Shown here: positions 1-64,000 of the stretch, piece by piece
Layout: the number at the start of each line of letters is the position of its first letter
Position numbering within the stretch: position 1 is the first letter of the stretch
Assembly: GCF_002865985.1 (NCBI RefSeq)
Contig: NZ_LNDD01000004.1
Span: 124,001 to 188,000 of the forward strand
Length of the DNA stretch: 64,000 nucleotides
DNA from: Thermotoga sp. SG1
GTDB lineage: Bacteria; Thermotogota; Thermotogae; Thermotogales; Thermotogaceae
Direction: 5' to 3'
Position numbers and translations under genes: made by a program
Notes under the pieces: model-generated
Told to the model about the DNA's origin: nothing
Databases searched by the model: none
What the model saw: the letters and a program-made list of their open reading frames with translations, nothing else

Positions 1-782
1 GGATACATCCCATAAAACCTGTACATGTCTATCGCAGCAGGTGAAAAGTCCACGTCCCATGGACTCTTCGGCTCCCAACTCGATGCGTTCTTCTCTATCC
101 ACTCCTCAAGCCTGGGATAGAGGTCTTCTCCTTTCCACCTGAACCTGTTCAGCCATATTGCATGGTTTACCCCTGCTACCTGCCAGTCAAGTTCTTCTGG
201 TTCTACCCCAACTACCTTTGCAAGGTGGAACACGTGTGCATATCCATGACAGAATCCTACTATCTTCGCCTTCGTCAGCCTCTTTACAAGCTGGGTGATC
301 TCAAAAACGGGATTTGCCGTCTGCAGTATCCACGCATCCGGTGAGATCTTCTCCACAGCTTTTGCTATATCAAGGCTCATCTTCAGATGGTTGTAGTTGC
401 TCAGGGTGTAGTAGTCAGATACCATGTTCAGCTCTTGGCTGTCTATCCCCCTGTAGTAGCCGTGCCTTTCTCCTACCTCCCTCATGATCTCGTAGTGCAC
501 GTATCCGTCTTCATGCCCAGGTGCCCTGTAGAGTGCTGTGTTGATCACAAAGTCTGCTCCTTCAAGTGCCTTCTCAAGGCTCGTCGTCTGTTCCACTTCG
601 TACTCTGCCTTCAACTCCTTCAGGTACTTCGTGACGAGAATGTGCGTTGCCTTCAGCCTCTCTTCGTCGATGTCCATCAAAACCAGTCTTGACCCATAAA
701 GCTCCTTCGTCTTTGCCAGGTCCCCTACCAACTTTATCGTGTACCTCACACTCCCTGCACCTACAAATACAATGTTGGACAT
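1..782 (-). CDS. Family 4 glycosidase, probable alpha-glucuronidase (C-terminus beyond window)
   Basis: About 260 N-terminal residues are present; the gene runs off the left edge. The protein starts MSNIVFVGAGSVR, a Rossmann NAD-binding motif, and has the GH4 metal-site blocks GFCHGY (near bases 240-255) and GVNHAIW. GH4 enzymes use NAD+ and a divalent metal in a redox-assisted hydrolysis. In this family CHSV is linked to alpha-glucosidases and CHG-x to alpha-glucuronidases, so CHGY argues for glucuronides although such genes are often labelled alpha-glucosidase. The ATG at 782 follows an AGGAGGT site that begins in the stop codon of the DeoR-type gene upstream, so the two are co-transcribed. 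No signal peptide, so it acts in the cytoplasm on imported oligosaccharides. Family is certain, specificity inferred. Confidence 0.9.
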   Translation of the reverse strand, partial: MSNIVFVGAGSVRYTIKLVGDLAKTKELYGSRLVLMDIDEERLKATHILVTKYLKELKAEYEVEQTTSLEKALEGADFVINTALYRAPGHEDGYVHYEIMREVGERHGYYRGIDSQELNMVSDYYTLSNYNHLKMSLDIAKAVEKISPDAWILQTANPVFEITQLVKRLTKAKIVGFCHGYAHVFHLAKVVGVEPEELDWQVAGVNHAIWLNRFRWKGEDLYPRLEEWIEKNASSWEPKSPWDVDFSPAAIDMYRFYGMY

Positions 783-786
783 GTTA

Positions 787-1557
787 CTACCTCCTTTCAG
801 TGAATATAATTTCCACACCTTTTTCCCTGAATATTTCGTATTGATTTTCAGGGGGTTTTCTCTCCGTGATCAGATAGTCAATCCTCTCTGTGGGTATCAG
901 ATGTGCCAGCGATCTTTTTCCTATCTTGCTGAAGTCGGCAAGAACGAAGATCTCTTCTGCTTTCTCAACGAAGATCCCCTTTATCCCCATCTCCATCGTG
1001 TTTATTTCGTAGGTTCCCTCTTCTGCGGTCACGCCTCTACATGAGACAAACGCTTTTTTCACAGAGAACTTCTTTCCACACTCTATCGTCAAAGAGCCTT
1101 CCACCGCTAAGTTCTCCGGATTCACCTTTCCTGTAAGCAGAACGACGCTTATACCGGGGTTTTTCGAGAGTTCCATGGCGGTGAGAAGGTTGTTCGTGAT
1201 GACGTGAACTGACTTTTGAGATGAAGCCAGGTGTTTTGCGAAGATATGAGCGGTGGTGCTTGCGTCTAGGAAGATGATGTCGTTGTCCTCTACAAAGTCC
1301 AGAGCAAGCTGGGCGATCTTTTCTTTTGCCTCCCTGTTTATCGAGAGCCTTCTCATGAAATCTGTTTCCTTCTCGAAGTAGTTCACTTTTCTGATGCCAC
1401 CGTGGACTTTTCTCACCAAATTTCTTTTCACCAGTTCTGCTACATCTCTTCTCACGGTGATCATCGAAACACCGAGTTTCTCCTGAAGATCTTTCATGCT
1501 GACAAAGCCGTTTTTGTCAACTATATCGAGGATTTCCTTCAATCTTTCCTCTTTCAT
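787..1557 (-). CDS. DeoR-family transcriptional repressor of the rhamnose locus
   Basis: 256 residues. Residues 1-57 are the DeoR winged helix-turn-helix (KEILDIVDKNGFVSMKDLQ, then VSMITVRRDVAEL and the wing KVHGGI). The rest is the phosphosugar-sensing DeoRC domain (FLDASTTAHIFAKHL, VHVITNN, VVLLTGK, GYxxS-like FVSCRGVTAEEGTYE). The ATG at 1557 has a GGAAAGGAGGGTGAT site. It is transcribed away from the rhamnose genes and upstream of the GH4 gene, so it probably represses both sides from the inverted repeat in the shared intergenic region. The effector is likely a rhamnose-derived phosphate or rhamnulose; this is inference from context. Confidence 0.92.
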   Translation of the reverse strand: MKEERLKEILDIVDKNGFVSMKDLQEKLGVSMITVRRDVAELVKRNLVRKVHGGIRKVNYFEKETDFMRRLSINREAKEKIAQLALDFVEDNDIIFLDASTTAHIFAKHLASSQKSVHVITNNLLTAMELSKNPGISVVLLTGKVNPENLAVEGSLTIECGKKFSVKKAFVSCRGVTAEEGTYEINTMEMGIKGIFVEKAEEIFVLADFSKIGKRSLAHLIPTERIDYLITERKPPENQYEIFREKGVEIIFTERR

Positions 1558-1589
1558 ATCATCACCCTCCTTTCCTTTCGAGAGATTTT

Positions 1590-1616
1590 ATCACAAACAT
1601 CGTTGACTTTTGTGAT
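1590..1616. promoter_or_regulatory. Inverted repeat, candidate operator of the DeoR-type repressor
   Basis: ATCACAAA at 1590-1597 and TTTGTGAT at 1609-1616 are a perfect 8-bp inverted repeat with an 11-bp spacer, lying between the divergent regulator and rhamnose genes. The right arm starts directly after a TTGACT -35 hexamer, so a bound repressor would cover the promoter. Assignment to this regulator is by position only. Confidence 0.6.
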
Positions 1617-1630
1617 TAATTTATGATAAA
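1603..1630 (+). promoter_or_regulatory. Predicted promoter of the rhamnose operon
   Basis: TTGACT (1603-1608) is followed after 16 bp by GATAAA (1625-1630), a reasonable sigma-70 type pair 36 bp upstream of the first ATG. The spacer contains one arm of the inverted repeat. Confidence 0.5.
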
Positions 1631-1666
1631 TTTATGTTTGAATTCATATCCACGAGGTGATGAAGA

Positions 1667-2011
1667 ATGAACGGTGCAAGAAAGTGGTTCTTCCCCGATG
1701 GTTACATTCCACGTGGTAAGAGGGGCTATCTTGTCTCCCACGAGTCGCTGTGTATCATGAACGCGGGTGAGGAAGCAGCAAGGATAAAGATTTGGTTCTT
1801 CTTTGAAGATAGAGATCCCATTGTTCATGAGGTGGAAGTACCAGCGAGAAGAAGCCTTCATCTCAGGCTGGACAAACTCGGTATCCCACGATGCAAACCC
1901 TACAGTATCATGGCAGAGAGCACCACACCTGTTGTTATGCAACTTTCACGACTTGATGTCGGAAAGAATCATCATACCCTCATGACAACCATCGGTTATT
2001 GGGAGGAGTGA
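1667..2011 (+). CDS. ASRT-family small protein (sensory rhodopsin transducer-like)
   Basis: 114 residues, beta-rich, beginning MNGARKWFFPDGYIP with the motifs ESLCIMNAGEEAA, VPARRSLHLRLD and TTPVVMQLSRLD. This matches the small beta-sandwich family named after the Anabaena sensory rhodopsin transducer. No rhodopsin gene is nearby; here it is the first gene of a rhamnose operon, suggesting a sugar- or ligand-binding role. ATG at 1667 follows GAGGTGA. The stop codon lies 5 bp before the isomerase start, so the two are translationally close. Function in this setting is unknown. Confidence 0.8.
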   Translation: MNGARKWFFPDGYIPRGKRGYLVSHESLCIMNAGEEAARIKIWFFFEDRDPIVHEVEVPARRSLHLRLDKLGIPRCKPYSIMAESTTPVVMQLSRLDVGKNHHTLMTTIGYWEE

Positions 2012-2016
2012 TACAT

Positions 2017-3159
2017 ATGGAAAAGATCTTCAAAGAACTGGATGAATTGGAATTCGAACTTCCCTCCTGGGCGTTCAGCGATGCAGGAACGAGGTTTGCC
2101 GTCTTCCACGAAGAAGGAGCAGCCCGAAACGTTTTTGAAAGAATAGAAGATGCTGCGCTCGTTCATGAACTGACAGGTTGCTGTCCTTCCGTTGCCCTTC
2201 ACATCCCGTGGGACAGAGTGGAAAACTGGGAAGAACTGAAGGAGTTTGTTGAAGAGAAAGGCTTGAGAATAGGTGCCATCAATCCGAATCTTTTCCAGGA
2301 TCCAGATTACAAGTATGGAAGTCTCACCAATCCCAGCGAGAAGATCAGAAAAAAAGCGATCGCACACGTGATGGAATGTGTGGACATAGCGGTGAAAACG
2401 GGTTCGAAGATAATCAGTCTGTGGCTTGCAGACGGAACGGATTATCCGGGTCAGGACGATTTCCGTTCCAGAAAGAAAAGGCTCGAAGAGTCACTGAAGT
2501 ACATTTACGAAAACATGCCAGAGGATATGTACCTTTTCATAGAGTACAAGTTCTTCGAGCCTACTTTCTACCACACGGACATACCGGACTGGGGGACGAG
2601 TTATCTTCTCTCAGAAAAGCTGGGAGAACGAGCCCTTGTACTTGTTGATCTTGGACATCACGCTCAGGGAGCAAACATAGAATACATCGTTGCGACACTG
2701 CTCTCTGAGAGGAAACTCGGAGGATTTCATCTGAACAACAGAAAGTACGCGGACGACGACCTCACGATCGCTTCCATAAACCCGTATGAGGTGTTTTTGA
2801 TCTTCAAGGAGATCGCCTTTGCCTGGAAAGATCCTGAGCTTTCCGACTTTGCAAAGAAAGTGGTTCTCATGTTCGATCAAGCACATATCACAAAGCCGAA
2901 GATCCTTGCGATGATACAATCTGTTGTGATGGCTCAGGAGCTCTTTGTGAAGGCACTTCTCATAGACAGAAGGCGTCTGAGAGAAGCTCAAGAAAAGTGC
3001 GATGTGGTGGAGGCAGAAGAAATTCTGATGGATGCCTTCCGAACGGACGTGAGGCCTCTTCTGAGAGAGAACAGAAAACGAAAGAACCTTCCAGAAGATC
3101 CGATAAAGGTGTTCAGGGAAGGACACTACATGGAGAAAAGAAGGAGAGAGAGAAGATGA
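2017..3159 (+). CDS. rhaI: L-rhamnose isomerase (TIM barrel, xylose-isomerase-like type)
   Basis: 380 residues from ATG 2017, which has GGGAGGAGTGAT just upstream; an in-frame TTG at 1999 is less likely. It converts L-rhamnose to L-rhamnulose, the first catabolic step. It belongs to the Pseudomonas stutzeri-type isomerases rather than E. coli RhaA. Likely metal ligands are E176 (FIEYKFFEP), D211 (LVDLGHHAQG), H238 (GGFHLNNRKY) and an Asp in the ADDDL block at 245-249. The next two genes are the aldolase and kinase of the same pathway, and the junction to the aldolase is ATGA. Confidence 0.92.
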   Translation: MEKIFKELDELEFELPSWAFSDAGTRFAVFHEEGAARNVFERIEDAALVHELTGCCPSVALHIPWDRVENWEELKEFVEEKGLRIGAINPNLFQDPDYKYGSLTNPSEKIRKKAIAHVMECVDIAVKTGSKIISLWLADGTDYPGQDDFRSRKKRLEESLKYIYENMPEDMYLFIEYKFFEPTFYHTDIPDWGTSYLLSEKLGERALVLVDLGHHAQGANIEYIVATLLSERKLGGFHLNNRKYADDDLTIASINPYEVFLIFKEIAFAWKDPELSDFAKKVVLMFDQAHITKPKILAMIQSVVMAQELFVKALLIDRRRLREAQEKCDVVEAEEILMDAFRTDVRPLLRENRKRKNLPEDPIKVFREGHYMEKRRRERR

Positions 3160-3866
3160 AGGAGATCGTGAAAGAAATCCAAAGAGTTGCTTACTGGCTC
3201 GCTGTAAAGGGCCTTTCTGAAGCAAATGCAGGAAACATCTCTGTTAGAATCGATGAGGTGCCATCCAGTTACGAAGTGAAAACCGTGGAAGCGTACGGCT
3301 TCGAGTACAATGGCCCCGAGATGTATCTTCTGATCACAACGACTGGGTCGAGAATGAGGGAGATCTTCGAAGATGAAAGTAAGATCTGTCTTCTTCACAT
3401 CCTTCCTGGAAGGCACTATGAAATCCTGCACGGTGAAGGAAAACCCACCAGTGAGTTTCCAACACATCTTATGATCCATGCATGGTTCAAAGAGATGAAC
3501 TCAGAAAAAAGAGCGATCGTTCACACACATCCTCTGAACCTTCTCACACTGATGAACCTGGAGGACTTCCAGGGCCTTCTTCCGAAGATGATGAAGATTC
3601 ACCCTGAGGTTCTCATCTTCTTTCCCCAGGGAATTTCCGTCGTCGAGTTTGAAAAACCAGGGAGCGTGGAACTCGGTTTGAAGACCGTTGAAAAATCTCA
3701 GGGCAAAGATGCCGTCCTGTGGGACAAACATGGAGTCGTAGCGTTTGGAAAGGACGTCGCAGAAGCCTACGACAGGGTTGAGATTCTGGAGAAGGCAGCA
3801 GAGATCCTTTTGAGGGTGCTCAGCCTTGGAAGAGATCCAACGGGTGTTCCGGAGGGATGGTTGTGA
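3156..3866 (+). CDS. rhaD: Rhamnulose-1-phosphate aldolase (class II, zinc)
   Basis: 236 residues starting at ATG 3156, inside an ATGA overlap with the isomerase stop and preceded by AAGGAGAGAG. It cleaves L-rhamnulose 1-phosphate to dihydroxyacetone phosphate and L-lactaldehyde. Class II aldolase/adducin fold: phosphate-binding NAGNIS (24-29) and TTTGSR (61-66), catalytic E100 (PTSEF), zinc ligands H123 and H125 (IVHTHP) and H192 (WDKHGVVAFG). Open reading upstream of 3156 is just the isomerase gene read in another frame. Confidence 0.93.
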   Translation: MKEIVKEIQRVAYWLAVKGLSEANAGNISVRIDEVPSSYEVKTVEAYGFEYNGPEMYLLITTTGSRMREIFEDESKICLLHILPGRHYEILHGEGKPTSEFPTHLMIHAWFKEMNSEKRAIVHTHPLNLLTLMNLEDFQGLLPKMMKIHPEVLIFFPQGISVVEFEKPGSVELGLKTVEKSQGKDAVLWDKHGVVAFGKDVAEAYDRVEILEKAAEILLRVLSLGRDPTGVPEGWL

Positions 3867-5287
3867 ACGTACTCGCTGTAGATCTTGGAGCAACGAACGG
3901 AAAGGTTTACGAGGTTGAACTGGAAGAAAAGTTGGCTGTGAGGGAAATCAAAAGATTCAGAACAGGTGGTATTTTCCTTCCAGGAAAAGATAGGGATCAC
4001 TTCTTGTGGAACCTTCCCAAGTTTTACGAAGAGATACGTGATATCCTGGAGAACTCAGACGCACAGGCTGTTGGGGTCGATACCTGGGGTGTGGACTTTG
4101 CGCTGCTTGACAAGAGGGGAAGGCTCATCTCCCTTCCGTACCATTACAGAGACATAAGAACAGAGGGAGTTATGGAGAAAGTCTTCGATATCGTCTCGAA
4201 AAAGTACATATTCAAGCGAACGGGGATACAGTTCATGGAGATAAACACTCTCTATCAGCTCTACTCGATGGTTCTTTCAAAAGATCCTTTCCTGAAAGTG
4301 GCAAGGAAAATCCTGATGATACCAGACATGTTCAACTTCTGGTTCTCCGGGGAAATGGTGAGTGAGTACACGATCGCAAGCACTTCCCAGTGCTACAGCG
4401 TGCCAGAGAAGAGATGGGCGTTCGACCTTCTCGAAAAGCTCTCCATTCCTGCTGAGATCTTTCCGGAGGTGGTTCCGCCGGGTACCATCCTGGGAAAATG
4501 TAAGGTAAAAAGGGAAATGAACGTGATCGCCACCACCTGCCACGACACCGCCTCCGCCGTTGTGGCTGTTCCGTTCGAAGAGGAAGAGATCTACATCAGT
4601 TCTGGAACTTGGTTTCTTGTGGGAACGGAACTGGAGGAACCACTTCTGACGGAAGAGGTGATGGAAAGAAACTTCACAAACGAAGGTGGATACGGAAAGA
4701 TCAGGTTTCTCAAGAACGCGACCGGTATGTGGCTCCTTGAAGAGTGCAACAGAGTGTGGAAAAAGAACTATTCGGAGATCGTGAAGATGGCAGAGAACGC
4801 ACCTTCTTTCCAGGCGTTTCTTGACCCGGACAGGGAGGAGTTTCTTCACCCTGGAAACATGCTGGAGAGGATCAGATCTTATCTTGAAAAGACAGGCCAG
4901 AGAGTACTTGAGGAAATCGGCGAAGTTTCTCGTCTCATCTTCGAGTCCCTTGCGTTCAACAGCAGGTGGATTGTGGATCAGATCGAAGAACTCACCGGCA
5001 GAAGGTACGAGAAGATCCACATAGTGGGTGGAGCCGTGAAGAACGGTCTTTTGATGAGTTTCATTGCCGATGCAACGGGAAAGATCGTGGTGGCAGGTCC
5101 TGTGGATGCAACGCCCATCGGAAACGCTCTCGTTCAGTTCATCGCCATGGGCGAGATAAAAGATCTCGACGAGGCAAGAGAGGTTGTGAGAAAGTCCTTT
5201 GAGTTGAAGGTGTTCGAGCCGAAAAATCCGGAGTTGTGGAGCGAAAAATACGAAGAATGGAGAAGGTACAAGGAGATGGAAGTGTGA
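3863..5287 (+). CDS. rhaB: Rhamnulokinase (FGGY carbohydrate kinase)
   Basis: 474 residues. It phosphorylates L-rhamnulose at C1. N-terminal VLAVDLGATNGKVYEV is the first ATPase motif of the FGGY fold; GVDTWGVDFALLD, YISSGTWFLVG and HIVGGAVKNGLLMSFIADATGK are the remaining kinase blocks. I chose GTG 3863, which makes a GTGA overlap with the aldolase stop and sits 6 nt after GGAGGG; an ATG at 3857 directly abuts the GGAGGG site and is less suitable. The end overlaps the rhamnosidase start by GTGA. Third step of the rhamnose pathway encoded here. Confidence 0.93.
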   Translation: MNVLAVDLGATNGKVYEVELEEKLAVREIKRFRTGGIFLPGKDRDHFLWNLPKFYEEIRDILENSDAQAVGVDTWGVDFALLDKRGRLISLPYHYRDIRTEGVMEKVFDIVSKKYIFKRTGIQFMEINTLYQLYSMVLSKDPFLKVARKILMIPDMFNFWFSGEMVSEYTIASTSQCYSVPEKRWAFDLLEKLSIPAEIFPEVVPPGTILGKCKVKREMNVIATTCHDTASAVVAVPFEEEEIYISSGTWFLVGTELEEPLLTEEVMERNFTNEGGYGKIRFLKNATGMWLLEECNRVWKKNYSEIVKMAENAPSFQAFLDPDREEFLHPGNMLERIRSYLEKTGQRVLEEIGEVSRLIFESLAFNSRWIVDQIEELTGRRYEKIHIVGGAVKNGLLMSFIADATGKIVVAGPVDATPIGNALVQFIAMGEIKDLDEAREVVRKSFELKVFEPKNPELWSEKYEEWRRYKEMEV

Positions 5288-8235
5288 ACCTGAAGGATCT
5301 GGAAAACCCCGGTGTGTGGTACAGGCCCGCACCTTTTTGGAGCTGGAACGACAAACTGTGTGAAGAAGAACTTTTGAGACAGATAGACGAGATGTACGAA
5401 AAAGGATACGGTGGCTTTTTCATACACTCAAGGGTAGGACTTGTTACAGAGTATCTCTCTGATGAGTGGATGGCACTCGTGAAAAGATGTGCTGAACACG
5501 CCAAAGAACTTGGAATGCTTGCCTGGCTTTACGATGAGGACAAATGGCCTTCTGGATTTGCCGGTGGAATCGTTCCTCTCGAAAATGATGAATACCGCCA
5601 CAGGTTTCTTGTACTTTTGAAGAAAGAGCAGATCGAACCAGGCGACGAGATTTTGAAAAGGATAGAAAGAGGAAATGAAGAATTTTTCGTTGTGAAGCGC
5701 ACGATGAAACTGGGAGCTCCCTGGTTCAACGGAACCTGCTACGTGGATCTTCTCTCGAAGAAGGTCACAGAAGCCTTCATCAAATCAACTCACGAGAAGT
5801 ACAGAAAGGTGTGTGGTGAGTTCTTTGGCTCTTCGATCCCGGGGATCTTCACCGACGAGCCCACCTATCTGAGAGTACATTATCCGGAGAATCCCACACT
5901 CCCATGGACGGACCGCTTTCCAGAAGAGTTCCTAAAGAGAAAGGGATACGATATCAGAGAACACTTTGAAGAGCTCTTTTTTAATACGAAAGACTATATG
6001 AAAGTAAGATACGATTTCTTCGATGTTGCAACTGAACTCTTCATCGAAAACTTCACAATACCCTATGCAAAGTGGTGTGAAGAAAACGGTATCTTCATGA
6101 CGGGTCACTATATGGCTGAAGATACGCTCAGGGGACAGGTTGAATGGATAGGATCTGCTATGCCACACTACGAATACATGCAGATACCAGGGGTTGATAA
6201 ACTTGCACGTCATCTCGAACAGGTGATCACGATAAAGCAGGTGTCATCGGTGGCGGAACAGCTGGGAAAGAAATGGGTGCTCTGTGAAACGTTCGGGACC
6301 ACAGGCCAGCACGTGAGCTTTCTTCACAGAAAATGGATCGCAGACTGGCAGGCAGTTCTTGGAATCACCTACATAAATCCACACCTCAGTCTCTACTCGA
6401 TGAGAGGAGAAAGAAAAAGAGACTACCCACCGAACCTCTTCTATCAGCAGCCCTGGTGGAGGAACGAAAAACGCTTCTCCGATTATCTTGCCAGACTGAA
6501 CTATCTGATGACACAGGGGAAAAGAGAAGTGAAGGTGCTGGTGATCCATCCGATCACCTCTGCTTGGTGTGTGTACTCGAAGTTTGACGACGAGATCGAC
6601 AGACTCAACGAATCCTTCGACAGGACTGTGAAAGAACTCGTCTCAAGCAAAATAGATTTCCATTTCGGCGATGAGACGATCCTTTCAAAATACGGAAAGG
6701 TGAGCGGAGAAAAACTTGTGGTGGGAAACTGTGAGTACGATATCGTCCTGGTACCTCCTCTGCTGAACCTAAGACGCTCAACGGTGGATCTTTTGAACGA
6801 GTTTTCGAAAAACGGTGGAACGATCTTTGTCTTGAAAGATGGAAACTTCTTCCTGGAGAGGGTGGAGGGAAGAAAAGAAGAACCGGAGTTCCTCAAAAGA
6901 GCACGTGTTTTCGAAGACCTTCAGGATCTTATCGATTCACTCAGGGATGTGGCTGTCGTCGAGGTCATAGACAAAAAGACCGGAAGGAACGCAAAATCTG
7001 TGATTGCACAGAAGAGGTTGCTTGAGGACGGCTCGTACCTTATCTTTCTTGCAAACACGGACATCAACCGCGAAGTGCACTGTCATTTGAAGTTGAAAGA
7101 AGAAAAAGATCATGTGTACGTGATCGATATTCTTGACTTTGCTGCAGTGGAGCTGAACGAAAGGGAGTTCACCATGCATCCGGCATCGAGCCTTTTGATC
7201 TGGGTAACGGACGAGAAGATTCCATCTCAGAGAAAGAGTGTGATATCAACGGGGGTGGTTTTGAGAAGAAAATTCGAACTTGAAATGGCGTTTTCTGAGT
7301 TCGAAACGGAGATGAACGGTTTCAACGTACTGTCCGTGGACAGGGTAGATATGTTCGAAGCAGATGGGAAGACCTTCAGGGATGAGTACGTTTCGAAGAT
7401 CTGGTACGAGTTCTACAGACTACCAGAAGGTACTCCGTTCAAAGTGGTGTATTCGTTCGAGGTCAGTGTAAAACCAGAGAAACTTTTTCTTGCTGTTGAG
7501 TGTGCAGAAAACCTCAACAGAATCACGGTGAACGGCCATGAAGTGGTGTTCAAAAGAAAAGGCTGTACTTTCACCGAGGAAGAATGTTTCCTGGATGTGA
7601 ACTTCGGAAAGATGGATATCACAGAGCTTGTCCAGGTGGGAAAAAACATCGTCGTTTTGGAAGGAAGAAAGAGCAACAACATCACAGGACCAGGCTGTCA
7701 CGAGAGGGTGAAAGATCCCGAAAATCACAGACCCACGGAAGTGGAAACGATCTATCTTGTTGGGAAATTCTCCCTTGTGAACGTAGATGGAACAAGATAC
7801 GTGATCGACGAACCCAAAGTGCCAGATCACAGAGACATCACACAGAGTGGATACCCGTTTTATGTGGGTTCTTTCACCCTTAAGAAGACCTTCGAGATGA
7901 AAAAAGACCCGAAAAGAAAGTACTTTCTCAAACTGAACAACGTGAAGGCCGCATCCGTAGAGGTATTTTTGAACGGAAAGTTCATGGGAAGTCTCTTCTG
8001 GGAACCGTTCATGGTGGAGATCACAGACATTCTTCGCGACGGAAAGAACGAACTGAAACTTGTTCTCACCAACACACTTTTCAACCTGATAGAGGCGAAC
8101 CACAAGGCCGATGTGCTCGAAGAAACGTTCAGAAGACCGTGGAGTTTCATAGACTTTGAGCATCACACTGACAGATACGTTCTTTTACCTTTTGGGCTGG
8201 AAAACGCTGTTTTACTCAGCTCTTCTTCACTATGA
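5284..8235 (+). CDS. GH106-like alpha-L-rhamnosidase
   Basis: 983 residues from GTG 5284 (GTGA overlap with rhaB; AGGAG 9 nt upstream). The N-terminus has PAPFWSWNDKL, then GYGGFFIHSRVGL and WLYDEDKWPSGFAGG, typical of the large GH106 rhamnosidase family. FTDEPTYLR and LCETFGTTGQHVSF probably hold acidic active-site residues. The C-terminal third (about residues 650-980) is beta-rich with a jelly-roll signature (NNVKAASVEVFLNGKFMG). There is no signal peptide, so it should act in the cytoplasm on imported rhamnosides, releasing L-rhamnose for the upstream isomerase. The family is inferred from motifs; exact linkage is unknown. Confidence 0.8.
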   Translation: MNLKDLENPGVWYRPAPFWSWNDKLCEEELLRQIDEMYEKGYGGFFIHSRVGLVTEYLSDEWMALVKRCAEHAKELGMLAWLYDEDKWPSGFAGGIVPLENDEYRHRFLVLLKKEQIEPGDEILKRIERGNEEFFVVKRTMKLGAPWFNGTCYVDLLSKKVTEAFIKSTHEKYRKVCGEFFGSSIPGIFTDEPTYLRVHYPENPTLPWTDRFPEEFLKRKGYDIREHFEELFFNTKDYMKVRYDFFDVATELFIENFTIPYAKWCEENGIFMTGHYMAEDTLRGQVEWIGSAMPHYEYMQIPGVDKLARHLEQVITIKQVSSVAEQLGKKWVLCETFGTTGQHVSFLHRKWIADWQAVLGITYINPHLSLYSMRGERKRDYPPNLFYQQPWWRNEKRFSDYLARLNYLMTQGKREVKVLVIHPITSAWCVYSKFDDEIDRLNESFDRTVKELVSSKIDFHFGDETILSKYGKVSGEKLVVGNCEYDIVLVPPLLNLRRSTVDLLNEFSKNGGTIFVLKDGNFFLERVEGRKEEPEFLKRARVFEDLQDLIDSLRDVAVVEVIDKKTGRNAKSVIAQKRLLEDGSYLIFLANTDINREVHCHLKLKEEKDHVYVIDILDFAAVELNEREFTMHPASSLLIWVTDEKIPSQRKSVISTGVVLRRKFELEMAFSEFETEMNGFNVLSVDRVDMFEADGKTFRDEYVSKIWYEFYRLPEGTPFKVVYSFEVSVKPEKLFLAVECAENLNRITVNGHEVVFKRKGCTFTEEECFLDVNFGKMDITELVQVGKNIVVLEGRKSNNITGPGCHERVKDPENHRPTEVETIYLVGKFSLVNVDGTRYVIDEPKVPDHRDITQSGYPFYVGSFTLKKTFEMKKDPKRKYFLKLNNVKAASVEVFLNGKFMGSLFWEPFMVEITDILRDGKNELKLVLTNTLFNLIEANHKADVLEETFRRPWSFIDFEHHTDRYVLLPFGLENAVLLSSSSL

Positions 8236-8306
8236 ACTTCGGTTTTCTTCTGAGCCTGAAGATCTTTCTCAAAAAAAGAAGAAGGGGACACCTGAATGCC
8301 ACAGTC

Positions 8307-9218
8307 TCACTCCTTTTCAAAATCTATCACTTGAAAGGTTCTCAGCCTGTTGTTTCTGGACTCTTTCCACTCCACCTCTATGGGGAAGGCAAACTCTGGC
8401 TGGAGCCTTCCCTCCTTTACCCATTTTCTTGACTCTTCGTTTCTGTAGATCGCAGGATTTGCAAGAACAAAAAGCTTCATGGGTCTGTCGACGATCACCA
8501 CCTCGTCTATCACTTCTTCTTTTGAAAGTTTTTCAACGATCTCTTCAACGATTTCTCTCAGCGGAAGAGGTTTTACGTTCACCAAGGCGATGTTTCTGGA
8601 GAGGGGTCCCATGATCTTCACGTTTGCAAGTTCTGGAGTGAAACCATGCTTTTCCAGAACGTTCAGAAGGATCTCGTTTGCAACCGAAACAGCTCTTCCG
8701 TGGTAATCCGGATTTATGAGCATCTTCAAAAGATGCTTCAGTTTGCAGCCTTCTCTTCCTGCCGACTCTCCTATCTTTCTCACCTCTATTCCGAGGTGAT
8801 CTATCATCGCGTTTATCTCGGCTTTTCCTACTCTGTAGAGAGGTGAGTAGACCCCGTCGAAGACTTTCAGTCCCGTTTTCCCCCAGCTATCTGAGGCGTT
8901 GGCACCGCTTGCGACAAGACAATCTTTGGCGTACTCTTTCACAAGGCGCGTTTTCACGTCTCTGGTACAGGCGTTGCAAGAAGGCCCGTATCTCCAGACC
9001 TTCTCCTGAAGTCCGTTGGATGGGATGAAGGTGTGCTTCAGTCCATACTTTTCCGCAAATCTTCGAACGATCTTTCTTGATTTTTCGTAGGTATAAGGTC
9101 CCCAGTCGATGGTGACGAGTTCCACCCTCTCTTTTCCGAGGGCCATCTTCGCAAGGATCGCAACAAGAGAGCTATCCTTCCCTCCAGAGAAGGCAACGTA
9201 TAGTTTTCCATCTTTCAC
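8307..9218 (-). CDS. PP-loop ATP pyrophosphatase (tRNA-thiolation-like)
   Basis: 303 residues from GTG 9218. LYVAFSGGKDSSLVAIL is the PP-loop that binds ATP and releases pyrophosphate. The CNACTRDVK block contains a C-x2-C pair that could hold metal or sulfur. VASGANASDSW resembles the second adenylating block of this family. The substrate is not clear: tRNA-modifying enzymes of the TtcA/TilS type are one possibility, other N-type pyrophosphatases another. It is the last gene of a long minus-strand run. The reading frame continues open upstream to an ATT codon at 9269 that has a well-placed GGAGGTGA, so the true start may be non-canonical. Confidence 0.82.
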   Translation of the reverse strand: MKDGKLYVAFSGGKDSSLVAILAKMALGKERVELVTIDWGPYTYEKSRKIVRRFAEKYGLKHTFIPSNGLQEKVWRYGPSCNACTRDVKTRLVKEYAKDCLVASGANASDSWGKTGLKVFDGVYSPLYRVGKAEINAMIDHLGIEVRKIGESAGREGCKLKHLLKMLINPDYHGRAVSVANEILLNVLEKHGFTPELANVKIMGPLSRNIALVNVKPLPLREIVEEIVEKLSKEEVIDEVVIVDRPMKLFVLANPAIYRNEESRKWVKEGRLQPEFAFPIEVEWKESRNNRLRTFQVIDFEKE

Positions 9219-9247
9219 TGTTTCTTTTATGTCTTCAACGATTTCTC

Positions 9248-9721
9248 TTACAATTTCTTCAACTCGAATCTCACTTCACCTCCATCGAGAGTCAAAACAG
9301 CGTAGGATCCCTCTGCGAGGCTTCCAGGATTCAAAAACCTCACTCCCGCTTTCGTGGTGTCTTCGGGTTCATGCGTGTGTCCGAACAGGATCACATTTGG
9401 TTTTTCGTTGAACACCCTGAGAAGGCGGTCTTTCAAATCCCAGGGGGCACCCCAGCCGTGACACATTCCGATGTTCACACCTTCCAAAAGGAGCACCTTG
9501 GAAAACGGAAGATGCTCCTTCACATCCGGATAGTCCATGTTTCCATGGACTCCGTAGAATTCTTTGGAAGATTTTTCCAGAAGGATCACCGTGTCAAGAT
9601 TCACGTAGTCTCCGAGCCCTATCACCCCGTCGTACTCTTTCAGAGCGTTCACAATTTCATCGGGAAGATCCGGCATTCGTACAGGAACGTGTGAATCGGA
9701 GATTACGAGAAATCGTTTCAT
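9248..9721 (-). CDS. YfcE/MJ0936-type metallophosphoesterase
   Basis: 157 residues. Dinuclear metal phosphoesterase motifs in order: SDSHVP (8-13), GLGDYV, GVHGNMD, MCHG and FGHTHEP. Length fits the small YfcE family of phosphodiesterases that act on simple phosphodiester substrates in vitro; the in vivo substrate is unknown. The ATG at 9721 is 6 nt after the panC stop and preceded by GGGGTGAT. A second, distinct member of the same superfamily lies at 33827. Confidence 0.9.
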   Translation of the reverse strand: MKRFLVISDSHVPVRMPDLPDEIVNALKEYDGVIGLGDYVNLDTVILLEKSSKEFYGVHGNMDYPDVKEHLPFSKVLLLEGVNIGMCHGWGAPWDLKDRLLRVFNEKPNVILFGHTHEPEDTTKAGVRFLNPGSLAEGSYAVLTLDGGEVRFELKKL

Positions 9722-9727
9722 GACGGA

Positions 9728-10570
9728 TCACCCCAGTATCATGTTATCTATCAGTCTTGCCTTTCCCACCCAGGCAGCGACCGCGACGATCACTTTCCGA
9801 TCGATTTTTTCAACAGGCTCCAGCGTTTCCTCATCGACGATTTCCACATAGTCTATCTTCACTCTGTCGAATCTGGACAGATGATTGATCATCGCCTCCT
9901 TCATCTTCACAGCATCCCTCTCACCGTTCAAAAAGAGGTTTTCAGCGAGTTTCAACGACTGGTACAGGGCAAGAGCCTGTTTTCTTTCTTCAGACGTGAG
10001 ATAGACGTTTCTCGAGCTCATCGCAAGACCGTCTGGTTCTCTCACTATGGGACACTCGATCATCTCAACGTCCATGTTCAGATCTCTCACCATTCTCCTG
10101 AGCACTCTGAACTGCTGTGCATCTTTTTGACCGAAGTATGCCCTGTGTGGTTTCACGATGTTGAAGAGCTTTGTGACCACGGTACAAACCCCTCGAAAGT
10201 GTCCGGGCCTGGATCTACCACAGAGCGGTTTTGAAAGCTTTGTCTCCTCAACGAACGTGGAGAAATCGGGTGGATACATCTCCTCCACGGATGGATGAAA
10301 AACGCAGTCCACGTTCTCTTTCTCAAGAAGTTTCCTGTCCCTCTCGAAGTCCCTCGGGTATCTCTCATAATCTTCGTTTGGACCAAACTGAGTGGGATTC
10401 ACGAAGATGCTCACCACGACCACATCGTTCTCTGCCCTTGCTCTTCTCACGAGTGAAAGATGACCTTCGTGAAGGTATCCCATGGTGGGAACGAAACCGA
10501 TTGTTTTCCTCTTTTCCCTCATTTCTTCGGAGAATTTCTTCATCTCTTCGATGGTTTCTATGATTCTCAT
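9728..10570 (-). CDS. panC: Pantothenate synthetase
   Basis: 280 residues. Condenses pantoate and beta-alanine with ATP to pantothenate (coenzyme A pathway). Diagnostic blocks: [18 protein letters not shown] (adenylate-forming HxGH motif), [30 protein letters not shown] and MSSRNVYL. I start at ATG 10570, preceded by GGGGGAGGAGAGAG and forming an ATGA overlap with the DUF501 gene; the open frame extending to 10696 lies in the preceding gene. No other pantothenate gene is in the window. Confidence 0.96.
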
Positions 10571-11079
10571 TCTCTCTCCTCCCCCGCTCTGCAAAGGTTC
10601 TCTTCGCAGAACTTTCTCTCCACAAGATCCCACACCATCTCCCCTATGGGGTTTTTCACTCCGGCCAGATAGTCCGCGAGATGAAGGTGGAGACATTTCA
10701 GTTTGGTGAAGTCTCTGATACCACCGGTTCCAACTTTTGAAAGAATCTCCCGGAAGGGATGATCTTCTGGCAAGAGTTCTGCTCTTTTCTTTATGATCTC
10801 AACGTGAGCTTTTTTCATCTTTTCTCGAAGTATGTCTTCTCTTTTCAGCTTTTCCTCAAACTCTTTTATGTATCCCTGCGATTCGAGTTTTGAGACTTCC
10901 TTTCTCAGATGAGGGCAGGTGAGCCAGTAAAGTGTGGGAAAAGGCTTTCCATCTTTGATGGGAAAGCTTTCTATGACGACGGGGTATCCATGGGGACATC
11001 GAAAGACAACGCGCCTCATGTTCGTGATTTTCCTTCCAAGTTGCCATTCTACGACCTTTTCATCACGAGGGTCACCCAT
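10567..11079 (-). CDS. DUF501-family protein
   Basis: 170 residues from ATG 11079. Family features: EWQLGR near the start, [13 protein letters not shown], the invariant-looking [29 protein letters not shown], and [12 protein letters not shown] (residues about 135-146). The conserved Cys/His residues suggest a metal site but the function is not known. The start is uncertain: an upstream ATG at 11112 would lengthen the overlap with prmA to 64 bp, and an ATG about 20 codons in is also possible. The EWQLGR block is shared by relatives, which favours 11079. It ends in an ATGA junction with panC. Confidence 0.82.
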
Positions 11080-11843
11080 TCTCTTTCCTGCTTCCTTTCC
11101 AAAAGGTTCCATCCTTTCTTTCTGGCCTTTTCTCTGACCATGTTTTCTTTCGTATCCACGATTCCGGAGAGGATCAAAATGGACCTTTCGTGGGTGATTC
11201 TGTCCACGTCTTCGAGGAGCCTTAGATGGATCTCCGCGAGGATGTTGGATACGACTATATCGAAAACACCATCAACTTCCGAAAGAAGATCGGACCGTTT
11301 CACGATGACATCCACGTTGTTTTTTTGAACGTTCTCTTTTGCGACCTCAACCGCCTGCTCATCCACATCCACCGCCAGCACGTACGATGCTCCGAGTTTT
11401 TTTGCCACTATGGCAAGGATTCCGGTTCCACATCCCACATCCACTACCCTGTCTCCTGCTTTCAGGTACTTTTTCAGGAAAAACACGCTCATCTGAGTGG
11501 TGGGATGAAGTCCCGTTCCGAAAGCGACTCCCGGGGAAAGTTTCACCACGATCTTGTCCGTCCTTGTCACTTTCTCTGTGGGATCGGCCACCACGCCCTC
11601 TACGATCTCGAAGGGTTCCAGTTCAACCATCCAGTCTTTCGGTGTTGTTAGTCTCTCATCTAAAGGCTTCCAGCCACTCAAAAAAGAAGGAAGAGTTTCC
11701 CCTTCCCGAAGATACACCTTGAGAAGCCTGTTTCCTTCCCTGTTTTCTTCTATAGCAAAATTGGAAAAGCCTTCCTCGTAAAGTTTTTCCAGAAGTTCTT
11801 CCTCGTCTATTTTCAAAGGGAACACCAGTTCTTTAAATCTCAT
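11049..11843 (-). CDS. prmA: Ribosomal protein L11 methyltransferase
   Basis: 264 residues. SAM-dependent trimethylation of ribosomal protein L11. An N-terminal substrate-binding domain (1-100) precedes the Rossmann methyltransferase domain, with [12 protein letters not shown] (PrmA signature), [13 protein letters not shown] (SAM motif I) and [13 protein letters not shown] (N-x-L motif). It overlaps rpiB by 11 nt at its start and DUF501 at its end, so it sits within a continuous translational run. Confidence 0.93.
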
Positions 11844-12264
11844 CGATCTTTCTTATTCTCCTTTCGTGTCTTCCTCCATCGAATGGGGTCGAAAGAAAGG
11901 TATCAACTATCCAGAAAGCAAGTTCTGAACCGATCAGTCTTCCAGGAAGAACGAGCACGTTCGCGTTGTTGTGCGACCTTGCAAGCCTCGCCATGTCCGG
12001 AAAGAGACAGAGGGCAGCCCTTATTCCTCTGTATCTGTTCGCGGCGATCGACATGCCGAGCCCAGTCCCGCAGAGTAGTATCCCGTAGTCCACTTCGTTG
12101 GACAGGACGGATTGTACAACCTTCTTTGCGTAGTCTGGATAATCAACGGACTCTTCGGAATGTGTGCCGTGATCGAGGACTTCGATGCCTTTGTTCAGAA
12201 GGTAGTTTTTCACCTTCTCTTTCAACTCAAACGCAGCGTGATCCGATGCTATGGCGATCTTCAC
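11833..12264 (-). CDS. rpiB: Ribose 5-phosphate isomerase B
   Basis: 143 residues. Interconverts ribose 5-phosphate and ribulose 5-phosphate. RpiB/LacAB motifs: [35 protein letters not shown] (catalytic Cys in LCGTG) and [15 protein letters not shown]. The GTG start at 12264 forms a GTGA overlap with the stop of the STAS-domain gene. Length is normal for the family. Confidence 0.94.
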
Positions 12265-12602
12265 CTTCTCTGCACCTCCTCCATCGCCTCCGATATTGTG
12301 TCGTAGATCTTCACGATCCGATCCAGGTTCGTTATTGAAAGCACCCTTTCCACCCTCTCATTCGGAGACACCAGTGCGAAAAAGCCTCCCACACTGCTCA
12401 CGCTCTTCAATATGTTCACAATGACTCCCAGGCTGAAACTATCGATACTTTCCACGTCGGAAAGCACAAGAAGGATTTTGTTGTATCCTTTGTTCAAAAA
12501 CTCGTCGAACACCCACCTTTTGAACAGGTGTGCATTCTCTATGTTGAGTTCCTTGTTCGGCATGAGTATAACAACGTCTTCTACTATTTTGTAAGGAAAC
12601 AT
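12261..12602 (-). CDS. STAS-domain protein, anti-sigma factor antagonist-like
   Basis: 113 residues, a single STAS domain. The DSFSLGVI segment (54-61) aligns with the DSSGLG switch site of SpoIIAA, giving S55 as the likely phosphoserine. Such proteins bind or release an anti-sigma kinase; no kinase or sigma factor is encoded next to it, so the partner lies elsewhere. ATG 12602 follows GGGGGGAAGGAC and is 12 nt after the lexA stop, so it is co-transcribed with lexA and rpiB. Confidence 0.85.
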   Translation of the reverse strand: MFPYKIVEDVVILMPNKELNIENAHLFKRWVFDEFLNKGYNKILLVLSDVESIDSFSLGVIVNILKSVSSVGGFFALVSPNERVERVLSITNLDRIVKIYDTISEAMEEVQRR

Positions 12603-12614
12603 GTCCTTCCCCCC

Positions 12615-13208
12615 TCATATTTTTCTGAACACCCCGACCACTTTTCCGAGTATCTTCACCCTGTCTGCTCTGAAGAACATTGCTGGCATTTCTTTGTTCG
12701 CCGGTCTCAACTCGACCATCTCACCTTTCTGGAAGAACTTTTTGAGGGTGACCTCTCCCTCAACCATCGCCGCCACGATGTCTCCGTTCTGAGCCCAGTT
12801 CTGTCTTCTGATGAGGACAAGATCCCCGTCACAGATGTGTTCTTCTATCATGCTTTCGCCCTTTACCCTCAAAAGGAAGTGATCGTATCCACTCGAAAGA
12901 AAACTACTGGGCACTTCTATGTAATCTTCCAGATACTCGATCGCTTCTTTCTTTTCTCCAGCTCGAATCTCCCCAATCAGCGGTACTCTGTTTTTCACAC
13001 TCTTTATCACTCTCATTGCACGGGGTTTCCCGCTCTTTCTTTCGATGTAGCCTTTCTTTTCCAAGGCCAGAAGGTGAAGCAGTGCTCCTCGGGGTGTGAT
13101 TCTGAAGCGTCGTGCTATTTCCCTCACCGAGGGGGGGTATCCGTTTTTCTCTATGAACTCTTCTATGAAAATCAGAACACTCCTCTGTTTTGCGGTAAGG
13201 TCCTTCAA
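12615..13208 (-). CDS. lexA: LexA repressor
   Basis: 197 residues. N-terminal winged helix (PPSVREIARRFRITPRGALLHLLAL, 25-49), self-cleavage site A83-G84 (GEIRAGEK), catalytic S119 (KGESM) and K156 (EVTLKKF). It is the SOS repressor, autocleaved with RecA filaments. The start is TTG 13208, in a TTGA overlap with the archease stop, so it has no intergenic region of its own. It depends on promoters further upstream (metG/gyrA) or on one inside a gene. I saw no obvious palindromic SOS box at its start. Confidence 0.94.
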   Translation of the reverse strand: MKDLTAKQRSVLIFIEEFIEKNGYPPSVREIARRFRITPRGALLHLLALEKKGYIERKSGKPRAMRVIKSVKNRVPLIGEIRAGEKKEAIEYLEDYIEVPSSFLSSGYDHFLLRVKGESMIEEHICDGDLVLIRRQNWAQNGDIVAAMVEGEVTLKKFFQKGEMVELRPANKEMPAMFFRADRVKILGKVVGVFRKI

Positions 13209-13582
13209 GTGTCGAACACCACCTTCGTTCTCAGCTCACCATCTTTTCGCTCAAACTTCAGAAGGTGGTAGGTGAGAGCCTTTATCTCCGTTCCTTCCTT
13301 CTTTTTTATCTTTCTGAACGTCACCGTTAATTTACCTTCTTTGTTTTCGATGGTGTGTGGAGCCCATCCCTTTGAGATCTCGAGTATCCAGTCGTTCACC
13401 GTGTCGAAGAAGTTGTCCTCTGTTTCTTCGCACGGGTACATCTTCTTCCTTTCCTCACCCTCGCTGAAAACGATCCCTTCCTCCTCAAGGAGGATGTTCT
13501 TTGCCTCTTCGAGAAGCTCCAGATAAGACCGCCCTGAGATCTCGTAAGCAACATCTGCGGTGTGTTCTATCGGCCTTCTCAA
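13205..13582 (-). CDS. Archease (RtcB RNA ligase activator)
   Basis: 125 residues. Begins [16 protein letters not shown], the archease signature with H-T-A-D; later [17 protein letters not shown] and a C-terminal VVFDT. Archeases promote guanylylation and turnover of the RtcB RNA ligase. No rtcB lies in this window. The start is TTG 13582 in a TTGA overlap with the gyrA stop; the end makes a second TTGA overlap with lexA. Confidence 0.93.
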
Positions 13583-15990
13583 TCTTTCACCACCGCCATC
13601 TTGGATATGGCGTCGTCTCCGAGTTCGATGAGTTTCACACCCTTTGTCACACGACCGATGACTCCGATCTCCGACACGGGCATTCTTATCATCATACCGT
13701 TTCGTGTGACCACAACTATTTCCTCGTCTCCTTTCACATACCTCACAGCCACCACGTGTCCCGTTTTGTTCACATCGGAGATGTTCCTCAGACCCGTTCC
13801 GCCCCTTTTCTGAACCCTGTAAAGCTGAACGGGAGTTCTTTTGCCAAATCCCTTTTCGGTCACCGTGAGGATTTCCCCTTCCTCCGATGGAACAACGTCC
13901 ATGCTCACAACTTCATCTCCCGGCTGAAGCTTTATAGCTTGAACACCCGCTGCGTTTCTTCCCATCCTTCTCACATCGCTCACAGGAAACCTTATGATCA
14001 TGCCGAGTTTTGTCGCCACAACGAGAGTTTCTTTTTCACTGGTACACACTCTTGCGCTCACGATTTCGTCTCCCGGCTCTATCCTGATCGCCCTGACTCC
14101 ACGGTTGCTCGTTGCGTTTTCAAATTCTTCAAGGGATGTCCTTTTGATCTTTCCCGATTTTGTGACGATCACAAGATCTTTTCCTTTGCCGTTCAGAGGA
14201 ACGAGCGCTACGATCCTTTCTGTGTCTTCCAGATTCAGGAAAGCGGAGATATGTTTTCCACGAGTGTTTCGCCCTGTTGTCTCGATTTGATAGTTCTTCA
14301 AAACGTATGCTTTTCCGAAGTTGGTGATGAAAAGGGTCGAAGAAGTGTTTTTCGTTACAGCCACGAACTCTACTTCGTCGTCTTCTGATAGTTTTGACAC
14401 GGTGATACCCTTTCCTCCCCGCTTCTGTGATCTGTAGCTGTTCAGTGGAGTGCTCTTCAGATATCCTTTGTGGCTCAGGGTGATCACTACGTCCTCTTCC
14501 ACTATGAGCTCTTCCACGTCGTACCTGAGTTCTTCGTCCGTTATCTCCGTCCTTCTTGGATCACCGTATCGTTCTTTCAAATAGAGAAATTCCTTCTTCA
14601 TTATTTCCCTTACTCTCTCGTCCTTTTCGAGGATTTCCTTCACCTCTGAGATCTTCTTCACCAGATCCGAGTACTCGTTTTGCAGGTTTTCTATCTCAAG
14701 GGAGGTGAGTCTTGAGAGCCTCATATCAAGAATCGCTTTTGCCTGTTCTTCGGATATCTCAAGGGTTTCCATCAAAGAGTGTCTGGCCGATTCGACATCT
14801 TTGCTGTTTCTGACGATGTCTACGACCACCCCTATCGCCCTTGCCGCCTTCAGCAAGCCTTCCACAACGTGGGCACGTCTGGTGTACTTTTCGTACTCGT
14901 ACTCGGCTCTCCTTCTGATGACCTCGAAACGGTGTTCCAGAAAGGCCTCAAGCAGTCCTTTCAGATTCATCAATCTTGGCCTTTTGTTTTTGTCTATGAC
15001 CAGCATCTGTACGTTGAAATAATCCTGGAGGGCGGTTCGCTTGTAGAGGTTGTTTATTATGATGTCCTCGTTGGTATCCTTCGGTATCTCTATGACGACC
15101 CTCAACCCACGCTTGTCGGATTCATCCCTTATGTTTCTCACGGGAAGGGAGTCGTCGTCCTTCACGAGTTTTGCTATTTGCTCTATGAGACCTGCCTTGC
15201 TGACACCGTAGGGGATCTCGGTGATCACGATCCTCTTCAGTCTTTTTCCTTCTTCAACGTGTACCTTTCCCCTTACTACTATCCTTCCTCTTCCTTCTTC
15301 GTACACGTTTTTGAGATCAGAACCGTTCACCACGATGCCACCTGTAGGAAAGTCCGGTCCTTTGATGAACTGCATGAGTTCTTCAACGCTGGCATCCGGG
15401 TGGTCTATCAGGTACACCAGAGCGTCCACAGTTTCCGACAGGTTGTGTGGAGGTATGCTGGTGGCCATTCCAACGGCTATACCGGAGGCACCGTTTATTA
15501 TGAGGTTCGGCACCTTCGAGGGGAGTACTTCTGGTTCCTTCAAGGTACCGTCGAAGTTGTCGACCATGTTCACCGTGTTCTTGTCTATGTCTTCGAGCAT
15601 CTCCTCTGCGAGTCGGGTGAGTTTTGCTTCTGTGTACCTCATGGCAGCAGGGGGGTCCCTGTCGATGGAGCCGAAGTTTCCCTGTCCCTCTATGAGGGGA
15701 TACCTCATCGTGAAGGGCTGAGCCATCCTCACGAGGGCATCGTAGACTGGAGCGTCTCCGTGGGGATGGTACTTACCCATCACTTCACCGACGATCCTTG
15801 CACTCTTTTTCGTCGGCGAGTTGTGGGTGAGGCCGAGTTCGTACATTCCGTACAGAATACGCCTCTGAACCGGCTTGAGGCCATCTCTCACATCGGGGAT
15901 GGCCCTTCCCACTATGACGCTCATGGAGTAGAGAAGATACGAGTCAACGAGTTCGTCTTCGATTGGTCTGTTTATCAGAATCTCTGGCAT
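13579..15990 (-). CDS. gyrA: DNA gyrase subunit A
   Basis: 803 residues. DNA breakage-rejoining subunit of gyrase. Catalytic Y119 ([10 protein letters not shown]); [22 protein letters not shown] is the quinolone-binding region, with alanine (A80) where E. coli has Ser83 and D84 where it has Asp87. The C-terminal beta-pinwheel has the GyrA box QKRGGKG and a second copy QKRGGTG. ATG 15990 follows GGAGGGATGTGA and is 13 nt after the metG stop. gyrB is not in the window. Confidence 0.97.
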
Positions 15991-16003
15991 TCACATCCCT
16001 CCG

Positions 16004-17893
16004 TTATGATACTTTGGCACCCGGTGCGATATCCCCATCAACGGTCAAGAGTCTCAGTGTGTCACCCGATTTTGCAGCAAGAAGCATCCCCTGAGACTCT
16101 ATACCCATGAGTTTTGCAGGCTTCAGGTTCGCAACGACGATGATGATTTTTCCTACAAGGTCTTCCGGCTCGTAATATTCGGCCACTCCGGCAACGATCT
16201 GTCTTTTCTCCGTTCCAAGGTCAACGATCAGTTTGATGAGTTTTCTGGAATTTGGTACCCTTTCGGCTTCGAGAACCCTGGCGGTGCGAAGATCCACCTT
16301 CGCAAAATCGTCTATGGTGATCAGGTTCTGTTCAACCGACACCGTCTCCACCACCTTTTTGAACGTTTTCGTGTCTATTTTCCTGAAAAGTGGCTCTCCA
16401 TGGTGTACACTTCTTCCCGCTCTCAAAACTCCCCAGGTTTCAAGATGATCTTTGTGAGGATCCTCATCGAAGGAGACCCTGCGGAAGACCTCCTGTGAGG
16501 TGTCGGGCATCACGGGTAATGTCATCAGAGCCACCTTGAAAACTGCCTCGAGCGAATTATAGAGTACCGTTCCCAATCTTTCTGATCTTCCTTCCTTTGC
16601 CAGCACCCACGGTTTTGTGTCGTTGAAGTATTTGTTCGCATCCGCTATGAACTCCCATATCCTGTCGAGTGCTTCCGTTAGTTTGTAGGAATCCATGAGA
16701 TCGTAGTACGCGTTCTTCGTTTTGAAGAACCTCTCCTTCAGCCAGCTGTCAGGTCCTTCCTCGTTCGCTGGAGAGGGAATTTTTCCGTCGAAGTACTTGT
16801 TTATCATCGCCGTGATCCTGTGAAGGAGATTCCCATAGTCGTTTGCAAGGTCCGAATTCAACCTGTGAACCAATCTTTCCTCTGAAAAATCACCATCTTT
16901 ACCGAACGCGATGTCTCTTATCAGGTAGTACCTGACCACATCGTTCCCATACTGCTTCACAAAGAACCTCGGATCTATTGCGTTTCCAAGGGATTTGCTG
17001 ATTTTCTGGCCGTTCACGGTGAGCCAGCCGTGGGCAAAGACCTTTTCAGGTAAAGGCAGTCCAACGGACATGAGCATGGCAGGCCAGATGATGGAGTGGA
17101 ACCGGTTTATTTCTTTTCCTATCAGGTGTAGGTCTGCTGGCCACCATTTGTTGAACATTTCCTCGTTCCAGCCATACCCTATGGCAGAGACGTAGTTTAT
17201 AAGTGCATCCACCCACACGTAAATCACGTGTTCGGGATCGTCCTTCATTGGAACGCCCCATTTGAAGGAGGTTCTGGTGATACTGAGATCTTTGAGTCCT
17301 CCTTCCAGGATCTTGAGCATTTCGTTCCTTCTGAAGTCTGGCTCCACGAAGTCTGGATGCTCTTCGTAGTGTTTCAAAAGTGCGTCCCTGTACTTCGAAA
17401 GCCTGAAGAAGTAGTTCTCCTCTTCCACCCATTTGACCGGCCTTCTGCACTCAGGACAGAATCGCTCATCCCCTTCTTTTACGACCTCATCCTCGTTCCA
17501 GAAGGTCTCACAGGGAACACAGTACCATCCCTTGTACACTCCCTTGTACACATCGCCATTTTCCTTCATCCTCGCAACGAATTCCTGAACGGTTTTCATG
17601 TGCATTTCGTCGGTGGTACGGATGAAGTGATCGTTGGTGATCTTGAGTTCTTTCCAGAGTTGTTTGAATTTTTCTGCAAGCTCGTCACAGAACTTCTGCG
17701 GGTCCTTGCCCGTCTGCTGGGCTGCCTGAAGGACTTTCTGGCCGTGTTCATCCGTTCCGGTGAGGAAGAACACATCGTATCCCATGAAGCGTTTGTAACG
17801 GGCAATGATATCCGCTACAATAGTGGTATAGGCGCTTCCAATGTGTGGTTCTGAGTTCACGTAATATATCGGGGTGGTGATGTAAAATTTCAA
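16004..17893 (-). CDS. metG: Methionyl-tRNA synthetase with C-terminal tRNA-binding domain
   Basis: 629 residues from TTG 17893, placed after AGGAGGTGACAT; the frame continues upstream to 17935 but without a better start. Class I motifs: ITTPIYYVNSEPHIGSAY (HIGH), a zinc knuckle CVPCETFW...CPECRRPV, and KISKSLGNAID (KMSKS). The last about 110 residues are the OB-fold tRNA-binding domain (FAKVDLRTARVLEAERVPNS ... GMLLAA). First gene of the long minus-strand run. Its promoter should lie in the 60-nt divergent gap up to 17953, where I see no convincing -35/-10 pair. Confidence 0.96.
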   Translation of the reverse strand: MKFYITTPIYYVNSEPHIGSAYTTIVADIIARYKRFMGYDVFFLTGTDEHGQKVLQAAQQTGKDPQKFCDELAEKFKQLWKELKITNDHFIRTTDEMHMKTVQEFVARMKENGDVYKGVYKGWYCVPCETFWNEDEVVKEGDERFCPECRRPVKWVEEENYFFRLSKYRDALLKHYEEHPDFVEPDFRRNEMLKILEGGLKDLSITRTSFKWGVPMKDDPEHVIYVWVDALINYVSAIGYGWNEEMFNKWWPADLHLIGKEINRFHSIIWPAMLMSVGLPLPEKVFAHGWLTVNGQKISKSLGNAIDPRFFVKQYGNDVVRYYLIRDIAFGKDGDFSEERLVHRLNSDLANDYGNLLHRITAMINKYFDGKIPSPANEEGPDSWLKERFFKTKNAYYDLMDSYKLTEALDRIWEFIADANKYFNDTKPWVLAKEGRSERLGTVLYNSLEAVFKVALMTLPVMPDTSQEVFRRVSFDEDPHKDHLETWGVLRAGRSVHHGEPLFRKIDTKTFKKVVETVSVEQNLITIDDFAKVDLRTARVLEAERVPNSRKLIKLIVDLGTEKRQIVAGVAEYYEPEDLVGKIIIVVANLKPAKLMGIESQGMLLAAKSGDTLRLLTVDGDIAPGAKVS

Positions 17894-17953
17894 AATGTCA
17901 CCTCCTAACATGCCTTTTCTATTCAATGATATCACATTCTGGAGGTGAAGTTC

Positions 17954-18799
17954 GTGAGGACGAACAGAGACAGACTGGTTCTCATATCGGTCGCAGGAGA
18001 GGTTGCCCCCGCCAAGATGAGGTCACCGTACAGTGTGACGACTGAGGGAAAGGTGAAGGTCATACCGGTCCTCGGGGGGATCACCTACAACGTGAAAGTG
18101 GGAGACAGTGCCTATGGATGGGAAGGGGATCATGTGGAGCCGGGAGTTTCCGTGATGGCAAGAAAGAAAGAAGAGGAGATACCCTTCATGACACTGCCCT
18201 GTATAGGAAACGAAGTGATCGTGATGTCCGGGGATGCGAAGGGAAGCAGGGGAGTGGTGACAGGAAAACACGGTGGCGTGAACCACGTACTCGTTCACTT
18301 CGATGACGAAGTTCTGGAAAAACTCATGGTGGGAGACAAAGTTTTGATAAAGGCGTGGGGGCAGGGACTGAAACTTCTGGATCATCCCGATGTGAAAGTG
18401 ATGAACATCGATCCAGACCTCTTTGAAAAGATCGGAATCGTTGAAAAAGACGGAAAGCTTCACGTTCCAGTTGTGGCGAAAGTTCCCGCCCATTTGATGG
18501 GCTCTGGTATCGGTGCGTCAAGCAGTGCCTCGACAGATTACGATATAATGGCTCTGGATCCCCGTGAGGTGGGAGTGGAAGATCTCAGACTCGGTGATAT
18601 CGTGGCAATAATGGACCACGACAACTCCTACGGAGTTGGAAAGTACAGAAAGGGTATGATTTCAATAGGTATCGTGGTGCATTCTGCATGCGTTTCGTCA
18701 GGGCACGGCCCCGGTGTGGTCGTGATCATGACGGGAGAAGAATCGGTGCTGGTTCCTGAGGTTGTGGAAAGATCGAACATATCTGACCATTTGAGGTGA
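17954..18799 (+). CDS. DUF4438-family protein
   Basis: 281 residues from GTG 17954, 8 nt after GGAGG; a GTG at 17945 lies within the ribosome-binding site itself. Glycine-rich and beta-rich: VAGEVAPAKMRSPY, GGITYNVKVGDSAYGWEGDHVEPGVS, GNEVIVMSGDAKGSRGVVTGKHGGVNHVLV, MGSGIGASSSASTDYD, and SGHGPGVVVIMTGEES. It matches a domain family of unknown function with an internal autolysis-like MGSGIG segment; I cannot assign an activity. It leads a plus-strand run into the rhomboid and potassium genes. Confidence 0.75.
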   Translation: MRTNRDRLVLISVAGEVAPAKMRSPYSVTTEGKVKVIPVLGGITYNVKVGDSAYGWEGDHVEPGVSVMARKKEEEIPFMTLPCIGNEVIVMSGDAKGSRGVVTGKHGGVNHVLVHFDDEVLEKLMVGDKVLIKAWGQGLKLLDHPDVKVMNIDPDLFEKIGIVEKDGKLHVPVVAKVPAHLMGSGIGASSSASTDYDIMALDPREVGVEDLRLGDIVAIMDHDNSYGVGKYRKGMISIGIVVHSACVSSGHGPGVVVIMTGEESVLVPEVVERSNISDHLR

Positions 18800-18803
18800 T
18801 AGG

Positions 18804-19472
18804 ATGTTTCCCCTCTACGATGTCCTTCCAAGCAGAAAAAGCCCTTACATTACGATCGCATTGATCGTGGTGAACGTTATCGTTTTTATCTATGAACTCA
18901 TTTTGAACGACAGAGAACTCCTCGTTTTCATGTACAGATACGGACTCGTTCCCGCCCGGTACACTGTGGAACGGGTGCGGGAGGCCCTGGGGTTTTCTCT
19001 CTTTCCATTCATAAGCCACATGTTCCTTCACGGTGGGTTCTGGCATTTACTTGGAAACATGTGGTTTCTCTGGATCTTCGGTGACAACACGGAAGATGAG
19101 ATGGGACATGTGGGATACCTGCTCTTCTATCTGTCCGCCGGTGTGTTTGCGGCCCTCACTCAGTTTGTGTTCACCTTTCATTCAACAACACCCATGGTCG
19201 GAGCTTCCGGTGCTGTTTCAGGGGTCATGGGGGCGTATTTCGTTCTTTTTCCGTACTCACGGATCGTAACACTCTTTCCCTTTTTCTTCTTCCTGACACT
19301 GGTTGAGATTCCAGCCTTCTACTATCTCATGATTTGGTTCTTCATACAGGTGATGAACAGTCTTGTCGGATCTTACGGCGTAGCCTGGTGGGCACACATA
19401 GGAGGATTTGTCTACGGCATGCTGTGGGGGTATATTTTAAGGATGAGAAGATATCGTAGGTACAGATATTGA
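18804..19472 (+). CDS. Rhomboid-family intramembrane serine protease
   Basis: 222 residues with six predicted membrane segments. Catalytic dyad S135 (VGASGAVSG) and H198 (WWAHIGGFVYG); the L1 loop and second helix carry HMFLHGGFWHLLGNMWFLWIFG. Cleaves membrane proteins within or near the bilayer; substrate unknown. ATG 18804 follows GAGGTGATAGG that overlaps the end of the preceding gene. A Lys/Arg-rich tail (RMRRYRRYRY) is on the cytoplasmic side. Confidence 0.93.
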   Translation: MFPLYDVLPSRKSPYITIALIVVNVIVFIYELILNDRELLVFMYRYGLVPARYTVERVREALGFSLFPFISHMFLHGGFWHLLGNMWFLWIFGDNTEDEMGHVGYLLFYLSAGVFAALTQFVFTFHSTTPMVGASGAVSGVMGAYFVLFPYSRIVTLFPFFFFLTLVEIPAFYYLMIWFFIQVMNSLVGSYGVAWWAHIGGFVYGMLWGYILRMRRYRRYRY

Positions 19473-19487
19473 TTGGGAGGAGTCGTC

Positions 19488-19916
19488 ATGACCAGAGGAA
19501 AGAGTAAATACATCGTAGTCTTTGGATGTGGAAGACTCGGTGCATCGATAGCGAATCTTGCTTCATCACTGGGGCACAGTGTGGTGGTTGTGGACAGGAA
19601 CGAATATGCCTTCCACAGGCTCAATTCTGAATTTTCAGGATTCACGATAGTTGGGGACGCTGCAGAGTACGAAACCCTCAAAGAGAGCGGCATGGAAAAA
19701 GCGGATATGGTTTTTGCCTTCACAAACGACGACAGCACAAACTTTTTCGTTTCCATGAACGCCCGTCACATGTTCGGAGTTAAGAAGGTGATCGCGAGGG
19801 TTTACGATCCCGAGAAGATAAAGATCTTTGAGGAGCATGGAATAGACACGATATGCCCTGCCATTCTGATGATGGAGAAAGTGAAAGGATACGTTGTGGG
19901 GAGTGACCAGGATTGA
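19488..19916 (+). CDS. TrkA/KtrA-type RCK_N protein, single domain
   Basis: 142 residues from ATG 19488, 7 nt after GGGAGG. Rossmann RCK_N domain with intact VVFGCGRLGASIA (GxGxxG) and acidic VVVVDRNEYAF, then GDAAEYETLKESGMEKADMVFAFTNDD. It has no RCK_C domain. Together with the next gene it forms the regulatory ring of the potassium channel-like subunit at 20576. The stop overlaps the next start by TTGA. Confidence 0.9.
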   Translation: MTRGKSKYIVVFGCGRLGASIANLASSLGHSVVVVDRNEYAFHRLNSEFSGFTIVGDAAEYETLKESGMEKADMVFAFTNDDSTNFFVSMNARHMFGVKKVIARVYDPEKIKIFEEHGIDTICPAILMMEKVKGYVVGSDQD

Positions 19917-20569
19917 AGGTGATTATAATTGGAGGAGAAACAACAGCGTACTATCTGGCGCGTTCCATGACATCCCGAAGGTACGGTGTGGTGTTGATAA
20001 ACAAGGACAGAGAACTCTGTGAAGAGTTCGCTAAAAAGTTGAAGGCAACGGTGATACACGGAGACGGAAGTCAGAAAGAGGTGCTCAGAGATGCAGAGCC
20101 TTCGAAAAACGATGTGGTGGTGATCCTCACTCCCAGAGATGAGGTGAACCTCTTCATAGCCCAGCTGGCGATGAAAGAGTTCGGAGTAAGGCGTGTGGTG
20201 AGTCTGGTGAACGATCCCGGAAATATAGAGATTTTCAAAAGAATGGGTATTACAACCGTTCTGAACCTCACCACGCTGATAACAAACACTGTGGAGGCCT
20301 TGATCTTTCCTGAAGAGTTTTCCAGCATTGTTCCACTGGAGCAGGGAATAGAGTTTCTGAACGTGACCGTGGATGAAGAAAACCCGGTGACCGGTAAAAA
20401 GTTGAAAGACCTGAATCTGCCCAGGGACTGCATTGTGGCAGCCATCGTTCGAGGGGGAGTTCTTGTTGTCCCCAGAGGAGATACGGAAATACTTCCCGGT
20501 GATAAACTGTACGTGATAGCGAACAGAGAAACCAAAGAAAAAGTGGAAGAAGTTCTGCTTGGAAGGTGA
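19913..20569 (+). CDS. TrkA-type protein with RCK_N and RCK_C, altered nucleotide motif
   Basis: 218 residues from TTG 19913. RCK_N (1-125) and RCK_C (135-218, LNVTVDEENPVTGKKLKDLNLP ... PGDKLYVIA). The usual GxGxxG is changed: VIIIGGETTAYYLA has Thr/Ala where the last glycine is expected, and the acidic residue after strand 2 is Asn (VVLINKDRE). Binding of NAD(H) or ATP may therefore differ from the neighbour. Both are adjacent to a TrkH-type subunit, so this is a two-protein gating ring. Confidence 0.9.
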   Translation: MKVIIIGGETTAYYLARSMTSRRYGVVLINKDRELCEEFAKKLKATVIHGDGSQKEVLRDAEPSKNDVVVILTPRDEVNLFIAQLAMKEFGVRRVVSLVNDPGNIEIFKRMGITTVLNLTTLITNTVEALIFPEEFSSIVPLEQGIEFLNVTVDEENPVTGKKLKDLNLPRDCIVAAIVRGGVLVVPRGDTEILPGDKLYVIANRETKEKVEEVLLGR

Positions 20570-20575
20570 CCGAAG

Positions 20576-22075
20576 TTGGAAGACATCCTGACGAGCACGA
20601 AGCACAGGTTGAAGGTGGTCTTCTGGTACGTGGGCCAGCTTCTCGTGTGGTTTCCGGTTATTTTGCTTTCACCGGCGATCTTCGTGTTCTTTTATCCCGA
20701 CGAATGGTACTACATAACCTCGTTTCTTGTACCTTCTATCGCTTCTTTTATCCTGGGAATGCTTCTCAAAAAGACCTCCAGGCTGAAAGAAACGCACGTG
20801 GTAGGATACCAAGAGGGAGCCGTCATCGTCGTCACAACGTGGGTGGCCGCGGTGATTCTCTCAGCTATACCCTTTGTTGTAGCGGGTTTTCTGGACTTTT
20901 ATCAGGCGCTTTTTGAGGCAACGAGTGGCTGGACAACAACCGGACTCACCATGTTCCCGGATGTTGAAAGTCTTCCACACATTTTCCTTGCCTGGAGAAG
21001 CATCATGCAGTTCATCGGAGGGGCGGGATTTGCGGTCATCATGCTCGCCACCCTCATAGGCCCTCTGGGGGCTTCCCTCTATGGTTCAGAGGGTAGAGTT
21101 GACAACATTCTTCCCAACGTGACACAGTCCACCAAGGTGATAATGGTCATATACGTGACCTACGCTGCAGCCGGTATGCTGGCACTTCATTTTGCGGGCA
21201 TGCCGTGGTTTGACGCCTTCAATCACTCGCTCACCGCCCTCGCAACGGGGGGATTTTCTGTGAGAAACACCAGCATAGGCTACTACAACAGCGTACCGAT
21301 AGAGGTGATAACAATCGTTCTGATGATCCTTGGAGGAACGGGTTTTGGAATACACTACACCCTCTGGAAGGGAAACCTCAAGGCCTTTCTGAAAAACGGT
21401 GAACCCTGGCTCATGGGTTCCACCGTTGTCATCACGTCACTGTTTCTGCTTCCCCAAGCAAAGAAGGTGTTTCAAGAAAAAGCGTTGAGATATGTTGTGT
21501 TTCAGGTGGTGTCTGCTATAACGGGTACTGGGTTTTCGAACACCGACCTTTCACCGTGGGTGGGTCTGTTTCCCATCGGGATCTTTCTGCTCACGGTCAT
21601 CATGATGCTCGGAGGCATGATGGATTCAACAGCAGGTGGATTGAAACAGTTCAGGGTGTTCGTGATGTTGAAAATGATATACCAGTCAATACGGGGATTC
21701 ATTGGTCCAAGGAGACGGGTGGAAAAGATCATCGTCTGGAAAGGGGAATCTCGAAGAACGATCGACAACGGCATCATCAAAGACATGTTCGTTTTCTTCG
21801 GGATTTACGCCCTGACCTACCTGATCGGTGCTCTGATTCTCATGAGTTATGGGTACGATCCTCTTGTTTCTATGTTCGAATTTTCTTCCGCTATGAACGG
21901 AGTGGGACTTTCGGTGGGGCTCACAAGGCCAGAGCTTCCCAGAGGCGTACTTTGGACCATGATCGTGGGAATGTTCCTTGGCAGGCTGGAATTTCTGGTG
22001 GTCTTCTACGCGATAGCGAGGATCATAAGAGATGTGAAGATCCTCTTTGAGGAGTGTGGAGGTGAGAACAGTTGA
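20576..22075 (+). CDS. TrkH/KtrB-type potassium uptake subunit
   Basis: 499 residues, about ten membrane helices. The four selectivity-filter loops are visible: ATSGWTTTGLTMFP, LATGGFSVRN, TGTGFSNTD and AMNGVGLSVGL. Moves K+ (possibly Na+ coupled) under control of the RCK proteins. Start TTG 20576, with GGAAGGTGA upstream; the stop overlaps hisS by TTGA. Trk versus Ktr naming cannot be settled from motifs alone. Confidence 0.93.
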   Translation: MEDILTSTKHRLKVVFWYVGQLLVWFPVILLSPAIFVFFYPDEWYYITSFLVPSIASFILGMLLKKTSRLKETHVVGYQEGAVIVVTTWVAAVILSAIPFVVAGFLDFYQALFEATSGWTTTGLTMFPDVESLPHIFLAWRSIMQFIGGAGFAVIMLATLIGPLGASLYGSEGRVDNILPNVTQSTKVIMVIYVTYAAAGMLALHFAGMPWFDAFNHSLTALATGGFSVRNTSIGYYNSVPIEVITIVLMILGGTGFGIHYTLWKGNLKAFLKNGEPWLMGSTVVITSLFLLPQAKKVFQEKALRYVVFQVVSAITGTGFSNTDLSPWVGLFPIGIFLLTVIMMLGGMMDSTAGGLKQFRVFVMLKMIYQSIRGFIGPRRRVEKIIVWKGESRRTIDNGIIKDMFVFFGIYALTYLIGALILMSYGYDPLVSMFEFSSAMNGVGLSVGLTRPELPRGVLWTMIVGMFLGRLEFLVVFYAIARIIRDVKILFEECGGENS

Positions 22076-23340
22076 AATACAGGAGAATAAAAGGAACAAA
22101 CGATGTCTTTGGAGAGGAAATATGGTACTGGAGGTTCGTGGAGGAGACCTTCAGAGAAGTCTGTGAAAGTTTCGGGATGGAGGAAATCAGAACCCCCATC
22201 TTTGAGCAGACGGAGCTCTTCGTGAGAAGCGTTGGAGAAGAGTCGGACATCGTTCAAAAAGAAATGTACACCTTCGAAGACAAGGGTGGCAGAAGCATCA
22301 CACTGAGACCGGAAGGAACAGCCCCCATCGTGAGGGCCTTTCTTGAGAACTCTTTTGTAAACAGGGGTTTCCAGCAGAGGTACTACTACATAGGTCCGAT
22401 GTTTCGCTACGAGAAACCTCAATCCGGCAGGTTGAGGCAGTTCCACCAGGTGGGGTTCGAGATCTTCGGATCTGAGTCTCCCGGAGCAGACCTCGAAACG
22501 ATCCTGGCGGTCGACAGTTTTCTGAAGAGACTCGGTCTCACAAAGTACACCATTCATCTGAACTCCATAGGGTGTCCAGAGTGCAGGAAAAATTACCGTG
22601 AAGCTCTGAGAGAATACTACGGAAAGCATCTGAACGATCTCTGTGACGATTGCAAAAGGCGCTACGAGACGAACATCTTGAGGTTGCTCGATTGCAAAAT
22701 AGATCACGAACTTGCTCTGAACGCACCGAAGAGTACCGACTACCTCTGCGAACCATGCAGAGAACATTACGAAAAACTGAAAGACTATCTGAACGAATTC
22801 GAAATAAAGTACGTGGAAGATCACACGCTCGTGAGAGGACTGGACTACTACACAAGAACTGTTTTTGAAGTAAGGCACGAGGGACTCGGTGCACAGAACG
22901 CCATAGCCGGCGGTGGCAGGTACGATGGATTGTTCTCCGATCTCGGTGGTGGCACCGTTCCTGCGCTGGGTTTTGCTGGAGGAATAGAGAGGATCGTTCT
23001 CGCCTTGAAGGCGGAAGGAATAGAGGTTCCCAGGAAAAACGTTCACTACCTCTACGTTGCAACCGTGGGTGAGGACGCCTTCAAAGAAGGTATGAAACTC
23101 GCCATGGAGTTGAGAAAGAAAAAGAAAGGGTTGAACGTGGATGTGGATATCATGAACAGGAAGTTGTCGGGGCAATTGAAGCACGCAGACCGACTCGGTG
23201 CAAAGTACGTGGTCATAGTTGGAGATGAAGAGTTGAAGAAAGGTGTGGTCGTACTCCGGAACCTTGAAACGGGAGACCAGGTGGAGATAGATAAGGAATT
23301 CGCCATCGAATACATCTTCGAAAAGGCTTCAAAAGAATGA
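22072..23340 (+). CDS. hisS: Histidyl-tRNA synthetase
   Basis: 422 residues from TTG 22072. Class II synthetase: KGTNDVFGEE at the start, motif 2 YIGPMFRYEKPQSGRLRQFHQ, histidine-specific LVRGLDYYTRTVFE and GGGRYDGL, and motif 3 ALGFAGGIERIVL. The insertion CPECRKNYR ... CDDCKRRY ... CEPCREHY has paired cysteines, possibly a zinc site. The C-terminal anticodon domain is complete. Start is coupled to the trkH stop. Confidence 0.96.
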   Translation: MKYRRIKGTNDVFGEEIWYWRFVEETFREVCESFGMEEIRTPIFEQTELFVRSVGEESDIVQKEMYTFEDKGGRSITLRPEGTAPIVRAFLENSFVNRGFQQRYYYIGPMFRYEKPQSGRLRQFHQVGFEIFGSESPGADLETILAVDSFLKRLGLTKYTIHLNSIGCPECRKNYREALREYYGKHLNDLCDDCKRRYETNILRLLDCKIDHELALNAPKSTDYLCEPCREHYEKLKDYLNEFEIKYVEDHTLVRGLDYYTRTVFEVRHEGLGAQNAIAGGGRYDGLFSDLGGGTVPALGFAGGIERIVLALKAEGIEVPRKNVHYLYVATVGEDAFKEGMKLAMELRKKKKGLNVDVDIMNRKLSGQLKHADRLGAKYVVIVGDEELKKGVVVLRNLETGDQVEIDKEFAIEYIFEKASKE

Positions 23341-23368
23341 TGCTATACTTAAAATTGGGTGGATCGAA

Positions 23369-23860
23369 TTGAAAATCCTGGTGGGTTCACCGGTGTCTCT
23401 GGAGGAATTCGAATCTGTAGATCTTTTCGTGTCGTGGCTGGACGTGATACCGGACAACGCCACGTTTTCCGTTGTGGGCACTGAGAAGTTCTTCATTGTT
23501 GGAAGGAACGGAAAAGAGTGGAAGAAAGGCTACGAATTTGGAATCGTGGACATCGGTGTAAGGGCACTTGTGGTGGGAGGGGAACTCGCCCTCTATCCGG
23601 AAGCGTTCTATATAGCGAAGGAAAACGGTGCAAAACTCGTCATTGGCTTCAGTGAGGCTCACAGCTTCGCGGATTTCAACTTCATCAAAGCAAAATTCTG
23701 GGCACACACGCAGGAAACGGAACTCATTTCCATCTCGCTCCTGAACTTTCAGGGAAGGGTCTACAACAACATCTACTTTCCACTGGAGAAAACAAAAAAC
23801 AAAACGGGTGTTGTGGCGGAAGGAATAGCCCCTGTTTTTCTTGAGTTTGGAAGTGATTAG
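23369..23860 (+). CDS. Small nitrilase-fold-like protein, catalytic Cys absent
   Basis: 163 residues from TTG 23369. The core RALVVGGELALYPEAFYIAKENGAKLVIGFSE (two parts, residues 65-95) resembles the nitrilase C-terminal block in which ICYD-x2-FPE carries the catalytic cysteine; Gly71 sits in that place here. Residues 108-131 (AKFWAHTQETELISISLLNFQG) match the following helix-strand of the fold. It is roughly the C-terminal half of a normal nitrilase. The gene lies directly before another degenerate relative. I recognise the fold but not a function. Confidence 0.6.
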   Translation: MKILVGSPVSLEEFESVDLFVSWLDVIPDNATFSVVGTEKFFIVGRNGKEWKKGYEFGIVDIGVRALVVGGELALYPEAFYIAKENGAKLVIGFSEAHSFADFNFIKAKFWAHTQETELISISLLNFQGRVYNNIYFPLEKTKNKTGVVAEGIAPVFLEFGSD

Positions 23861-23878
23861 CTTTGGGAGAATCCGAGA

Positions 23879-24709
23879 ATGTTTGAAGGATTGCTATGGA
23901 GTCTGGCAAAGAAGAAACTGATTCCAAAAAGAAAGATCTCACGGGTGCACCGAAAAAGGAAGGGTGTAAAGAGGGTTGTGTGCGTGCTTTTTCCGCTGAG
24001 TCAGACCTTCAGATCTGCGGACGAATTCATCGATGGCCTTATGGAAGTTGTTCGTGAGGATCTTTCCTTTGCCGATATGCTGATATTCCCAAGACTGACC
24101 GGAAATCTACTGATGGGGGTATCTCCTCTCAAAATCGAAAGGTTTGAAAAACTGGAACCTTTCTACGTGGATCTGCTCAGGTACATATCGAAGAATCTGG
24201 TCATTCCTGTGATCTCGCCCGGCGTGGAAACCTTCAGATCGGTCCCGGATGTTCTGGTGGTGAAGAACGGGGAGGTCCAGCAACGTCACGCGCCCGATGG
24301 TGGTCATCTCGTCGTTGATCTGGATGACTGGCGCGTGGCAATCCTGAAAAAAGAGGAAACATTTTCCTCAAAGAGTCTGCGACCTCTTGTGGAGAAAGAT
24401 GTGTTCACCTTCATACATTTTGAACTGGAAACGGAGGAAAAGGACTGGTGGAATGAGAAGAGAGGTCTGTGGGCCAGATCTCAGAGCCTCGAGGTGTTTG
24501 GAATAAAGCTCTCTCCAAAGGGGACTTTTCGAAACAGATCCTACAAAGGGAAAAGTTACATCAGCGCTCCCATTCCCCTCACGCCGAATCTTACGGGCTT
24601 CCTGAGGCAAGACGGTGGCGTGAAAATGTCAGCCGATCTTGAACTGGAACTCCTGAAGGAAAGAAGGCACAGGATAGATACGGTAAAACACATCCTTTTC
24701 AGAGGATGA
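23879..24709 (+). CDS. Degenerate nitrilase-superfamily protein
   Basis: 276 residues. The segment DLSFADMLIFPRLTGNLLMG (61-80) matches the nitrilase motif ADLIVFPELxLTGY, with Arg72 instead of catalytic Glu. DVLVVKNGEVQQRHAP resembles the NT-x-V-xxxGE strand, and HLVVDLDDWRVAILKKEE aligns with the strand before the catalytic Cys, which is absent. The N-terminal 30 residues are very basic (KKKLIPKRKISRVHRKRK). ATG 23879 follows GGGAGAATCC; an internal start is possible. It sits between its shorter relative and argS. Probably a non-catalytic scaffold or binding protein. Confidence 0.6.
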   Translation: MFEGLLWSLAKKKLIPKRKISRVHRKRKGVKRVVCVLFPLSQTFRSADEFIDGLMEVVREDLSFADMLIFPRLTGNLLMGVSPLKIERFEKLEPFYVDLLRYISKNLVIPVISPGVETFRSVPDVLVVKNGEVQQRHAPDGGHLVVDLDDWRVAILKKEETFSSKSLRPLVEKDVFTFIHFELETEEKDWWNEKRGLWARSQSLEVFGIKLSPKGTFRNRSYKGKSYISAPIPLTPNLTGFLRQDGGVKMSADLELELLKERRHRIDTVKHILFRG

Positions 24710-24736
24710 GATCCTGCAGACGTGGAGGTGCAGAAA

Positions 24737-26377
24737 GTGCTGGTAAACATGGTCAGCGAAAGGGTTGAAAGGGTTGTTTCCAAGCAGTACGGCACGACCG
24801 TGGACTTCGAAATCGAGGTGCCCCCCAGGAAGGAGTTTGGAGACCTTTCCACCAACGTTGCCATGAAACTGGCAAAACACCTGAAGAAGAATCCATGGGA
24901 GATCGCACAGGAGATCGCCGGCTTGCTCAGTGAGGACAGTATGTTCGACAGAATAGAGGTTATGGGACCTGGCTTTATAAACTTCTTTCTCTCGAACAAA
25001 ATTCTTCAGGAAGTTGTGAAAACGATCCTTGAGCAGGGAGAAGAGTACGGAAGAGAGAACGTGGGAAAGGGATTGAAGGTACAGTTCGAATATGGGAGCG
25101 CAAATCCCACGGGTCCCTTTACGGTGGGGCATGGAAGGCAGATCGTGATCGGAGATGTGCTCTCGGAGGTTTTCAAAGAACTCGGCTACGACGTTACGAG
25201 GGAGATGTACATAAACGATGCGGGAAAACAAATAAAACTCCTTGCACAGTCACTCTGGGTAAGGTACAACGAACTTCTTGGGGTGAAGATGGAAATACCA
25301 GAGGGTGGTTATCGCGGTGAGTACCTTGTGGATATAGCGAAAGAGCTGGTAAATGAAATAGGAGACAGATACAAAAACGTGTGGAACGAAGAGGTGGAAG
25401 AGTTCTTCAAAAACGCCGCACTCGATCGGATCCTTTCTTCCATGAAGAACACACTGGAGAGGATGGGATCGTCGTTCGATGTCTATTATTCCGAGAAGAG
25501 TCTCATAGAGGATGGCACCGTCGAGGAGGTTCTGAGGATACTGAAGGAGAAGGATCTGGTTTACGAAAAAGACGGTGCTCTGTGGCTCAAGGTGTCGAAG
25601 TTTGTAGAAGAAGATGACAAGGTGCTTGTGAGGAGTGATGGAACTTACACGTACTTCATGACCGACATCGCCTATCATTACAAAAAGTACAGGAGGGGCT
25701 TTAAGAGGGTCTACGACATCTGGGGAAGTGACCATCACGGACACATCCCGCGAATGAAGGCGGCGATGAAAGCACTCGACATACCGGATGATTTCTTCAA
25801 CGTCATTCTCCATCAGTTCGTCACACTGAAGCGCGGTGGAGAAATCGTCCGCATGTCCACAAGAGCGGGAGAGTTCATCACTCTGGACGAACTTCTGGAT
25901 GAAGTGGGAAAAGACGCAGCGCGTTACTTCTTCGCCATGGTGGACCCGAACAACCACATGGTTTTCGACATAGATCTTGCCAAAGCAAAGACCATGGACA
26001 ATCCCGTTTATTACGTTCAGTACGCACACGCGAGAATATCGAATCTTTTCCTGAACGCAGAGAAAAAAGGTGTTGAGTTCGAACGGGGCAAAGATCTTGA
26101 ACTTCTTGGAAACGAGGAAGAGAGGGTTCTGATGAGAAACCTCGGCATGTTCAGCAGCGCCTTGAAAGAAGTGGCAAAGATGTTTTCCCCCAACAGACTC
26201 ACCAACTACCTTCAGATTCTTTCGGAATCTTTCCACGTGTTCTACACAAAGCACGTGATCGTCGATCCTGAAAACAGAGCGCTCTCGAACGCCAGGTTGA
26301 ATCTTGCTCTTGCAACCAAGATCGTACTGAAAAAGGGCCTGAAACTCCTTGGAGTCTCAGCACCAGAAAGGATGTGA
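24737..26377 (+). CDS. argS: Arginyl-tRNA synthetase
   Basis: 546 residues from GTG 24737, 7 nt after GGAGGTG; an upstream in-frame GTG at 24722 precedes that site. Class [18 protein letters not shown] (HIGH-like), [39 protein letters not shown] and [16 protein letters not shown] in place of KMSKS, as usual for ArgRS. The N-terminal Add-1 domain and C-terminal helical anticodon domain are complete. Confidence 0.96.
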
Positions 26378-26380
26378 CAG

Positions 26381-27700
26381 ATGCTGGAGCACGTCAGAAT
26401 AGACAAAATGGTCAACGGAGGATACGGACTTGCCCGCCTCCAGAATGGAAAGATCGTCCTTGTGGAAGGAGCATATCCCGGGGAAGAGGCATTGATCAAA
26501 ACGTTCCGAGAAAAGAAGGACTTTGCGTTCGCAAAGGTAGTGTCCCTGATAAAAGAATCGGAGGATCGAGTTAAACCTCCCTGTAGGCACTTTGGTCGTT
26601 GTGGTGGCTGTCACTGGATGGACATCAGATACGAAAAACAGCTCCTTTACAAAAAAGAAATCGTCGAAGATCTCTTCGAAAGAATGAAACTGGACGTTGA
26701 AGTGGAGGACGTGGAACCGAGTGATCTTGTGTTTCATTACAGAACGAAAATGGAATTCCATCTTCAAGAAAGAAGGCTCGGTCTGAAACGGCGAGGTTCC
26801 GATTTTGTGATAGATATCAGATCCTGTGAGGTTGCTCCGGAAGGGACCGGTGAAATACTGGAGATCGTCAGAAAGGCAGTTCAGGTGCTGAACATACCGG
26901 TTTACAATCGTCTGACCAGGAAAGGCGTGCTGAAACACGTTGTCATCAGATACGCTTTCAGCACGGACCAGTTCATGGTCATCTTCGTGACCAAAACGGA
27001 GTCCTTCCCATGGGGAAAGAGCCTGGTTCAGGCCATTTTGAAGGATATTCCGAAAGTACACTCGATCATACATGTGATGAATTCGAAAGATTCCGTTGTC
27101 CTGAGAGGCCCCTACAGGACCCTCTACGGAGAAGGGGTGATAGTGGAAGAGTTCGACTGGGAAAAATTCCAGATTCCACCCACTGCTTTCTTTCAGAGTA
27201 ACTATTCGGTTACCTCTAAACTTATAGACCACGTCTACAGGGAACTGGACCTGCAGGGGAACGAAGTGGTGCTCGATCTTTACGCAGGAATTGGAACGTT
27301 TTCGATGAGGACATCTTACTCTTCGGCAAAAGTAGTTGCTGTTGAATCAAGCAGAGTAGCTGTGAAGGCGGGAAAAGCCAACGCGAACGTGAACGGTCGA
27401 AGGAACATAGAGTACGTGGAAAGCGACGTGCTGGAGTTCCTGAAGTCTTACCAGGGCAGAGCGGACAAAGTGATCCTGGACCCTCCTAGATCAGGAGCGG
27501 GGCTGAATGTGATGAAAGAGATCCTGAGGCTTTCTCCTGAAAGAGTTGTCTACGTCTCCTGCGAGCCTTCCACACTGGTAAGGGATGTTCAGTTTCTCCA
27601 GAATGAGGGCTACTCCGTTGTACGTGTAAAACCCTTTGACATGTTTCCTCAGACCTACCACGTGGAGACGGTCGTGACACTGGTGAAGGGGGAACGTTGA
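26381..27700 (+). CDS. TrmA/RumA-type 23S rRNA (uracil-5-)-methyltransferase
   Basis: 439 residues. N-terminal TRAM domain (1-60), then the 4Fe-4S cysteines CRHFGRCGGCHW with the fourth in RSCEV; FFQSNYSV, LDLYAGIGTFSM (SAM motif I), ILDPPRSGAG, and YVSCEPSTLVRD with the nucleophilic Cys. TQTYHVE-like PQTYHVETVV near the end. Methylates a uridine in 23S rRNA; RlmC versus RlmD type not resolved. ATG 26381 lies 3 nt after the argS stop. Confidence 0.92.
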   Translation: MLEHVRIDKMVNGGYGLARLQNGKIVLVEGAYPGEEALIKTFREKKDFAFAKVVSLIKESEDRVKPPCRHFGRCGGCHWMDIRYEKQLLYKKEIVEDLFERMKLDVEVEDVEPSDLVFHYRTKMEFHLQERRLGLKRRGSDFVIDIRSCEVAPEGTGEILEIVRKAVQVLNIPVYNRLTRKGVLKHVVIRYAFSTDQFMVIFVTKTESFPWGKSLVQAILKDIPKVHSIIHVMNSKDSVVLRGPYRTLYGEGVIVEEFDWEKFQIPPTAFFQSNYSVTSKLIDHVYRELDLQGNEVVLDLYAGIGTFSMRTSYSSAKVVAVESSRVAVKAGKANANVNGRRNIEYVESDVLEFLKSYQGRADKVILDPPRSGAGLNVMKEILRLSPERVVYVSCEPSTLVRDVQFLQNEGYSVVRVKPFDMFPQTYHVETVVTLVKGER

Positions 27701-28266
27701 TGTTTGGACTTGCGCTTTCTCTGATCTTTTCCATCCTTTCGTGGAAGGAGAGCTTTTTGCTTTCGATCCTTGTTCTTGTGATCTCCCTGTTTTTTCTTTC
27801 GGACAAAAGGGAAAAAAACAGGAACATCTTCTATGTAAGCCTCGTGTTCCTTTTGATTTTAGAAGTGTTCGAATACTTGAAGGGTGTGAGTTACGATCTG
27901 GCAGAGACGTACCTTGTGGTCTCCTTCATCTTTCTCGTCGTCTCTGATTTTATGAAGAAAAGGGTGGAAAATTTGATTTTCATGGCGATCTTCTGGTTTT
28001 TCGTTTCGCTATCACTCTGGAGGGTGGCAAGCGTAAGATATCCCGGTGCCTCTTATCTTGTTTTCCCTGCCGTGGCACTCATATTTTTGAGAGATGTCTT
28101 CAGGAGGGAGAGAGATGGTAGAAAGATACGCATTGTCTCCGATGAAGGAGCTGTGGACGGAGGAGGCGAAGTACAGAAGGTGGCTGGAAGTGGAACTGGC
28201 GGTGATGAAAGCCTACGAAGAACTGGGAACGATTCCGAAAGGAGTGACGGAAAGGGTAAAAAATAA
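27700..28266 (+). CDS. Unknown membrane protein with a tail overlapping purB
   Basis: 188 residues; the first about 135 hold four to five hydrophobic helices (LALSLIFSILSW; FLLSILVLVISLFFLS; YLVVSFIFLVVSDF; FLIFMAIFWFFVSLSLW-like; YLVFPAVALIFL). There is no stop until 28264, so the last 51 residues (from RDGRKIRIV on) are read across the purB ribosome-binding site and 152 nt of purB in the other frame, giving a hydrophilic Gly/Asp/Glu/Arg tail. ATG 27700 follows GGGGGAACG; a TTG at 27697 would give a TTGA junction. No family recognised. Confidence 0.7.
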   Translation: MFGLALSLIFSILSWKESFLLSILVLVISLFFLSDKREKNRNIFYVSLVFLLILEVFEYLKGVSYDLAETYLVVSFIFLVVSDFMKKRVENLIFMAIFWFFVSLSLWRVASVRYPGASYLVFPAVALIFLRDVFRRERDGRKIRIVSDEGAVDGGGEVQKVAGSGTGGDESLRRTGNDSERSDGKGKK

Positions 28267-29410
28267 GGCCAGAATAGATGTGGAACTCTTCAAGAAGATA
28301 GAAGAGAGGACTAACCACGATGTCGTGGCTTTTGTTGAAGGAATCGGAACGATGATCGGAGAAGATTCCAGGTTTTTCCACTACGGTCTCACCTCCTCGG
28401 ATGTTCTCGACACTGCTAACTCTCTGGCGCTCGTCGAAGCTGGAAAGATCCTGCTTGATGCTCTGAAAAGGCTCTGCGACGCACTCTGGAATACGGCGAA
28501 CAGGTACAAGTACACTCCAACGATTGGTAGAACGCACGGCGTACACGCAGAACCCACTTCCTTCGGACTGAAAGTACTCGGCTGGTATTCAGAGATGAAA
28601 AGGAACGTTCTTCGACTGGAAAGGGCGATCGAGGAAGTATCCTACGGAAAAATAAGCGGAGCCGTCGGGAATTATGCGAACGTGCCCCCCGAAGTCGAAG
28701 AGAGGGCTCTCTCCTACCTTGGACTCAAGCCAGAGCCCGTTTCGACCCAGGTGGTCCCGCGCGACCGACACGCTCATTATCTTGCCACGCTGGGAATCAT
28801 CGCGGCCGGAATTGAAAGAATCGCCGTTGAGATAAGACACCTTCAAAAAACGGAAGTACTCGAGGTAGAAGAACCTTTCAAAGAAGGCCAGAGAGGTTCA
28901 AGCGCTATGCCCCACAAGAAGAATCCCATCATTTGTGAACGATTGACAGGACTTTCCAGAATGATGCGAACCTTCGTGGGACCTGGCCTGGAGAACATTG
29001 CTCTCTGGCATGAAAGGGACATCTCTCACTCCTCGGTTGAAAGATACATCTTCCCGGACGCAACTCAAACGCTTTACTACATGATAGTCACTGCAACGAA
29101 AGTGATCAAAGATATGAAGGTGAACGAGGAAAGAATGAAGAAGAACCTGAATCTCACGAAAGGGCTCGTGTTTTCCCAGAGGGTTCTTCTGAAACTCATA
29201 GAGAAGGGACTGACGAGAAAGGAAGCGTACGATATCGTTCAGAGAAACGCCCTGAAAACATGGGAATCTGAAAAACACTTCCTCGAACACCTGCTCGAGG
29301 ACGAAGATGTGAAAAGACTCGTTACCGAGGAGGAACTGAGAGAACTCTTCGATGCATCCTATTATCTGAGGTACGTGGACAGGATCTTCGAACGTTTTGA
29401 AAAGGAGTGA
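28115..29410 (+). CDS. purB: Adenylosuccinate lyase
   Basis: 431 residues from ATG 28115, after CAGGAGGGAGAGAG. Cleaves SAICAR and adenylosuccinate in purine synthesis. Superfamily motifs: RTNHDVVAF, FHYGLTSSDVLDTA, IGRTHGVHAEPTSFG (catalytic His) and the signature GSSAMPHKKNPI with the mobile-loop serine. Followed 5 nt later by purA, the preceding enzyme of the AMP branch. Confidence 0.97.
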   Translation: MVERYALSPMKELWTEEAKYRRWLEVELAVMKAYEELGTIPKGVTERVKNKARIDVELFKKIEERTNHDVVAFVEGIGTMIGEDSRFFHYGLTSSDVLDTANSLALVEAGKILLDALKRLCDALWNTANRYKYTPTIGRTHGVHAEPTSFGLKVLGWYSEMKRNVLRLERAIEEVSYGKISGAVGNYANVPPEVEERALSYLGLKPEPVSTQVVPRDRHAHYLATLGIIAAGIERIAVEIRHLQKTEVLEVEEPFKEGQRGSSAMPHKKNPIICERLTGLSRMMRTFVGPGLENIALWHERDISHSSVERYIFPDATQTLYYMIVTATKVIKDMKVNEERMKKNLNLTKGLVFSQRVLLKLIEKGLTRKEAYDIVQRNALKTWESEKHFLEHLLEDEDVKRLVTEEELRELFDASYYLRYVDRIFERFEKE

Positions 29411-29415
29411 AGTGA

Positions 29416-30609
29416 ATGAACCGCGTTGTTGTGGGACTTCAGTGGGGAGACGAAGGAAAGGGAAAAGTTGTGACGTACCTTTCCAGGTATCACGATATCG
29501 TGGTAAGGTACTCAGGTGGAGCAAACGCCGGTCATACGGTGAATTACGGAACGTTCAAAGTGGTCCACCACCTTCTTCCATCCGCAGACTTCACCAAAAA
29601 TGTAGGAGTGGCCATAGGAAACGGTGTTCTTTTGGACCCTCAGGTGTTTACGAAGGAACTGATCGAGCTGAAGGAAAGGTTTCCTGAATACTCGGGAGAT
29701 ATTTTCATTTCCGAGAACGCACACGTGGTTCTTCCCGTGCACAAGGAAGTGGATCAGAGGGTGGACGAGGTTCTGAAAATAGGTACCACAAAAAGAGGAA
29801 TCGGTCCTGCGTGCGCTGACCGGGTCATGAGAGCAAATGTGAGGATCACCGAACTCTACGATGAAAAAAAGGCCAGGACCCTTCTTGAGAAAAACCTTTC
29901 CCTGAAAAGCCTCTACAACCTCACCTTCGATGTTGAAAAGATACTGGATGACCTTCTGAACTTTTATAACGTCATAAAGGATTTTGTCGTCTCTTCGATC
30001 CAGATGAAAAGAATTCTCGAAGAAAAAAGCGTTCTTTTCGAGGGTACTCAAGGGGTCCTTCTTGATCTCGATGTGGGAACGTACCCGTACGTTACGAGTA
30101 TGAACTGTTCTTCGTCGGGTGTGAGCGCAGGTATAGGGTTCCCGGTGAAGATAGACGAAACGATCGGTGTCTTCAAGGCGTACACAACGAGGGTGGGGGA
30201 AGGACCGTTTCCGACAGAGCTTTTTGGAGAAGAGGGGGAAGCGCTGAGAAGGGCCGGACACGAATACGGATCCACCACGGGTCGTCCAAGAAGGTGTGGA
30301 TGGCTCGATCTTCCACTCCTCAACTACGCAATAGAAATAGCCGGTGTTGACACACTCGTCATGACGAAGGCAGACGTTATGAACGGTTTTGATAAAGTGA
30401 AAGTCTGTGTGAGATACAAAGACGGCAAAGAACTGCTTTCTCTCAAAGACCTGGAGAAAAAAGAGCCCGTTTATGAAACCTTCAATGGATGGAAATCACT
30501 TGAAAGCAAAGAGTTCGATCGTTTTGTGAACTTCATAGAAAGAGAAACGGGAAGACCGATAAAATACATATCCACGGGCGAAAAAATAGAGGACATCGTG
30601 GAGGTGTAA
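29416..30609 (+). CDS. purA: Adenylosuccinate synthetase
   Basis: 397 residues. GTP-dependent joining of IMP and aspartate. QWGDEGKGKVV (P-loop with catalytic Asp), GGANAGHTV (catalytic His), GIGPACADR, FEGTQGVLLDLDVGTYPYVTSMN and STTGRPRRCGWLD. Somewhat shorter than the about 430 residues of E. coli PurA, as in other thermophiles. Placed between purB and argF with 3-5 nt gaps. Confidence 0.97.
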   Translation: MNRVVVGLQWGDEGKGKVVTYLSRYHDIVVRYSGGANAGHTVNYGTFKVVHHLLPSADFTKNVGVAIGNGVLLDPQVFTKELIELKERFPEYSGDIFISENAHVVLPVHKEVDQRVDEVLKIGTTKRGIGPACADRVMRANVRITELYDEKKARTLLEKNLSLKSLYNLTFDVEKILDDLLNFYNVIKDFVVSSIQMKRILEEKSVLFEGTQGVLLDLDVGTYPYVTSMNCSSSGVSAGIGFPVKIDETIGVFKAYTTRVGEGPFPTELFGEEGEALRRAGHEYGSTTGRPRRCGWLDLPLLNYAIEIAGVDTLVMTKADVMNGFDKVKVCVRYKDGKELLSLKDLEKKEPVYETFNGWKSLESKEFDRFVNFIERETGRPIKYISTGEKIEDIVEV

Positions 30610-30612
30610 AGA

Positions 30613-31554
30613 ATGCCTTTCAATTTGAAGGGAAGGTCGCTTCTGACGCTTCTTGATTTCTCTCCTGAAGAGATCAGATACTTGCTTGACGTAGCAAAAC
30701 AGGTGAAAAGGGAAAGCAGATCCAGATTGAGAACGGAAAGGTTCAGGGGTATGACGCTCGCCATGATATTCGAAAAGCGTTCTACAAGGACGAGGCTTGC
30801 CTTCGAAACCGCCTTCGCGGAGGAAGGCGGACATCCCATTTTCCTGTCACCGAACGATATACACCTCGGTGCGAAGGAATCCCTCGAAGACACCGCCCGC
30901 GTCCTTGGAAGAATGGTAGATGCCATCATGTTCAGAGGTTACAAACAAGAGACGGTGGAAACACTGATGAAATACTCTGGTGTACCCGTTTACAACGGCC
31001 TCACGGATGAATTTCATCCCACCCAGGCGCTCGCCGATCTGATGACGATAGAAGAAAACTTCGGAGGACTCAAGGGAATAAAGGTTGTCTTCATGGGTGA
31101 TACCAGAAACAACGTGGCGACATCGCTTATGATCGCCTGCTCGAAGATGGGGATGAACTTTGTGGCCTGTGGCCCTGAAGAACTGAAACCAAGGCCGGAG
31201 ATATACAAAAAGTGCGAAGAGATAGTGAGAGAAACAGGAGGAAGCGTATCGTTCACACCCGTTTTGGAAGAAGCTCTGAAGGACGCGGATGTGGTCTATA
31301 CGGACGTGTGGGCATCCATGGGAGAAGAAGACAAAGAAAAGGAAAAAATCGTACTCTTGAAACCGTATCAGGTGAACAAAAAGGTCATGGAGATGACGGG
31401 AAAATCAGAGACGATCTTCATGCACTGTCTGCCTGCCGTGAAAGGGCAAGAAGTGACTTATGAGGTGATAGAAGGAAAACAGAGCAGAGTCTGGGACGAA
31501 GCAGAGAACAGAAAGCACACCATAAAAGCCATCATGATAGCGACCTTACTGTGA
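30613..31554 (+). CDS. argF: Ornithine carbamoyltransferase
   Basis: 313 residues. Makes citrulline from ornithine and carbamoyl phosphate (arginine synthesis). Carbamoyl-phosphate site EKRSTRTRLAFE, HPTQALADLMT, ornithine site YTDVWASMGEE and catalytic HCLPA (MHCLPAVKG). ATG 30613 is 3 nt after the purA stop, so arginine and purine genes are co-transcribed here. No other arg biosynthesis gene is in the window. Confidence 0.96.
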   Translation: MPFNLKGRSLLTLLDFSPEEIRYLLDVAKQVKRESRSRLRTERFRGMTLAMIFEKRSTRTRLAFETAFAEEGGHPIFLSPNDIHLGAKESLEDTARVLGRMVDAIMFRGYKQETVETLMKYSGVPVYNGLTDEFHPTQALADLMTIEENFGGLKGIKVVFMGDTRNNVATSLMIACSKMGMNFVACGPEELKPRPEIYKKCEEIVRETGGSVSFTPVLEEALKDADVVYTDVWASMGEEDKEKEKIVLLKPYQVNKKVMEMTGKSETIFMHCLPAVKGQEVTYEVIEGKQSRVWDEAENRKHTIKAIMIATLL

Positions 31555-31563
31555 GGTGAACGA

Positions 31564-33824
<2,261 letters not shown>

Positions 33825-33826
33825 GG

Positions 33827-34390
33827 TTGAAAATTCTCGTTGTCTCGGACACCCATGGAGCCTTTTCTCCTGTGGAAAAGATCCTGAAAATCGCCGGCAC
33901 TTTCGATGAGATATGGCACCTTGGGGACGTTCTCTACCACGGACCGAGAAACCCTCTGCCGGTCGATTACAATCCGAAGGAACTTGCCTCTCTTTTGAAA
34001 AAATACCGTGTCAGGTACATCCGTGGAAACTGTGATGCGGATGTGGACGTACGGTTTCTGGAGATACCAGAAATGCCACGAATAGGGATAGAGTACCTCG
34101 GTGATGTGAAGATCCTTCTTGTCCACGGTGATCAGTTCGAGTACGAGGAAGGAGATCCCGTCTTGCTTGCAAAAGCCCACAACTGCAGCGCGATCCTGTT
34201 TGGACACTCGCATGTTCCCCTAGTTGAGAAAAGAGAGGGAATACTCCTGATAAATCCCGGATCACCTGCACTGCCCAAGTCAGAGATCGGACCAACATTT
34301 GGTATCATCGATACGGAGAGGAAGAAATTTCAACTTCGTTCCCTGGAAGGAGAACTTTTGGAAGAGGTGAGCTTTGTTGACGGAGAGTGA
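33827..34390 (+). CDS. YfcE-type metallophosphoesterase
   Basis: 187 residues from TTG 33827, 8 nt after AAGGAGG; the frame also opens at a TTG at 33821, which is too close. Motifs in order: [36 protein letters not shown] and FGHSHVPLV. Typical YfcE length. The preceding stop overlaps the alternative start. It overlaps rnc by 14 nt. Confidence 0.9.
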
Positions 34391-35099
34391 GAGAAAAGCA
34401 GTGGAGGAGCTGCAGAAAGAACTGGGAGTTTTTTTCAACGATGAAGAGATTCTCTTTCGCGCCCTCTGTCACAGTTCCTATGCGAACGAGCAAAAACAAG
34501 CTGGAAGAGAAGATGTGGAATCTAACGAAAAACTGGAGTTTCTAGGTGACGCCGTTCTGGAACTTTTTGTCTGTGAGATCCTGTACCGGAAATATCCCGA
34601 AGCGGAAGTGGGTGATCTGGCCCGCGTGAAATCTGCCGTTGCGAGTGAAGAAGTCCTCGCGAGGATCTCCAGAAAACTGGAACTTGGAAAGTTTCTGTTT
34701 CTTGGAAAAGGAGAGGAAAAGACGGGAGGAAGAAAGCGAGACTCCATTCTGGCGGATGCCTTCGAGGCACTACTTGCTGCACTCTATCTGGACCAGGGAT
34801 ACCAGAAGATCAAAGATCTCTTCGAGGGTGAGTTCGAGTTCTACATAGAGAAGATCATGAAGGGAGAAATGCTCTTTGATTACAAGACCGCGCTTCAGGA
34901 GATCGTGCAGAGAGAACACAAGATACCACCAGAATATGTACTTGTGGGAACGGAGAAAAACGGCAGTGAGAAACTGTTCATCGTTGAAGTCCGAATAAAC
35001 GATGAAACACTTGCCGTTGGCAAGGGAAGAACGAAGAAAGAAGCAGAGAAAGAAGCGGCAAGAAAAGCCTACGAAAAACTGGTGATGGGAAAGCCATGA
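34377..35099 (+). CDS. rnc: Ribonuclease III
   Basis: 240 residues from TTG 34377 (a TTG at 34374 is equally in frame; GAGGTGA is upstream). Cleaves double-stranded RNA, e.g. rRNA precursors. Signature [14 protein letters not shown] with active-site acidic residues, then [18 protein letters not shown]; the C-terminal double-stranded RNA binding domain is [15 protein letters not shown] ... [25 protein letters not shown] junction with the next gene. Confidence 0.96.
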
Positions 35100-36055
35100 A
35101 AATCATCCCGGTGTTTCTTCCATACGCTGGTTGTAAGAAAAGATGTGTCTTTTGTGACCAGGTAAAAGCAACGGGACAGGAGAAGGTCCCGTCTCTTGAT
35201 GACATCGCACGACTCATAGAGGAGTATTCAAAGACGTCCGAAGAGTACGAGGTGGGATTCTACGGAGGAACGTTCACCGGTCTTTCCGAGCAGAAGATGG
35301 AGGAGTACCTGAGCTTCGTCAGAAAGTTCTCTGTGGTGAGATCGATCAGGGTCTCCACCCGTCCAGACGAGGTGACAAAGGAGAAACTCGAGATTCTGAA
35401 AAGATACGATGTTGAAACGATCGAAGTTGGGGTTCAGTCTTTCTCAGACGAGGTGCTGAAGGCTTCAAAGAGGGGTTACACCTCCGATGAGGTAGAAAGG
35501 GCCTGTAAGCTCATTAAAAAGATGGGGTTCAGGTTGAGCGTACATCTGATGGTGGGACTGCCAAAGAGTGACAGGAAAGATGAGATACTTTCTGCGCTGA
35601 GAACGATAGAATGTGGTGCTGATCTGGTGAGGATACATCCCACTCTGGTCTTTGAAGGGACGGAACTTCACAGGATGATGGAAACTTTTCAATACAGTCC
35701 GCTCGACCTGGAGGAAGCGATAGACATCTGTTCTGATCTTGTGTGCATTCTGGAAGGATGGGGGGTTCGGGTGATCAGGATAGGGTACCACGTCCCTGTT
35801 GAACTCAGAAGATACGTGGTAGCAGGTCCTCTGGATCCTGCCCTTGGAGACAAGGTGAGGAAGACGGTCATGAAGAAGGTGATAAAAAGATTGCGTCCGA
35901 CCAGAGTGGTTGCTCCGAAAAATTACCTCGTGTGGTTTGAATCGGAAGAAGTGAAGGTGGGGGATGAATTTCTGTTCGACGAACTGGCTTACACCGATGC
36001 CCTCTTTCTTGTGGGAAAAGAGGTGATAGAGGGATGCTTGAACGGCTCTCTCTGA
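35096..36055 (+). CDS. Radical SAM protein, Elp3-like N-terminal type
   Basis: 319 residues. The 4Fe-4S cluster ligands are C13, C17 and C20 (CKKRCVFC). [34 protein letters not shown] and [21 protein letters not shown]-type blocks resemble Elp3/HemN-like radical SAM proteins. There is no acetyltransferase domain. Its position after rnc is a conserved arrangement I know from Firmicutes. The reaction is unknown; tRNA modification is a guess. Confidence 0.85.
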
Positions 36056-36369
36056 TGGTGGTCCTGGTAGGTCTTCTTGGCGTTCTTGTGAACAGAGACC
36101 TCATCAAGAAGATCATCTCACTCGACATCATGGGAACCGGGGTTGTCAGCTTCTTCGTGATCGTGTCGAGAAAACAGGGAAAAGACGTTCCGATACCATT
36201 TCACCCAGGAGCGGCTGATCCTGTTCCTCAGGCTCTGATCATCACCTCGATTGTGATTGGCTTTGCAACCGTTGCCCTTCTCGTCACCGTAGCGAGCGTT
36301 ATTTCTTCAAAGTACTCTTCTATTTCTTCCGAAAAACTTGACAGGGATCGAGGGGGAGAGAAAGAGTGA
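36034..36369 (+). CDS. mnhC: Mrp/Mnh antiporter subunit C (NuoK-like)
   Basis: 111 residues, three membrane helices. HPGAADPVPQALIITSIVIGFATVALLV is the MrpC/NuoK signature with its buried acidic residue in the first helices (DLIKKIISLDIMG). Membrane subunit of a cation/proton antiporter. ATG 36034 overlaps the end of the radical SAM gene by 22 nt and GTGA joins it to the next subunit, so the antiporter genes are coupled to the preceding run. Confidence 0.9.
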   Translation: MLERLSLMVVLVGLLGVLVNRDLIKKIISLDIMGTGVVSFFVIVSRKQGKDVPIPFHPGAADPVPQALIITSIVIGFATVALLVTVASVISSKYSSISSEKLDRDRGGEKE

Positions 36370-37730
36370 TTTTCCTTTCTTACAATTTCTTTCTTGTGGC
36401 ACTCGGTATTGCTCTCCTTTCTTTAAAAAGAAAGACTCCGGTGTGGATGGTGTGGATCAACTTTTTCTTCATTCTCGGAGTTGTTTTCGGCAACTACAGA
36501 TTCGATCTCACACTGACAGGGGAGTTCGGCGTACACCTTCTGCTAGATCACATATCACATTATTTCCTCCTGCTCACCGCCTTGGTCTTTCTTGCCGTCT
36601 TCACCAGGAAGATGAGTGTGAATCTTTCTAATCTTCTCCTTGTCCTTCTTGGGGTTCTCAATCTCACTTTCGTGAGTGCCGACCTGTTCAACCTCTATGT
36701 GACGATCGAAGCGGTCTCTCTTCTCACTTTTCTACTGGTTGTAGAAGGAAGAAAGAAAGTTCAGTACTGGTCTGCTTTCAAATATCTAATTCTTGGAACG
36801 ATCGGCATGAACGTGTACCTCGTAGGTGTTGCCATTCTGTACGCAGAAAACGGTACTCTCTCCATTTCCGGATTATCTGAAAATCCCTTTGCCACTTCCC
36901 TGATCACGTCCGGACTTCTTCTGAGAGCGGGCGTGTTTCTGTTCAGCATATGGCTTCCACAGCTTCACTCCGAAGCCGAAACGGTGATCTCTGCTGTTCT
37001 CTCTGGCGTGGTTGTAAAGAGTGCGGTCTACGGTCTTTTGAGGATGGAAGAAATTGTGAACTGGGAAGTGATAGAGTATTTTGCGATACTTTCTGCTCTT
37101 TCTGGAGCTGTCCTTGCTTTTCTTTCCAAGGATTACAAAAGAACGCTTGCCTACAGCACGCTCTCGCAGATCGGAATAGTCCTTGTGTCTTCCATAACCG
37201 CCCCTGTGTACTCGCTGGCACACGGTGTTTCCAAGTCGTGGCTCTTTCTTCTGAAAGACGAACTTCCCGGCAGGAACACAGAAGAATGGAAAAGGCTCGA
37301 TTTCTGGACGTGGTTTTCACTTGCACTGGCCAGTCTCTCAATCATGGGTTTTCCCGGACTTGCAGGTTTTTCAAAAAACATGGTCCTGGACCAACTTCAC
37401 GGTTGGGAAAAGATTCTCATGGAAATCGTCTTCGTTGGAACCGCCGCCACGTTCTGGCGGTTTCTGATGAAGCCGTTTGCCCTTTCGGGTCAGGGAAGAA
37501 TGAAACTCTACAGCGTAATACTTGCCGCTTCATCCGTTGTGATCGGAGTTTCCTTTGCAAACTGGAAATCATCGCTTGAGAGCGTTCTTCTGATAGGAGC
37601 AGGTCTTCTGATTCATTTCCTCTTCAGAGAATACAGGATCGAAAGTTACCCTCTGGAGGATTTCGACTCCATGCTGGGGATCTACCTTCTTGGGACGGTG
37701 ATAATGTGTCTGTTTTCGCTGCAGTGGTGA
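36366..37730 (+). CDS. mnhD: Mrp/Mnh antiporter subunit D (NuoN/M/L-like)
   Basis: 454 residues, about 13 helices, start GTG 36366. It is the only NuoL/M/N-type ion-translocating subunit in the cluster. FNLYVTIEAVSLLTFLLV carries the conserved Glu on helix 5, KYLILGTIGMNVYLVGV, HSEAETVISAVLSGVVVKSAVYGLLR has the broken-helix Lys, and KRTLAYSTLSQIGIVLV is the other signature. Shorter than typical MrpD (about 490). Proton/sodium exchange inferred. Confidence 0.92.
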   Translation: MIFLSYNFFLVALGIALLSLKRKTPVWMVWINFFFILGVVFGNYRFDLTLTGEFGVHLLLDHISHYFLLLTALVFLAVFTRKMSVNLSNLLLVLLGVLNLTFVSADLFNLYVTIEAVSLLTFLLVVEGRKKVQYWSAFKYLILGTIGMNVYLVGVAILYAENGTLSISGLSENPFATSLITSGLLLRAGVFLFSIWLPQLHSEAETVISAVLSGVVVKSAVYGLLRMEEIVNWEVIEYFAILSALSGAVLAFLSKDYKRTLAYSTLSQIGIVLVSSITAPVYSLAHGVSKSWLFLLKDELPGRNTEEWKRLDFWTWFSLALASLSIMGFPGLAGFSKNMVLDQLHGWEKILMEIVFVGTAATFWRFLMKPFALSGQGRMKLYSVILAASSVVIGVSFANWKSSLESVLLIGAGLLIHFLFREYRIESYPLEDFDSMLGIYLLGTVIMCLFSLQW

Positions 37731-38068
37731 CAGGAACCGTTTTCTTTGTAATTCTTTCTCAAAAAATCACCATTCTGACCGTTGTCATGGGGGTTCTCAT
37801 GAGCCTTGCTGCTTATCTGTTCACAAGGCCTTCACATTTCGAGAAATTTCCAATTCTCATTTTCAAACTCGTCTACCACATACCGAAGGCGATCTTCGAG
37901 TCGATAATGGTGATGCTGTCTTCCAGAGAGAGGAGTGCCTATGAGGTTTCTGTGGAGAATGAATGGGAAGAACTCGAAAAAACCCTCACGATCACTCTCA
38001 CTCCAAAAACGCTGGTTGTCGTTTCCGATGAAGGGTACATAGTGGTTCATCGGGTGGGGAGAAGATGA
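37706..38068 (+). CDS. mnhE: Mrp/Mnh antiporter subunit E
   Basis: 120 residues, start GTG 37706 in a 25-nt overlap with the D subunit. Two or three N-terminal helices followed by a soluble domain; TLTITLTPKTLVVVSDEGYIVVHRV is the characteristic MrpE ending (T-x-TPGT-like). It is shorter at the N-terminus than most MrpE. ATGA junction to the next subunit. Confidence 0.88.
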   Translation: MSVFAAVVTGTVFFVILSQKITILTVVMGVLMSLAAYLFTRPSHFEKFPILIFKLVYHIPKAIFESIMVMLSSRERSAYEVSVENEWEELEKTLTITLTPKTLVVVSDEGYIVVHRVGRR

Positions 38069-38307
38069 TCTGGATACTCACCGTTCCTCTTGTTCTGAGT
38101 GTTATCCTGGCTGTGATGGGTAGAAACCGGTGGGAAAAGCTACTCGGGATCTCTTCGCTTTCCACCAAAACGGGTGTTCTGATATACGCACTGTCGTATC
38201 TTGTTCCGGGGCTTTCTCAAGTGCGGGATGTTGCTATCTTCTATCTATTAGCCGGTGGAAGTGGTATAATCCTCTTCTCTTACTTTTTGAGGGGGAGAAA
38301 GGAATGA
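38065..38307 (+). CDS. mnhF: Mrp/Mnh antiporter subunit F-like
   Basis: 80 residues, three membrane helices (LTVPLVLSVILAVMG; TGVLIYALSYLVPGL; AIFYLLAGGSGIILFSYFL). Position between E and G subunits and length fit MrpF, which helps form the proton path; residue conservation is weak, so the call rests on context. Starts in an ATGA overlap, ends in another. Confidence 0.78.
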   Translation: MIWILTVPLVLSVILAVMGRNRWEKLLGISSLSTKTGVLIYALSYLVPGLSQVRDVAIFYLLAGGSGIILFSYFLRGRKE

Positions 38308-38540
38308 TCTACATCGGTGTGGCACTGATGTGCCTTGGCACCTTCTTTGCCCTCATAAAGAGGGATTTTTATCTGAAGATACACTTCATAGGGATATCCG
38401 ACACGGTGGGATCACTCTTTGTGGTTCTCAACTTCTGGGAGGATATTTCTAGGACAGTTCTCATGTTGGTGATTCTGCTCGTGTGGGGACCGTTCATCTC
38501 CCACGTGATAGCGCGCATGTACACGGAGGGATCCTCTTGA
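38304..38540 (+). CDS. mnhG: Mrp/Mnh antiporter subunit G
   Basis: 78 residues from ATG 38304, after GGGGGAGAAAGGA. Three helices with the MrpG pattern GLxLMCLGTFFALIKRDFYLKIHFIGISDTVG. A longer frame opening at 38130 is only the F gene in another frame. Ends in a TTGA overlap with the fused MbhD-like subunit. Confidence 0.86.
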   Translation: MIYIGVALMCLGTFFALIKRDFYLKIHFIGISDTVGSLFVVLNFWEDISRTVLMLVILLVWGPFISHVIARMYTEGSS

Positions 38541-39205
38541 TAGAGTACATCGTTCTTTTTTCGATGATAGCAATCTCTTTCTACACGATTTTCACGCCTG
38601 TGAGGATGTTTTCGGTCATTGGAAGGACTGCTATCAGCGTTCTGGCAACACTGCTTTACACCATTCTTGCCGCACCAGACGTTGCCATAGCCGAGGCACT
38701 CCTGGGGGCCCTTCTCACAACCCTTGTTTATCTGATAGCCCTCAAATCTAGAAACAAGATAAGGATTGGATTCACACCCGTGAGACTGCTCTTTGAGAAA
38801 ATCGGAGAAGCCTTCACAGGATTCGAATACGAACTCATGAAGATCTTCTGTGAAAAGTACGACTATGGAGTGGAGTTTGTGGAATACGACTCTCTTGAAG
38901 AGCTGATGAGGGCGCTGAATGGGGGAAGGATAGACATCGGGTGCGGTGGTGTTTTCAGGGAGGACAGAAAGGGATACCTGGAAACGAAGATCTTTTATCT
39001 TGAAGACGAAAAGCTCGATCTTCTGAGATATATGGATAGAACCTATCGAGGAGAAGAACTGAACCATATCTTTCAGAAGGAGGGAAGTTACCATATCCTC
39101 TTTGCCGACGAAGAATTGAGAAGCCGCTTCAAACACTTTCTTAAAGTAGAAAAGAACCTTGTAGAAAGACTCAAGAGAAAGTATTTTGGGGAGGAGAGCA
39201 AATGA
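38537..39205 (+). CDS. MbhD-like antiporter subunit fused to an SBP-type ligand-binding-like domain
   Basis: 222 residues from TTG 38537 (TTGA junction). Residues 1-70 are three helices with APDVAIAEALLGALLTTLVYLIAL, the MbhD/C-terminal-MrpA block. Residues 75-150 then read like lobe 1 of a family 3 solute-binding protein: RIGFTPVRLLFEKIG, TGFEYELMKIFCEKYDYGV, EFVEYDSLEELMRALNGG, RIDIGCGGVFREDR, with R144 in the place of the amino-acid carboxylate-binding Arg. The remaining 70 residues are too short for a full lobe 2. Basic residues after helix 3 put the domain in the cytoplasm by the positive-inside rule. I know no Mrp subunit with this architecture. Probably senses or regulates; function inferred. 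Confidence 0.8.
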   Translation: MIEYIVLFSMIAISFYTIFTPVRMFSVIGRTAISVLATLLYTILAAPDVAIAEALLGALLTTLVYLIALKSRNKIRIGFTPVRLLFEKIGEAFTGFEYELMKIFCEKYDYGVEFVEYDSLEELMRALNGGRIDIGCGGVFREDRKGYLETKIFYLEDEKLDLLRYMDRTYRGEELNHIFQKEGSYHILFADEELRSRFKHFLKVEKNLVERLKRKYFGEESK

Positions 39206-39804
39206 GATGGATCTGGATAGCGGTGCTTACGGTTTTTGGGGCAATGCTGGTTGCAAGCGGAGGTTTCGAAAAGATTCTTATAGACCTCAGAGATACCGTG
39301 GTGGAAAATCCCATAACGCAGATATACCTTCTGAACAGGGTGTACGATACGGTGTTTGAGGTGCTCATCTTTTCCCTTGCGGTTCTGGGGGTTTCCTTCC
39401 ACATGTCCTACCTTCCCGCGCCTGAAGAGATAAAGAGCATATCGGACGTTTCCATCAGGATCTTCACACGTTTCATCGCGTTCTTTCTTCTGGTTGGATC
39501 TCTCTACCTTGCGGTCGAGGGCCATGTGAGTCCCGGTGGGGGGTTTTCGGCTGGGGTTGCGGGTGGAACGGCTCTGGCATTGATCGCTCTGGTGGAAGAT
39601 TTCGAGAATTTTGAGAGGAAATTTGAGAGGACAAAGGCGTATTTTCTGGAGAAATTTGTCATGATCGTTTTTCTCTTCCTTGTGATGTTGATATTGCCAG
39701 GAAGGAATCTCATCGTTCCGGCCAACGTGATCGTGTATCTGAAGGTGATGCTGGGAAGCTGGATAGTGGTGTACTACTTCATAAAACACAGAGGACTACT
39801 CTGA
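39202..39804 (+). CDS. mnhB: Mrp/Mnh antiporter subunit B with MbhE-like N-terminus
   Basis: 200 residues, ATGA start at 39202. N-terminal about 70 residues (NPITQIYLLNRVYDTVFEVLIFSLAVLGV) match MbhE, the other small piece homologous to the end of MrpA; the rest is MrpB with GHVSPGGGFSAGVAGGTALAL. So two pieces usually attached to MrpA or separate are fused here. Last gene of the antiporter run; its stop overlaps the convergent pseudopilin gene by 9 nt. Confidence 0.87.
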   Translation: MRWIWIAVLTVFGAMLVASGGFEKILIDLRDTVVENPITQIYLLNRVYDTVFEVLIFSLAVLGVSFHMSYLPAPEEIKSISDVSIRIFTRFIAFFLLVGSLYLAVEGHVSPGGGFSAGVAGGTALALIALVEDFENFERKFERTKAYFLEKFVMIVFLFLVMLILPGRNLIVPANVIVYLKVMLGSWIVVYYFIKHRGLL

Positions 39805-40242
39805 AATTTCAAGATCGTAGATTGTGTCTCCTATCTTCACAGAGAACACCTTTCCATCCTGAAGAAAAACTATCTTCTTTTTCGTTTCGAGCAGATAGTT
39901 GTTTCCCTCACCGCTCAATCCCTTCCGAATGAGTTTGTACACTCCATCATCGAAAACCACGATGTAGGAAATTCTGCCGCTTTTTCCCTTGTGATCCGCG
40001 TTGAAACTCATACAGGATGGAGTAACGGAGGAAGAAGGGGTTTCTGCCCTTTTCACCTCGTACTCGTGTCTCATGAAATCCACGGCGTAGAGTTCATCGA
40101 GAGTTCTGTCCAGATCGTTCACAAGACGGGCCTTTGTTTCTAGGGCAAGGGAGAGAGCGAGAAATCCGATCATTGCGATCGTAAAGAAACAGAGAAGCAA
40201 ACTGAGAACTTCGACGATTGTGTAGCCAAATAAAAGATGCAC
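39796..40242 (-). CDS. Pseudopilin-like protein with start inside the SRP RNA gene
   Basis: 148 residues from GTG 40242 (GTG 40245 also possible). A leader of five or six residues ends LLFG, followed by YTIVEVLSLLLCFFTIAMIGFL: a type IV prepilin signal cleaved after Gly with Glu at +5, then one hydrophobic helix. The rest (FDDGVYKLIRKG, FLQDGKVFSVKIGDTIYDLEI) is a small beta-rich head. The start codons fall in the 3' strand of the SRP RNA terminal helix, preceded by GGTGGG. Translation would require read-through of the SRP transcript. The same frame continues open through the SRP gene, but that is not protein. Confidence 0.65.
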   Translation of the reverse strand: MHLLFGYTIVEVLSLLLCFFTIAMIGFLALSLALETKARLVNDLDRTLDELYAVDFMRHEYEVKRAETPSSSVTPSCMSFNADHKGKSGRISYIVVFDDGVYKLIRKGLSGEGNNYLLETKKKIVFLQDGKVFSVKIGDTIYDLEISE

Positions 40243-40513
40243 CACGCACCCACCGTCGACTTCCCCAGACCGGGGCGTGCGTGGTCGGAGAGCTCCGATC
40301 GGGCACCCCCACGGCACACGGAGACACCTGCTTATGGCTGCTCCCTCCCGGGCCTGACCAGGTTCACAGGGCTCCGTTGCGTGGGACCCGATCTTCATCG
40401 CTTCCGAACCACACCGTTTCCCGACCCGAGGAGCCTCGGGTGGGAGTTCGGCCCCGCGTATGGCGGATTTCGGGTACAGGGGACCGCCAACCCCCCGCCT
40501 AGCGTGGTGCACC
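40237..40513 (-). ncRNA. ffs: Signal recognition particle RNA, long bacterial form
   Basis: On the minus strand GTGAACCTGGTCAGGCCCGG followed by GAGGGAGCAGCCA (within 40325-40367) is the conserved helix 8 with a GGGA tetraloop. The ends pair: GTGCACCACGC at the 5' side with GCGTGGTGCAT at the 3' side. About 275 nt, matching the long RNA with an Alu domain seen in Bacillus and Thermotoga rather than the 114-nt E. coli type. It is much more GC-rich than its surroundings, as expected for a structured RNA in a hyperthermophile. After the closing helix a T-rich stretch (TCTTTTATTT) could act as terminator. Ends are approximate. Confidence 0.95.
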
Positions 40514-40516
40514 ACT

Positions 40517-40545
40517 ATTCTACGACACTTTTCGGGGTATTTCAA
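40517..40545 (-). promoter_or_regulatory. Promoter of the SRP RNA
   Basis: On the minus strand TTGAAA (40545-40540), 17-bp spacer, TAGAAT (40522-40517), 4-8 nt before the predicted RNA 5' end. The -35 begins a few bases after the stop codon of the upstream cupin gene. Confidence 0.8.
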
Positions 40546-40547
40546 GT

Positions 40548-40817
40548 TCAAAACAGATTGTAGTGTTTTCTCACGGGCTCTAGAACCTTCCATCTGCACC
40601 TCAAGCCCTTGGGAAATGTGACGAGATCTCCCTTTTCGATCACGTACTTTTTTCCGTCTCCCGTCGTTACCTCCACTTTCCCCTCCAGGATGTAACAGGT
40701 CTCGTTCGTGTCGTAGTACCAGTCGAACTCGCTGACTTCCTTTTCCCAGATGGGCCACTTTTCCACGCCGAGTTCCTTTAGTTTTTCCGGTGTAGGTTTT
40801 TCTATCTTCACTTCCAT
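40548..40817 (-). CDS. Small cupin protein (DUF861/EutQ-like)
   Basis: 89 residues from ATG 40817, preceded by GGGGGTGATGAAC. One cupin barrel: TCYILEGKVEVTTGDGKKYVIEKGDLVTFPKG. The usual metal-binding histidines of cupins are largely missing (TCYILEG, no HxH), so metal binding or activity is doubtful. Its stop lies a few bases before the SRP promoter. Function unknown. Confidence 0.85.
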   Translation of the reverse strand: MEVKIEKPTPEKLKELGVEKWPIWEKEVSEFDWYYDTNETCYILEGKVEVTTGDGKKYVIEKGDLVTFPKGLRCRWKVLEPVRKHYNLF

Positions 40818-40946
40818 GTTCATCACCCCCGAACAAAGTGTACCAATCTTTATTGTTTTTTCATTAAAGACTCATTGAAGTTTTCCTTGCCTTTCTTCGC
40901 AATTTGATGACCGTGAGTAAGGTTCAAATAGTAGGAGGCGGAACCT

Positions 40947-41876
40947 ATGAGGAAATGGGGATTGGGGGTATTCATCGTTGTTCTTTTCAGTCTGTCTTTT
41001 TCCATCACAACCTACAGATACGACAGTGAAACCGGGAGGTGGGAAAAAGAGGTTCGAGAGGACATACTCATCTTTCCAGCCACCCCAAAGCAGGCCGGAA
41101 GTGTCGTAACGACAGAGTCCTTCCGGGGAAAGGCGCAATGGTATTACTACATGGAGTACACACTGGGAGATGGGGAGCAGATCTTCAGCTTTTGGATGGG
41201 ACAGAGCACAGACGTAGGAACGGTTACCATCTGGAACGATTCTGATTTCTTCTACGTTAAGGTCGAACTGGACGAGGGATGGTTTTTGAAAGAAACACAT
41301 CTCAACGTCCTGATGGATGAACCGGAAGGAAACCAGTCTCCAGGTCAGTTTCCTTTCAAGGAAGAGTTCGATCCCCTCGTGACAGACTACACCTACAAAG
41401 TACCGCTCTCCTTTCTTTTTCAGAAGAGTGTCAGCAAGTTGAAAAAGGCAAGCACCAAGTACTACGTTCTTCTTCACGGTGTGGTGAGTGATGGTAATGA
41501 AGAAGAGACTGCGTGGGGTGGAAGGCGCTCGAACTGTGTTGAGATTTATCTCAGTGGAACGAAGGTCACCTGGTTTGTGAAAAAGCCTGGTGTGTACGTC
41601 TCGAAAGTGCTGGAAGTCAGTGCAAGCAGGGGTCTACACGTCTTCATTTCTCTACCGGATCCTGCAAGTGGCTCAGAAGTTCTGGAGTTGAAGCTGGGAA
41701 CGGGGGAACAGATTCCTTCGGAGTGGTTCGACGAACTTGACTTTGTAGAAAACAGATTCTTCCTGTGGCAGAAAATAACCGTTTCAAGAAATTCCACAGC
41801 AGACACCTATACCAGCGAGGGTGTGATAACCTTCACCATCAACAACTCTAAACTGTACGTCGATACCTCACCATAA
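40947..41876 (+). CDS. Secreted protein, first of three paralogs (long form)
   Basis: 309 residues with a signal peptide (MRKWGLGVFIVVLFSLSFS). Residues about 70-175 resemble a surface-protein module with the pattern VGTVTIWNDSDFFYVKVEL and GWFLKETHLNV. Residues about 195-309 match the two following genes: GTKVTWFVKKPGVYVSKVLEV and a closing RNSTADTYTSEGVITFTI. It lacks the paired Cys of its relatives. ATG 40947 follows GGAGGCG. Probably cell surface or periplasmic; no function known. The 129 nt upstream of the start show no clear promoter. Confidence 0.82.
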   Translation: MRKWGLGVFIVVLFSLSFSITTYRYDSETGRWEKEVREDILIFPATPKQAGSVVTTESFRGKAQWYYYMEYTLGDGEQIFSFWMGQSTDVGTVTIWNDSDFFYVKVELDEGWFLKETHLNVLMDEPEGNQSPGQFPFKEEFDPLVTDYTYKVPLSFLFQKSVSKLKKASTKYYVLLHGVVSDGNEEETAWGGRRSNCVEIYLSGTKVTWFVKKPGVYVSKVLEVSASRGLHVFISLPDPASGSEVLELKLGTGEQIPSEWFDELDFVENRFFLWQKITVSRNSTADTYTSEGVITFTINNSKLYVDTSP

Positions 41877-41899
41877 GGTGAGTAGAAGGAGGGGTTTGT

Positions 41900-42577
41900 A
41901 TGAGAAAGTTACTCTGGTTAGTTCTGATGGGAGCGCTGTTTTCTTTTGTACTGGCACAGACACCACTCGAGGTTTGGAAGTACGAGGATGGTCAGTACAT
42001 CAGTCTTCCTGCAACGAACGATCTGGCAAGGGCATTCAGTGCGTTTCCAGAGGATGGATCCTGTAACAAACCTGAATGGCAGATTGTATTCACAACAGAG
42101 GTTCAGGTTGCCCAGTGGCTCGAGTGGAGTCTGAACGCAACGAAGTGGACCTGGTTTGTGAGAAAACCTGGAGACTACTATGCGAACGCTATCGTGGGAA
42201 CCGTTGCAAGCAACGGAGACGTTCTGGTGACCTTCAGTGACTTTGATGACCCAACCTACACAGGAACAAGCAGTGTCAACCCGACGATCGAAGCGTACTA
42301 CACCGTCATGACCTCCGAAGGAATGCCAGATCCTGAAAGTTGGGTAAGAGCACCCGACGTGAACGATCTCTCCTACACACTGACAGACAGCCAGGAACTC
42401 CATGAAGGAATGTCTTTCTATCTGTGGAACAGGATCAAAGTGGTGGAATGTAACAGTGCATCCACCTACAGAGACACTGGATACATCTTGCTCACGCTTC
42501 AAAACCAGAAACCGTGGATCGACGAAGAAGGAAACTACGTGGAAGATCTGGCAAATTACGTGACCAACGAAAGATGA
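41900..42577 (+). CDS. Secreted protein, second of three paralogs
   Basis: 225 residues, signal peptide ending VLAQ. Shares with its neighbour at 42621 the blocks GSCNKPEWQI, EVQVAQWLEWSLNATKWTW, FVRKPGDYYANAI, LWNRIKVVECNSASTYR and QKPWIDEEGNYVEDL. The conserved Cys of GSCN and ECNSA may form a disulfide. ATG 41900 follows AGGAGGGG. Likely exported beta-sandwich domain. Confidence 0.85.
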   Translation: MRKLLWLVLMGALFSFVLAQTPLEVWKYEDGQYISLPATNDLARAFSAFPEDGSCNKPEWQIVFTTEVQVAQWLEWSLNATKWTWFVRKPGDYYANAIVGTVASNGDVLVTFSDFDDPTYTGTSSVNPTIEAYYTVMTSEGMPDPESWVRAPDVNDLSYTLTDSQELHEGMSFYLWNRIKVVECNSASTYRDTGYILLTLQNQKPWIDEEGNYVEDLANYVTNER

Positions 42578-42620
42578 TTCGGAAAGTGTTACATCACGAA
42601 CAATTGAGGAGGGGATTGGT

Positions 42621-43265
42621 ATGAGAAGACTTTTGTTGATAATGTTGGCTTTGATAGTGGGTTCTCTGTTCTTTGCACAAGAAGAAGTGCCGGTTTACGC
42701 ATACGAAGGAGATGAAGATAACGCAAGAGCGTTCATCAGCGAACCAATGAGTGGAAGCTGTAACAGACACCAGTGGGAAATTCCCATGACGCTTGAAGTT
42801 CAGGTCGCCCAGTGGGTGAAATGGAGCCTCACAGGAACGAAATGGACTTGGTTTGTGAGAAAGCCTGGAACCTACGTTGCCAACTGTATAACAGCAACCC
42901 TTCAAAGCAACAGTGATCTTGAGATCAGATTCAGTGGTTTTGACCACTTGAAGTACGCAACAGGTACGAGCGTTGACGACACGATCGAAGTGGATTATGC
43001 GTTCGGACCACAGCTTCCCATAGATATCTGGACACCCGCTCCAGATCTCAACAACGTGACTCTGCTGGTACCTGACAGCGAAATTCTCCACAACGGTGCA
43101 ACCTACAAACTCTGGAACAGAATATACGTTGAAAGGTGCAACAGTGCATCCACCTACAGAAATACCGGCACGATCATACTCACCCTCAAAAACCAGAAAC
43201 CATGGATCGACGATGAAGGAAACTACGTGGAAGATCTGGAGGAATACGTGAACAGCCAGAGATGA
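42621..43265 (+). CDS. Secreted protein, third of three paralogs
   Basis: 214 residues, signal peptide ending LFFAQ. Clearly a duplicate of the gene at 41900: GSCNRHQWEI, EVQVAQWVKWSLTGTKWTW, FVRKPGTYVANCI, LWNRIYVERCNSASTYR, QKPWIDDEGNYVEDL. ATG 42621 follows GAGGAGGGG. A strong terminator ends the three-gene unit just downstream. Confidence 0.85.
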   Translation: MRRLLLIMLALIVGSLFFAQEEVPVYAYEGDEDNARAFISEPMSGSCNRHQWEIPMTLEVQVAQWVKWSLTGTKWTWFVRKPGTYVANCITATLQSNSDLEIRFSGFDHLKYATGTSVDDTIEVDYAFGPQLPIDIWTPAPDLNNVTLLVPDSEILHNGATYKLWNRIYVERCNSASTYRNTGTIILTLKNQKPWIDDEGNYVEDLEEYVNSQR

Positions 43266-43281
43266 GTTTCTTTAAAAAAAG

Positions 43282-43310
43282 AAGGCGAGGGACCTTCCCT
43301 CGCCTTTTAT
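43282..43310 (+). terminator. Rho-independent terminator
   Basis: AAGGCGAGGG, loop ACCTT, CCCTCGCCTT, then a T-rich tail (43282-43310), 17 nt after the third paralog's stop and just before the next start. The stem is 10 bp and perfect. It separates the paralog unit from the secretin genes, which may be reached by partial read-through. Confidence 0.92.
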
Positions 43311-43326
43311 TTTGTTTGGGAGAGTG

Positions 43327-44958
43327 ATGGGGATGAGAAGGGTAGTTTTGATGACCGTGATTTTTGTGAGTGCTGTTTTCTTTGCCCAGGGAATATCCGT
43401 TCGAATGGATCCCATAGTAGTGAGCAAAACCGTAAGTCCGGGAACCAGTTTCAGTTATGAGATCTTTCTGGAGAACGACAGCGAGTTCGATCCCATCACC
43501 TTGAAAGCGATGGTGATGGATGTGACAGAAACGGTGGATGGAGCGTACGATCTGAGAGATCCGGGGAGTACGAAGTACTCGATCGCAAGATGGGTTCGGG
43601 TTGAACCAGACACCATCACCGTACAGCCAAAGGAAACAAAGACCGTCATCGTGACAGTGAACGTACCAAGGGGTGTCTCTGGAGGGCTCTACGGTGCGAT
43701 CGCGTTCGAGATCCAGGGACCTCAAACACCGGAGACCCAAAGACCCGCTGAAGAGGGAGCTTACGGTGAAGTTGAGTTCAAGTACCGAATGGCGAGTTTT
43801 TTAGAGGTTGTTCTCTCCGGTACAAGACAGAGAGTGGAAGCGTTTCCAGCGTATTTCAAGGTAGAGAGATCTGATGACATTCCCTCCATAAGAATGCAAA
43901 TAGGAGATGGCGCTCTCGTTTTCACGCTCGGTGTTCTGAACAGAAGTAACGTTCACATAGTGACGAAGGGAACTCTCACGATAAAGACAAAGGAAGGAAG
44001 AACGATAGCGAAGATGCCTCTTGGTGGCGGAAGGGGTGTGATACTTCCAGAAAGCACCGTCAACATGAGAACGATCACAAGAAGGTTTTTTCCTCCAGGA
44101 GAGTACGTTGCGAGGGCAGTCGTTGACTACGGTGGGAGAAGACCCATAGTGGCAGAAACGCTGTTCACGATCACAACCGAAAGGGTAGAAACAGGGGAGG
44201 AAGAAAGGGAAACAGGTCCAGTTATGATCACAGTGGACCCAGTCAACATTGAGATAAAGGCAGTTCCAGGATCTTACAGGTCCGAGATAGTGAAGATATC
44301 GAATCTCGGAGAGGAAACCCTTCAGGTGAAGGGAAAAATTCTGCCGCTGGCCTACGACCTCTACGGTGATCTCCTCCCAGAGGAAGAAAGAGGCACACCA
44401 CCCGACTGGATCAAACTCACACCATCTTCCTTCACCCTGAAGCCCGGGCAATCTAGAAACGTGCGTATTGCCGTGAGGATACCGAAAGATTTCACGGGAG
44501 GATACTACGCCGATGTGCTCTTCAGAACGGGTGGTTCTCTTCAGGCGGAAACGGGTACAAACCTTCTTGTGTTCTCAGGAAAAGACGAAGATATCACCAG
44601 AGAGGCAAGTGCAGATATTGTGTACGAGATAAAAGAAGATGGCATCTACGCCGACATCGTTTTCGAAAACACGGGAAACTATCATCTCATGCCTACGGTG
44701 ACGTTCGGCTTGAACAGGATCACACCCCAGCAGGTGACCGACGAGGGACTCATAATACCGGAGAAGGTGGAAAGTCTCATTCAAGAGGAAATCAGTTCCA
44801 CTGCCCCCGTTTTGCCCAGAACAAAGAGAATCTTCAGCGTCTTCATACCTGTCATTTTGGAAGAGGGTGAATACGAGTTACTAGCAAGATGTGACTATGG
44901 AAGAAGTCCGATTGTTCTGAAAAAGTCCTTTCATATAGAAGGGAGGAATGGGGAATGA
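43327..44958 (+). CDS. Exported protein with repeated Ig-like (chaperone-like) domains
   Basis: 543 residues from ATG 43327 (ATG 43333 and GTG 43324 also possible). Signal peptide MTVIFVSAVFFAQG. Two similar blocks: RMDPIVVSKTVSPGTSFSYE ... WVRVEPDTITVQPKETKTVIV ... GGLYGAIAFEI, and VDPVNIEIKAVPGSYRSEIV ... WIKLTPSSFTLKPGQSRNVRI ... GGYYADVLF. Each looks like the Ig-like beta-sandwich of PapD-type or DUF916-type proteins that hold secreted subunits. The ATGA overlap with the secretin gene ties it to envelope assembly. Role as chaperone or adhesin is inferred. Confidence 0.78.
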   Translation: MGMRRVVLMTVIFVSAVFFAQGISVRMDPIVVSKTVSPGTSFSYEIFLENDSEFDPITLKAMVMDVTETVDGAYDLRDPGSTKYSIARWVRVEPDTITVQPKETKTVIVTVNVPRGVSGGLYGAIAFEIQGPQTPETQRPAEEGAYGEVEFKYRMASFLEVVLSGTRQRVEAFPAYFKVERSDDIPSIRMQIGDGALVFTLGVLNRSNVHIVTKGTLTIKTKEGRTIAKMPLGGGRGVILPESTVNMRTITRRFFPPGEYVARAVVDYGGRRPIVAETLFTITTERVETGEEERETGPVMITVDPVNIEIKAVPGSYRSEIVKISNLGEETLQVKGKILPLAYDLYGDLLPEEERGTPPDWIKLTPSSFTLKPGQSRNVRIAVRIPKDFTGGYYADVLFRTGGSLQAETGTNLLVFSGKDEDITREASADIVYEIKEDGIYADIVFENTGNYHLMPTVTFGLNRITPQQVTDEGLIIPEKVESLIQEEISSTAPVLPRTKRIFSVFIPVILEEGEYELLARCDYGRSPIVLKKSFHIEGRNGE

Positions 44959-46118
44959 GAAAACTGCTTTTTATCTCTCTTGCCCTGATGACGATTTTGA
45001 TCTTTTCACAGGAGGAACCTCTTGTGAGTAACATATTCCAGGACACCTACATCCTGGATGCCCTGGCGGACATCTCCGCGCAGACCGGAGTTCCGATCAT
45101 AGCCGATACCACCGTAACAGGTTTCATCACGATGGAACTGAACGAAGTTCCCCTGGAACAAGCACTGAAAATGATCCTCATGCCTGGGGGCTATGTATAC
45201 AGGAAAATGGACGGATTTTATTTTGTGGGTTCACCCGATCCAACGAATCCCGCCTTCAGATACTTGGTGGAGACAAAAACATACAAGTTGAAGTACATAA
45301 CGAGTGCCGATGCAGAGGAACTGCTACCACCACTGTACAAAAATTACGTGAAGTTCAACGAAAAGAACAACATGATAACCATCACCGCACCTCAGGAGAT
45401 CATACAGGCGTTCGAAAAGGATCTTAAAAAGATAGACATACCGATACCTCAGGTGAAGGTCAGTGTGATCGTCACAGAAGTTTCAAAGGACTATTCGAAC
45501 GAACTGGGACTGAACAGTCTGGATTACTCCTTTGGAGCCGGACAGGAGTTCAACGAAAACTGGTCGGCTACCCTCGGTCTGGTAACAGGGGTGCTGAACC
45601 TCGAAACAGACGTCTTCGGACAGATTCTGGCCCAATTGAAGCTTCTTGAAGAAGAACAGAAGGCAAAAATCACAGCCGATCCCTGGATCATCGTAAAAAG
45701 CGGGGAAAAAGCCTCTTTGTTTCTGGGAGAAAGGCAGGTGGTTCTTCTCCAGGCTGAAGGGGCAGTGAGCAGGATCGAATCCATAGATGTTGGAGTGAGC
45801 ATCGATATTCAGCCTCGCGTGATGGATGAAGAAGAACTGGAACTTACACTCTCTCCCAGAGTCAGCCACTTTGCAGGAGAAAAACTCGGCACCTTCGCAG
45901 TGAAGCAGAACGAACTTTCCACAACGCTCTTTTTGAAAAACGGTCAGACCGTTGTGATCTCCGGAGCCACCGTAGAAGATAACTCGCAGACCAGTTCCGG
46001 CATACCGATACTGAACAAGATACCACTCATAAGATACCTCTTTGGAGGAACCACGAAAAAAGAGACAGAAAAAGAACTTTACATATTCATAAAGGCAGAA
46101 ATCCAGGGAAGTGAATGA
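44955..46118 (+). CDS. Secretin (GspD/PilQ family)
   Basis: 387 residues, signal peptide to about 19. Residues 22-95 resemble the N0 (STN) domain (TYILDALADISAQTGVPIIAD), 106-165 an N1 domain (TYKLKYITSADAEELLPPL), and 168-385 the secretin core: VKVSVIVTEVSK, DPWIIVKSGEKASLFLGERQ, and IPILNKIPLIRYLFGG, the VPxLGDIPxLGxLF motif. It forms an outer-membrane ring for type II secretion or type IV pili. Fewer N domains than GspD, so a short type. Pseudopilin genes at 39796 and 53872-56633 are possible partners. Confidence 0.92.
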   Translation: MRKLLFISLALMTILIFSQEEPLVSNIFQDTYILDALADISAQTGVPIIADTTVTGFITMELNEVPLEQALKMILMPGGYVYRKMDGFYFVGSPDPTNPAFRYLVETKTYKLKYITSADAEELLPPLYKNYVKFNEKNNMITITAPQEIIQAFEKDLKKIDIPIPQVKVSVIVTEVSKDYSNELGLNSLDYSFGAGQEFNENWSATLGLVTGVLNLETDVFGQILAQLKLLEEEQKAKITADPWIIVKSGEKASLFLGERQVVLLQAEGAVSRIESIDVGVSIDIQPRVMDEEELELTLSPRVSHFAGEKLGTFAVKQNELSTTLFLKNGQTVVISGATVEDNSQTSSGIPILNKIPLIRYLFGGTTKKETEKELYIFIKAEIQGSE

Positions 46119-47218
46119 CCATGAAGTGGTTGTTGTTCCTTCTTACATTTCTTGTCACCACACTGATGGCGGAACCCATGGTCGTTTATCAGTTCATCGC
46201 CGCAGAAGTGAAGATGGCAGAAAGTCAAGACGTTCTGCTGAAAGAACTCCTCGTCACCACCGATGATTCTGGTGAAAAGAAAGTTTCTTACTCTGACAAC
46301 TCGATCGAACTGAAGCTTTTTCCTTTCTCCATAAAAGTGGAACTTCCGGTGATATACGATTCCTACAGGATCCTCTCCAAACCGTGGATCATCACCACCT
46401 TCGGAAAGAACGCAACAATGAGAATAGGAAGGGAAGAGCTCCTCACGGCACAGGGTTTCACCACCACGCAGGAAATCTTGTTCTCTCTGACACCGAATCA
46501 GGTGGATGAGAAAGGAAACGTTCTCTCGGACATAAAAGTAAGATTGAACGATTCTCAACTTCAAACAACCCTGTGGCTTTCTCAGGAAAAGTTCCAGCCG
46601 ATCTTCTACTGTAGATTCAAGACTAATGGTAAGGAGCAAAAAATGATCGTGTTTGCCAGAGCCATAGTCGTTGAGGAACCGCCGAAGGAGAAGGTGTTCG
46701 TGGTAGGAGATGTTTCTGGCCTGAAAGAATTTTTGCCGGAAAAAGAAGAGAAAGAGAAAAATTTCATTTTCCTTTCCTCGTCTCCAGACATCAGAATCAG
46801 TCTCTGGATCAGAAACATTGTTCACATTGACGTCTCCTCTTCGGAGGGAGCTCTTCTGGAGACGAGAATCTTTGGAGAGCAGTTGAGGTTCGGTACCATC
46901 TTCTGGCGTTACAGATGGTGGGGAGTGGGTTTCTCCGATTATTCAAAAGTAGAACCTATGACCCTGTCGGCAGGGGTGTACGCTCTCTTCGACCTTACAA
47001 AGTTCTCTGGAATTCTCTGGTGGGGTAGGGGGGATCTGAGACTCGGCAAGTTCTCTGTGAGTCTCTCTTTCAGGAGTCACTGGACACTCGGGGAAACGTC
47101 ACAGGATTTGATCCTCAGCGGTGGCTACGACATCAATGAACACGTAACGATCGTGCTGGGGGTAACTTACGATTTCTCAAAGTACAAAGTGTTCATCGGG
47201 GTAGAGCTTTTGTTTTAG
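46115..47218 (+). CDS. Secretin-like domain fused to probable outer-membrane barrel
   Basis: 367 residues, ATGA start, signal peptide to about 19. Residues 84-190 echo the secretin core of the neighbour: YRILSKPWIITTFGKNATMRIGREELL compares with ADPWIIVKSGEKASLFLGE, and FKTNGKEQKMIVFARAIVVEE with LKNGQTVVISGATVED. A linker (190-225) rich in Lys/Glu follows. From about 225 the protein is alternating amphipathic strands (GTIFWRYRWWGVGF, TLSAGVYALFDL, FSVSLSFRSHW) ending in Phe, an outer-membrane beta-signal. No known protein recognised with this plan. Probably a partner of the secretin. Confidence 0.7.
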   Translation: MTMKWLLFLLTFLVTTLMAEPMVVYQFIAAEVKMAESQDVLLKELLVTTDDSGEKKVSYSDNSIELKLFPFSIKVELPVIYDSYRILSKPWIITTFGKNATMRIGREELLTAQGFTTTQEILFSLTPNQVDEKGNVLSDIKVRLNDSQLQTTLWLSQEKFQPIFYCRFKTNGKEQKMIVFARAIVVEEPPKEKVFVVGDVSGLKEFLPEKEEKEKNFIFLSSSPDIRISLWIRNIVHIDVSSSEGALLETRIFGEQLRFGTIFWRYRWWGVGFSDYSKVEPMTLSAGVYALFDLTKFSGILWWGRGDLRLGKFSVSLSFRSHWTLGETSQDLILSGGYDINEHVTIVLGVTYDFSKYKVFIGVELLF

Positions 47219-48264
47219 AGAACGGTGTAGTGATCCTTCTCTATCCCCATTTCTCCCAATACATTCTTTACACGACTTTCTACAGTTGGACGCTGCTGTT
47301 CCGGGCAGTGAACAAGAATGCGAATTGACTCGTTCGAGAAGGTAATCACATCTCCCCTCCGGAACAGCGGCGCTATTTTTTGAGCGATCGTTTCAGGATC
47401 GACATCTTTTCGTTTGAACACCACCTCAAGAAGAACAAAGGTTTTCTTCCTCTTCCTGGACTCAAGGAAGAGTATTTTCTCAAACAGCTTCTCATCTATA
47501 ACTACTGCCTTGTTTCCGTTCATCAGAAAATCTGAGCCTTTGTTCGAAATAAGATCACTGAATTTCAAGCGAGGTTTGGTTCCTATCTCTTCAAGATGAT
47601 TCGACAGTTTGTCATACATGCGCTTTGCCCTTGTGATATCTCCTTTCTTCAGGAGGATCTCCACCGCTTTGTAGTACATACTTTCATCGTAAGGTTCCCT
47701 CTGAACGTAGGATGTCACCATTTCGAAAGCAGATTCGTAGTCTTTTCTCGACAAGTACAGCTCAAACAGTTCTTTCAAAACATCCGAATACCATGATTCG
47801 TATATTTCCCTGGTCTCCTGGACCCATTCTTCAAGGGCATCTTCAACTAGAAAAGGCCCTGCATAGATCTCGAACATCTTCTTCAGAAGTTTTTCTCGTT
47901 CATCGGCCGATATTTTTCCCATCAATTTTCTGTGGCATTCTTCGAAGATATCTGCATCCACAACGATATCGTCGCCGGGCACAAAACAGCATATGTTCCC
48001 TCTGACAAAGAGGTGTTCATTCGTTATACCGACTGTCTTTCTGATCAGATGGAGTGTGGTGTTCAGGTTAGATTTTGCGAATTTTTCTTCCATCCCTTCC
48101 CAGAAAAGACTGTAGAGCTCTTCAACGGGTACTTCTTCGTTTCTCCTAAAAACCAGATATCTGAACAGTGAGAACGCTTTCTGCGAAGGCCAATCCTTGT
48201 TGTTTATAACATCGCCTTCTCTGACGATTTTCGTCCCACCAAAGGTTTTCACGAAAATACTCAT
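47215..48264 (-). CDS. BTAD-domain (SARP-like) transcriptional regulator
   Basis: 349 residues from ATG 48264 (GGGAG 9 nt upstream; an ATG at 48273 abuts GGGAG). Residues 1-95 form an OmpR-like winged helix (SLFRYLVFRRNEEVPVEELYSLFW ... LNTTLHLIRKTVG). About 100-240 are the bacterial transcriptional activation domain, a TPR-like helical bundle (REKLLKKMFEIYAGPFLVEDA, LKELFELYLSRKDYESAFEMVTSYVQREPYDESMYY). The last 100 residues are not recognised. It converges on the envelope cluster and is divergent from the ABC importer, so it may control either. Overlaps the barrel gene's stop by 4 nt. Confidence 0.85.
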   Translation of the reverse strand: MSIFVKTFGGTKIVREGDVINNKDWPSQKAFSLFRYLVFRRNEEVPVEELYSLFWEGMEEKFAKSNLNTTLHLIRKTVGITNEHLFVRGNICCFVPGDDIVVDADIFEECHRKLMGKISADEREKLLKKMFEIYAGPFLVEDALEEWVQETREIYESWYSDVLKELFELYLSRKDYESAFEMVTSYVQREPYDESMYYKAVEILLKKGDITRAKRMYDKLSNHLEEIGTKPRLKFSDLISNKGSDFLMNGNKAVVIDEKLFEKILFLESRKRKKTFVLLEVVFKRKDVDPETIAQKIAPLFRRGDVITFSNESIRILVHCPEQQRPTVESRVKNVLGEMGIEKDHYTVL

Positions 48265-48404
48265 AATCCCCATCTCCCATCGCCTTCGAATTTTAAAAAA
48301 ATTTGAATCTTTTTAGTATTATAGCACTATTTTTTTATGAAAATAGACTGAAAATTGAGTGAAAAAATAGAGAAAAATCATAACAATAATTTGTTAATGT
48401 ATCC

Positions 48405-48434
48405 TTGACATTTATACCCTCTCTGTTGTAGAAT
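48405..48434 (+). promoter_or_regulatory. Strong sigma-70 type promoter of the sugar ABC operon
   Basis: TTGACA (48405-48410), 18-bp spacer, TAGAAT (48429-48434), in the AT-rich intergenic stretch 48265-48563. Expected transcription start near 48441, giving a leader of about 120 nt that includes a terminator-like hairpin. Confidence 0.8.
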
Positions 48435-48464
48435 ACTGGCGGAAGAATAGGGAGAGAGTCAAGA

Positions 48465-48500
48465 GAGGCAACCCTAATGGGGTTGCCTCGCTATTTTTCT
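48465..48500 (+). terminator. Terminator-like hairpin in the leader of the ABC operon
   Basis: GAGGCAACCC (48465-48474), loop TAATG, GGGTTGCCTC (48480-48489), then GCTATTTTTCTT. A perfect 10-bp stem and T-run only about 25 nt downstream of the predicted transcription start. It could be an attenuator or the end of a small leader RNA; it cannot be the terminator of the regulator gene, which points the other way. Confidence 0.7.
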
Positions 48501-48521
48501 TGAAGGTTTTAAAACTTCACT

Positions 48522-48543
48522 TGATCGAACTATTGTTCAATCA
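48522..48543. promoter_or_regulatory. Inverted repeat, candidate operator upstream of the ABC operon
   Basis: TGATCGAAC (48522-48530), TATT, GTTCAATCA (48535-48543): arms match at 8 of 9 positions, 20 bp before the binding-protein ATG. Just upstream another palindrome (GTTTTAAAAC within TGAAG...TTCA, about 48501-48519) adds to a possible regulator site. LacI-type or BTAD regulator binding is possible. Confidence 0.55.
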
Positions 48544-48563
48544 CGTCGAAAGGGGGGATTGTT

Positions 48564-49874
48564 ATGAGGAGATTTTTGGTGTTTGTCCTGATACTTGCTT
48601 CCATACTCTCACTCGCCAAGGTTAAGATTCAGTTCTGGCACGCAATGGGTGGATGGAGGATCGAACTTCTCCAGAGCATGGCAGAAGATTTCATGAAAAC
48701 ACATCCAAACATCGAGGTGGAAGTTCAGTACACAGGAAGCTACAGAGATACACTGAACAAATTGATCGCAGCTGTAAAGGGGGGAATCCCTCCTCACGTC
48801 GTCCAGGTTTACGAAATAGGTACTCAGTTCATGATCGATGGAGGTATAGCCATACCCATCGACGATCTGATCAAAGAGGATCCTTCGTTCGATGTTGGGA
48901 AATTCCTCCCACAAGTCTTGGATTATTACAGAGTAAACGGAAAGTTGTACTCCATGCCTTTCAATTCCTCGAATCCCATTCTTTACTATAACAAAACGCT
49001 GTTCAAAGAAGCAGGACTCGATCCGAACAAACCTCCAAGAACCTTCAAAGAACTGATAGAATACTGTAGAAAACTCACGGTTAAAGATGAGAACGGTAAC
49101 ATCGTTAGAGCTGGTATCACCTGGCCACTTCACAGTTGGTTCTTTGAACAATTCGTTGCCTTACAAAACGTTCCTCTGGTTGATAATGAAAATGGAAGAG
49201 CTGGAAGAGCTACGAAGGCTGTTTTCAATCATGAAGCAGGCCTCAGATTCCTCAAACTTTGGGACACTCTCACAAAAGAAGGCCTAATGATCAATACAAC
49301 AAAAGAGGACTGGACAGGTGCAAGGCAACTCTTCATTTCCCAAAAAACTGCCATGCTCATCAGCTCCACTTCAGACGTGAAACTCATGATGGATGCGGCA
49401 AAGGAAAATGGTTTCGAACTAGGAACTGCGTTCCTTCCAAAACCAGAAGGGATTGAACTTGGAGGAACACCAATAGGTGGAGGTAGTCTGTGGATCATAG
49501 GAGGTCATCCAGAGGAGGAAATAAAAGCAGCGTGGGAATTCGTGAAGTGGATGGCTGAACCAGAGCAGCAAATAAGATGGCACCTTGGAACGGGTTACTT
49601 CCCAGTGAGAAAAGACGCTGTGGAGATGCTTCTCTATCAAGGATATTACGCTGAATACCCACACCATCTCACAGCCTTGCTCCAGCTTCTTCTCTCCGTT
49701 CAGACACCGAACACCAGGGGTGCCATCATAGGGCCGTTCCCGGAGATAAGAGACATAATAGAAACAGCCGTGGAAAGAGTGATAAATGGAGAGATGACTC
49801 CTGAAGAAGCACTCTCCTGGGCTGAAAAGGAAGCTACAAAAGCTATAAAAGAATACAACGAACTTTATGAGTGA
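48564..49874 (+). CDS. ABC transporter substrate-binding protein (UgpB-like)
   Basis: 436 residues, signal peptide MRRFLVFVLILASILSLAK. Family 1 extracellular solute-binding protein: IQFWHAMGGWRIELLQSMAEDFMKTHPNIEVEV, PPHVVQVYEIGTQFMIDGG, PFNSSNPILYYNKTLFKEAGLDP and GGTPIGGGSLWIIGG. Closest in pattern to UgpB (glycerol-3-phosphate and related), substrate not certain. Followed by two permeases. A hairpin overlaps its stop codon and probably lowers expression of the permeases relative to the binding protein. Confidence 0.9.
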   Translation: MRRFLVFVLILASILSLAKVKIQFWHAMGGWRIELLQSMAEDFMKTHPNIEVEVQYTGSYRDTLNKLIAAVKGGIPPHVVQVYEIGTQFMIDGGIAIPIDDLIKEDPSFDVGKFLPQVLDYYRVNGKLYSMPFNSSNPILYYNKTLFKEAGLDPNKPPRTFKELIEYCRKLTVKDENGNIVRAGITWPLHSWFFEQFVALQNVPLVDNENGRAGRATKAVFNHEAGLRFLKLWDTLTKEGLMINTTKEDWTGARQLFISQKTAMLISSTSDVKLMMDAAKENGFELGTAFLPKPEGIELGGTPIGGGSLWIIGGHPEEEIKAAWEFVKWMAEPEQQIRWHLGTGYFPVRKDAVEMLLYQGYYAEYPHHLTALLQLLLSVQTPNTRGAIIGPFPEIRDIIETAVERVINGEMTPEEALSWAEKEATKAIKEYNELYE

Positions 49875-49896
49875 GGGGGATGTCCCCTCACTCTTT
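49869..49896 (+). terminator. Intra-operon hairpin overlapping the binding-protein stop codon
   Basis: GAGTGAGGGG, loop GATGT, CCCCTCACTC, TTT (49869-49896). The TGA stop lies in the left arm. A 10-bp stem followed by only three T: probably a partial terminator or a 3'-stabilising structure, as between malE and malF. Confidence 0.85.
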
Positions 49897-49919
49897 AAAC
49901 CAGCTTTGGGGGGATCAAT

Positions 49920-50786
49920 TTGAAAAAGATACTTCCTTATCTGCTTCTTCTTCCTACTTTTCTTATCATTGTACTTTTCATTTACTGGCCAGCTGCATAT
50001 TCACTGAGATTGAGTTTTTACAGAATCACTCCTCTTGGAAACAGAATGGTGTTTGTCGGACTCAGAAACTTCCAGAGGCTGTTTCAAAACCCAGAATATT
50101 TGAACGCCATAAAAGTAACCGTCATTTATGTCCTCTCTTCTCTTGTTTTAACCATATTTATCGCTTTCTTTATAGCTCTTCTTTTGAACATGAATCTGCC
50201 CGGGAACAGAGCCTTCAGAGCTTTGATTTTCACTCCGTATGCCATTTCTCCAGCAATAGCTGGTGTGCTCTGGTCTTTTCTACTCAATCCTGTTGTAGGA
50301 CACGTTAACTACATCCTGTCCAAATTGTTTGGCTTGCAGGTAGAGTGGCTTACCACGAAACCGTACGCATTGATAGCAGTCATCGTAGCAACTGTGTGGA
50401 AGACGTTGCCTTTCGATATAATTTTCTATCTTGCCGGCCTTCAGGATATTCCTCAGGAGCTTTTGGAAGCTTCTATGGTGGAAGGAGCAAATTCCTGGAC
50501 CAGAACATGGAAGATTGTTTTTCCGCTTCTTTCTCCGATAACTTTCTATCTTATCATCATGAACCTTGTGAGTTTTATGTTCTCTTCTTTCGCCATAATC
50601 GATGTCACCACGAAGGGTGGCCCTGGAAATTCTACAACTACCTTGATATACAGGTTGTATCTCGATGCTTTTGCCTTTCAAAAAACGGGACCAGCCGCAG
50701 CACAAAGCGTCGTGCTCTTCTTGATTATGGCGGTTGTGACCATCTTCTACTTTAAATTCGGTGAGCGAAGAGTTCACTATCAATAA
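49920..50786 (+). CDS. ABC transporter permease (UgpA-like)
   Basis: 288 residues, six helices, start TTG 49920 after GGGGGATC. The EAA loop is ELLEASMVEGANSWTRTWKIVFPLLSP (EAA-x3-G-x9-I-x-LP). Carbohydrate-uptake type (MalF-like) permease pairing with the next gene. Overlaps the open frame of the next gene but not its chosen start. Confidence 0.93.
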   Translation: MKKILPYLLLLPTFLIIVLFIYWPAAYSLRLSFYRITPLGNRMVFVGLRNFQRLFQNPEYLNAIKVTVIYVLSSLVLTIFIAFFIALLLNMNLPGNRAFRALIFTPYAISPAIAGVLWSFLLNPVVGHVNYILSKLFGLQVEWLTTKPYALIAVIVATVWKTLPFDIIFYLAGLQDIPQELLEASMVEGANSWTRTWKIVFPLLSPITFYLIIMNLVSFMFSSFAIIDVTTKGGPGNSTTTLIYRLYLDAFAFQKTGPAAAQSVVLFLIMAVVTIFYFKFGERRVHYQ

Positions 50787-50799
50787 CGGGGGAGAGATC

Positions 50800-51630
50800 G
50801 TGAAAAGGAAAAAATCTCTCATGATCTTCTACGAGGTGATTCTCATACTGATAACTCTGGTGATGGCATTACCACTGTTTCTAGCCATAACTATAAGTTT
50901 TCAAAAACCAGAAGTTGTTTTCTCCTACCCTCCAAAATTCTTCCCAACGAGTTTCTACTGGAAAAACTATGTGGAAGCTTTCAAATACGTACCCCTGGCG
51001 AGATTGTTTTTGAACAGCTTGATCGTAGCCTCTCTCATAACACTTGGGAAACTCGTCACCGGCACACTTGCAGGTTTTGCTTTCTCCCATTTCAATTTCA
51101 AAGGGAAAAGAATCATGTTCACTGCTTTGTTCGCAACACTCTTTCTTCCAGCAGAGACTGTAATGATTCTTCCATTATTTTTGATCATGAAATTTTTTGG
51201 TTGGGTCAACACCTATTGGGCTTTGACGGTGCCGTTCATGGCAAGCGCAACTAATACTTTTCTCATGAGGCAGCATTTTCTCACGATTCCCAGGGAACTT
51301 CAAGATGCCGCTCTCATAGATGGAGCAAGCTATATGCAGTTTTTCTGGAGAATTCTGATTCCTCTCTCAAGACACATGATAGCGGGGGCTTCCATAATAA
51401 ACTTCGTTTATGCTTGGAACATGTATCTCTGGCCGTTGATTGTGAGTATGGAGGACAAGATGAAGACAGTTCAAGTAGGTGTAAAGATGCTCATGCAATC
51501 TGAATCAGCCAACAACTGGGGTGTAATCATGGCGGGCACTGTTGTTGCCTTAGCACCAACTGTGGTGATGTTCCTTGCTCTTCAAAACCTTTTTGTGAGA
51601 AGTCTCGTAAGAAGCGGAATGAAAGGTTGA
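50800..51630 (+). CDS. ABC transporter permease (UgpE-like)
   Basis: 276 residues from GTG 50800, just after GGGGGAGAG; an in-frame GTG at 50761 lies within the preceding gene. Six helices, EAA loop ELQDAALIDGASYMQFFWRILIPLSR. MalG-like partner. No ATPase gene follows, so the importer must use a shared ATPase encoded elsewhere. Its stop codon directly abuts the fliD stop on the other strand. Confidence 0.93.
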   Translation: MKRKKSLMIFYEVILILITLVMALPLFLAITISFQKPEVVFSYPPKFFPTSFYWKNYVEAFKYVPLARLFLNSLIVASLITLGKLVTGTLAGFAFSHFNFKGKRIMFTALFATLFLPAETVMILPLFLIMKFFGWVNTYWALTVPFMASATNTFLMRQHFLTIPRELQDAALIDGASYMQFFWRILIPLSRHMIAGASIINFVYAWNMYLWPLIVSMEDKMKTVQVGVKMLMQSESANNWGVIMAGTVVALAPTVVMFLALQNLFVRSLVRSGMKG

Positions 51631-53457
51631 TCACTTATTATTACCCTGAAGAGCCTGGGAAATCCAGCTCCCTTGTGCTTGAAGTTGTGAAATCACTTCC
51701 TCCATAGCAGAAAACTTCCTCCAGAGTTCCTGTTCCCTTCTGGAGAGCCTTTCTATCCAGCTTGCTATCTGTGTTGCAAGGAATCTCTGTTCTCTTTCTA
51801 TCCTTCCACTGATTCCTGCTACCTGGTCTATTTCACCATTGAACTTCACAAGATTCCAGAGATAGTCGTCAAATTTTGTGGCAAAACCGTTTTCACTACC
51901 GAAAAATTCCCATACCTTGTTTGGATCATCCTCTACAACCTGCCTTAACTTTTCTTCGTCCAGTTCAAGATGTCCCTTCATCATGTTTTCGTAACCGGTT
52001 CCTATATCTCCCGTGGTGATACCGAGTTCCCAGAGGTAGTTTATATCCCCCTCAACCTTGTACGTGATAAAACTTCTGAGTCGAGAGAATACGTTTTCCA
52101 GAAAATCGTCTCCTTTCAAAACACCTTTCATCTTTTCTTCTTCGGTCATTTCCTCTTCGGATTTGTCTTTCACAGGTTCTTCTGTGAGCTTTTCGTTCAG
52201 GAAGTCCATTACTTCGTTCCATTTGTCCACGAACTCTTTGACCTTCTCAACTATTGCATCGGTGTCGATTTTCACATCGACGGTGATCGTCTCAGATGTC
52301 ACACCGGAAACATGGAAGGTCACACCGTTGTACTCCACATCGTTGGTGTCCGAGTAGACATCAACCCAGTTTGTCCCATCCATACTTATCTGAAGGTGTG
52401 CTTTCTGTCCAACGTAGAGACTGTGGCTTTCCATTCCAAGGAGGGAGAAGAGTCCTGTTCCATCGGTATCTTCCAGAGTGATAGAGTTGGGGCCAGAGTT
52501 TTTCGACACGATCACAAGTTTGTTCGTGTGATAATCATAACTGGCTGTAACTCCCGCCTGGCTGTCGTTTATCTTTTCGATCAATGAAGACAGTGTATCG
52601 TTCTGATCAACATCTATCTCTACACTGTTGATCTTCACTTTGCCGCTGATAATTGTTTTTGAAGTGTACGTTGCTATCTGCGACAGAGTCTTTGCGGTCG
52701 AAAGACTGCTCACAGAGGCTGTGCTTGTAAGGGAATAGTTGGTACCATCGAAACTCAAACTGGCTTCATCGAGATGAAACACCTTCGTGAAGTTTCCGGA
52801 GATATCAACTAAAGCGAGGTTCTTGTCAGATGTGATACTGATCTTTCCTGTGGATACATCGTAATTTACTGTTCCTGTAATTCCAAGACCAGAAAGGGCA
52901 CTGTTCAGTTTGTTTACAATGTCGTCTATGGTATCGCTGGAGAGAATCTGAACATCTTGGTAGTTTCCGGACTCGTTGTTATAAATCCTCACCGTTCCTT
53001 CCTGGGGAACGTACATGTAGTCGAGTTCCCCGAAGGTCTTTGTGGAATCGGGTGGTGGCACCACTTCGTTTGTTCCTACCAGGGTAGTGTACGTTGCAGT
53101 CTGAACAATTTTTACGTGGTACACACCTGTGATGGCTACAGAAGAAGCCTCAGCAGAGAGAAACGTTTCGTTCGATGAGAGGGCTGTCTTCTGAACTATC
53201 GTGCTCTGAAGTTTAAAACTGTAGACCAGATCTCTGAACTCCCTCAGTTTCGTTTTTACTTCTTCGTAGGCTTTCTGCATGAGTTCGTACTTCTCGTACT
53301 TTTCTGTCAGATTTTGAAGAGGTTGGCTCTCCGCCTCAAGAATAGCATCTATGATCGACTGTGTATCCAGTCCACTGACGGCTCCTCCCACCTGGAAGCC
53401 ACCGAGTTGAGAATAGTATCTCATATTTATGGTGCTAGCGATCTTGCTCAAATCCAT
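51631..53457 (-). CDS. fliD: Flagellar filament cap protein FliD (HAP2)
   Basis: 608 residues. FliD N-terminus FQVGGAVSGLDTQSIIDAILEAESQPLQNLTEKYEKYE; central D2/D3 domains rich in Ser/Thr (NINDSQAGVTASYD type repeats); C-terminal GISGRIEREQRFLATQIASWIERLSRREQELWRKFSAMEEVISQLQAQGSWI, the coiled coil of D0. Caps the filament and helps flagellin assembly. Directly follows flaG with 4 nt between them. Confidence 0.95.
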   Translation of the reverse strand: MDLSKIASTINMRYYSQLGGFQVGGAVSGLDTQSIIDAILEAESQPLQNLTEKYEKYELMQKAYEEVKTKLREFRDLVYSFKLQSTIVQKTALSSNETFLSAEASSVAITGVYHVKIVQTATYTTLVGTNEVVPPPDSTKTFGELDYMYVPQEGTVRIYNNESGNYQDVQILSSDTIDDIVNKLNSALSGLGITGTVNYDVSTGKISITSDKNLALVDISGNFTKVFHLDEASLSFDGTNYSLTSTASVSSLSTAKTLSQIATYTSKTIISGKVKINSVEIDVDQNDTLSSLIEKINDSQAGVTASYDYHTNKLVIVSKNSGPNSITLEDTDGTGLFSLLGMESHSLYVGQKAHLQISMDGTNWVDVYSDTNDVEYNGVTFHVSGVTSETITVDVKIDTDAIVEKVKEFVDKWNEVMDFLNEKLTEEPVKDKSEEEMTEEEKMKGVLKGDDFLENVFSRLRSFITYKVEGDINYLWELGITTGDIGTGYENMMKGHLELDEEKLRQVVEDDPNKVWEFFGSENGFATKFDDYLWNLVKFNGEIDQVAGISGRIEREQRFLATQIASWIERLSRREQELWRKFSAMEEVISQLQAQGSWISQALQGNNK

Positions 53458-53461
53458 ACCA

Positions 53462-53812
53462 TCACACCCTCTCGTCCATCAGAATGCCGAGTAACTCGTT
53501 AATACTCTTTGCCAGCTTCACCATCACCTCTGGAGGGATCTGTCTTATGAGTTCTCCCGTTTCGGCGTCTTTTATCTTCACTATCACCATGTTGAGCTCG
53601 TTGTCATACTTGAACTCCGCTTCTCCTCTGAAGATTTTCTTTAGTTTCTCTATCTTCTTTGAGAACTCTTCTATGGCCTTTTGAACGTCTTCTTCCCGCT
53701 GTTTTTTCATCTCGGAAACAGGAGAAGACTGCTCGTTCATATGGAGTTCCCTCTTTGTTATTTCTCCATGAAGTACAGCATTTCCTTTCCCGTCCGTGGG
53801 GTTTATTCTCAT
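53462..53812 (-). CDS. flaG: FlaG-family flagellar protein
   Basis: 116 residues from ATG 53812, after GGAGGGATC. The C-terminal half VYKIKDAETGELIRQIPPEVMVKLA-like (IVKIKDAETGELIRQIPPEVMVKLAKSI) is the FlaG signature; the N-terminal part is polar with a coiled-coil stretch EEFSKKIEKLKKI. FlaG affects filament length and usually sits beside fliD, as here. 59 nt separate it from the preceding pseudopilin gene. Confidence 0.9.
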   Translation of the reverse strand: MRINPTDGKGNAVLHGEITKRELHMNEQSSPVSEMKKQREEDVQKAIEEFSKKIEKLKKIFRGEAEFKYDNELNMVIVKIKDAETGELIRQIPPEVMVKLAKSINELLGILMDERV

Positions 53813-53871
53813 CGTGGATCCCTCCACTTGGTGGTTTCCATGGTTTTATATCGATCAATCCTCAAAAAATT

Positions 53872-54276
53872 TTAGTCCCCAATTATAACAATTCTATCTA
53901 TGACGTTGTTTTCGTCTATTTTTATCTTCAGAGTGATTTTTTTGTACTCTATATCACTATCACTTGCTAATGGAACATCTTCAACGTTTGAACCGTTTGG
54001 ATCAACGTAGGGGAAAGGAGGGTTCTGATCATTCCACCTGTCTTTCCAGAATTCTCTGTTTATCTCACTGTACACGCTTTGATCTATTTCATGTCCTGAT
54101 CTGTATTTGGACAGAAAATCATACGCAAAGTTCGTAAGAAGAAACACCTCTGTGGATTTTTCAGTAAAGGCCACATTTTTTGTCACCACAAGAACGATTG
54201 CCGTGAATATTGAAACAACCAGGAGTATAAGAATCAAACTGATAAGTGTTTCTATTATGAGACTTCCTCTCCTCAT
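53872..54276 (-). CDS. Pseudopilin-like protein
   Basis: 134 residues. N-terminus MRRGSLIIETLISLILILLVVSIFTAIVLVV: prepilin cleavage after Gly4, Glu at +5 (SLIIE), and one long hydrophobic helix. The head contains IEYKKITLKIKIDENNVIDRIVII. Start ATG 54276 is one base after the stop of the preceding gene. Minor pseudopilin of a type II secretion or type IV pilus-like machine. Confidence 0.85.
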   Translation of the reverse strand: MRRGSLIIETLISLILILLVVSIFTAIVLVVTKNVAFTEKSTEVFLLTNFAYDFLSKYRSGHEIDQSVYSEINREFWKDRWNDQNPPFPYVDPNGSNVEDVPLASDSDIEYKKITLKIKIDENNVIDRIVIIGD

Positions 54277-54277
54277 C

Positions 54278-56110
54278 TCAATACACCTCTCTCACGTAGC
54301 GAATCATTGATTGTTTTTCCACTGTGGGGGTACCAAATATAGCAAGGCCTTTCAGTATTCTCCAGTCGTATATGTAGTTTTTTCTATAGCCTGTTCTGAT
54401 AACAGGTGTACCATTCCAAGACCACCTGAAAGTTCCCACCGGTCCTCTGACGTACTGCATGAGAGAGCCGAAAATGGTGAGTTCTCCTTTGGATTTTCCT
54501 TCGTTATAGCCTTCCACATAGAAACTTCCATCGAAGGCGTATATACTGGCAAAGATCTTCATGTTGGGTCTTTTTTCTTTCACCACCACGTCGTTGAACG
54601 CAACCAGGTTGAGAAAGTCATCAGACTCGTGGTTTTTGATCATTTCCGCGTATTCTTCCGTCTTGACGTTCCCATTATCATCGAGAGGTCTTATCTCAAC
54701 TTTAGCAACTTTTTCATCGGAATTTCCTTTTATCCCCTGTAGATCGGCGATCTTTTCTAGAACCCCTCTGTAATCGTTGTAGATGATGTGATCTTCTATG
54801 TAGATATTCTTTGCAACAATGGTGTACTTTCCATCCACGAACATGGGTTTTCCATCACCACTCATGTTTCTCAAATAGATGTCACTGTCTGTTTTTATCA
54901 CACCGTTGAAGTATATATCGTACTCGTTTCTGTCGAGGCCAAGAAGTTCTCTTGCTTTATCTCCTTGAATGACAAGATGATACTTATCGCTGTTTGGTAC
55001 TTGTTTGAGGTGGAAGAGGTTAGCTTCTTTTTCCTCACTTTCCCCAATAAAATGCCAATCCTGCATATTATTGCTTACATATTCCCTGTATACTTCCTTA
55101 TATTTCACTTTTACCAAATAATCGTTTTGGCTATTACCTCTTGGTGTATTGAATTCTATGATATAAATCGGTTCGAGTTGCTTTTTGTAGAATTTCCATT
55201 CTGTTTTATTCCACCTTGTCGAGCCCTTGTTTTCATCGAAATCGTATTCCACGATCTTTGACGAAGGAAGCTCTATTCCTACCGGTTCAGTCGAGTTTAC
55301 AACCTCGCTTGCAGGTTTTACGATCTTTTCGATTTCTCTTGCGTAATAGTCTTTTATCTTACTCATGTTGTATTTTTCTATGTCCTCTTCTGTCAAGTAC
55401 TTTGGAGGAGGATTCTCGTATCTTGGACCATTTCCTGCTTCGATATCGATACCCTTGAACTCCACACTTGCCTTGAACAGTGGCTCTCCTTCCACATGTA
55501 TCACATCGTTCGACCTGAAAGGACCATCTATGGTATCCTGAGTGATGAAGTATATCTTACCACCACCTGGTCTTGTCTCTTTTTCTGTAAAATACGCGTA
55601 CTTGTTCAAAAAATCTGAGGATAGAACGGCGTATTTGTAAACCACAGCCTTTCCCACCTGAGCTCTCACAACGAGCAAAACATAGAAGGGAGTATCCTTG
55701 AAGGGGAAAACAACAGCGTAGAAACCGGAAAATCCAAGTTTCGATGCTTCACCGGTAAAATCGCTGTCTGAAGAAAGATCGAAGTGTTTTTCTGTATCCA
55801 ATAGCGAGAACGTTTCCTTCCATGCTTCACCGTCCGATTGGGCAAAAACCCTTTTTTTGAAGTCTTCAAACCAAGTCACGTTTTCGGTGGACCAGTTGGT
55901 AATACTCACGCCAAGAAAACCGAAATACTTCTTCAAGCAAGCAACTCCCAGATTCAGAATGTTGGAGGCTTTGTAGGTAGCTTCAAGCCTCTGAGAAGTT
56001 ATCTGTACGTTTTCAGCGTACTGCCTGAACGCGAAGAACACAGACACTCCAAAAATAGAAATAATCAGAAGTATCACCATAGTTGTTACCAGAATAGAAC
56101 CGTTCCTCAC
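54278..56110 (-). CDS. Large PilX-like exported protein
   Basis: 610 residues from GTG 56110, after GAGGTGG. MRNGSILVTTMVILLIISIFGVSVFFAFRQYAENVQ is like the N-terminus of PilX-type minor pilins (Gly before a hydrophobic helix; Glu not at +5). The 560-residue extracytoplasmic part contains YFITQDTIDGPFRSNDVIHVEGEP and KTDSDIYLRNM, similar to polymer-forming/beta-helix stretches (DGPFRSND, IYIEDHIIYND, TIFGSLMQYVRGPVG). It is flanked by pseudopilin genes. Possibly a tip or scaffold subunit. Confidence 0.75.
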   Translation of the reverse strand: MRNGSILVTTMVILLIISIFGVSVFFAFRQYAENVQITSQRLEATYKASNILNLGVACLKKYFGFLGVSITNWSTENVTWFEDFKKRVFAQSDGEAWKETFSLLDTEKHFDLSSDSDFTGEASKLGFSGFYAVVFPFKDTPFYVLLVVRAQVGKAVVYKYAVLSSDFLNKYAYFTEKETRPGGGKIYFITQDTIDGPFRSNDVIHVEGEPLFKASVEFKGIDIEAGNGPRYENPPPKYLTEEDIEKYNMSKIKDYYAREIEKIVKPASEVVNSTEPVGIELPSSKIVEYDFDENKGSTRWNKTEWKFYKKQLEPIYIIEFNTPRGNSQNDYLVKVKYKEVYREYVSNNMQDWHFIGESEEKEANLFHLKQVPNSDKYHLVIQGDKARELLGLDRNEYDIYFNGVIKTDSDIYLRNMSGDGKPMFVDGKYTIVAKNIYIEDHIIYNDYRGVLEKIADLQGIKGNSDEKVAKVEIRPLDDNGNVKTEEYAEMIKNHESDDFLNLVAFNDVVVKEKRPNMKIFASIYAFDGSFYVEGYNEGKSKGELTIFGSLMQYVRGPVGTFRWSWNGTPVIRTGYRKNYIYDWRILKGLAIFGTPTVEKQSMIRYVREVY

Positions 56111-56120
56111 AGAAACCACC

Positions 56121-56633
56121 TCACTCCAGGTTTGAAAGAGCAATACTTATAAAATAAGTTCTTTCGATGCTGTTCTTTTTCTTTCCTATAGTGAAAGAGA
56201 TCGTACCAGGGCTGACAAAAAATGTGCAGGTGGAAATATCCGATACTAGGATTTTGGTTTTTTCGAGGATCAAATCGTTATCAGGATTTTTCCGATAGAT
56301 TTGAAGTTCGATATCGGGTCTATTGAATACGATGACATAGAGATAATCCTGAAAACCGTAATCTTCTCCGGCAAATGGTACACTCACCTTGAAGGAGATT
56401 CTTGCAGGATCGCTCGGATCGAAAGACACCTCATCTGCCTTCGGTCCTGCTTTTATGATCTCTTTTCTCAACTCCATGGCTGCTTTCAAAAGGTCATCAG
56501 CCAGCTCAATTGTGGTCAGAGACTGAGCGGAAACAATTGTCACCCTTGTTGCTATTCCCAAAATCAAAAGTACTGTTATGAGGAGAACAACCATTGTAAT
56601 TAGCACCTCTGTGATGGTGAACCCATTCCTCAT
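56121..56633 (-). CDS. Type IV prepilin-like protein
   Basis: 170 residues from ATG 56633, after GGAGGTGAAACA. MRNGFTITEVLITMVVLLITVLLILGIATR: canonical prepilin site (cleaved after Gly4, FTITE with Glu at +5). PulG/GspJ-like head. First gene of the minus-strand set leading to flaG and fliD. The frame upstream of 56633 is noncoding. Confidence 0.9.
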   Translation of the reverse strand: MRNGFTITEVLITMVVLLITVLLILGIATRVTIVSAQSLTTIELADDLLKAAMELRKEIIKAGPKADEVSFDPSDPARISFKVSVPFAGEDYGFQDYLYVIVFNRPDIELQIYRKNPDNDLILEKTKILVSDISTCTFFVSPGTISFTIGKKKNSIERTYFISIALSNLE

Positions 56634-56668
56634 TGTTTCACCTCCACATGTAATTGTTACCAGAAAAG

Positions 56669-56697
56669 TGTGGCAAAAATGTGGCAAGTGATAGAAT
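56669..56697 (+). promoter_or_regulatory. Ferritin promoter with direct repeat
   Basis: TGTGGCAA occurs at 56669-56676 and 56680-56687, 11 bp apart (one helix turn), followed by an extended -10 (TGATAGAAT, hexamer 56692-56697). There is no good -35, so an activator or repressor bound to the repeats may decide expression. Confidence 0.6.
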
Positions 56698-56718
56698 CGT
56701 ATACAGGGAGGTGAAACG

Positions 56719-57210
56719 ATGGTTATTTCGGAAAAAGTGAGAAAAGCCCTTAACAAACAACTGAACAGGGAGATCTACTCTTCTTATCTGTACCTTTCCA
56801 TGGCCACCTACTTCGATGCAGAAGGCTTCAAAGGTTTCGCACACTGGATGAAAAAGCAGGCACAAGAAGAGCTCACTCACGCTATGAAGTTCTACGAATA
56901 CATCTACGACAGAGGTGGAAAGGTGGAACTCGAGGCAATAGAGAAACCCCCATCAACATGGAACGACATAAAAGATGCGTTCGAAGCAGCCCTGAAGCAC
57001 GAAGAATTAGTCACCCAATCGATCTACGAAATACTGGAACTTGCCTCGGAAGAGAAAGATCACGCCACCGTGAGTTTTCTCAAATGGTTCGTCGATGAAC
57101 AGGTGGAAGAAGAGGAACAAGTGAGGGAGATACTGGATCTTCTGGAAAAAGCAAACGGTCAAATGTCCGTGATCTTTCAACTGGACAGATACCTTGGACA
57201 GAGGGAATGA
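56719..57210 (+). CDS. ftn: Ferritin (non-heme, FtnA type)
   Basis: 163 residues. Four-helix bundle iron-storage protein. Ferroxidase-site residues visible: NREIYSSYLYL (Glu17), QAQEELTHAMKFYEY (Glu50, His53), HEELVTQSIYEI (Glu94) and VDEQVEEEEQV. No signal peptide. ATG 56719 after GGGAGGTGAAACG. A terminator follows directly. Confidence 0.95.
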   Translation: MVISEKVRKALNKQLNREIYSSYLYLSMATYFDAEGFKGFAHWMKKQAQEELTHAMKFYEYIYDRGGKVELEAIEKPPSTWNDIKDAFEAALKHEELVTQSIYEILELASEEKDHATVSFLKWFVDEQVEEEEQVREILDLLEKANGQMSVIFQLDRYLGQRE

Positions 57211-57229
57211 GGGGCGAAACGCCCCTTTT
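57211..57229 (+). terminator. Rho-independent terminator after ferritin
   Basis: GGGGCG (57211-57216), AAA, CGCCCC (57220-57225), TTTT. Starts immediately after the ferritin stop. Confidence 0.9.
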
Positions 57230-57246
57230 CACTTGGAGGTGAAAGC

Positions 57247-57900
57247 GTGATATTGGTACTAGGAGTGTTCAAGATAGAGGTAGAGCCCATGCTGGAAGAG
57301 ATGGAAGTCCTGGAGAAGGGACGCTTTCTGAAGAGATACTACCAACGTGGAATTATCGGAAGAAACGAGGTTGTTGTGAGTTACGGATTCATTGGAAAGG
57401 TGGAAGCCGCCCTTGTCGCGCAGGCCTTCTTGGACAGGTTCAGTATCGACGCTGTTTTTCTCACAGGAAACGCTGGTGGTCTGGATGGGGTCGAAGTGGG
57501 TGATGTGGTAGTTGGAGACTTTTACACGGAGTACGACTTCGAAACCGCCCTGGGTGACGAAGGAATTGTGATACCAGGAAGCGAAGATCTGGAGGACAAA
57601 GTGATAGCATATTCAAGCAGAGAAATCAAAACAGGGTTGATAGCAAGTGGGGACTCTTTTGTGACAACGAAGGAGAAAGCAGAGAAGATAAAAGAAAAAA
57701 CAAAGGCTCTCTGTGTCGACATGGATTCTGCTGCTGTGGCAAAGGTTTGTTATGAAAACGAGAAAAAGTTCCTTGCTATAAAAACCGTTGTCGACCTCTG
57801 TGGAAAAGATACCGAAGAGGCCTTTAAGAAAAATTACGAAAAATATGGTTTTCTGTCGAATCTCGTTCTTCTAGATGTTTTAAAACGATGCGTCCTTTAA
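57247..57900 (+). CDS. Purine nucleosidase/phosphorylase family protein (MTAN-like)
   Basis: 217 residues from GTG 57247 (GGAGGTGAAAGC). Nucleoside phosphorylase fold: VFLTGNAGGLDG, VGDVVVGDFYTEYDF, IASGDSFVTTKEKAEKI and ALCVDMDSAAVAKVCYE, the last equal to the VDMEsaA motif that binds ribose. Likely 5'-methylthioadenosine/S-adenosylhomocysteine nucleosidase or a related activity. Its TAA stop overlaps that of ptb on the other strand. Confidence 0.85.
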   Translation: MILVLGVFKIEVEPMLEEMEVLEKGRFLKRYYQRGIIGRNEVVVSYGFIGKVEAALVAQAFLDRFSIDAVFLTGNAGGLDGVEVGDVVVGDFYTEYDFETALGDEGIVIPGSEDLEDKVIAYSSREIKTGLIASGDSFVTTKEKAEKIKEKTKALCVDMDSAAVAKVCYENEKKFLAIKTVVDLCGKDTEEAFKKNYEKYGFLSNLVLLDVLKRCVL

Positions 57901-58781
57901 GCAAACAAAGAAGAAAGGACGATCGAGTAATACTTTGTCTCTTCTGAATCAGCTCTCGAGGTGAGAACAACCGGAACCCTTCCTCCAAGGATTGTGGATG
58001 CCGCTCTTGCCTTCGCCAAGAAAACAAGCGCTTTGTAGAGGATGTTTGCCGCTTCTATATCTGGAAGTATCAAAATGTCTGCTTTTCCTGCCACCGGGCT
58101 CTCTATTCCCTTCCTTCTTGCTGCCTCTTCAGATACCACGTTGTCCAGGGCAAAGGGACCATCGACGATGCAGTTTTTTATTTGCCCTCTCTGGTTCATC
58201 TTGGAAAGAACGGCTGCCTCGATTGTAACGGGCATCTTCGGATTCACGATCTCTATAGCCCCCACCACCGCTACCTTCGGCATCTTTATTCCCAGAACAT
58301 CTGCCACACGAACACAGTGTTCTATCATGTCTACCTTCTGTTCCAGAGTCGGACTTATCACCATCCCAGGATCAGAGATGATGAGAGGTCTGGGAAAATC
58401 TGGTATCTCCATCACGCTCACCATGGAAAGTGTTTTTCCCGTTCGAAGGCCATATCTTTCATCCAGATAGATCTTCATGAGATCTCCTGTTTTTATCTTT
58501 CCCTTCATCAAAAAGTCGCATTCACCTTTCGAGACTGTTTCCACAGCGAGCCTTCCCGCTTCTTCTGCTAGACAGTCAACGATCTGTGGTTTCTCCCATT
58601 CTGGTGTACATTCCTTCACTATTTTCAAGATCTCTTCTTTTGGACCAAATAGAACAGGTTCACAGATATCTTCCTTCCATGCTCTGAAAACGGCCTCGAT
58701 CACATGCTCGTCGTTTGCAACCGCAACGGCGAGTTTCTTACCTCTTCCTTTCGCTCTCTCTTCCAGTTTCTCCAGATACAC
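57897..58781 (-). CDS. ptb: Phosphate butyryltransferase
   Basis: 294 residues, start GTG 58781 after GAGGAGATGAGAG. Transfers an acyl group between CoA and phosphate, giving acyl phosphate for ATP formation by an acyl kinase. Blocks VAVANDEHVIEAV, FLMKGKIKTGDLMK, HCVRVADVLGIKMPKVAVVGAIEIVNPKM, IVDGPFALDNVVS and LILPDIEAANILYKALVFLA match Ptb rather than Pta. Co-transcribed with an aminotransferase 12 nt upstream. Butyrate kinase not in the window. Confidence 0.92.
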   Translation of the reverse strand: MYLEKLEERAKGRGKKLAVAVANDEHVIEAVFRAWKEDICEPVLFGPKEEILKIVKECTPEWEKPQIVDCLAEEAGRLAVETVSKGECDFLMKGKIKTGDLMKIYLDERYGLRTGKTLSMVSVMEIPDFPRPLIISDPGMVISPTLEQKVDMIEHCVRVADVLGIKMPKVAVVGAIEIVNPKMPVTIEAAVLSKMNQRGQIKNCIVDGPFALDNVVSEEAARRKGIESPVAGKADILILPDIEAANILYKALVFLAKARAASTILGGRVPVVLTSRADSEETKYYSIVLSSLFA

Positions 58782-58793
58782 GCTCTCATCTCC

Positions 58794-60029
58794 TCACAGA
58801 AGATGTTTTTCTCTTCCGTATTCGAGAACAACTTCCCTGAGTCTTTTGATACCCTCCACTATTTTCTCGTCCGGCGGCAGGCAAAAAGAGAGTCTCATGG
58901 AGGAACTGGGTTCATCGTACACTTTAAACACCTTTCCAGGAACGTAGAAGACCTTCTTTCTCTTTGCGTACTCGAACATCTCCCACGTGTCGAAACCTTC
59001 TGGAAGTGTGAGCCAGATGAAGAGTCCCCCTTCAGCCTTCACCCACTTTGTACCAGGTATGTCGGAAAAGTACTCCTCCAGCGCATCGAGCATCACCTTT
59101 CTTTTTCTTCTGTAGAGTTCGATGGTGGGTTTTAACTGTTCGAAAAGGTCGTACCTTTCCAGATAGTGTGCTGCAAGACGATGGGTGATCGCGGGACTGC
59201 ACAGATCCGCAGATTGTTTTGCCTGAACGACCTTTCTGATGAACTCCTTGCTTCCCGCTACCATTCCTATCCTGAGACCCGGTGCGAGAACCTTGCTGAA
59301 GGTGTTGAGTAACACGACCCTTTCAGGCCCACCGATCTTGAACACAGGATCTATCGTTTCACCTTCGTACCTCAAGGCTCCATAGGGATCGTCTTCCACA
59401 ATGAAGAGATCGTATTTTTCTGCAATTTCAACGAGTGCTTTTCTCTTTTCCAGCGAGGTGGTGACACCTGCTGGGTTGTGGAAGTTGGATACAACGTAGA
59501 TGAACTTCACCTGTTTTATTTTTCCCTTTTTATCCATGTCTGAGAGTTTTTTCTCAAGGATGTTCAGATTCATTCCATCGTCTTCGAGTGGAACCACGAT
59601 GAAATTTGCAAGATACTGCTTGAAGGCATTTATGGCACCAAGGTAGGCAGGATCATCCAAAACACAGTAACTCTCATCGTCGAGGAAGATCTTTCCTATG
59701 AGGTCCAGTGCCTGTTGAGATCCCACAGTGAACACAAGGTTGTCTTCGTCGAGTCCGGTGATACCGTACATTCGATCTAAAAGTTTCAGAATCTGTTTCT
59801 TCAAGAGAGGATCTCCTTCTGTTGTCGAGTACTGGAGTGTGTAGTGATATTCTTTTTCTATGATCTCTTTTGCAATTTCGGCAAGTTCTTTTCTTGGAAA
59901 GGTCTCTGGATCTGGTACTCCTCCACCGAAAGAAATGGCATCTTTATCGGCAGCGAACTTCAGAATCTCCCTGATGATCGATGATTTCATGTTTTTTCCG
60001 ATCTTTGAAACCTTGTTTTCCAGATTCAC
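58794..60029 (-). CDS. PLP-dependent aminotransferase (class I, LysN-like)
   Basis: 411 residues, GTG 60029 after GGGGGTGG. Fold type I: SFGGGVPDPETFP, YSTTEGDPLLKKQI, VVSNFHNPAGVTTS, VEDDPYGALRYEG and LLNTFSKVLAPGLRIGMV with the PLP lysine (FSK). Related to 2-aminoadipate/branched-chain and aromatic aminotransferases. With ptb it suggests amino acid to acyl-phosphate fermentation: amino acid to 2-oxo acid here, then to acyl-CoA by an oxidoreductase elsewhere. Substrate inferred. Confidence 0.9.
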   Translation of the reverse strand: MNLENKVSKIGKNMKSSIIREILKFAADKDAISFGGGVPDPETFPRKELAEIAKEIIEKEYHYTLQYSTTEGDPLLKKQILKLLDRMYGITGLDEDNLVFTVGSQQALDLIGKIFLDDESYCVLDDPAYLGAINAFKQYLANFIVVPLEDDGMNLNILEKKLSDMDKKGKIKQVKFIYVVSNFHNPAGVTTSLEKRKALVEIAEKYDLFIVEDDPYGALRYEGETIDPVFKIGGPERVVLLNTFSKVLAPGLRIGMVAGSKEFIRKVVQAKQSADLCSPAITHRLAAHYLERYDLFEQLKPTIELYRRKRKVMLDALEEYFSDIPGTKWVKAEGGLFIWLTLPEGFDTWEMFEYAKRKKVFYVPGKVFKVYDEPSSSMRLSFCLPPDEKIVEGIKRLREVVLEYGREKHLL

Positions 60030-60063
60030 ATGGCCACCCCCTGCTGTCTACCCTTTCTGGTGA

Positions 60064-60092
60064 ATTATACATCAAATCACGTGTTTTTTCGA
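60064..60092 (-). promoter_or_regulatory. Promoter of the aminotransferase-ptb operon
   Basis: Minus strand TCGAAA (60092-60087), 17-bp spacer, TATAAT (60069-60064), about 35 nt upstream of GTG 60029. On the plus strand TATACT at 60105-60110 may be the -10 of the divergent MoxR gene, without a clear -35. Confidence 0.7.
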
Positions 60093-60140
60093 TGTGTTGT
60101 TTGATATACTTTATAAAACAACCGATTGGGCGGTGGTCCT

Positions 60141-61067
60141 GTGAGAGAAAAGATCGAAAAGATAATCCTGAACATCGAAAGAGTCATAAAGGGAAAGAGG
60201 GAAGCGATAAAAGCGGTTGTCGCGACACTTCTTGCAAAGGGACATGTTCTCATGGAAGACGTGCCGGGTGTTGGAAAGACCATGCTCGCAAGATCCCTTG
60301 CAATATCGCTGGGGGTTGATTTCAAGCGGGTTCAGTTCACACCAGACCTGTTACCAACGGATCTCACTGGGCTGTACATCTACGACAGGAAAAAAGAGGA
60401 CTTCGTTTTCAAAAGGGGACCCATATTCACCGATGTTCTTCTGGCAGACGAGATAAACAGGGCGACTCCGAGAACCCAGTCTGCTCTTCTTGAGGCGATG
60501 GCGGAGGGACAGGTAACCGTGGACGGAATCACCCACAGACTCTCCGACAGGTTCTTCGTCATCGCCACACAGAATCCCATCGAGTACGAGGGAACCTTTC
60601 CGCTTCCCGAGGCTCAACTGGACAGGTTCATGACCTGTGTGAAGATGGGATATCCAGATGAGAAGGCAGAGATGGAAATGCTCACCTCTCAGGAAAAGGG
60701 CCATCCTGTGGAACATCTGGAACCAGTTCTGAACCCCGAAGAACTCACAGGTCTTCAGAAAGCGGTGAGGAACGTCTTTGTCAGCGATGACGTGAAACGC
60801 TACATCGTTGATATAGCGAACGCAACGAGAAACCACCCGAGTCTTCTTCTGGGTATGAGTCCGAGAGGAAGTATCGCCCTCATGCATTTTTCCATGGCCC
60901 TTGCGTTCATGGAAGGAAGAGATTTTGTCCTTCCAGACGATGTGAAAAAAGCAGCCCTCTACGTGATCCCGCACAGGGTGATCCAGTCTGCCGAGTCCAG
61001 ACTCAAGAGAGAAAGGAAGGAGGACATAGTGAAAGAAATACTCGATCATGTGAAGGTGGTTGAATGA
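60141..61067 (+). CDS. MoxR-family AAA+ ATPase
   Basis: 308 residues from GTG 60141 (GGGCGGTGG upstream; a TTG at 60126 is in frame). Walker A EDVPGVGKTML, Walker B VLLADEINRATPRTQSALLEAM, sensor FVIATQNPIEYEGTFPLPEAQLDRF. MoxR proteins act as chaperone-like remodelers with DUF58/VWA partners; the next gene is DUF58. ATGA junction. Confidence 0.94.
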   Translation: MREKIEKIILNIERVIKGKREAIKAVVATLLAKGHVLMEDVPGVGKTMLARSLAISLGVDFKRVQFTPDLLPTDLTGLYIYDRKKEDFVFKRGPIFTDVLLADEINRATPRTQSALLEAMAEGQVTVDGITHRLSDRFFVIATQNPIEYEGTFPLPEAQLDRFMTCVKMGYPDEKAEMEMLTSQEKGHPVEHLEPVLNPEELTGLQKAVRNVFVSDDVKRYIVDIANATRNHPSLLLGMSPRGSIALMHFSMALAFMEGRDFVLPDDVKKAALYVIPHRVIQSAESRLKRERKEDIVKEILDHVKVVE

Positions 61068-62302
61068 AGGTAAGAAAGAAAGGCCTTGTGATTCTCACGA
61101 TCCTTTCTGTGATGGCCTGGATACTCACGCAGAACAACCTTCTGTTGTTTCTTGTTTTCTTTGCCGTCACAAGGTGGATCGACCTTTTTCTTGTGCTCAG
61201 AAACATTCCGAAGTTGAAGGTGGAAAGGTACATCACAAAGACAAGACTTTTTGTGGATGAAAAAGCCAAGATGGTGTTCAGGATCTCTCACACGGGAAAC
61301 ATGAAGCTTTTCTTGAAACTCCAGCCCAGCCTCTCTCCTGTCAGATTCTTCAAAAAGGATTCTGAAAGGATAATCCTGGATCCGCTTTCATCGAGAAAAC
61401 TGGAGTTCATCTTCTCCTATGGAACACGTGGAAGGAAGATCCTGAAAGACTTTTCCATTACCTTCGAAGACACGTTCGCAACGTTCTCCGTTCAAAAGGT
61501 CTTCGAGGTGGAAGACGAAGTGATAGTCTTTCCAGAATACCTGCCTATCACTTTTTACAAAGAATCTCTGAAAGAACTGCTTCCGGGAAGAAAGAGCCCG
61601 CTGAAACTTCTGGAAGACAACACGATGTTGAAGGGTCTCAGGGATTACAACGGTGAGCCGATGAACAGGATACACTGGAAAGCCTCCGCAAGGTATGGAA
61701 AACTCTTGGTGAAAGAGCACGATCATACCGCCCTTGGAAAGGTGAGGATCTTTCTGGATCTGAACCTTCCCAAAAAAGCAGAACTTGGAGAGGTTTGGAA
61801 AGAACTCAGAAAGCACTACGAGGAGGAAGTGGTGAAACTCGTTGCGAGCGTTGTGAAAGAGTTGAAAGAACGCCACACGCCCGTGGAACTGGTGGTGATC
61901 GGTGAGAAGGTGTGGAAAAACAACGAGAAAGACTGGGTTTCAGACTTTGAACTGCTTGCCACCGTGAAAGGAACGGACTTTCCTTCCTTCGATACAAGAG
62001 ATATCTTGGAAGTCCACAGGTTCGATCCATCGGACACGGTGTTGATCTTTTGTGTGCATCTGACCATGCAGGAACTTCCACTTCTTCTCAAGATGAGATC
62101 AAAAGTTTCAAAACTGATCGTTTTTGTCATACCGTATGGTTTGCGAGATCCGAACACGAAACCTTTCAGAAGTTACCTTCTCATGCGAAGGGATCTACAG
62201 GATCTTCTGGAGAAAGCAAAGCTGCTGGAAGAAAACCACGTGATAGTGAGAGGGATAAGGGAAAACATGACCTTTCAGGAGGCTCTGGACAGTGTTCCCT
62301 GA
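61064..62302 (+). CDS. DUF58 protein (MoxR partner)
   Basis: 412 residues. Two N-terminal helices (LVILTILSVMAWILTQNNLLLFLVFFAVTRWID), a beta domain, then the DUF58 signature LKGLRDYNGEPMNRIHWKASARYGKLLVKEHD around residue 187-217 and a VWA-like C-terminal domain. Typical member of the MoxR-DUF58-transglutaminase/DUF4129 set. Overlaps the next gene by 11 nt. Confidence 0.9.
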   Translation: MKVRKKGLVILTILSVMAWILTQNNLLLFLVFFAVTRWIDLFLVLRNIPKLKVERYITKTRLFVDEKAKMVFRISHTGNMKLFLKLQPSLSPVRFFKKDSERIILDPLSSRKLEFIFSYGTRGRKILKDFSITFEDTFATFSVQKVFEVEDEVIVFPEYLPITFYKESLKELLPGRKSPLKLLEDNTMLKGLRDYNGEPMNRIHWKASARYGKLLVKEHDHTALGKVRIFLDLNLPKKAELGEVWKELRKHYEEEVVKLVASVVKELKERHTPVELVVIGEKVWKNNEKDWVSDFELLATVKGTDFPSFDTRDILEVHRFDPSDTVLIFCVHLTMQELPLLLKMRSKVSKLIVFVIPYGLRDPNTKPFRSYLLMRRDLQDLLEKAKLLEENHVIVRGIRENMTFQEALDSVP

Positions 62303-63560
62303 TGTGTTGTTCGCAAGTACGCTTTTTCTGTCTGGCATGAAATATCTTGATCTTCCCATATTGGGGATAATTTCGGCTGTGATCCTAGTAATCACGCTCA
62401 AAAGATTTTCCATGGCTTATCTGATAATCCTGCCGGTTCTGGGGTTTCTTCTCTGGATCACTCTGAAAGACAGAGATCTTATGATCTCTTCTCTTGTCAC
62501 CAGTGTCTTTTTGATCTTTTCTGACTTTGAAGATGAAAGATCGAAAGTTCCATCTCTTCTTGTTTTTTTTGCAATGGTGGTACTTTTTGGAAAGAATACG
62601 TTCTCACCAATACTCGTTTCTGGAGCGCTCTCCCTTTACTTTATCTATGAAAAAAGGTATCTGTACTCTCTGATCTCTCCCTTTTTAATGTTTGTTCCGC
62701 CTTTCAATCTTCCTTCGTTCTCGTTTGGAGGCAGACAGAAAACGGAAATCGCGGAATCCTCACAAGAATCGATGAAGAACGTGATTGTAATGATGGAAAG
62801 GTTCTTTCAAGAAGAAAACCCACTCATGGGAATACTGTGGGGTATTATCTTTTGGATCGTCGTGGTGAGTACGATCTTTCTCTTTCTGACCTTTCTGAAA
62901 AAATTCCGCATAAACATGAAGGTTCCCCACTATGTACTCATCTTTCTTGTCATTCTTGTGGTGGTCTTGTACGCTTTCTTATTATTCGTGAATCTTGTGG
63001 TTCAGAACATGAACTTGGAAATCGGTGTACCAGAACTCACCCCGATCGGCCGGATGTTCTCCTCCTCTTCACCCGCCTCTGTAACCATTATAGAGATCGA
63101 AAGAAAGCCCTCATGGAACAGTGTGAGATGGGCTCTGACCATCGTCACTTTTGTTGTGGCAATCTTTGTCCTCTATAGCACACTGAAAATCTTCCTGAAA
63201 GCAGTAAGATCAACGACCAGCAAGCTAGAAACAGAAGAAGAGATGGTGGAGAAAGCAAAGGAAAAATTCACAGGGGATGAAAAGCAAATTGAAAGGAGAG
63301 AAATTCACAGCGTGGAAGAGGCTTATCTGTTTCTAAGAAAGAGGTTTTTCCCCGGGAAAGACCAACTCACTCCGTACGAACTGATAGAAGGAGAAAGATA
63401 TCGCCACTTCAGAGAGCTCACAGAAAGATTTACGAGAATAAGATACTCACGTATAAAACAGGAAACACCTTTTTCTGAAGTGAAAAAGCTCTTCCTGGAG
63501 TCAGAAAAAGAATTGAATTATAAGAACAAAAACAAGAGAAATATGCAAAAAGAGGCATAA
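62292..63560 (+). CDS. Membrane protein with DUF4129-like C-terminus
   Basis: 422 residues, GTG 62292 with AGGAGG 9 nt upstream. About six to eight helices in the first 300 residues, including two near 185-240 (IIFWIVVVSTIFLFLTFL; VLIFLVILVVVLYAFLLF). The soluble C-terminus (HSVEEAYLFLRKRFFPGKDQLTPYELIE ... FRELTERFTRIRYS) matches the DUF4129 end of transglutaminase-type partners (TPxE, RYxxF). No transglutaminase domain is visible. Third of the MoxR set. Confidence 0.7.
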   Translation: MFPDVLFASTLFLSGMKYLDLPILGIISAVILVITLKRFSMAYLIILPVLGFLLWITLKDRDLMISSLVTSVFLIFSDFEDERSKVPSLLVFFAMVVLFGKNTFSPILVSGALSLYFIYEKRYLYSLISPFLMFVPPFNLPSFSFGGRQKTEIAESSQESMKNVIVMMERFFQEENPLMGILWGIIFWIVVVSTIFLFLTFLKKFRINMKVPHYVLIFLVILVVVLYAFLLFVNLVVQNMNLEIGVPELTPIGRMFSSSSPASVTIIEIERKPSWNSVRWALTIVTFVVAIFVLYSTLKIFLKAVRSTTSKLETEEEMVEKAKEKFTGDEKQIERREIHSVEEAYLFLRKRFFPGKDQLTPYELIEGERYRHFRELTERFTRIRYSRIKQETPFSEVKKLFLESEKELNYKNKNKRNMQKEA

Positions 63561-63668
63561 ATCTTCAAAACAGGAAAGTGTTTAGAGTCCATCAAAAACT
63601 GTTCAAGAAAATTGAATTCGAAAAAATTAACCCACAGAAAAGTTTGAATTAAGATTCAAAAAGATTCC

Positions 63669-63697
63669 TTGACGACTTTTTAGAAAGCCTGTAAAAT
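63669..63697 (+). promoter_or_regulatory. Promoter of the branched-chain amino-acid transporter gene
   Basis: TTGACG (63669-63674), 17-bp spacer, TAAAAT (63692-63697), 39 nt before the ATG at 63736. The rest of the 63561-63735 gap is AT-rich with no clear terminator. Confidence 0.8.
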
Positions 63698-63735
63698 ACT
63701 CATAAAAATCATTCTCGAAAGGGGAGGGAAAAGCT

Positions 63736-64000
63736 ATGAGGAAAGCTGTTTTGACTGTTCTTCTTACTCTGATGGTTGTGAGTCTCTTTTCTGCGGTCAA
63801 GATCGGTGTGATTCTTCCAATGACTGGTGGTATTTCCGCGTTTGGAAGGATGGTATGGGAGGGAATCCAGATCGCCCACGAAGAAAAACCCTCTGTTTTT
63901 GGAGAAAACGTGGAACTCGTTCTCCTCGACACAAGAAGTGAAAAAACAGAGGCAGCCAACGCAGCAGCAAGAGCGATCGATAAAGAAAAGGTCCTTGCCA
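63736..64000 (+). CDS. Branched-chain amino-acid ABC transporter binding protein (LivK-like), partial
   Basis: First 88 residues only; runs off the right edge. Signal peptide VLTVLLTLMVVSLFSA, then VKIGVILPMTGGISAFGRMVWEGIQIA and ENVELVLLDTRSEKTEAANAA, the family 6 periplasmic-binding signature. ATG 63736 follows GGGGAGGG. Permease and ATPase genes are expected beyond the window. Confidence 0.9.
   Translation, partial: MRKAVLTVLLTLMVVSLFSAVKIGVILPMTGGISAFGRMVWEGIQIAHEEKPSVFGENVELVLLDTRSEKTEAANAAARAIDKEKVLA

Follow-up and report, generated by a model that had tools for sequence, protein, structure and literature searches.

MbhD of MBH, TM1-3 of the complex I subunit NuoJ and TM17-19 of MrpA all consist of three TM helices, and MbhD and MrpA have a coupling glutamate in common, at a position that is occupied by Tyr in NuoJ (PMC7419157). 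In MrpA this residue (E706) lies where Na+ and H+ movement are coupled and adjoins the cation bound there, and changes at H719 and at P721, the latter at the end of the E706 helix, alter the Km for Na+ (PMC7419157). The group-3 Mrp antiporters are defined by the absence of the MrpA antiporter half, together with at least one MrpD and the subunits B, C, E, F and G (PMC8415708), and one of these, the stand-alone Mrp of Pyrococcus furiosus (mrpEFGBB'CD), has neither that half nor a redox arm. There, MbhD and MbhE are parts of one fused subunit, for which a binding-protein lobe is not described (PMC8415708). In the DNA analyzed here (the window, 64,000 nucleotides of Thermotoga sp. SG1), an operon with the same subunit set carries an MbhD that, unlike MbhD of MBH, NuoJ and MrpA, continues into a C-terminal soluble lobe related to family-3 solute-binding proteins (SBP). 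The genes are as follows.

36034..36369, plus strand, MrpC (Oxidored_q2, 2.9e-23)
36366..37730, plus strand, MrpD, the sole antiporter-like subunit of the operon (Proton_antipo_M, 6.7e-34; PRK07234.1-3, 2.1e-234)
37706..38068, plus strand, MrpE, short at 120 aa (MNHE, 1.8e-7)
38065..38307, plus strand, MrpF, divergent (weak NCBIfam subunit F matches, E 0.01, and operon position)
38304..38540, plus strand, MrpG (PhaG_MnhG_YufB, 1.1e-11)
38537..39205, plus strand, MbhD-SBP fusion protein, 222 aa plus stop, TTG start
39202..39804, plus strand, MbhE-like N-terminal part fused to MnhB/MrpB (MnhB, 1.5e-15; PRK12567.1-5, 1.2e-119)

The gene order from 36034 to 39804 is thus C-D-E-F-G-[fusion]-B, with a single Proton_antipo_M gene. 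Since there is one antiporter-like subunit and the MrpA half is absent, the operon is, by its gene content, a stand-alone group-3 Mrp antiporter and putative Na+/H+ exchanger, with MrpF weakly assigned. It holds no genes for ABC permease or ATPase partners. Of 20 Thermotogota loci compared, 19 have the same Mrp neighbors, usually ordered E-F-G-[MbhD]-[MbhE+B]-C-D, and one of the 19 (L159) has a Clostridia-type extension in place of the lobe. A second MbhD of the SG1 genome, in an operon with NuoH-, NuoB-, NuoC- and NuoD-like genes, is 80 aa long and has no lobe, which places the lobe with the stand-alone Mrp in this genome and answers in the negative whether the extension is simply a standard part of MbhD without SBP similarity. 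This second Mrp-type block, of the Mbx/Mbs type, is at L186:5351-14043 (G000:C4:253500-268500). Downstream of the fusion operon, a large bacterial signal recognition particle RNA (RF01854, 192.5 bits) occupies 40242-40507 on the minus strand, and the ORFs listed over it are probably spurious. Between 40947 and 43265 there are three adjoining predicted secreted proteins of 309, 225 and 214 aa with no Pfam matches, the latter two of which look alike by eye.

The fusion gene begins with TTG at 38537, seven bases downstream of a GGAGG at 38525-38529, and its start overlaps the stop of mrpG as TTGA. The encoded protein can be divided as below.

38537..38749, plus strand, MbhD membrane part, residues 1-71 (Pfam MbhD, 1.5e-12; AlphaFold2 helices)
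38693..38695, plus strand, Glu53 of APDVAIAEA, equivalent of MrpA E706 and MbhD E69, the Na+/H+ coupling glutamate
38753..39004, plus strand, family-3 solute-binding protein lobe 1, residues 73-156 (Pfam, AlphaFold2, fold and profile matches)
38966..38968, plus strand, Arg144, earlier candidate ligand Arg, not conserved
39005..39070, plus strand, lobe-2 stub with DLLR motif, about residues 157-178 (boundary approximate)
39071..39187, plus strand, lobe 1 return segment (strand 179-189, helices 192-204 and 206-217)

The reading frame, its start and length, and the N-terminal MbhD block agree with the initial annotation, the Pfam MbhD model (PF13244) matching residues 10-71 with 47.9 bits against a curated cut-off of 27.2. 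Three TM helices (2-19, 23-44 and 49-71) are present in the AlphaFold2 model, Glu53 is invariant among 21 Thermotogales sequences, and a linker of about three residues separates the end of the third helix from the lobe. The SBP-type domain spans about residues 73-217, and consists of lobe 1 together with a C-terminal segment that returns to it, while of lobe 2 only some 20-30 residues are left, so that by both the model and the alignment the two-lobe clamshell is missing. A second lobe of about 70 residues had been proposed, but because strand 179-189 and helices 192-217 belong to lobe 1, these last ~70 residues are mostly lobe 1 return, leaving only about 157-178 for lobe 2. This remnant contains a conserved DLxR motif, and longer relatives of about 250 aa in other Thermotogota families retain somewhat more of lobe 2.

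The lobe-1 pattern of family-3 solute-binding proteins, noticed at first by eye, is borne out by Pfam, by profile searches and by the predicted fold. SBP_bac_3 (PF00497) matches residues 91-218 with E 3.3e-7 and 30.6 bits, above the curated cut-off of 26.4, and relatives score 42.3 and 33.0 bits. When the single sequence was searched against the PDB, its N-terminal part matched an MBH subunit and a DUF4040 protein, and its C-terminal part matched AncQR, MltF and HisJ weakly. When 32 Thermotogota extensions, with the membrane part removed, were combined into a profile and searched against the PDB, family-3 binding proteins were recovered at E 3.8e-15, with many others below 1e-5, these matches covering both the N-terminal and the C-terminal stretches. 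An AlphaFold2 model of the subunit alone, outside the complex, was built from 21 sequences and has a pLDDT of about 90 across the extension domain; it contains a binding-protein lobe, and the outcome that would have spoken against the assignment, a model with no such lobe, did not occur. Structural comparison of this model by VIA-align matched 149 residues to glutamine-binding protein with Z 15.4, and the matches listed, with Z from 13.8 to 15.4, were all either family-3 binding proteins or ligand cores of glutamate receptors; 116 residues could be superposed on open GlnBP (1ggg) at 1.7 A. Foldseek was concordant (2.7e-7) and also matched the isolated domain A of LAO (6xks, target TM 0.61), an example of a single lobe that can fold alone. 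By sequence and predicted fold, the fusion of MbhD with a lobe derived from a family-3 binding protein is real.

GlnH, HisJ, LAO, the N-domain of MltF and GluR0 share with the fusion the lobe 1 fold, the sequence profile and the C-terminal helices. It differs from family-3 binding proteins in having no signal peptide, a predicted cytoplasmic location, a reduced lobe 2, and neither the ligand motif nor an ABC partner. LysR-type regulators use the type II binding-protein fold in the cytoplasm, so the earlier statement that a cytoplasmic domain is unlike all usual solute-binding proteins holds for the ABC-type proteins only; LysR-type effector-binding domains differ from the fusion in their two lobes and DNA-binding partner domain. 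An existing family entry, NCBIfam PRK07377 (NF005627-NF005630, 'hypothetical protein', 183-195 aa, linked to Synechococcus elongatus and T. maritima), covers MbhD and part of the extension (residues 4-136, E 8e-13), with scores far below its cut-offs (48.7 against 370, and 47.9 against 149). The SG1 extension alone gave no match to PRK07377, and just one Thermotogota extension taken alone did so (E 8e-5).

A phylum search for the same fusion in other Thermotogales and beyond found the long form widely across Thermotogota, in 68 of 103 genomes; 88 of the 103 have MbhD matches of any kind, nearly all of the non-long ones being short MbhD. In one genome (G086:C13:225030-225763) the fusion appears to be split into two frames with an internal stop, and is possibly a broken or mis-assembled copy. 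A plasmid collection searched with the fusion protein gave no match. Searches of the literature (open-licence papers) found no MbhD-binding-protein fusion, so the original remark that no Mrp or Mbh subunit of this kind is known stands for the papers searched, but the architecture is by no means rare; it is conserved and real, and was not found described in those papers.

As Glu53 corresponds to MrpA E706 and the lobe begins about three residues past the end of its helix, a module close to the site of Na+ entry is proposed. The C-terminus of TM helix 3 would run through the short linker into a cytoplasmic lobe, in which lobe 1 is kept, lobe 2 is cut to a stub and the amino-acid site appears to be gone. 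The lobe would then be packed as a fixed module on the cytoplasmic face, beside MrpE, MrpF and MrpG, and through the Glu53 helix it could stabilize or tune Na+ access, with no gating by amino acids. We favor this reading, of a fixed cytoplasmic module of the group-3 Mrp MbhD that stabilizes or tunes Na+ access, with a probability of roughly 0.6.

A possible alternative, which we regard as rather less probable, is that the domain has no regulatory part and only glues MbhD to MrpE, MrpG and MrpB in an antiporter that is missing the MrpA half or a redox arm. This would fit the presence of the lobe in the stand-alone Mrp and its absence from the 80 aa MbhD of the redox-type operon, as well as the reduction of the ligand site, and it would also fit the fact that in Clostridia and Spirochaetes a different extension, about 110 aa long, is found at this end of MbhD. 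The latter extension is not clearly related to the Thermotogota lobe: a profile comparison between them gave 12.8%, a PDB sequence search with it gave no match, and although its model (pLDDT 82) recovered almost exclusively binding-protein-type lobes, the Z scores of 5-6.5 are in a range where unrelated folds score too, and Foldseek found nothing below 0.001. Mycoplasmatota also have an MbhD extension of about 110 aa at this place, and the profile match to the Thermotogota lobe (87%, E 4e-6) is suggestive, though only that, of a resemblance. Against a purely adhesive role, the stand-alone group-3 Mrp of P. furiosus works without such a described domain (PMC8415708), so the domain is seemingly not required as glue.

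The initial annotation had instead put forward a ligand-gated antiporter. On such a reading the lobe, by itself or closed against another subunit, would take up an amino acid or other small molecule from the cytosol and thereby switch Na+/H+ exchange. The nearest folds are those of amino-acid binders and of the ligand cores of glutamate receptors, and the lobe follows directly on the Glu53 helix, both of which would suit a sensor. The details of the site are less accommodating. In GlnBP the amino acid is contacted by T, R and a lobe-2 Asp, and stand-alone binding proteins consistently have a T-x4-R loop with FSDPYY or similar after it; this carboxylate-binding loop is deleted or replaced in each of the 39 Thermotogota fusions, its Thr and Arg are absent, and the second lobe needed for clamshell closure is nearly gone. 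Arg144, previously singled out as the ligand-binding Arg, is shared by the SG1 protein and its closest sister, but two other relatives have K at this position and one has N, all within the genus Thermotoga. With the contact loop deleted and residue 144 variable, amino-acid binding of the usual type by the Thermotogota lobe is unlikely. The DLxR of the lobe-2 stub falls, in the alignment, close to the acidic residue with which binding proteins contact the amino group of their ligand, so that some ligand site may persist. Judged from these alignments, the Thermotogota lobe is probably a regulatory or structural add-on and not a working amino-acid sensor, and the proposal of a ligand-gated antiporter is improbable for this protein.

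A further point in favor of ligand gating comes from Atribacterota, where 5 of 50 genomes encode, in an Mrp operon, MbhD joined to a complete family-3 protein as a 294 aa open frame. These fusions keep two lobes, the T-x4-R loop and FSDGYF, and have lost the beta-1 Asp. Examples of this two-lobed form are found in a Candidatus Atribacteria clade (L001:2368-3237, with relatives L164, L165 and L167), and a complete binding protein on an MbhD subunit was found only in one clade of Atribacterota. Profile-profile comparison of the Thermotogota extension with the complete Atribacterota domain gave 97.7%, near full length around one large gap. A tree of the MbhD part (64 columns) joins the Thermotogota fusions to the Mycoplasmatota form (95/89) and those of Atribacterota to short MbhD (99/94), which suggests that the two arose separately, onto the same end of the same subunit. 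A common origin of both was considered, and the MbhD tree argues against it, though tentatively in view of its few columns and long branches. For Thermotogota, gating by amino acids is the less probable option, and its prospects are better for the Atribacterota clade. A broader version, in which the cytoplasmic end of the coupling-glutamate helix acquired binding-protein domains on two or more occasions as intracellular sensors gating Na+/H+ exchange, with an intact two-lobed site in Atribacterota and a one-lobed Thermotogota form that either responds to something else or locks the gate, is speculative and in our view unlikely to be correct.

Family-3 binding proteins are normally exported, and by this precedent the domain could lie outside the cytoplasm. 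Three concordant lines point to the cytoplasmic side, as the initial annotation had deduced from the distribution of charged residues. The mean number of K+R is 1.64 in loop 1, 0.08 in loop 2 and 2.82 after TM3 (39 rows). NuoJ, the homologue of MbhD over the first three helices, is N-out (PMC4604451), which puts the end of TM3 inside. Helix HL of MrpA is on the cytoplasmic side (PMC7419157), so that by our own count of helices the end of TM19, the equivalent of MbhD TM3, is also inside. MbhD is, in addition, held in place by the complex, and an extracytoplasmic lobe is very improbable. Least credible is a functionless vestige of an old fusion, which would agree with the loss of lobe 2 and the ligand loop, since the extension domain is under purifying selection (dN/dS 0.06-0.12, well below 1, where dS is not saturated) and, throughout the phylum, the frame is open and colinear.

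Complex I and the membrane-bound hydrogenases have Mrp antiporters as their evolutionary core, and the fusion touches on the question of how a stand-alone Mrp without the MrpA half is driven and controlled. The complete binding protein of the Atribacterota fusions is the best candidate for a ligand-gated antiporter, and would make that idea directly testable.

Follow-up and report, generated by a model that had tools for sequence, protein, structure and literature searches.

A conserved Thermotoga gene cluster as a candidate chaperone–secretin pathway for pilin-like surface proteins

A six-gene cluster of Thermotoga sp. SG1 encodes three secreted proteins, a tandem chaperone-like protein, a short secretin and a protein that resembles a secretin core joined to an outer-membrane barrel. 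On balance, the cluster appears to specify a chaperone–secretin outer-membrane pathway that exports or assembles pilin-like beta-sandwich surface subunits; its gene content and order, domain assignments and fold resemblances are supported by sequence or by modelling. All coordinates refer to the analysed window of 64,000 nucleotides (contig NZ_LNDD01000004.1, positions 124,001 to 188,000). A genome survey in 2016 described the Thermotogae as the only diderm clade without any of the secretion systems sought, among which chaperone–usher systems were not included; its authors raised the possibility of systems suited to the toga (PMC4793230). Because this survey found none of the systems that it sought in the Thermotogae, the cluster is a directly testable candidate, and a concrete one for the Thermotogota, in which the chaperone is present in 62 of 103 sampled genomes. 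If the reading is true, a secretin would work without its customary inner-membrane machine, and the WxLIP surface proteins would be linked to pilus chaperones.

The cluster starts at position 40947, and its order (P0004, P0005, P0006, P0001, P0002, P0003) is conserved in Thermotoga. The original prediction had joined P0001, P0002 and P0003 by ATGA overlaps; the three reading frames are indeed open across 43327–47218, with 4 bp start/stop overlaps (ATGA) at 44955 (P0001/P0002) and 46115 (P0002/P0003). The same gene order is seen again in dozens of Thermotogota loci, so that the three-gene arrangement cannot be attributed to chance. Of 39 loci, 36 have the chaperone gene immediately 5' of the secretin gene; a contig start and two relocations account for the other three. 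In all 57 genomes with a strong chaperone match, a short secretin was judged to lie next to the chaperone. The synteny comparison across relatives thus found these genes staying together and no conserved separation of them: the trio is real and conserved, and it forms one group with the three paralogous secreted-protein genes upstream of P0001. These first genes of the cluster had been overlooked earlier.

The proteins encoded by the three upstream genes all have signal peptides, their mature N-termini have a short conserved motif in common, and within this genome their family is confined to this cluster. P0005 (41900..42577, + strand, 225 aa) and its paralogue by alignment P0006 (42621..43265, + strand, 214 aa) are the small forms, whereas the large form, P0004 (40947..41876, + strand, 309 aa), carries an extra N-terminal domain before the C-terminal domain that it shares with them in the alignment; it is probably a substrate or a tip/adhesin-like subunit. 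In the AlphaFold2 model of P0005 (pLDDT 82.3), residues 69–202 are predicted to form a pilin-like beta-sandwich. The best PDB match is CsuA/B, followed by CfaE, FimG and other chaperone–usher pilins, and chaperone–usher pilins make up nearly all of the best 50 structure matches, with other filament proteins among the remainder. The match is modest, with a best Foldseek E value of 1.3e-3 and a VIA Z score of 8.4, where values of up to 8 can reflect an arrangement that is common among folds. P0004–P0006 were matched by none of the pilin, SCPU and WxL families of Pfam, and similarity to known pilins was not detectable by sequence; membership of the SCPU/Csu pilins or of the WxL family thus found no support in sequence matches. 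The VIA match list for P0005 contains no WxL structure, which excludes nothing. A single subunit family across the Thermotogota was also considered and abandoned, as profile comparisons of P0004–P0006 with the equally placed small secreted proteins of other Thermotogota families detected no homology, giving just signal-peptide similarity or nothing convincing.

The proposed chaperone of these subunits, P0001 (43327..44958, + strand, 543 aa), is a secreted protein of four Ig domains arranged as two two-domain modules in tandem. Its Ig-like nature, as first predicted, is confirmed by Pfam matches above the cut-off to WxLIP_PGBD (6.2e-8) and fn3_5 (5.4e-8). A profile of the P0001 family aligned with WxLIP1 of E. 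faecium (9i1y) over both domains with an E value of 1.3e-11. The PGBD (DUF916) is matched in Pfam in 22 of 39 family members; the HBD (DUF3324) that follows it is matched in 2 of 39 only, and is supported by the profile over both WxLIP domains and by the structure over residues 22–284. In the AlphaFold2 model (pLDDT 86.8), this N-terminal half is closest in fold to WxLIP bound to WxL (Z 15.5). The C-terminal half (299–531) is closest among PDB folds to CsuC, the chaperone of the archaic Csu system (Z 14.3, rmsd 3.5, 168 residues), followed by CfaA, SfaE, FimC and Caf1M, with dozens of chaperones in all. P0001 therefore possesses the two-Ig-domain architecture of PapD-type chaperones by fold, and by fold only, as no Pfam PapD match was found in it. 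The earlier guess that the Ig-like protein is a chaperone is thus favoured by the modelled C-terminal half. In all 39 members, the first domain has a loop of 11–23 residues, a low-confidence part of the model, between its last two strands, and the strand after the loop shows conserved alternating hydrophobic residues, as donor strands do. For WxLIP itself, others have predicted that one of its strands inserts into the WxL partner (PMC10599100). No relative of P0001 was found in the viral contigs searched.

Since WxLIP is the strongest sequence match of P0001, the cluster could be a WxL-like surface complex, in which P0001 is a structural partner that travels with P0004–P0006 or anchors them at the peptidoglycan or surface, as WxLIP does with WxL proteins, and in which the secretin is a mere exit. 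The gene content runs parallel to that of the Gram-positive clusters, which comprise one WxLIP and small and large partner proteins (PMC10599100); P0004 would be the large form and P0005 and P0006 the small ones, and the N-terminal half of P0001 is homologous to WxLIP over both domains. However, the C-terminal transmembrane helix, a feature of WxLIP, is absent from the P0001 model, the WxL family does not match P0004–P0006, and WxLIP has one module whereas P0001 has two, the second of which is nearer to CsuC. Unlike the Gram-positive clusters, the one studied here belongs to a diderm and contains a secretin gene. A WxL-like complex is considered unlikely.

The exit channel of the preferred chaperone–secretin reading would be P0002 (44955..46118, + strand), a 387 aa short secretin of the kind that forms an outer-membrane ring, as its Pfam, NCBIfam and PDB matches indicate. 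It consists of an N0-like (STN) domain, one N1-like domain and a secretin core; the Pfam Secretin match (PF00263, 6.5e-38) upholds the original assignment and is accompanied by Secretin_N (PF03958, 1.7e-7) and a weak STN match (PF07660). Its PDB matches include PilQ and GspD as well as 7ofh, a virion export protein of phage, and the top NCBIfam model is PilQ, far under its cut-off (125 of 284 bits), with HofQ also matched. P0002 shares its domain order and a similar length with the short secretins pIV of filamentous phage and HofQ, but differs from them in its gene setting, as it stands with genes for a chaperone and secreted beta-sandwich proteins and is followed by a secretin-core/barrel paralogue. 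With GspD and PilQ it shares homology of the secretin core.

The domain content is in keeping with the description of the genes as an envelope export set. The original prediction went further and suggested a type II/IV secretion system that is incomplete, split between loci and perhaps adapted to the toga sheath; in this model P0002 would be an alternative channel powered by the ATPase and inner-membrane proteins of the type IV pilus, the genes of which lie elsewhere. Genes of the type II/IV ATPase family and of the PilC type do exist in the genome outside the cluster, and PilQ gives the best NCBIfam score of P0002, though under the cut-off. In addition, genomes that have the short secretin also retain type IV pilus genes, and help from the pilus machinery is therefore possible. 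The ATPase, inner-membrane platform and pilins that a type II/IV system encodes with its secretin are, however, absent from the cluster; that it holds no ATPase or inner-membrane gene had been noted correctly. The type IV pilus/type II machinery has a secretin of its own, of approximately 1,280 aa and encoded approximately 6 kb from the PilC-type gene, and the pilus genes are kept without the chaperone–secretin set in about 40 genomes. The constant neighbours of the short secretin are the chaperone and secreted-protein genes, not pilus genes. Because the pilus genes own a secretin and the linkage of P0002 is to the chaperone, the divided system was rejected as the main reading and is regarded as rather improbable. 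The putative pseudopilins invoked for it at 39796 and 53872–56633 reach only weak scores with pilin models; unrelated genes lie between, and in the other genera examined they do not adjoin this locus.

It is more improbable still that P0002 is a PilQ serving DNA uptake in natural competence. In the genome paper on Thermotoga sp. RQ7, TM1117, the T. maritima counterpart of P0002, and TM0088 both appear as pilQ candidates (PMC5637354), and the table in that paper is the only literature on the cluster genes that was found among the papers searched; the main text of the toga paper does not name TM1113–TM1116. The RQ7 assignments were made by homology only, the large secretin is the one near the pilus genes, and a competence function would leave the chaperone and secreted-protein genes without a role.

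The last gene of the cluster encodes P0003 (46115..47218, + strand, 367 aa), with a secretin-core-like region at residues ∼22–167 and a C-terminal region resembling an outer-membrane barrel at ∼220–367. No Pfam match was found for it, and a Pfam secretin match was found in none of 20 homologues. Nevertheless, residues 22–167 align with the P0002-family secretin core at an hhalign probability of 95.9% (E 5e-9). A profile of P0003 strayed into true secretins on iteration, and the core claim rests on this separate alignment-versus-alignment comparison. P0003 lacks a complete secretin core and N domains, whereas elsewhere longer genes at its position have STN/N1 domains. The last residue is Phe, Trp or Tyr in 18 of the 20 homologues, compared with 67 of 437 neighbouring proteins and none of 39 short secretins, and hydrophobic residues occupy positions -3 and -5 in 19 of 20. 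These sequence features agree with the predicted fusion of a secretin core and a barrel. A peptide-pattern search for relatives of P0003 in other species found none.

From these assignments the following pathway can be proposed. Sec would carry P0004–P0006 into the periplasm, where the two PapD/WxLIP-like modules of P0001 would catch them, most likely by supplying the strand that an incomplete Ig-type fold lacks. The P0002 ring would then be the exit channel, in the position that the usher holds in chaperone–usher systems, with P0003 as its putative outer-membrane partner (an assembly factor, an anchor or an exit-side partner). We infer that P0005 and P0006 end up as a surface fibre or coat, with P0004 as a special subunit. 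One close parallel is the archaic chaperone–usher system of the Csu pili of Acinetobacter, in which a PapD-type chaperone and pilin-like subunits are likewise encoded in one cluster, all with Sec signal peptides. The Thermotoga cluster differs in the two-module tandem of P0001, in subunits without detectable similarity to known pilins and in the secretin and secretin/barrel hybrid at the outer membrane. No usher (PF00577) was matched in the whole genome, whereas the E. coli positive control was detected. To our knowledge, no secretin acts as an usher. It is conceivable, although we hold it only tentatively, that the cluster represents a separate class of assembly machine, in which a tandem PapD/WxLIP-type chaperone passes subunits that undergo strand exchange to a secretin ring, which has a secretin/barrel partner; Thermotogota would then build surface fibres with neither usher nor ATPase nor type II machinery, and WxLIP and the chaperones of chaperone–usher systems would share one ancestral function.

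Two further elements may bear on expression of the cluster. Between the P0006 and P0001 genes, a hairpin with a 13-bp stem and a T-rich tail (43280..43308, + strand; -23.5 kcal/mol, z -4.2) is probably an attenuating terminator, and a comparable hairpin occurs in the gap between subunit and machinery genes at 23 of 27 loci, against 37 of 117 control gaps. Convergent with P0003 lies the gene of a BTAD (SARP-type) transcriptional regulator (47215..48273, - strand; Pfam BTAD 2.9e-9), a candidate regulator of the cluster, homologues of which adjoin this cluster in several further genera.

The three overlapping genes of the original prediction are present in the window (G000:C4:124001-188000 in the Thermotoga genome) as open reading frames at 43327-44958, 44955-46118 and 46115-47218, joined by 4 bp ATGA overlaps, and their products were aptly described. 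The first (P0001, the proposed chaperone) has the WxLIP_PGBD and fn3-like matches of an Ig-like protein, the second (P0002) matches secretin families, and the third (P0003) combines a segment related to the secretin core (residues 22-167) with an aromatic, barrel-like C-terminus. However, the cluster was drawn too small, as three more secreted-protein genes lie directly 5' of P0001, with intergenic gaps of 23-61 bp, and encode the paralogues P0004, P0005 and P0006 (309, 225 and 214 aa, respectively). The cupin gene at 40548-40826, which we take to be the counterpart of T. maritima TM1112, together with the ABC-transporter genes after 48564, identifies the cluster as the counterpart of TM1113-TM1118. 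This placement is consistent with the labelling of TM1117 as a secretin in print (PMC5637354); no description of the cluster was found in the literature searched beyond the homology label PilQ for its secretin. A BTAD/SARP-type regulator, an unusual type to accompany an envelope cluster, is encoded convergently with P0003 (47215-48273, minus strand); in several further genera, too, its homologues adjoin this cluster.

The P0001-family profile (39 homologues) matches the solved Enterococcus faecium WxLIP1 over both domains (E = 1.3e-11), and the AlphaFold2 model of P0001 (pLDDT 86.8), which is all-beta after the signal peptide, can be read as four Ig-type domains. On structural alignment of this model, residues 22-284 are closest to WxLIP (9i25_C; Z 15.5, r.m.s.d. 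5.8, 232 residues) and residues 299-531 to PapD-type chaperones, with CsuC first (Z 14.3, r.m.s.d. 3.5, 168 residues), followed by CfaA, SfaE, FimC and Caf1M. In the first domain a loop of 11-23 residues separates the last two strands in 39/39 members, and hydrophobic positions alternate along the final strand; pilus chaperones use such features for strand lending. Strand insertion of WxLIP into its partner has also been predicted (PMC10599100). The WxLIP matches suit the strongest rival reading, in which P0001 serves as a structural component in the manner of WxLIP; however, WxLIP has a transmembrane helix, whereas P0001 has none.

Sequence-based searches with the proposed subunits P0004-P0006 gave no matches, and the family has no members elsewhere in the genome. 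The P0005 model (pLDDT 82.3) contains a beta-sandwich at about residues 69-202, and the great majority of the structures close to it are chaperone-usher pilins, including CsuA/B (Z 8.4, 2.7 Å, 115 residues), CfaE, FimG, CfaB and FimA, although the match scores are modest. The remaining matches include the Sulfolobus 0406 filament, Pyrodictium cannulae and, by Foldseek, TasA, all of which also polymerise by strand exchange. P0004 (40947-41876, plus strand) has an N-terminal domain that P0005 and P0006 lack; this domain, at about residues 60-195, has no Pfam or NCBIfam match and carries conserved motifs of the 'ETHL...PGQFPYK...ETAWGG' type, which are present in secreted proteins of other phyla. 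In other Thermotogota families the same position is occupied by small secreted proteins with no detectable homology to P0004-P0006.

P0002 is a minimal secretin, resembling pIV or HofQ in architecture. P0003 has no Pfam or NCBIfam family match, and its relation to the secretin core emerged from profile comparison; at the C-terminal end it shows the aromatic, alternating pattern that marks outer-membrane barrels, and 18 of 20 family members end in F, W or Y, against 67 of 437 neighbouring proteins. In several families the third gene is longer and includes the secretin N domains STN and Secretin_N. P0003 is thus likely to be a shortened version of a second secretin-like protein that ends in a barrel. 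Direct profile comparison of the short and long forms aligned the signal-peptide region alone, so this reading rests on gene position and on the secretin similarity of each form.

A chaperone-secretin pathway is the best single account of the cluster. P0004-P0006 would be exported by Sec and captured by P0001, leave through P0002, with P0003 as the outer-membrane partner, and assemble outside the cell. The working mode would be like that of the chaperone-usher pathway, but the cluster is placed outside it because an usher was tested for and none was detected in the genome. The divided type II/IV system originally proposed is not supported, as the gene content of the cluster is not that of type II/IV. 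Three genes with weak prepilin-like N-termini (53872-56756, minus strand) lie beside FliD/FlaG-like flagellar genes; in none of the other genera read are they linked to the secretin cluster. A bacterial large SRP RNA (RF01854, 192.5 bits; 40242-40507, minus strand) overlaps the long open reading frame listed at 39796-40836, and the start of the pilin-like gene in this frame must therefore lie at about position 40242. The second secretin of the genome, with a length of about 1,280 aa, is encoded some 6 kb away from the PilC-type gene. PilC-type genes occur in 101 of 103 genomes, about 40 of which are without the chaperone set; no genome among the 103 was seen with the set but without PilC-type genes, and thus reliance on the pilus machinery may exist.

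About 40 loci were read from 103 Thermotogota genomes. A chaperone homologue lies immediately 5' of the secretin in 36/39 short-secretin loci, the exceptions being L045, at a contig start, and L046 and L047, with relocations of a few kilobases. The secretin is followed by a further gene in all 39, with an aromatic-ended product in 31. The chaperone profile matches in 62/103 genomes and 25/38 genera, and by our reading of the search results a short secretin adjoins the chaperone in all 57 genomes with strong matches. One Thermotoga genome (G092) carries the whole set twice; the additional copy (L048:7430-12444) is divergent, and its third gene is long and has secretin N domains.

Between the P0004-P0006 genes and P0001 lies a hairpin (43280-43308) with a 13 bp stem and a T-rich tail (-23.5 kcal/mol, z -4.2). 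Similar hairpins precede the chaperone gene in 23/27 loci, compared with 37/117 same-strand gaps of the same loci (p = 4e-7, which is overstated since related loci are not independent). The hairpin would fit strong expression of the subunits and weaker expression of the machinery.

In a survey, the Thermotogae alone among diderm clades had none of the secretion systems searched for, and toga-adapted systems were suggested (PMC4793230). Single-module P0001 relatives of about 280 aa occur in three genomes in which no short secretin was found (G024, G027 and G029), two of the three matches having an internal stop codon. Single-module relatives are also encoded on the Deinococcus plasmids NZ_CP034185.1 (L074:6910-12656) and NZ_CP140100.1 (L075:6869-12554), with 24% and 22% identity, respectively. 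Each lies between small secreted proteins and a protein of 1,058-1,090 aa. This large protein is Ig-like at its start and barrel-like over a long middle part, has a carboxypeptidase-regulatory-like domain and is possibly an usher-like partner unrecognised by the usher model of Pfam.
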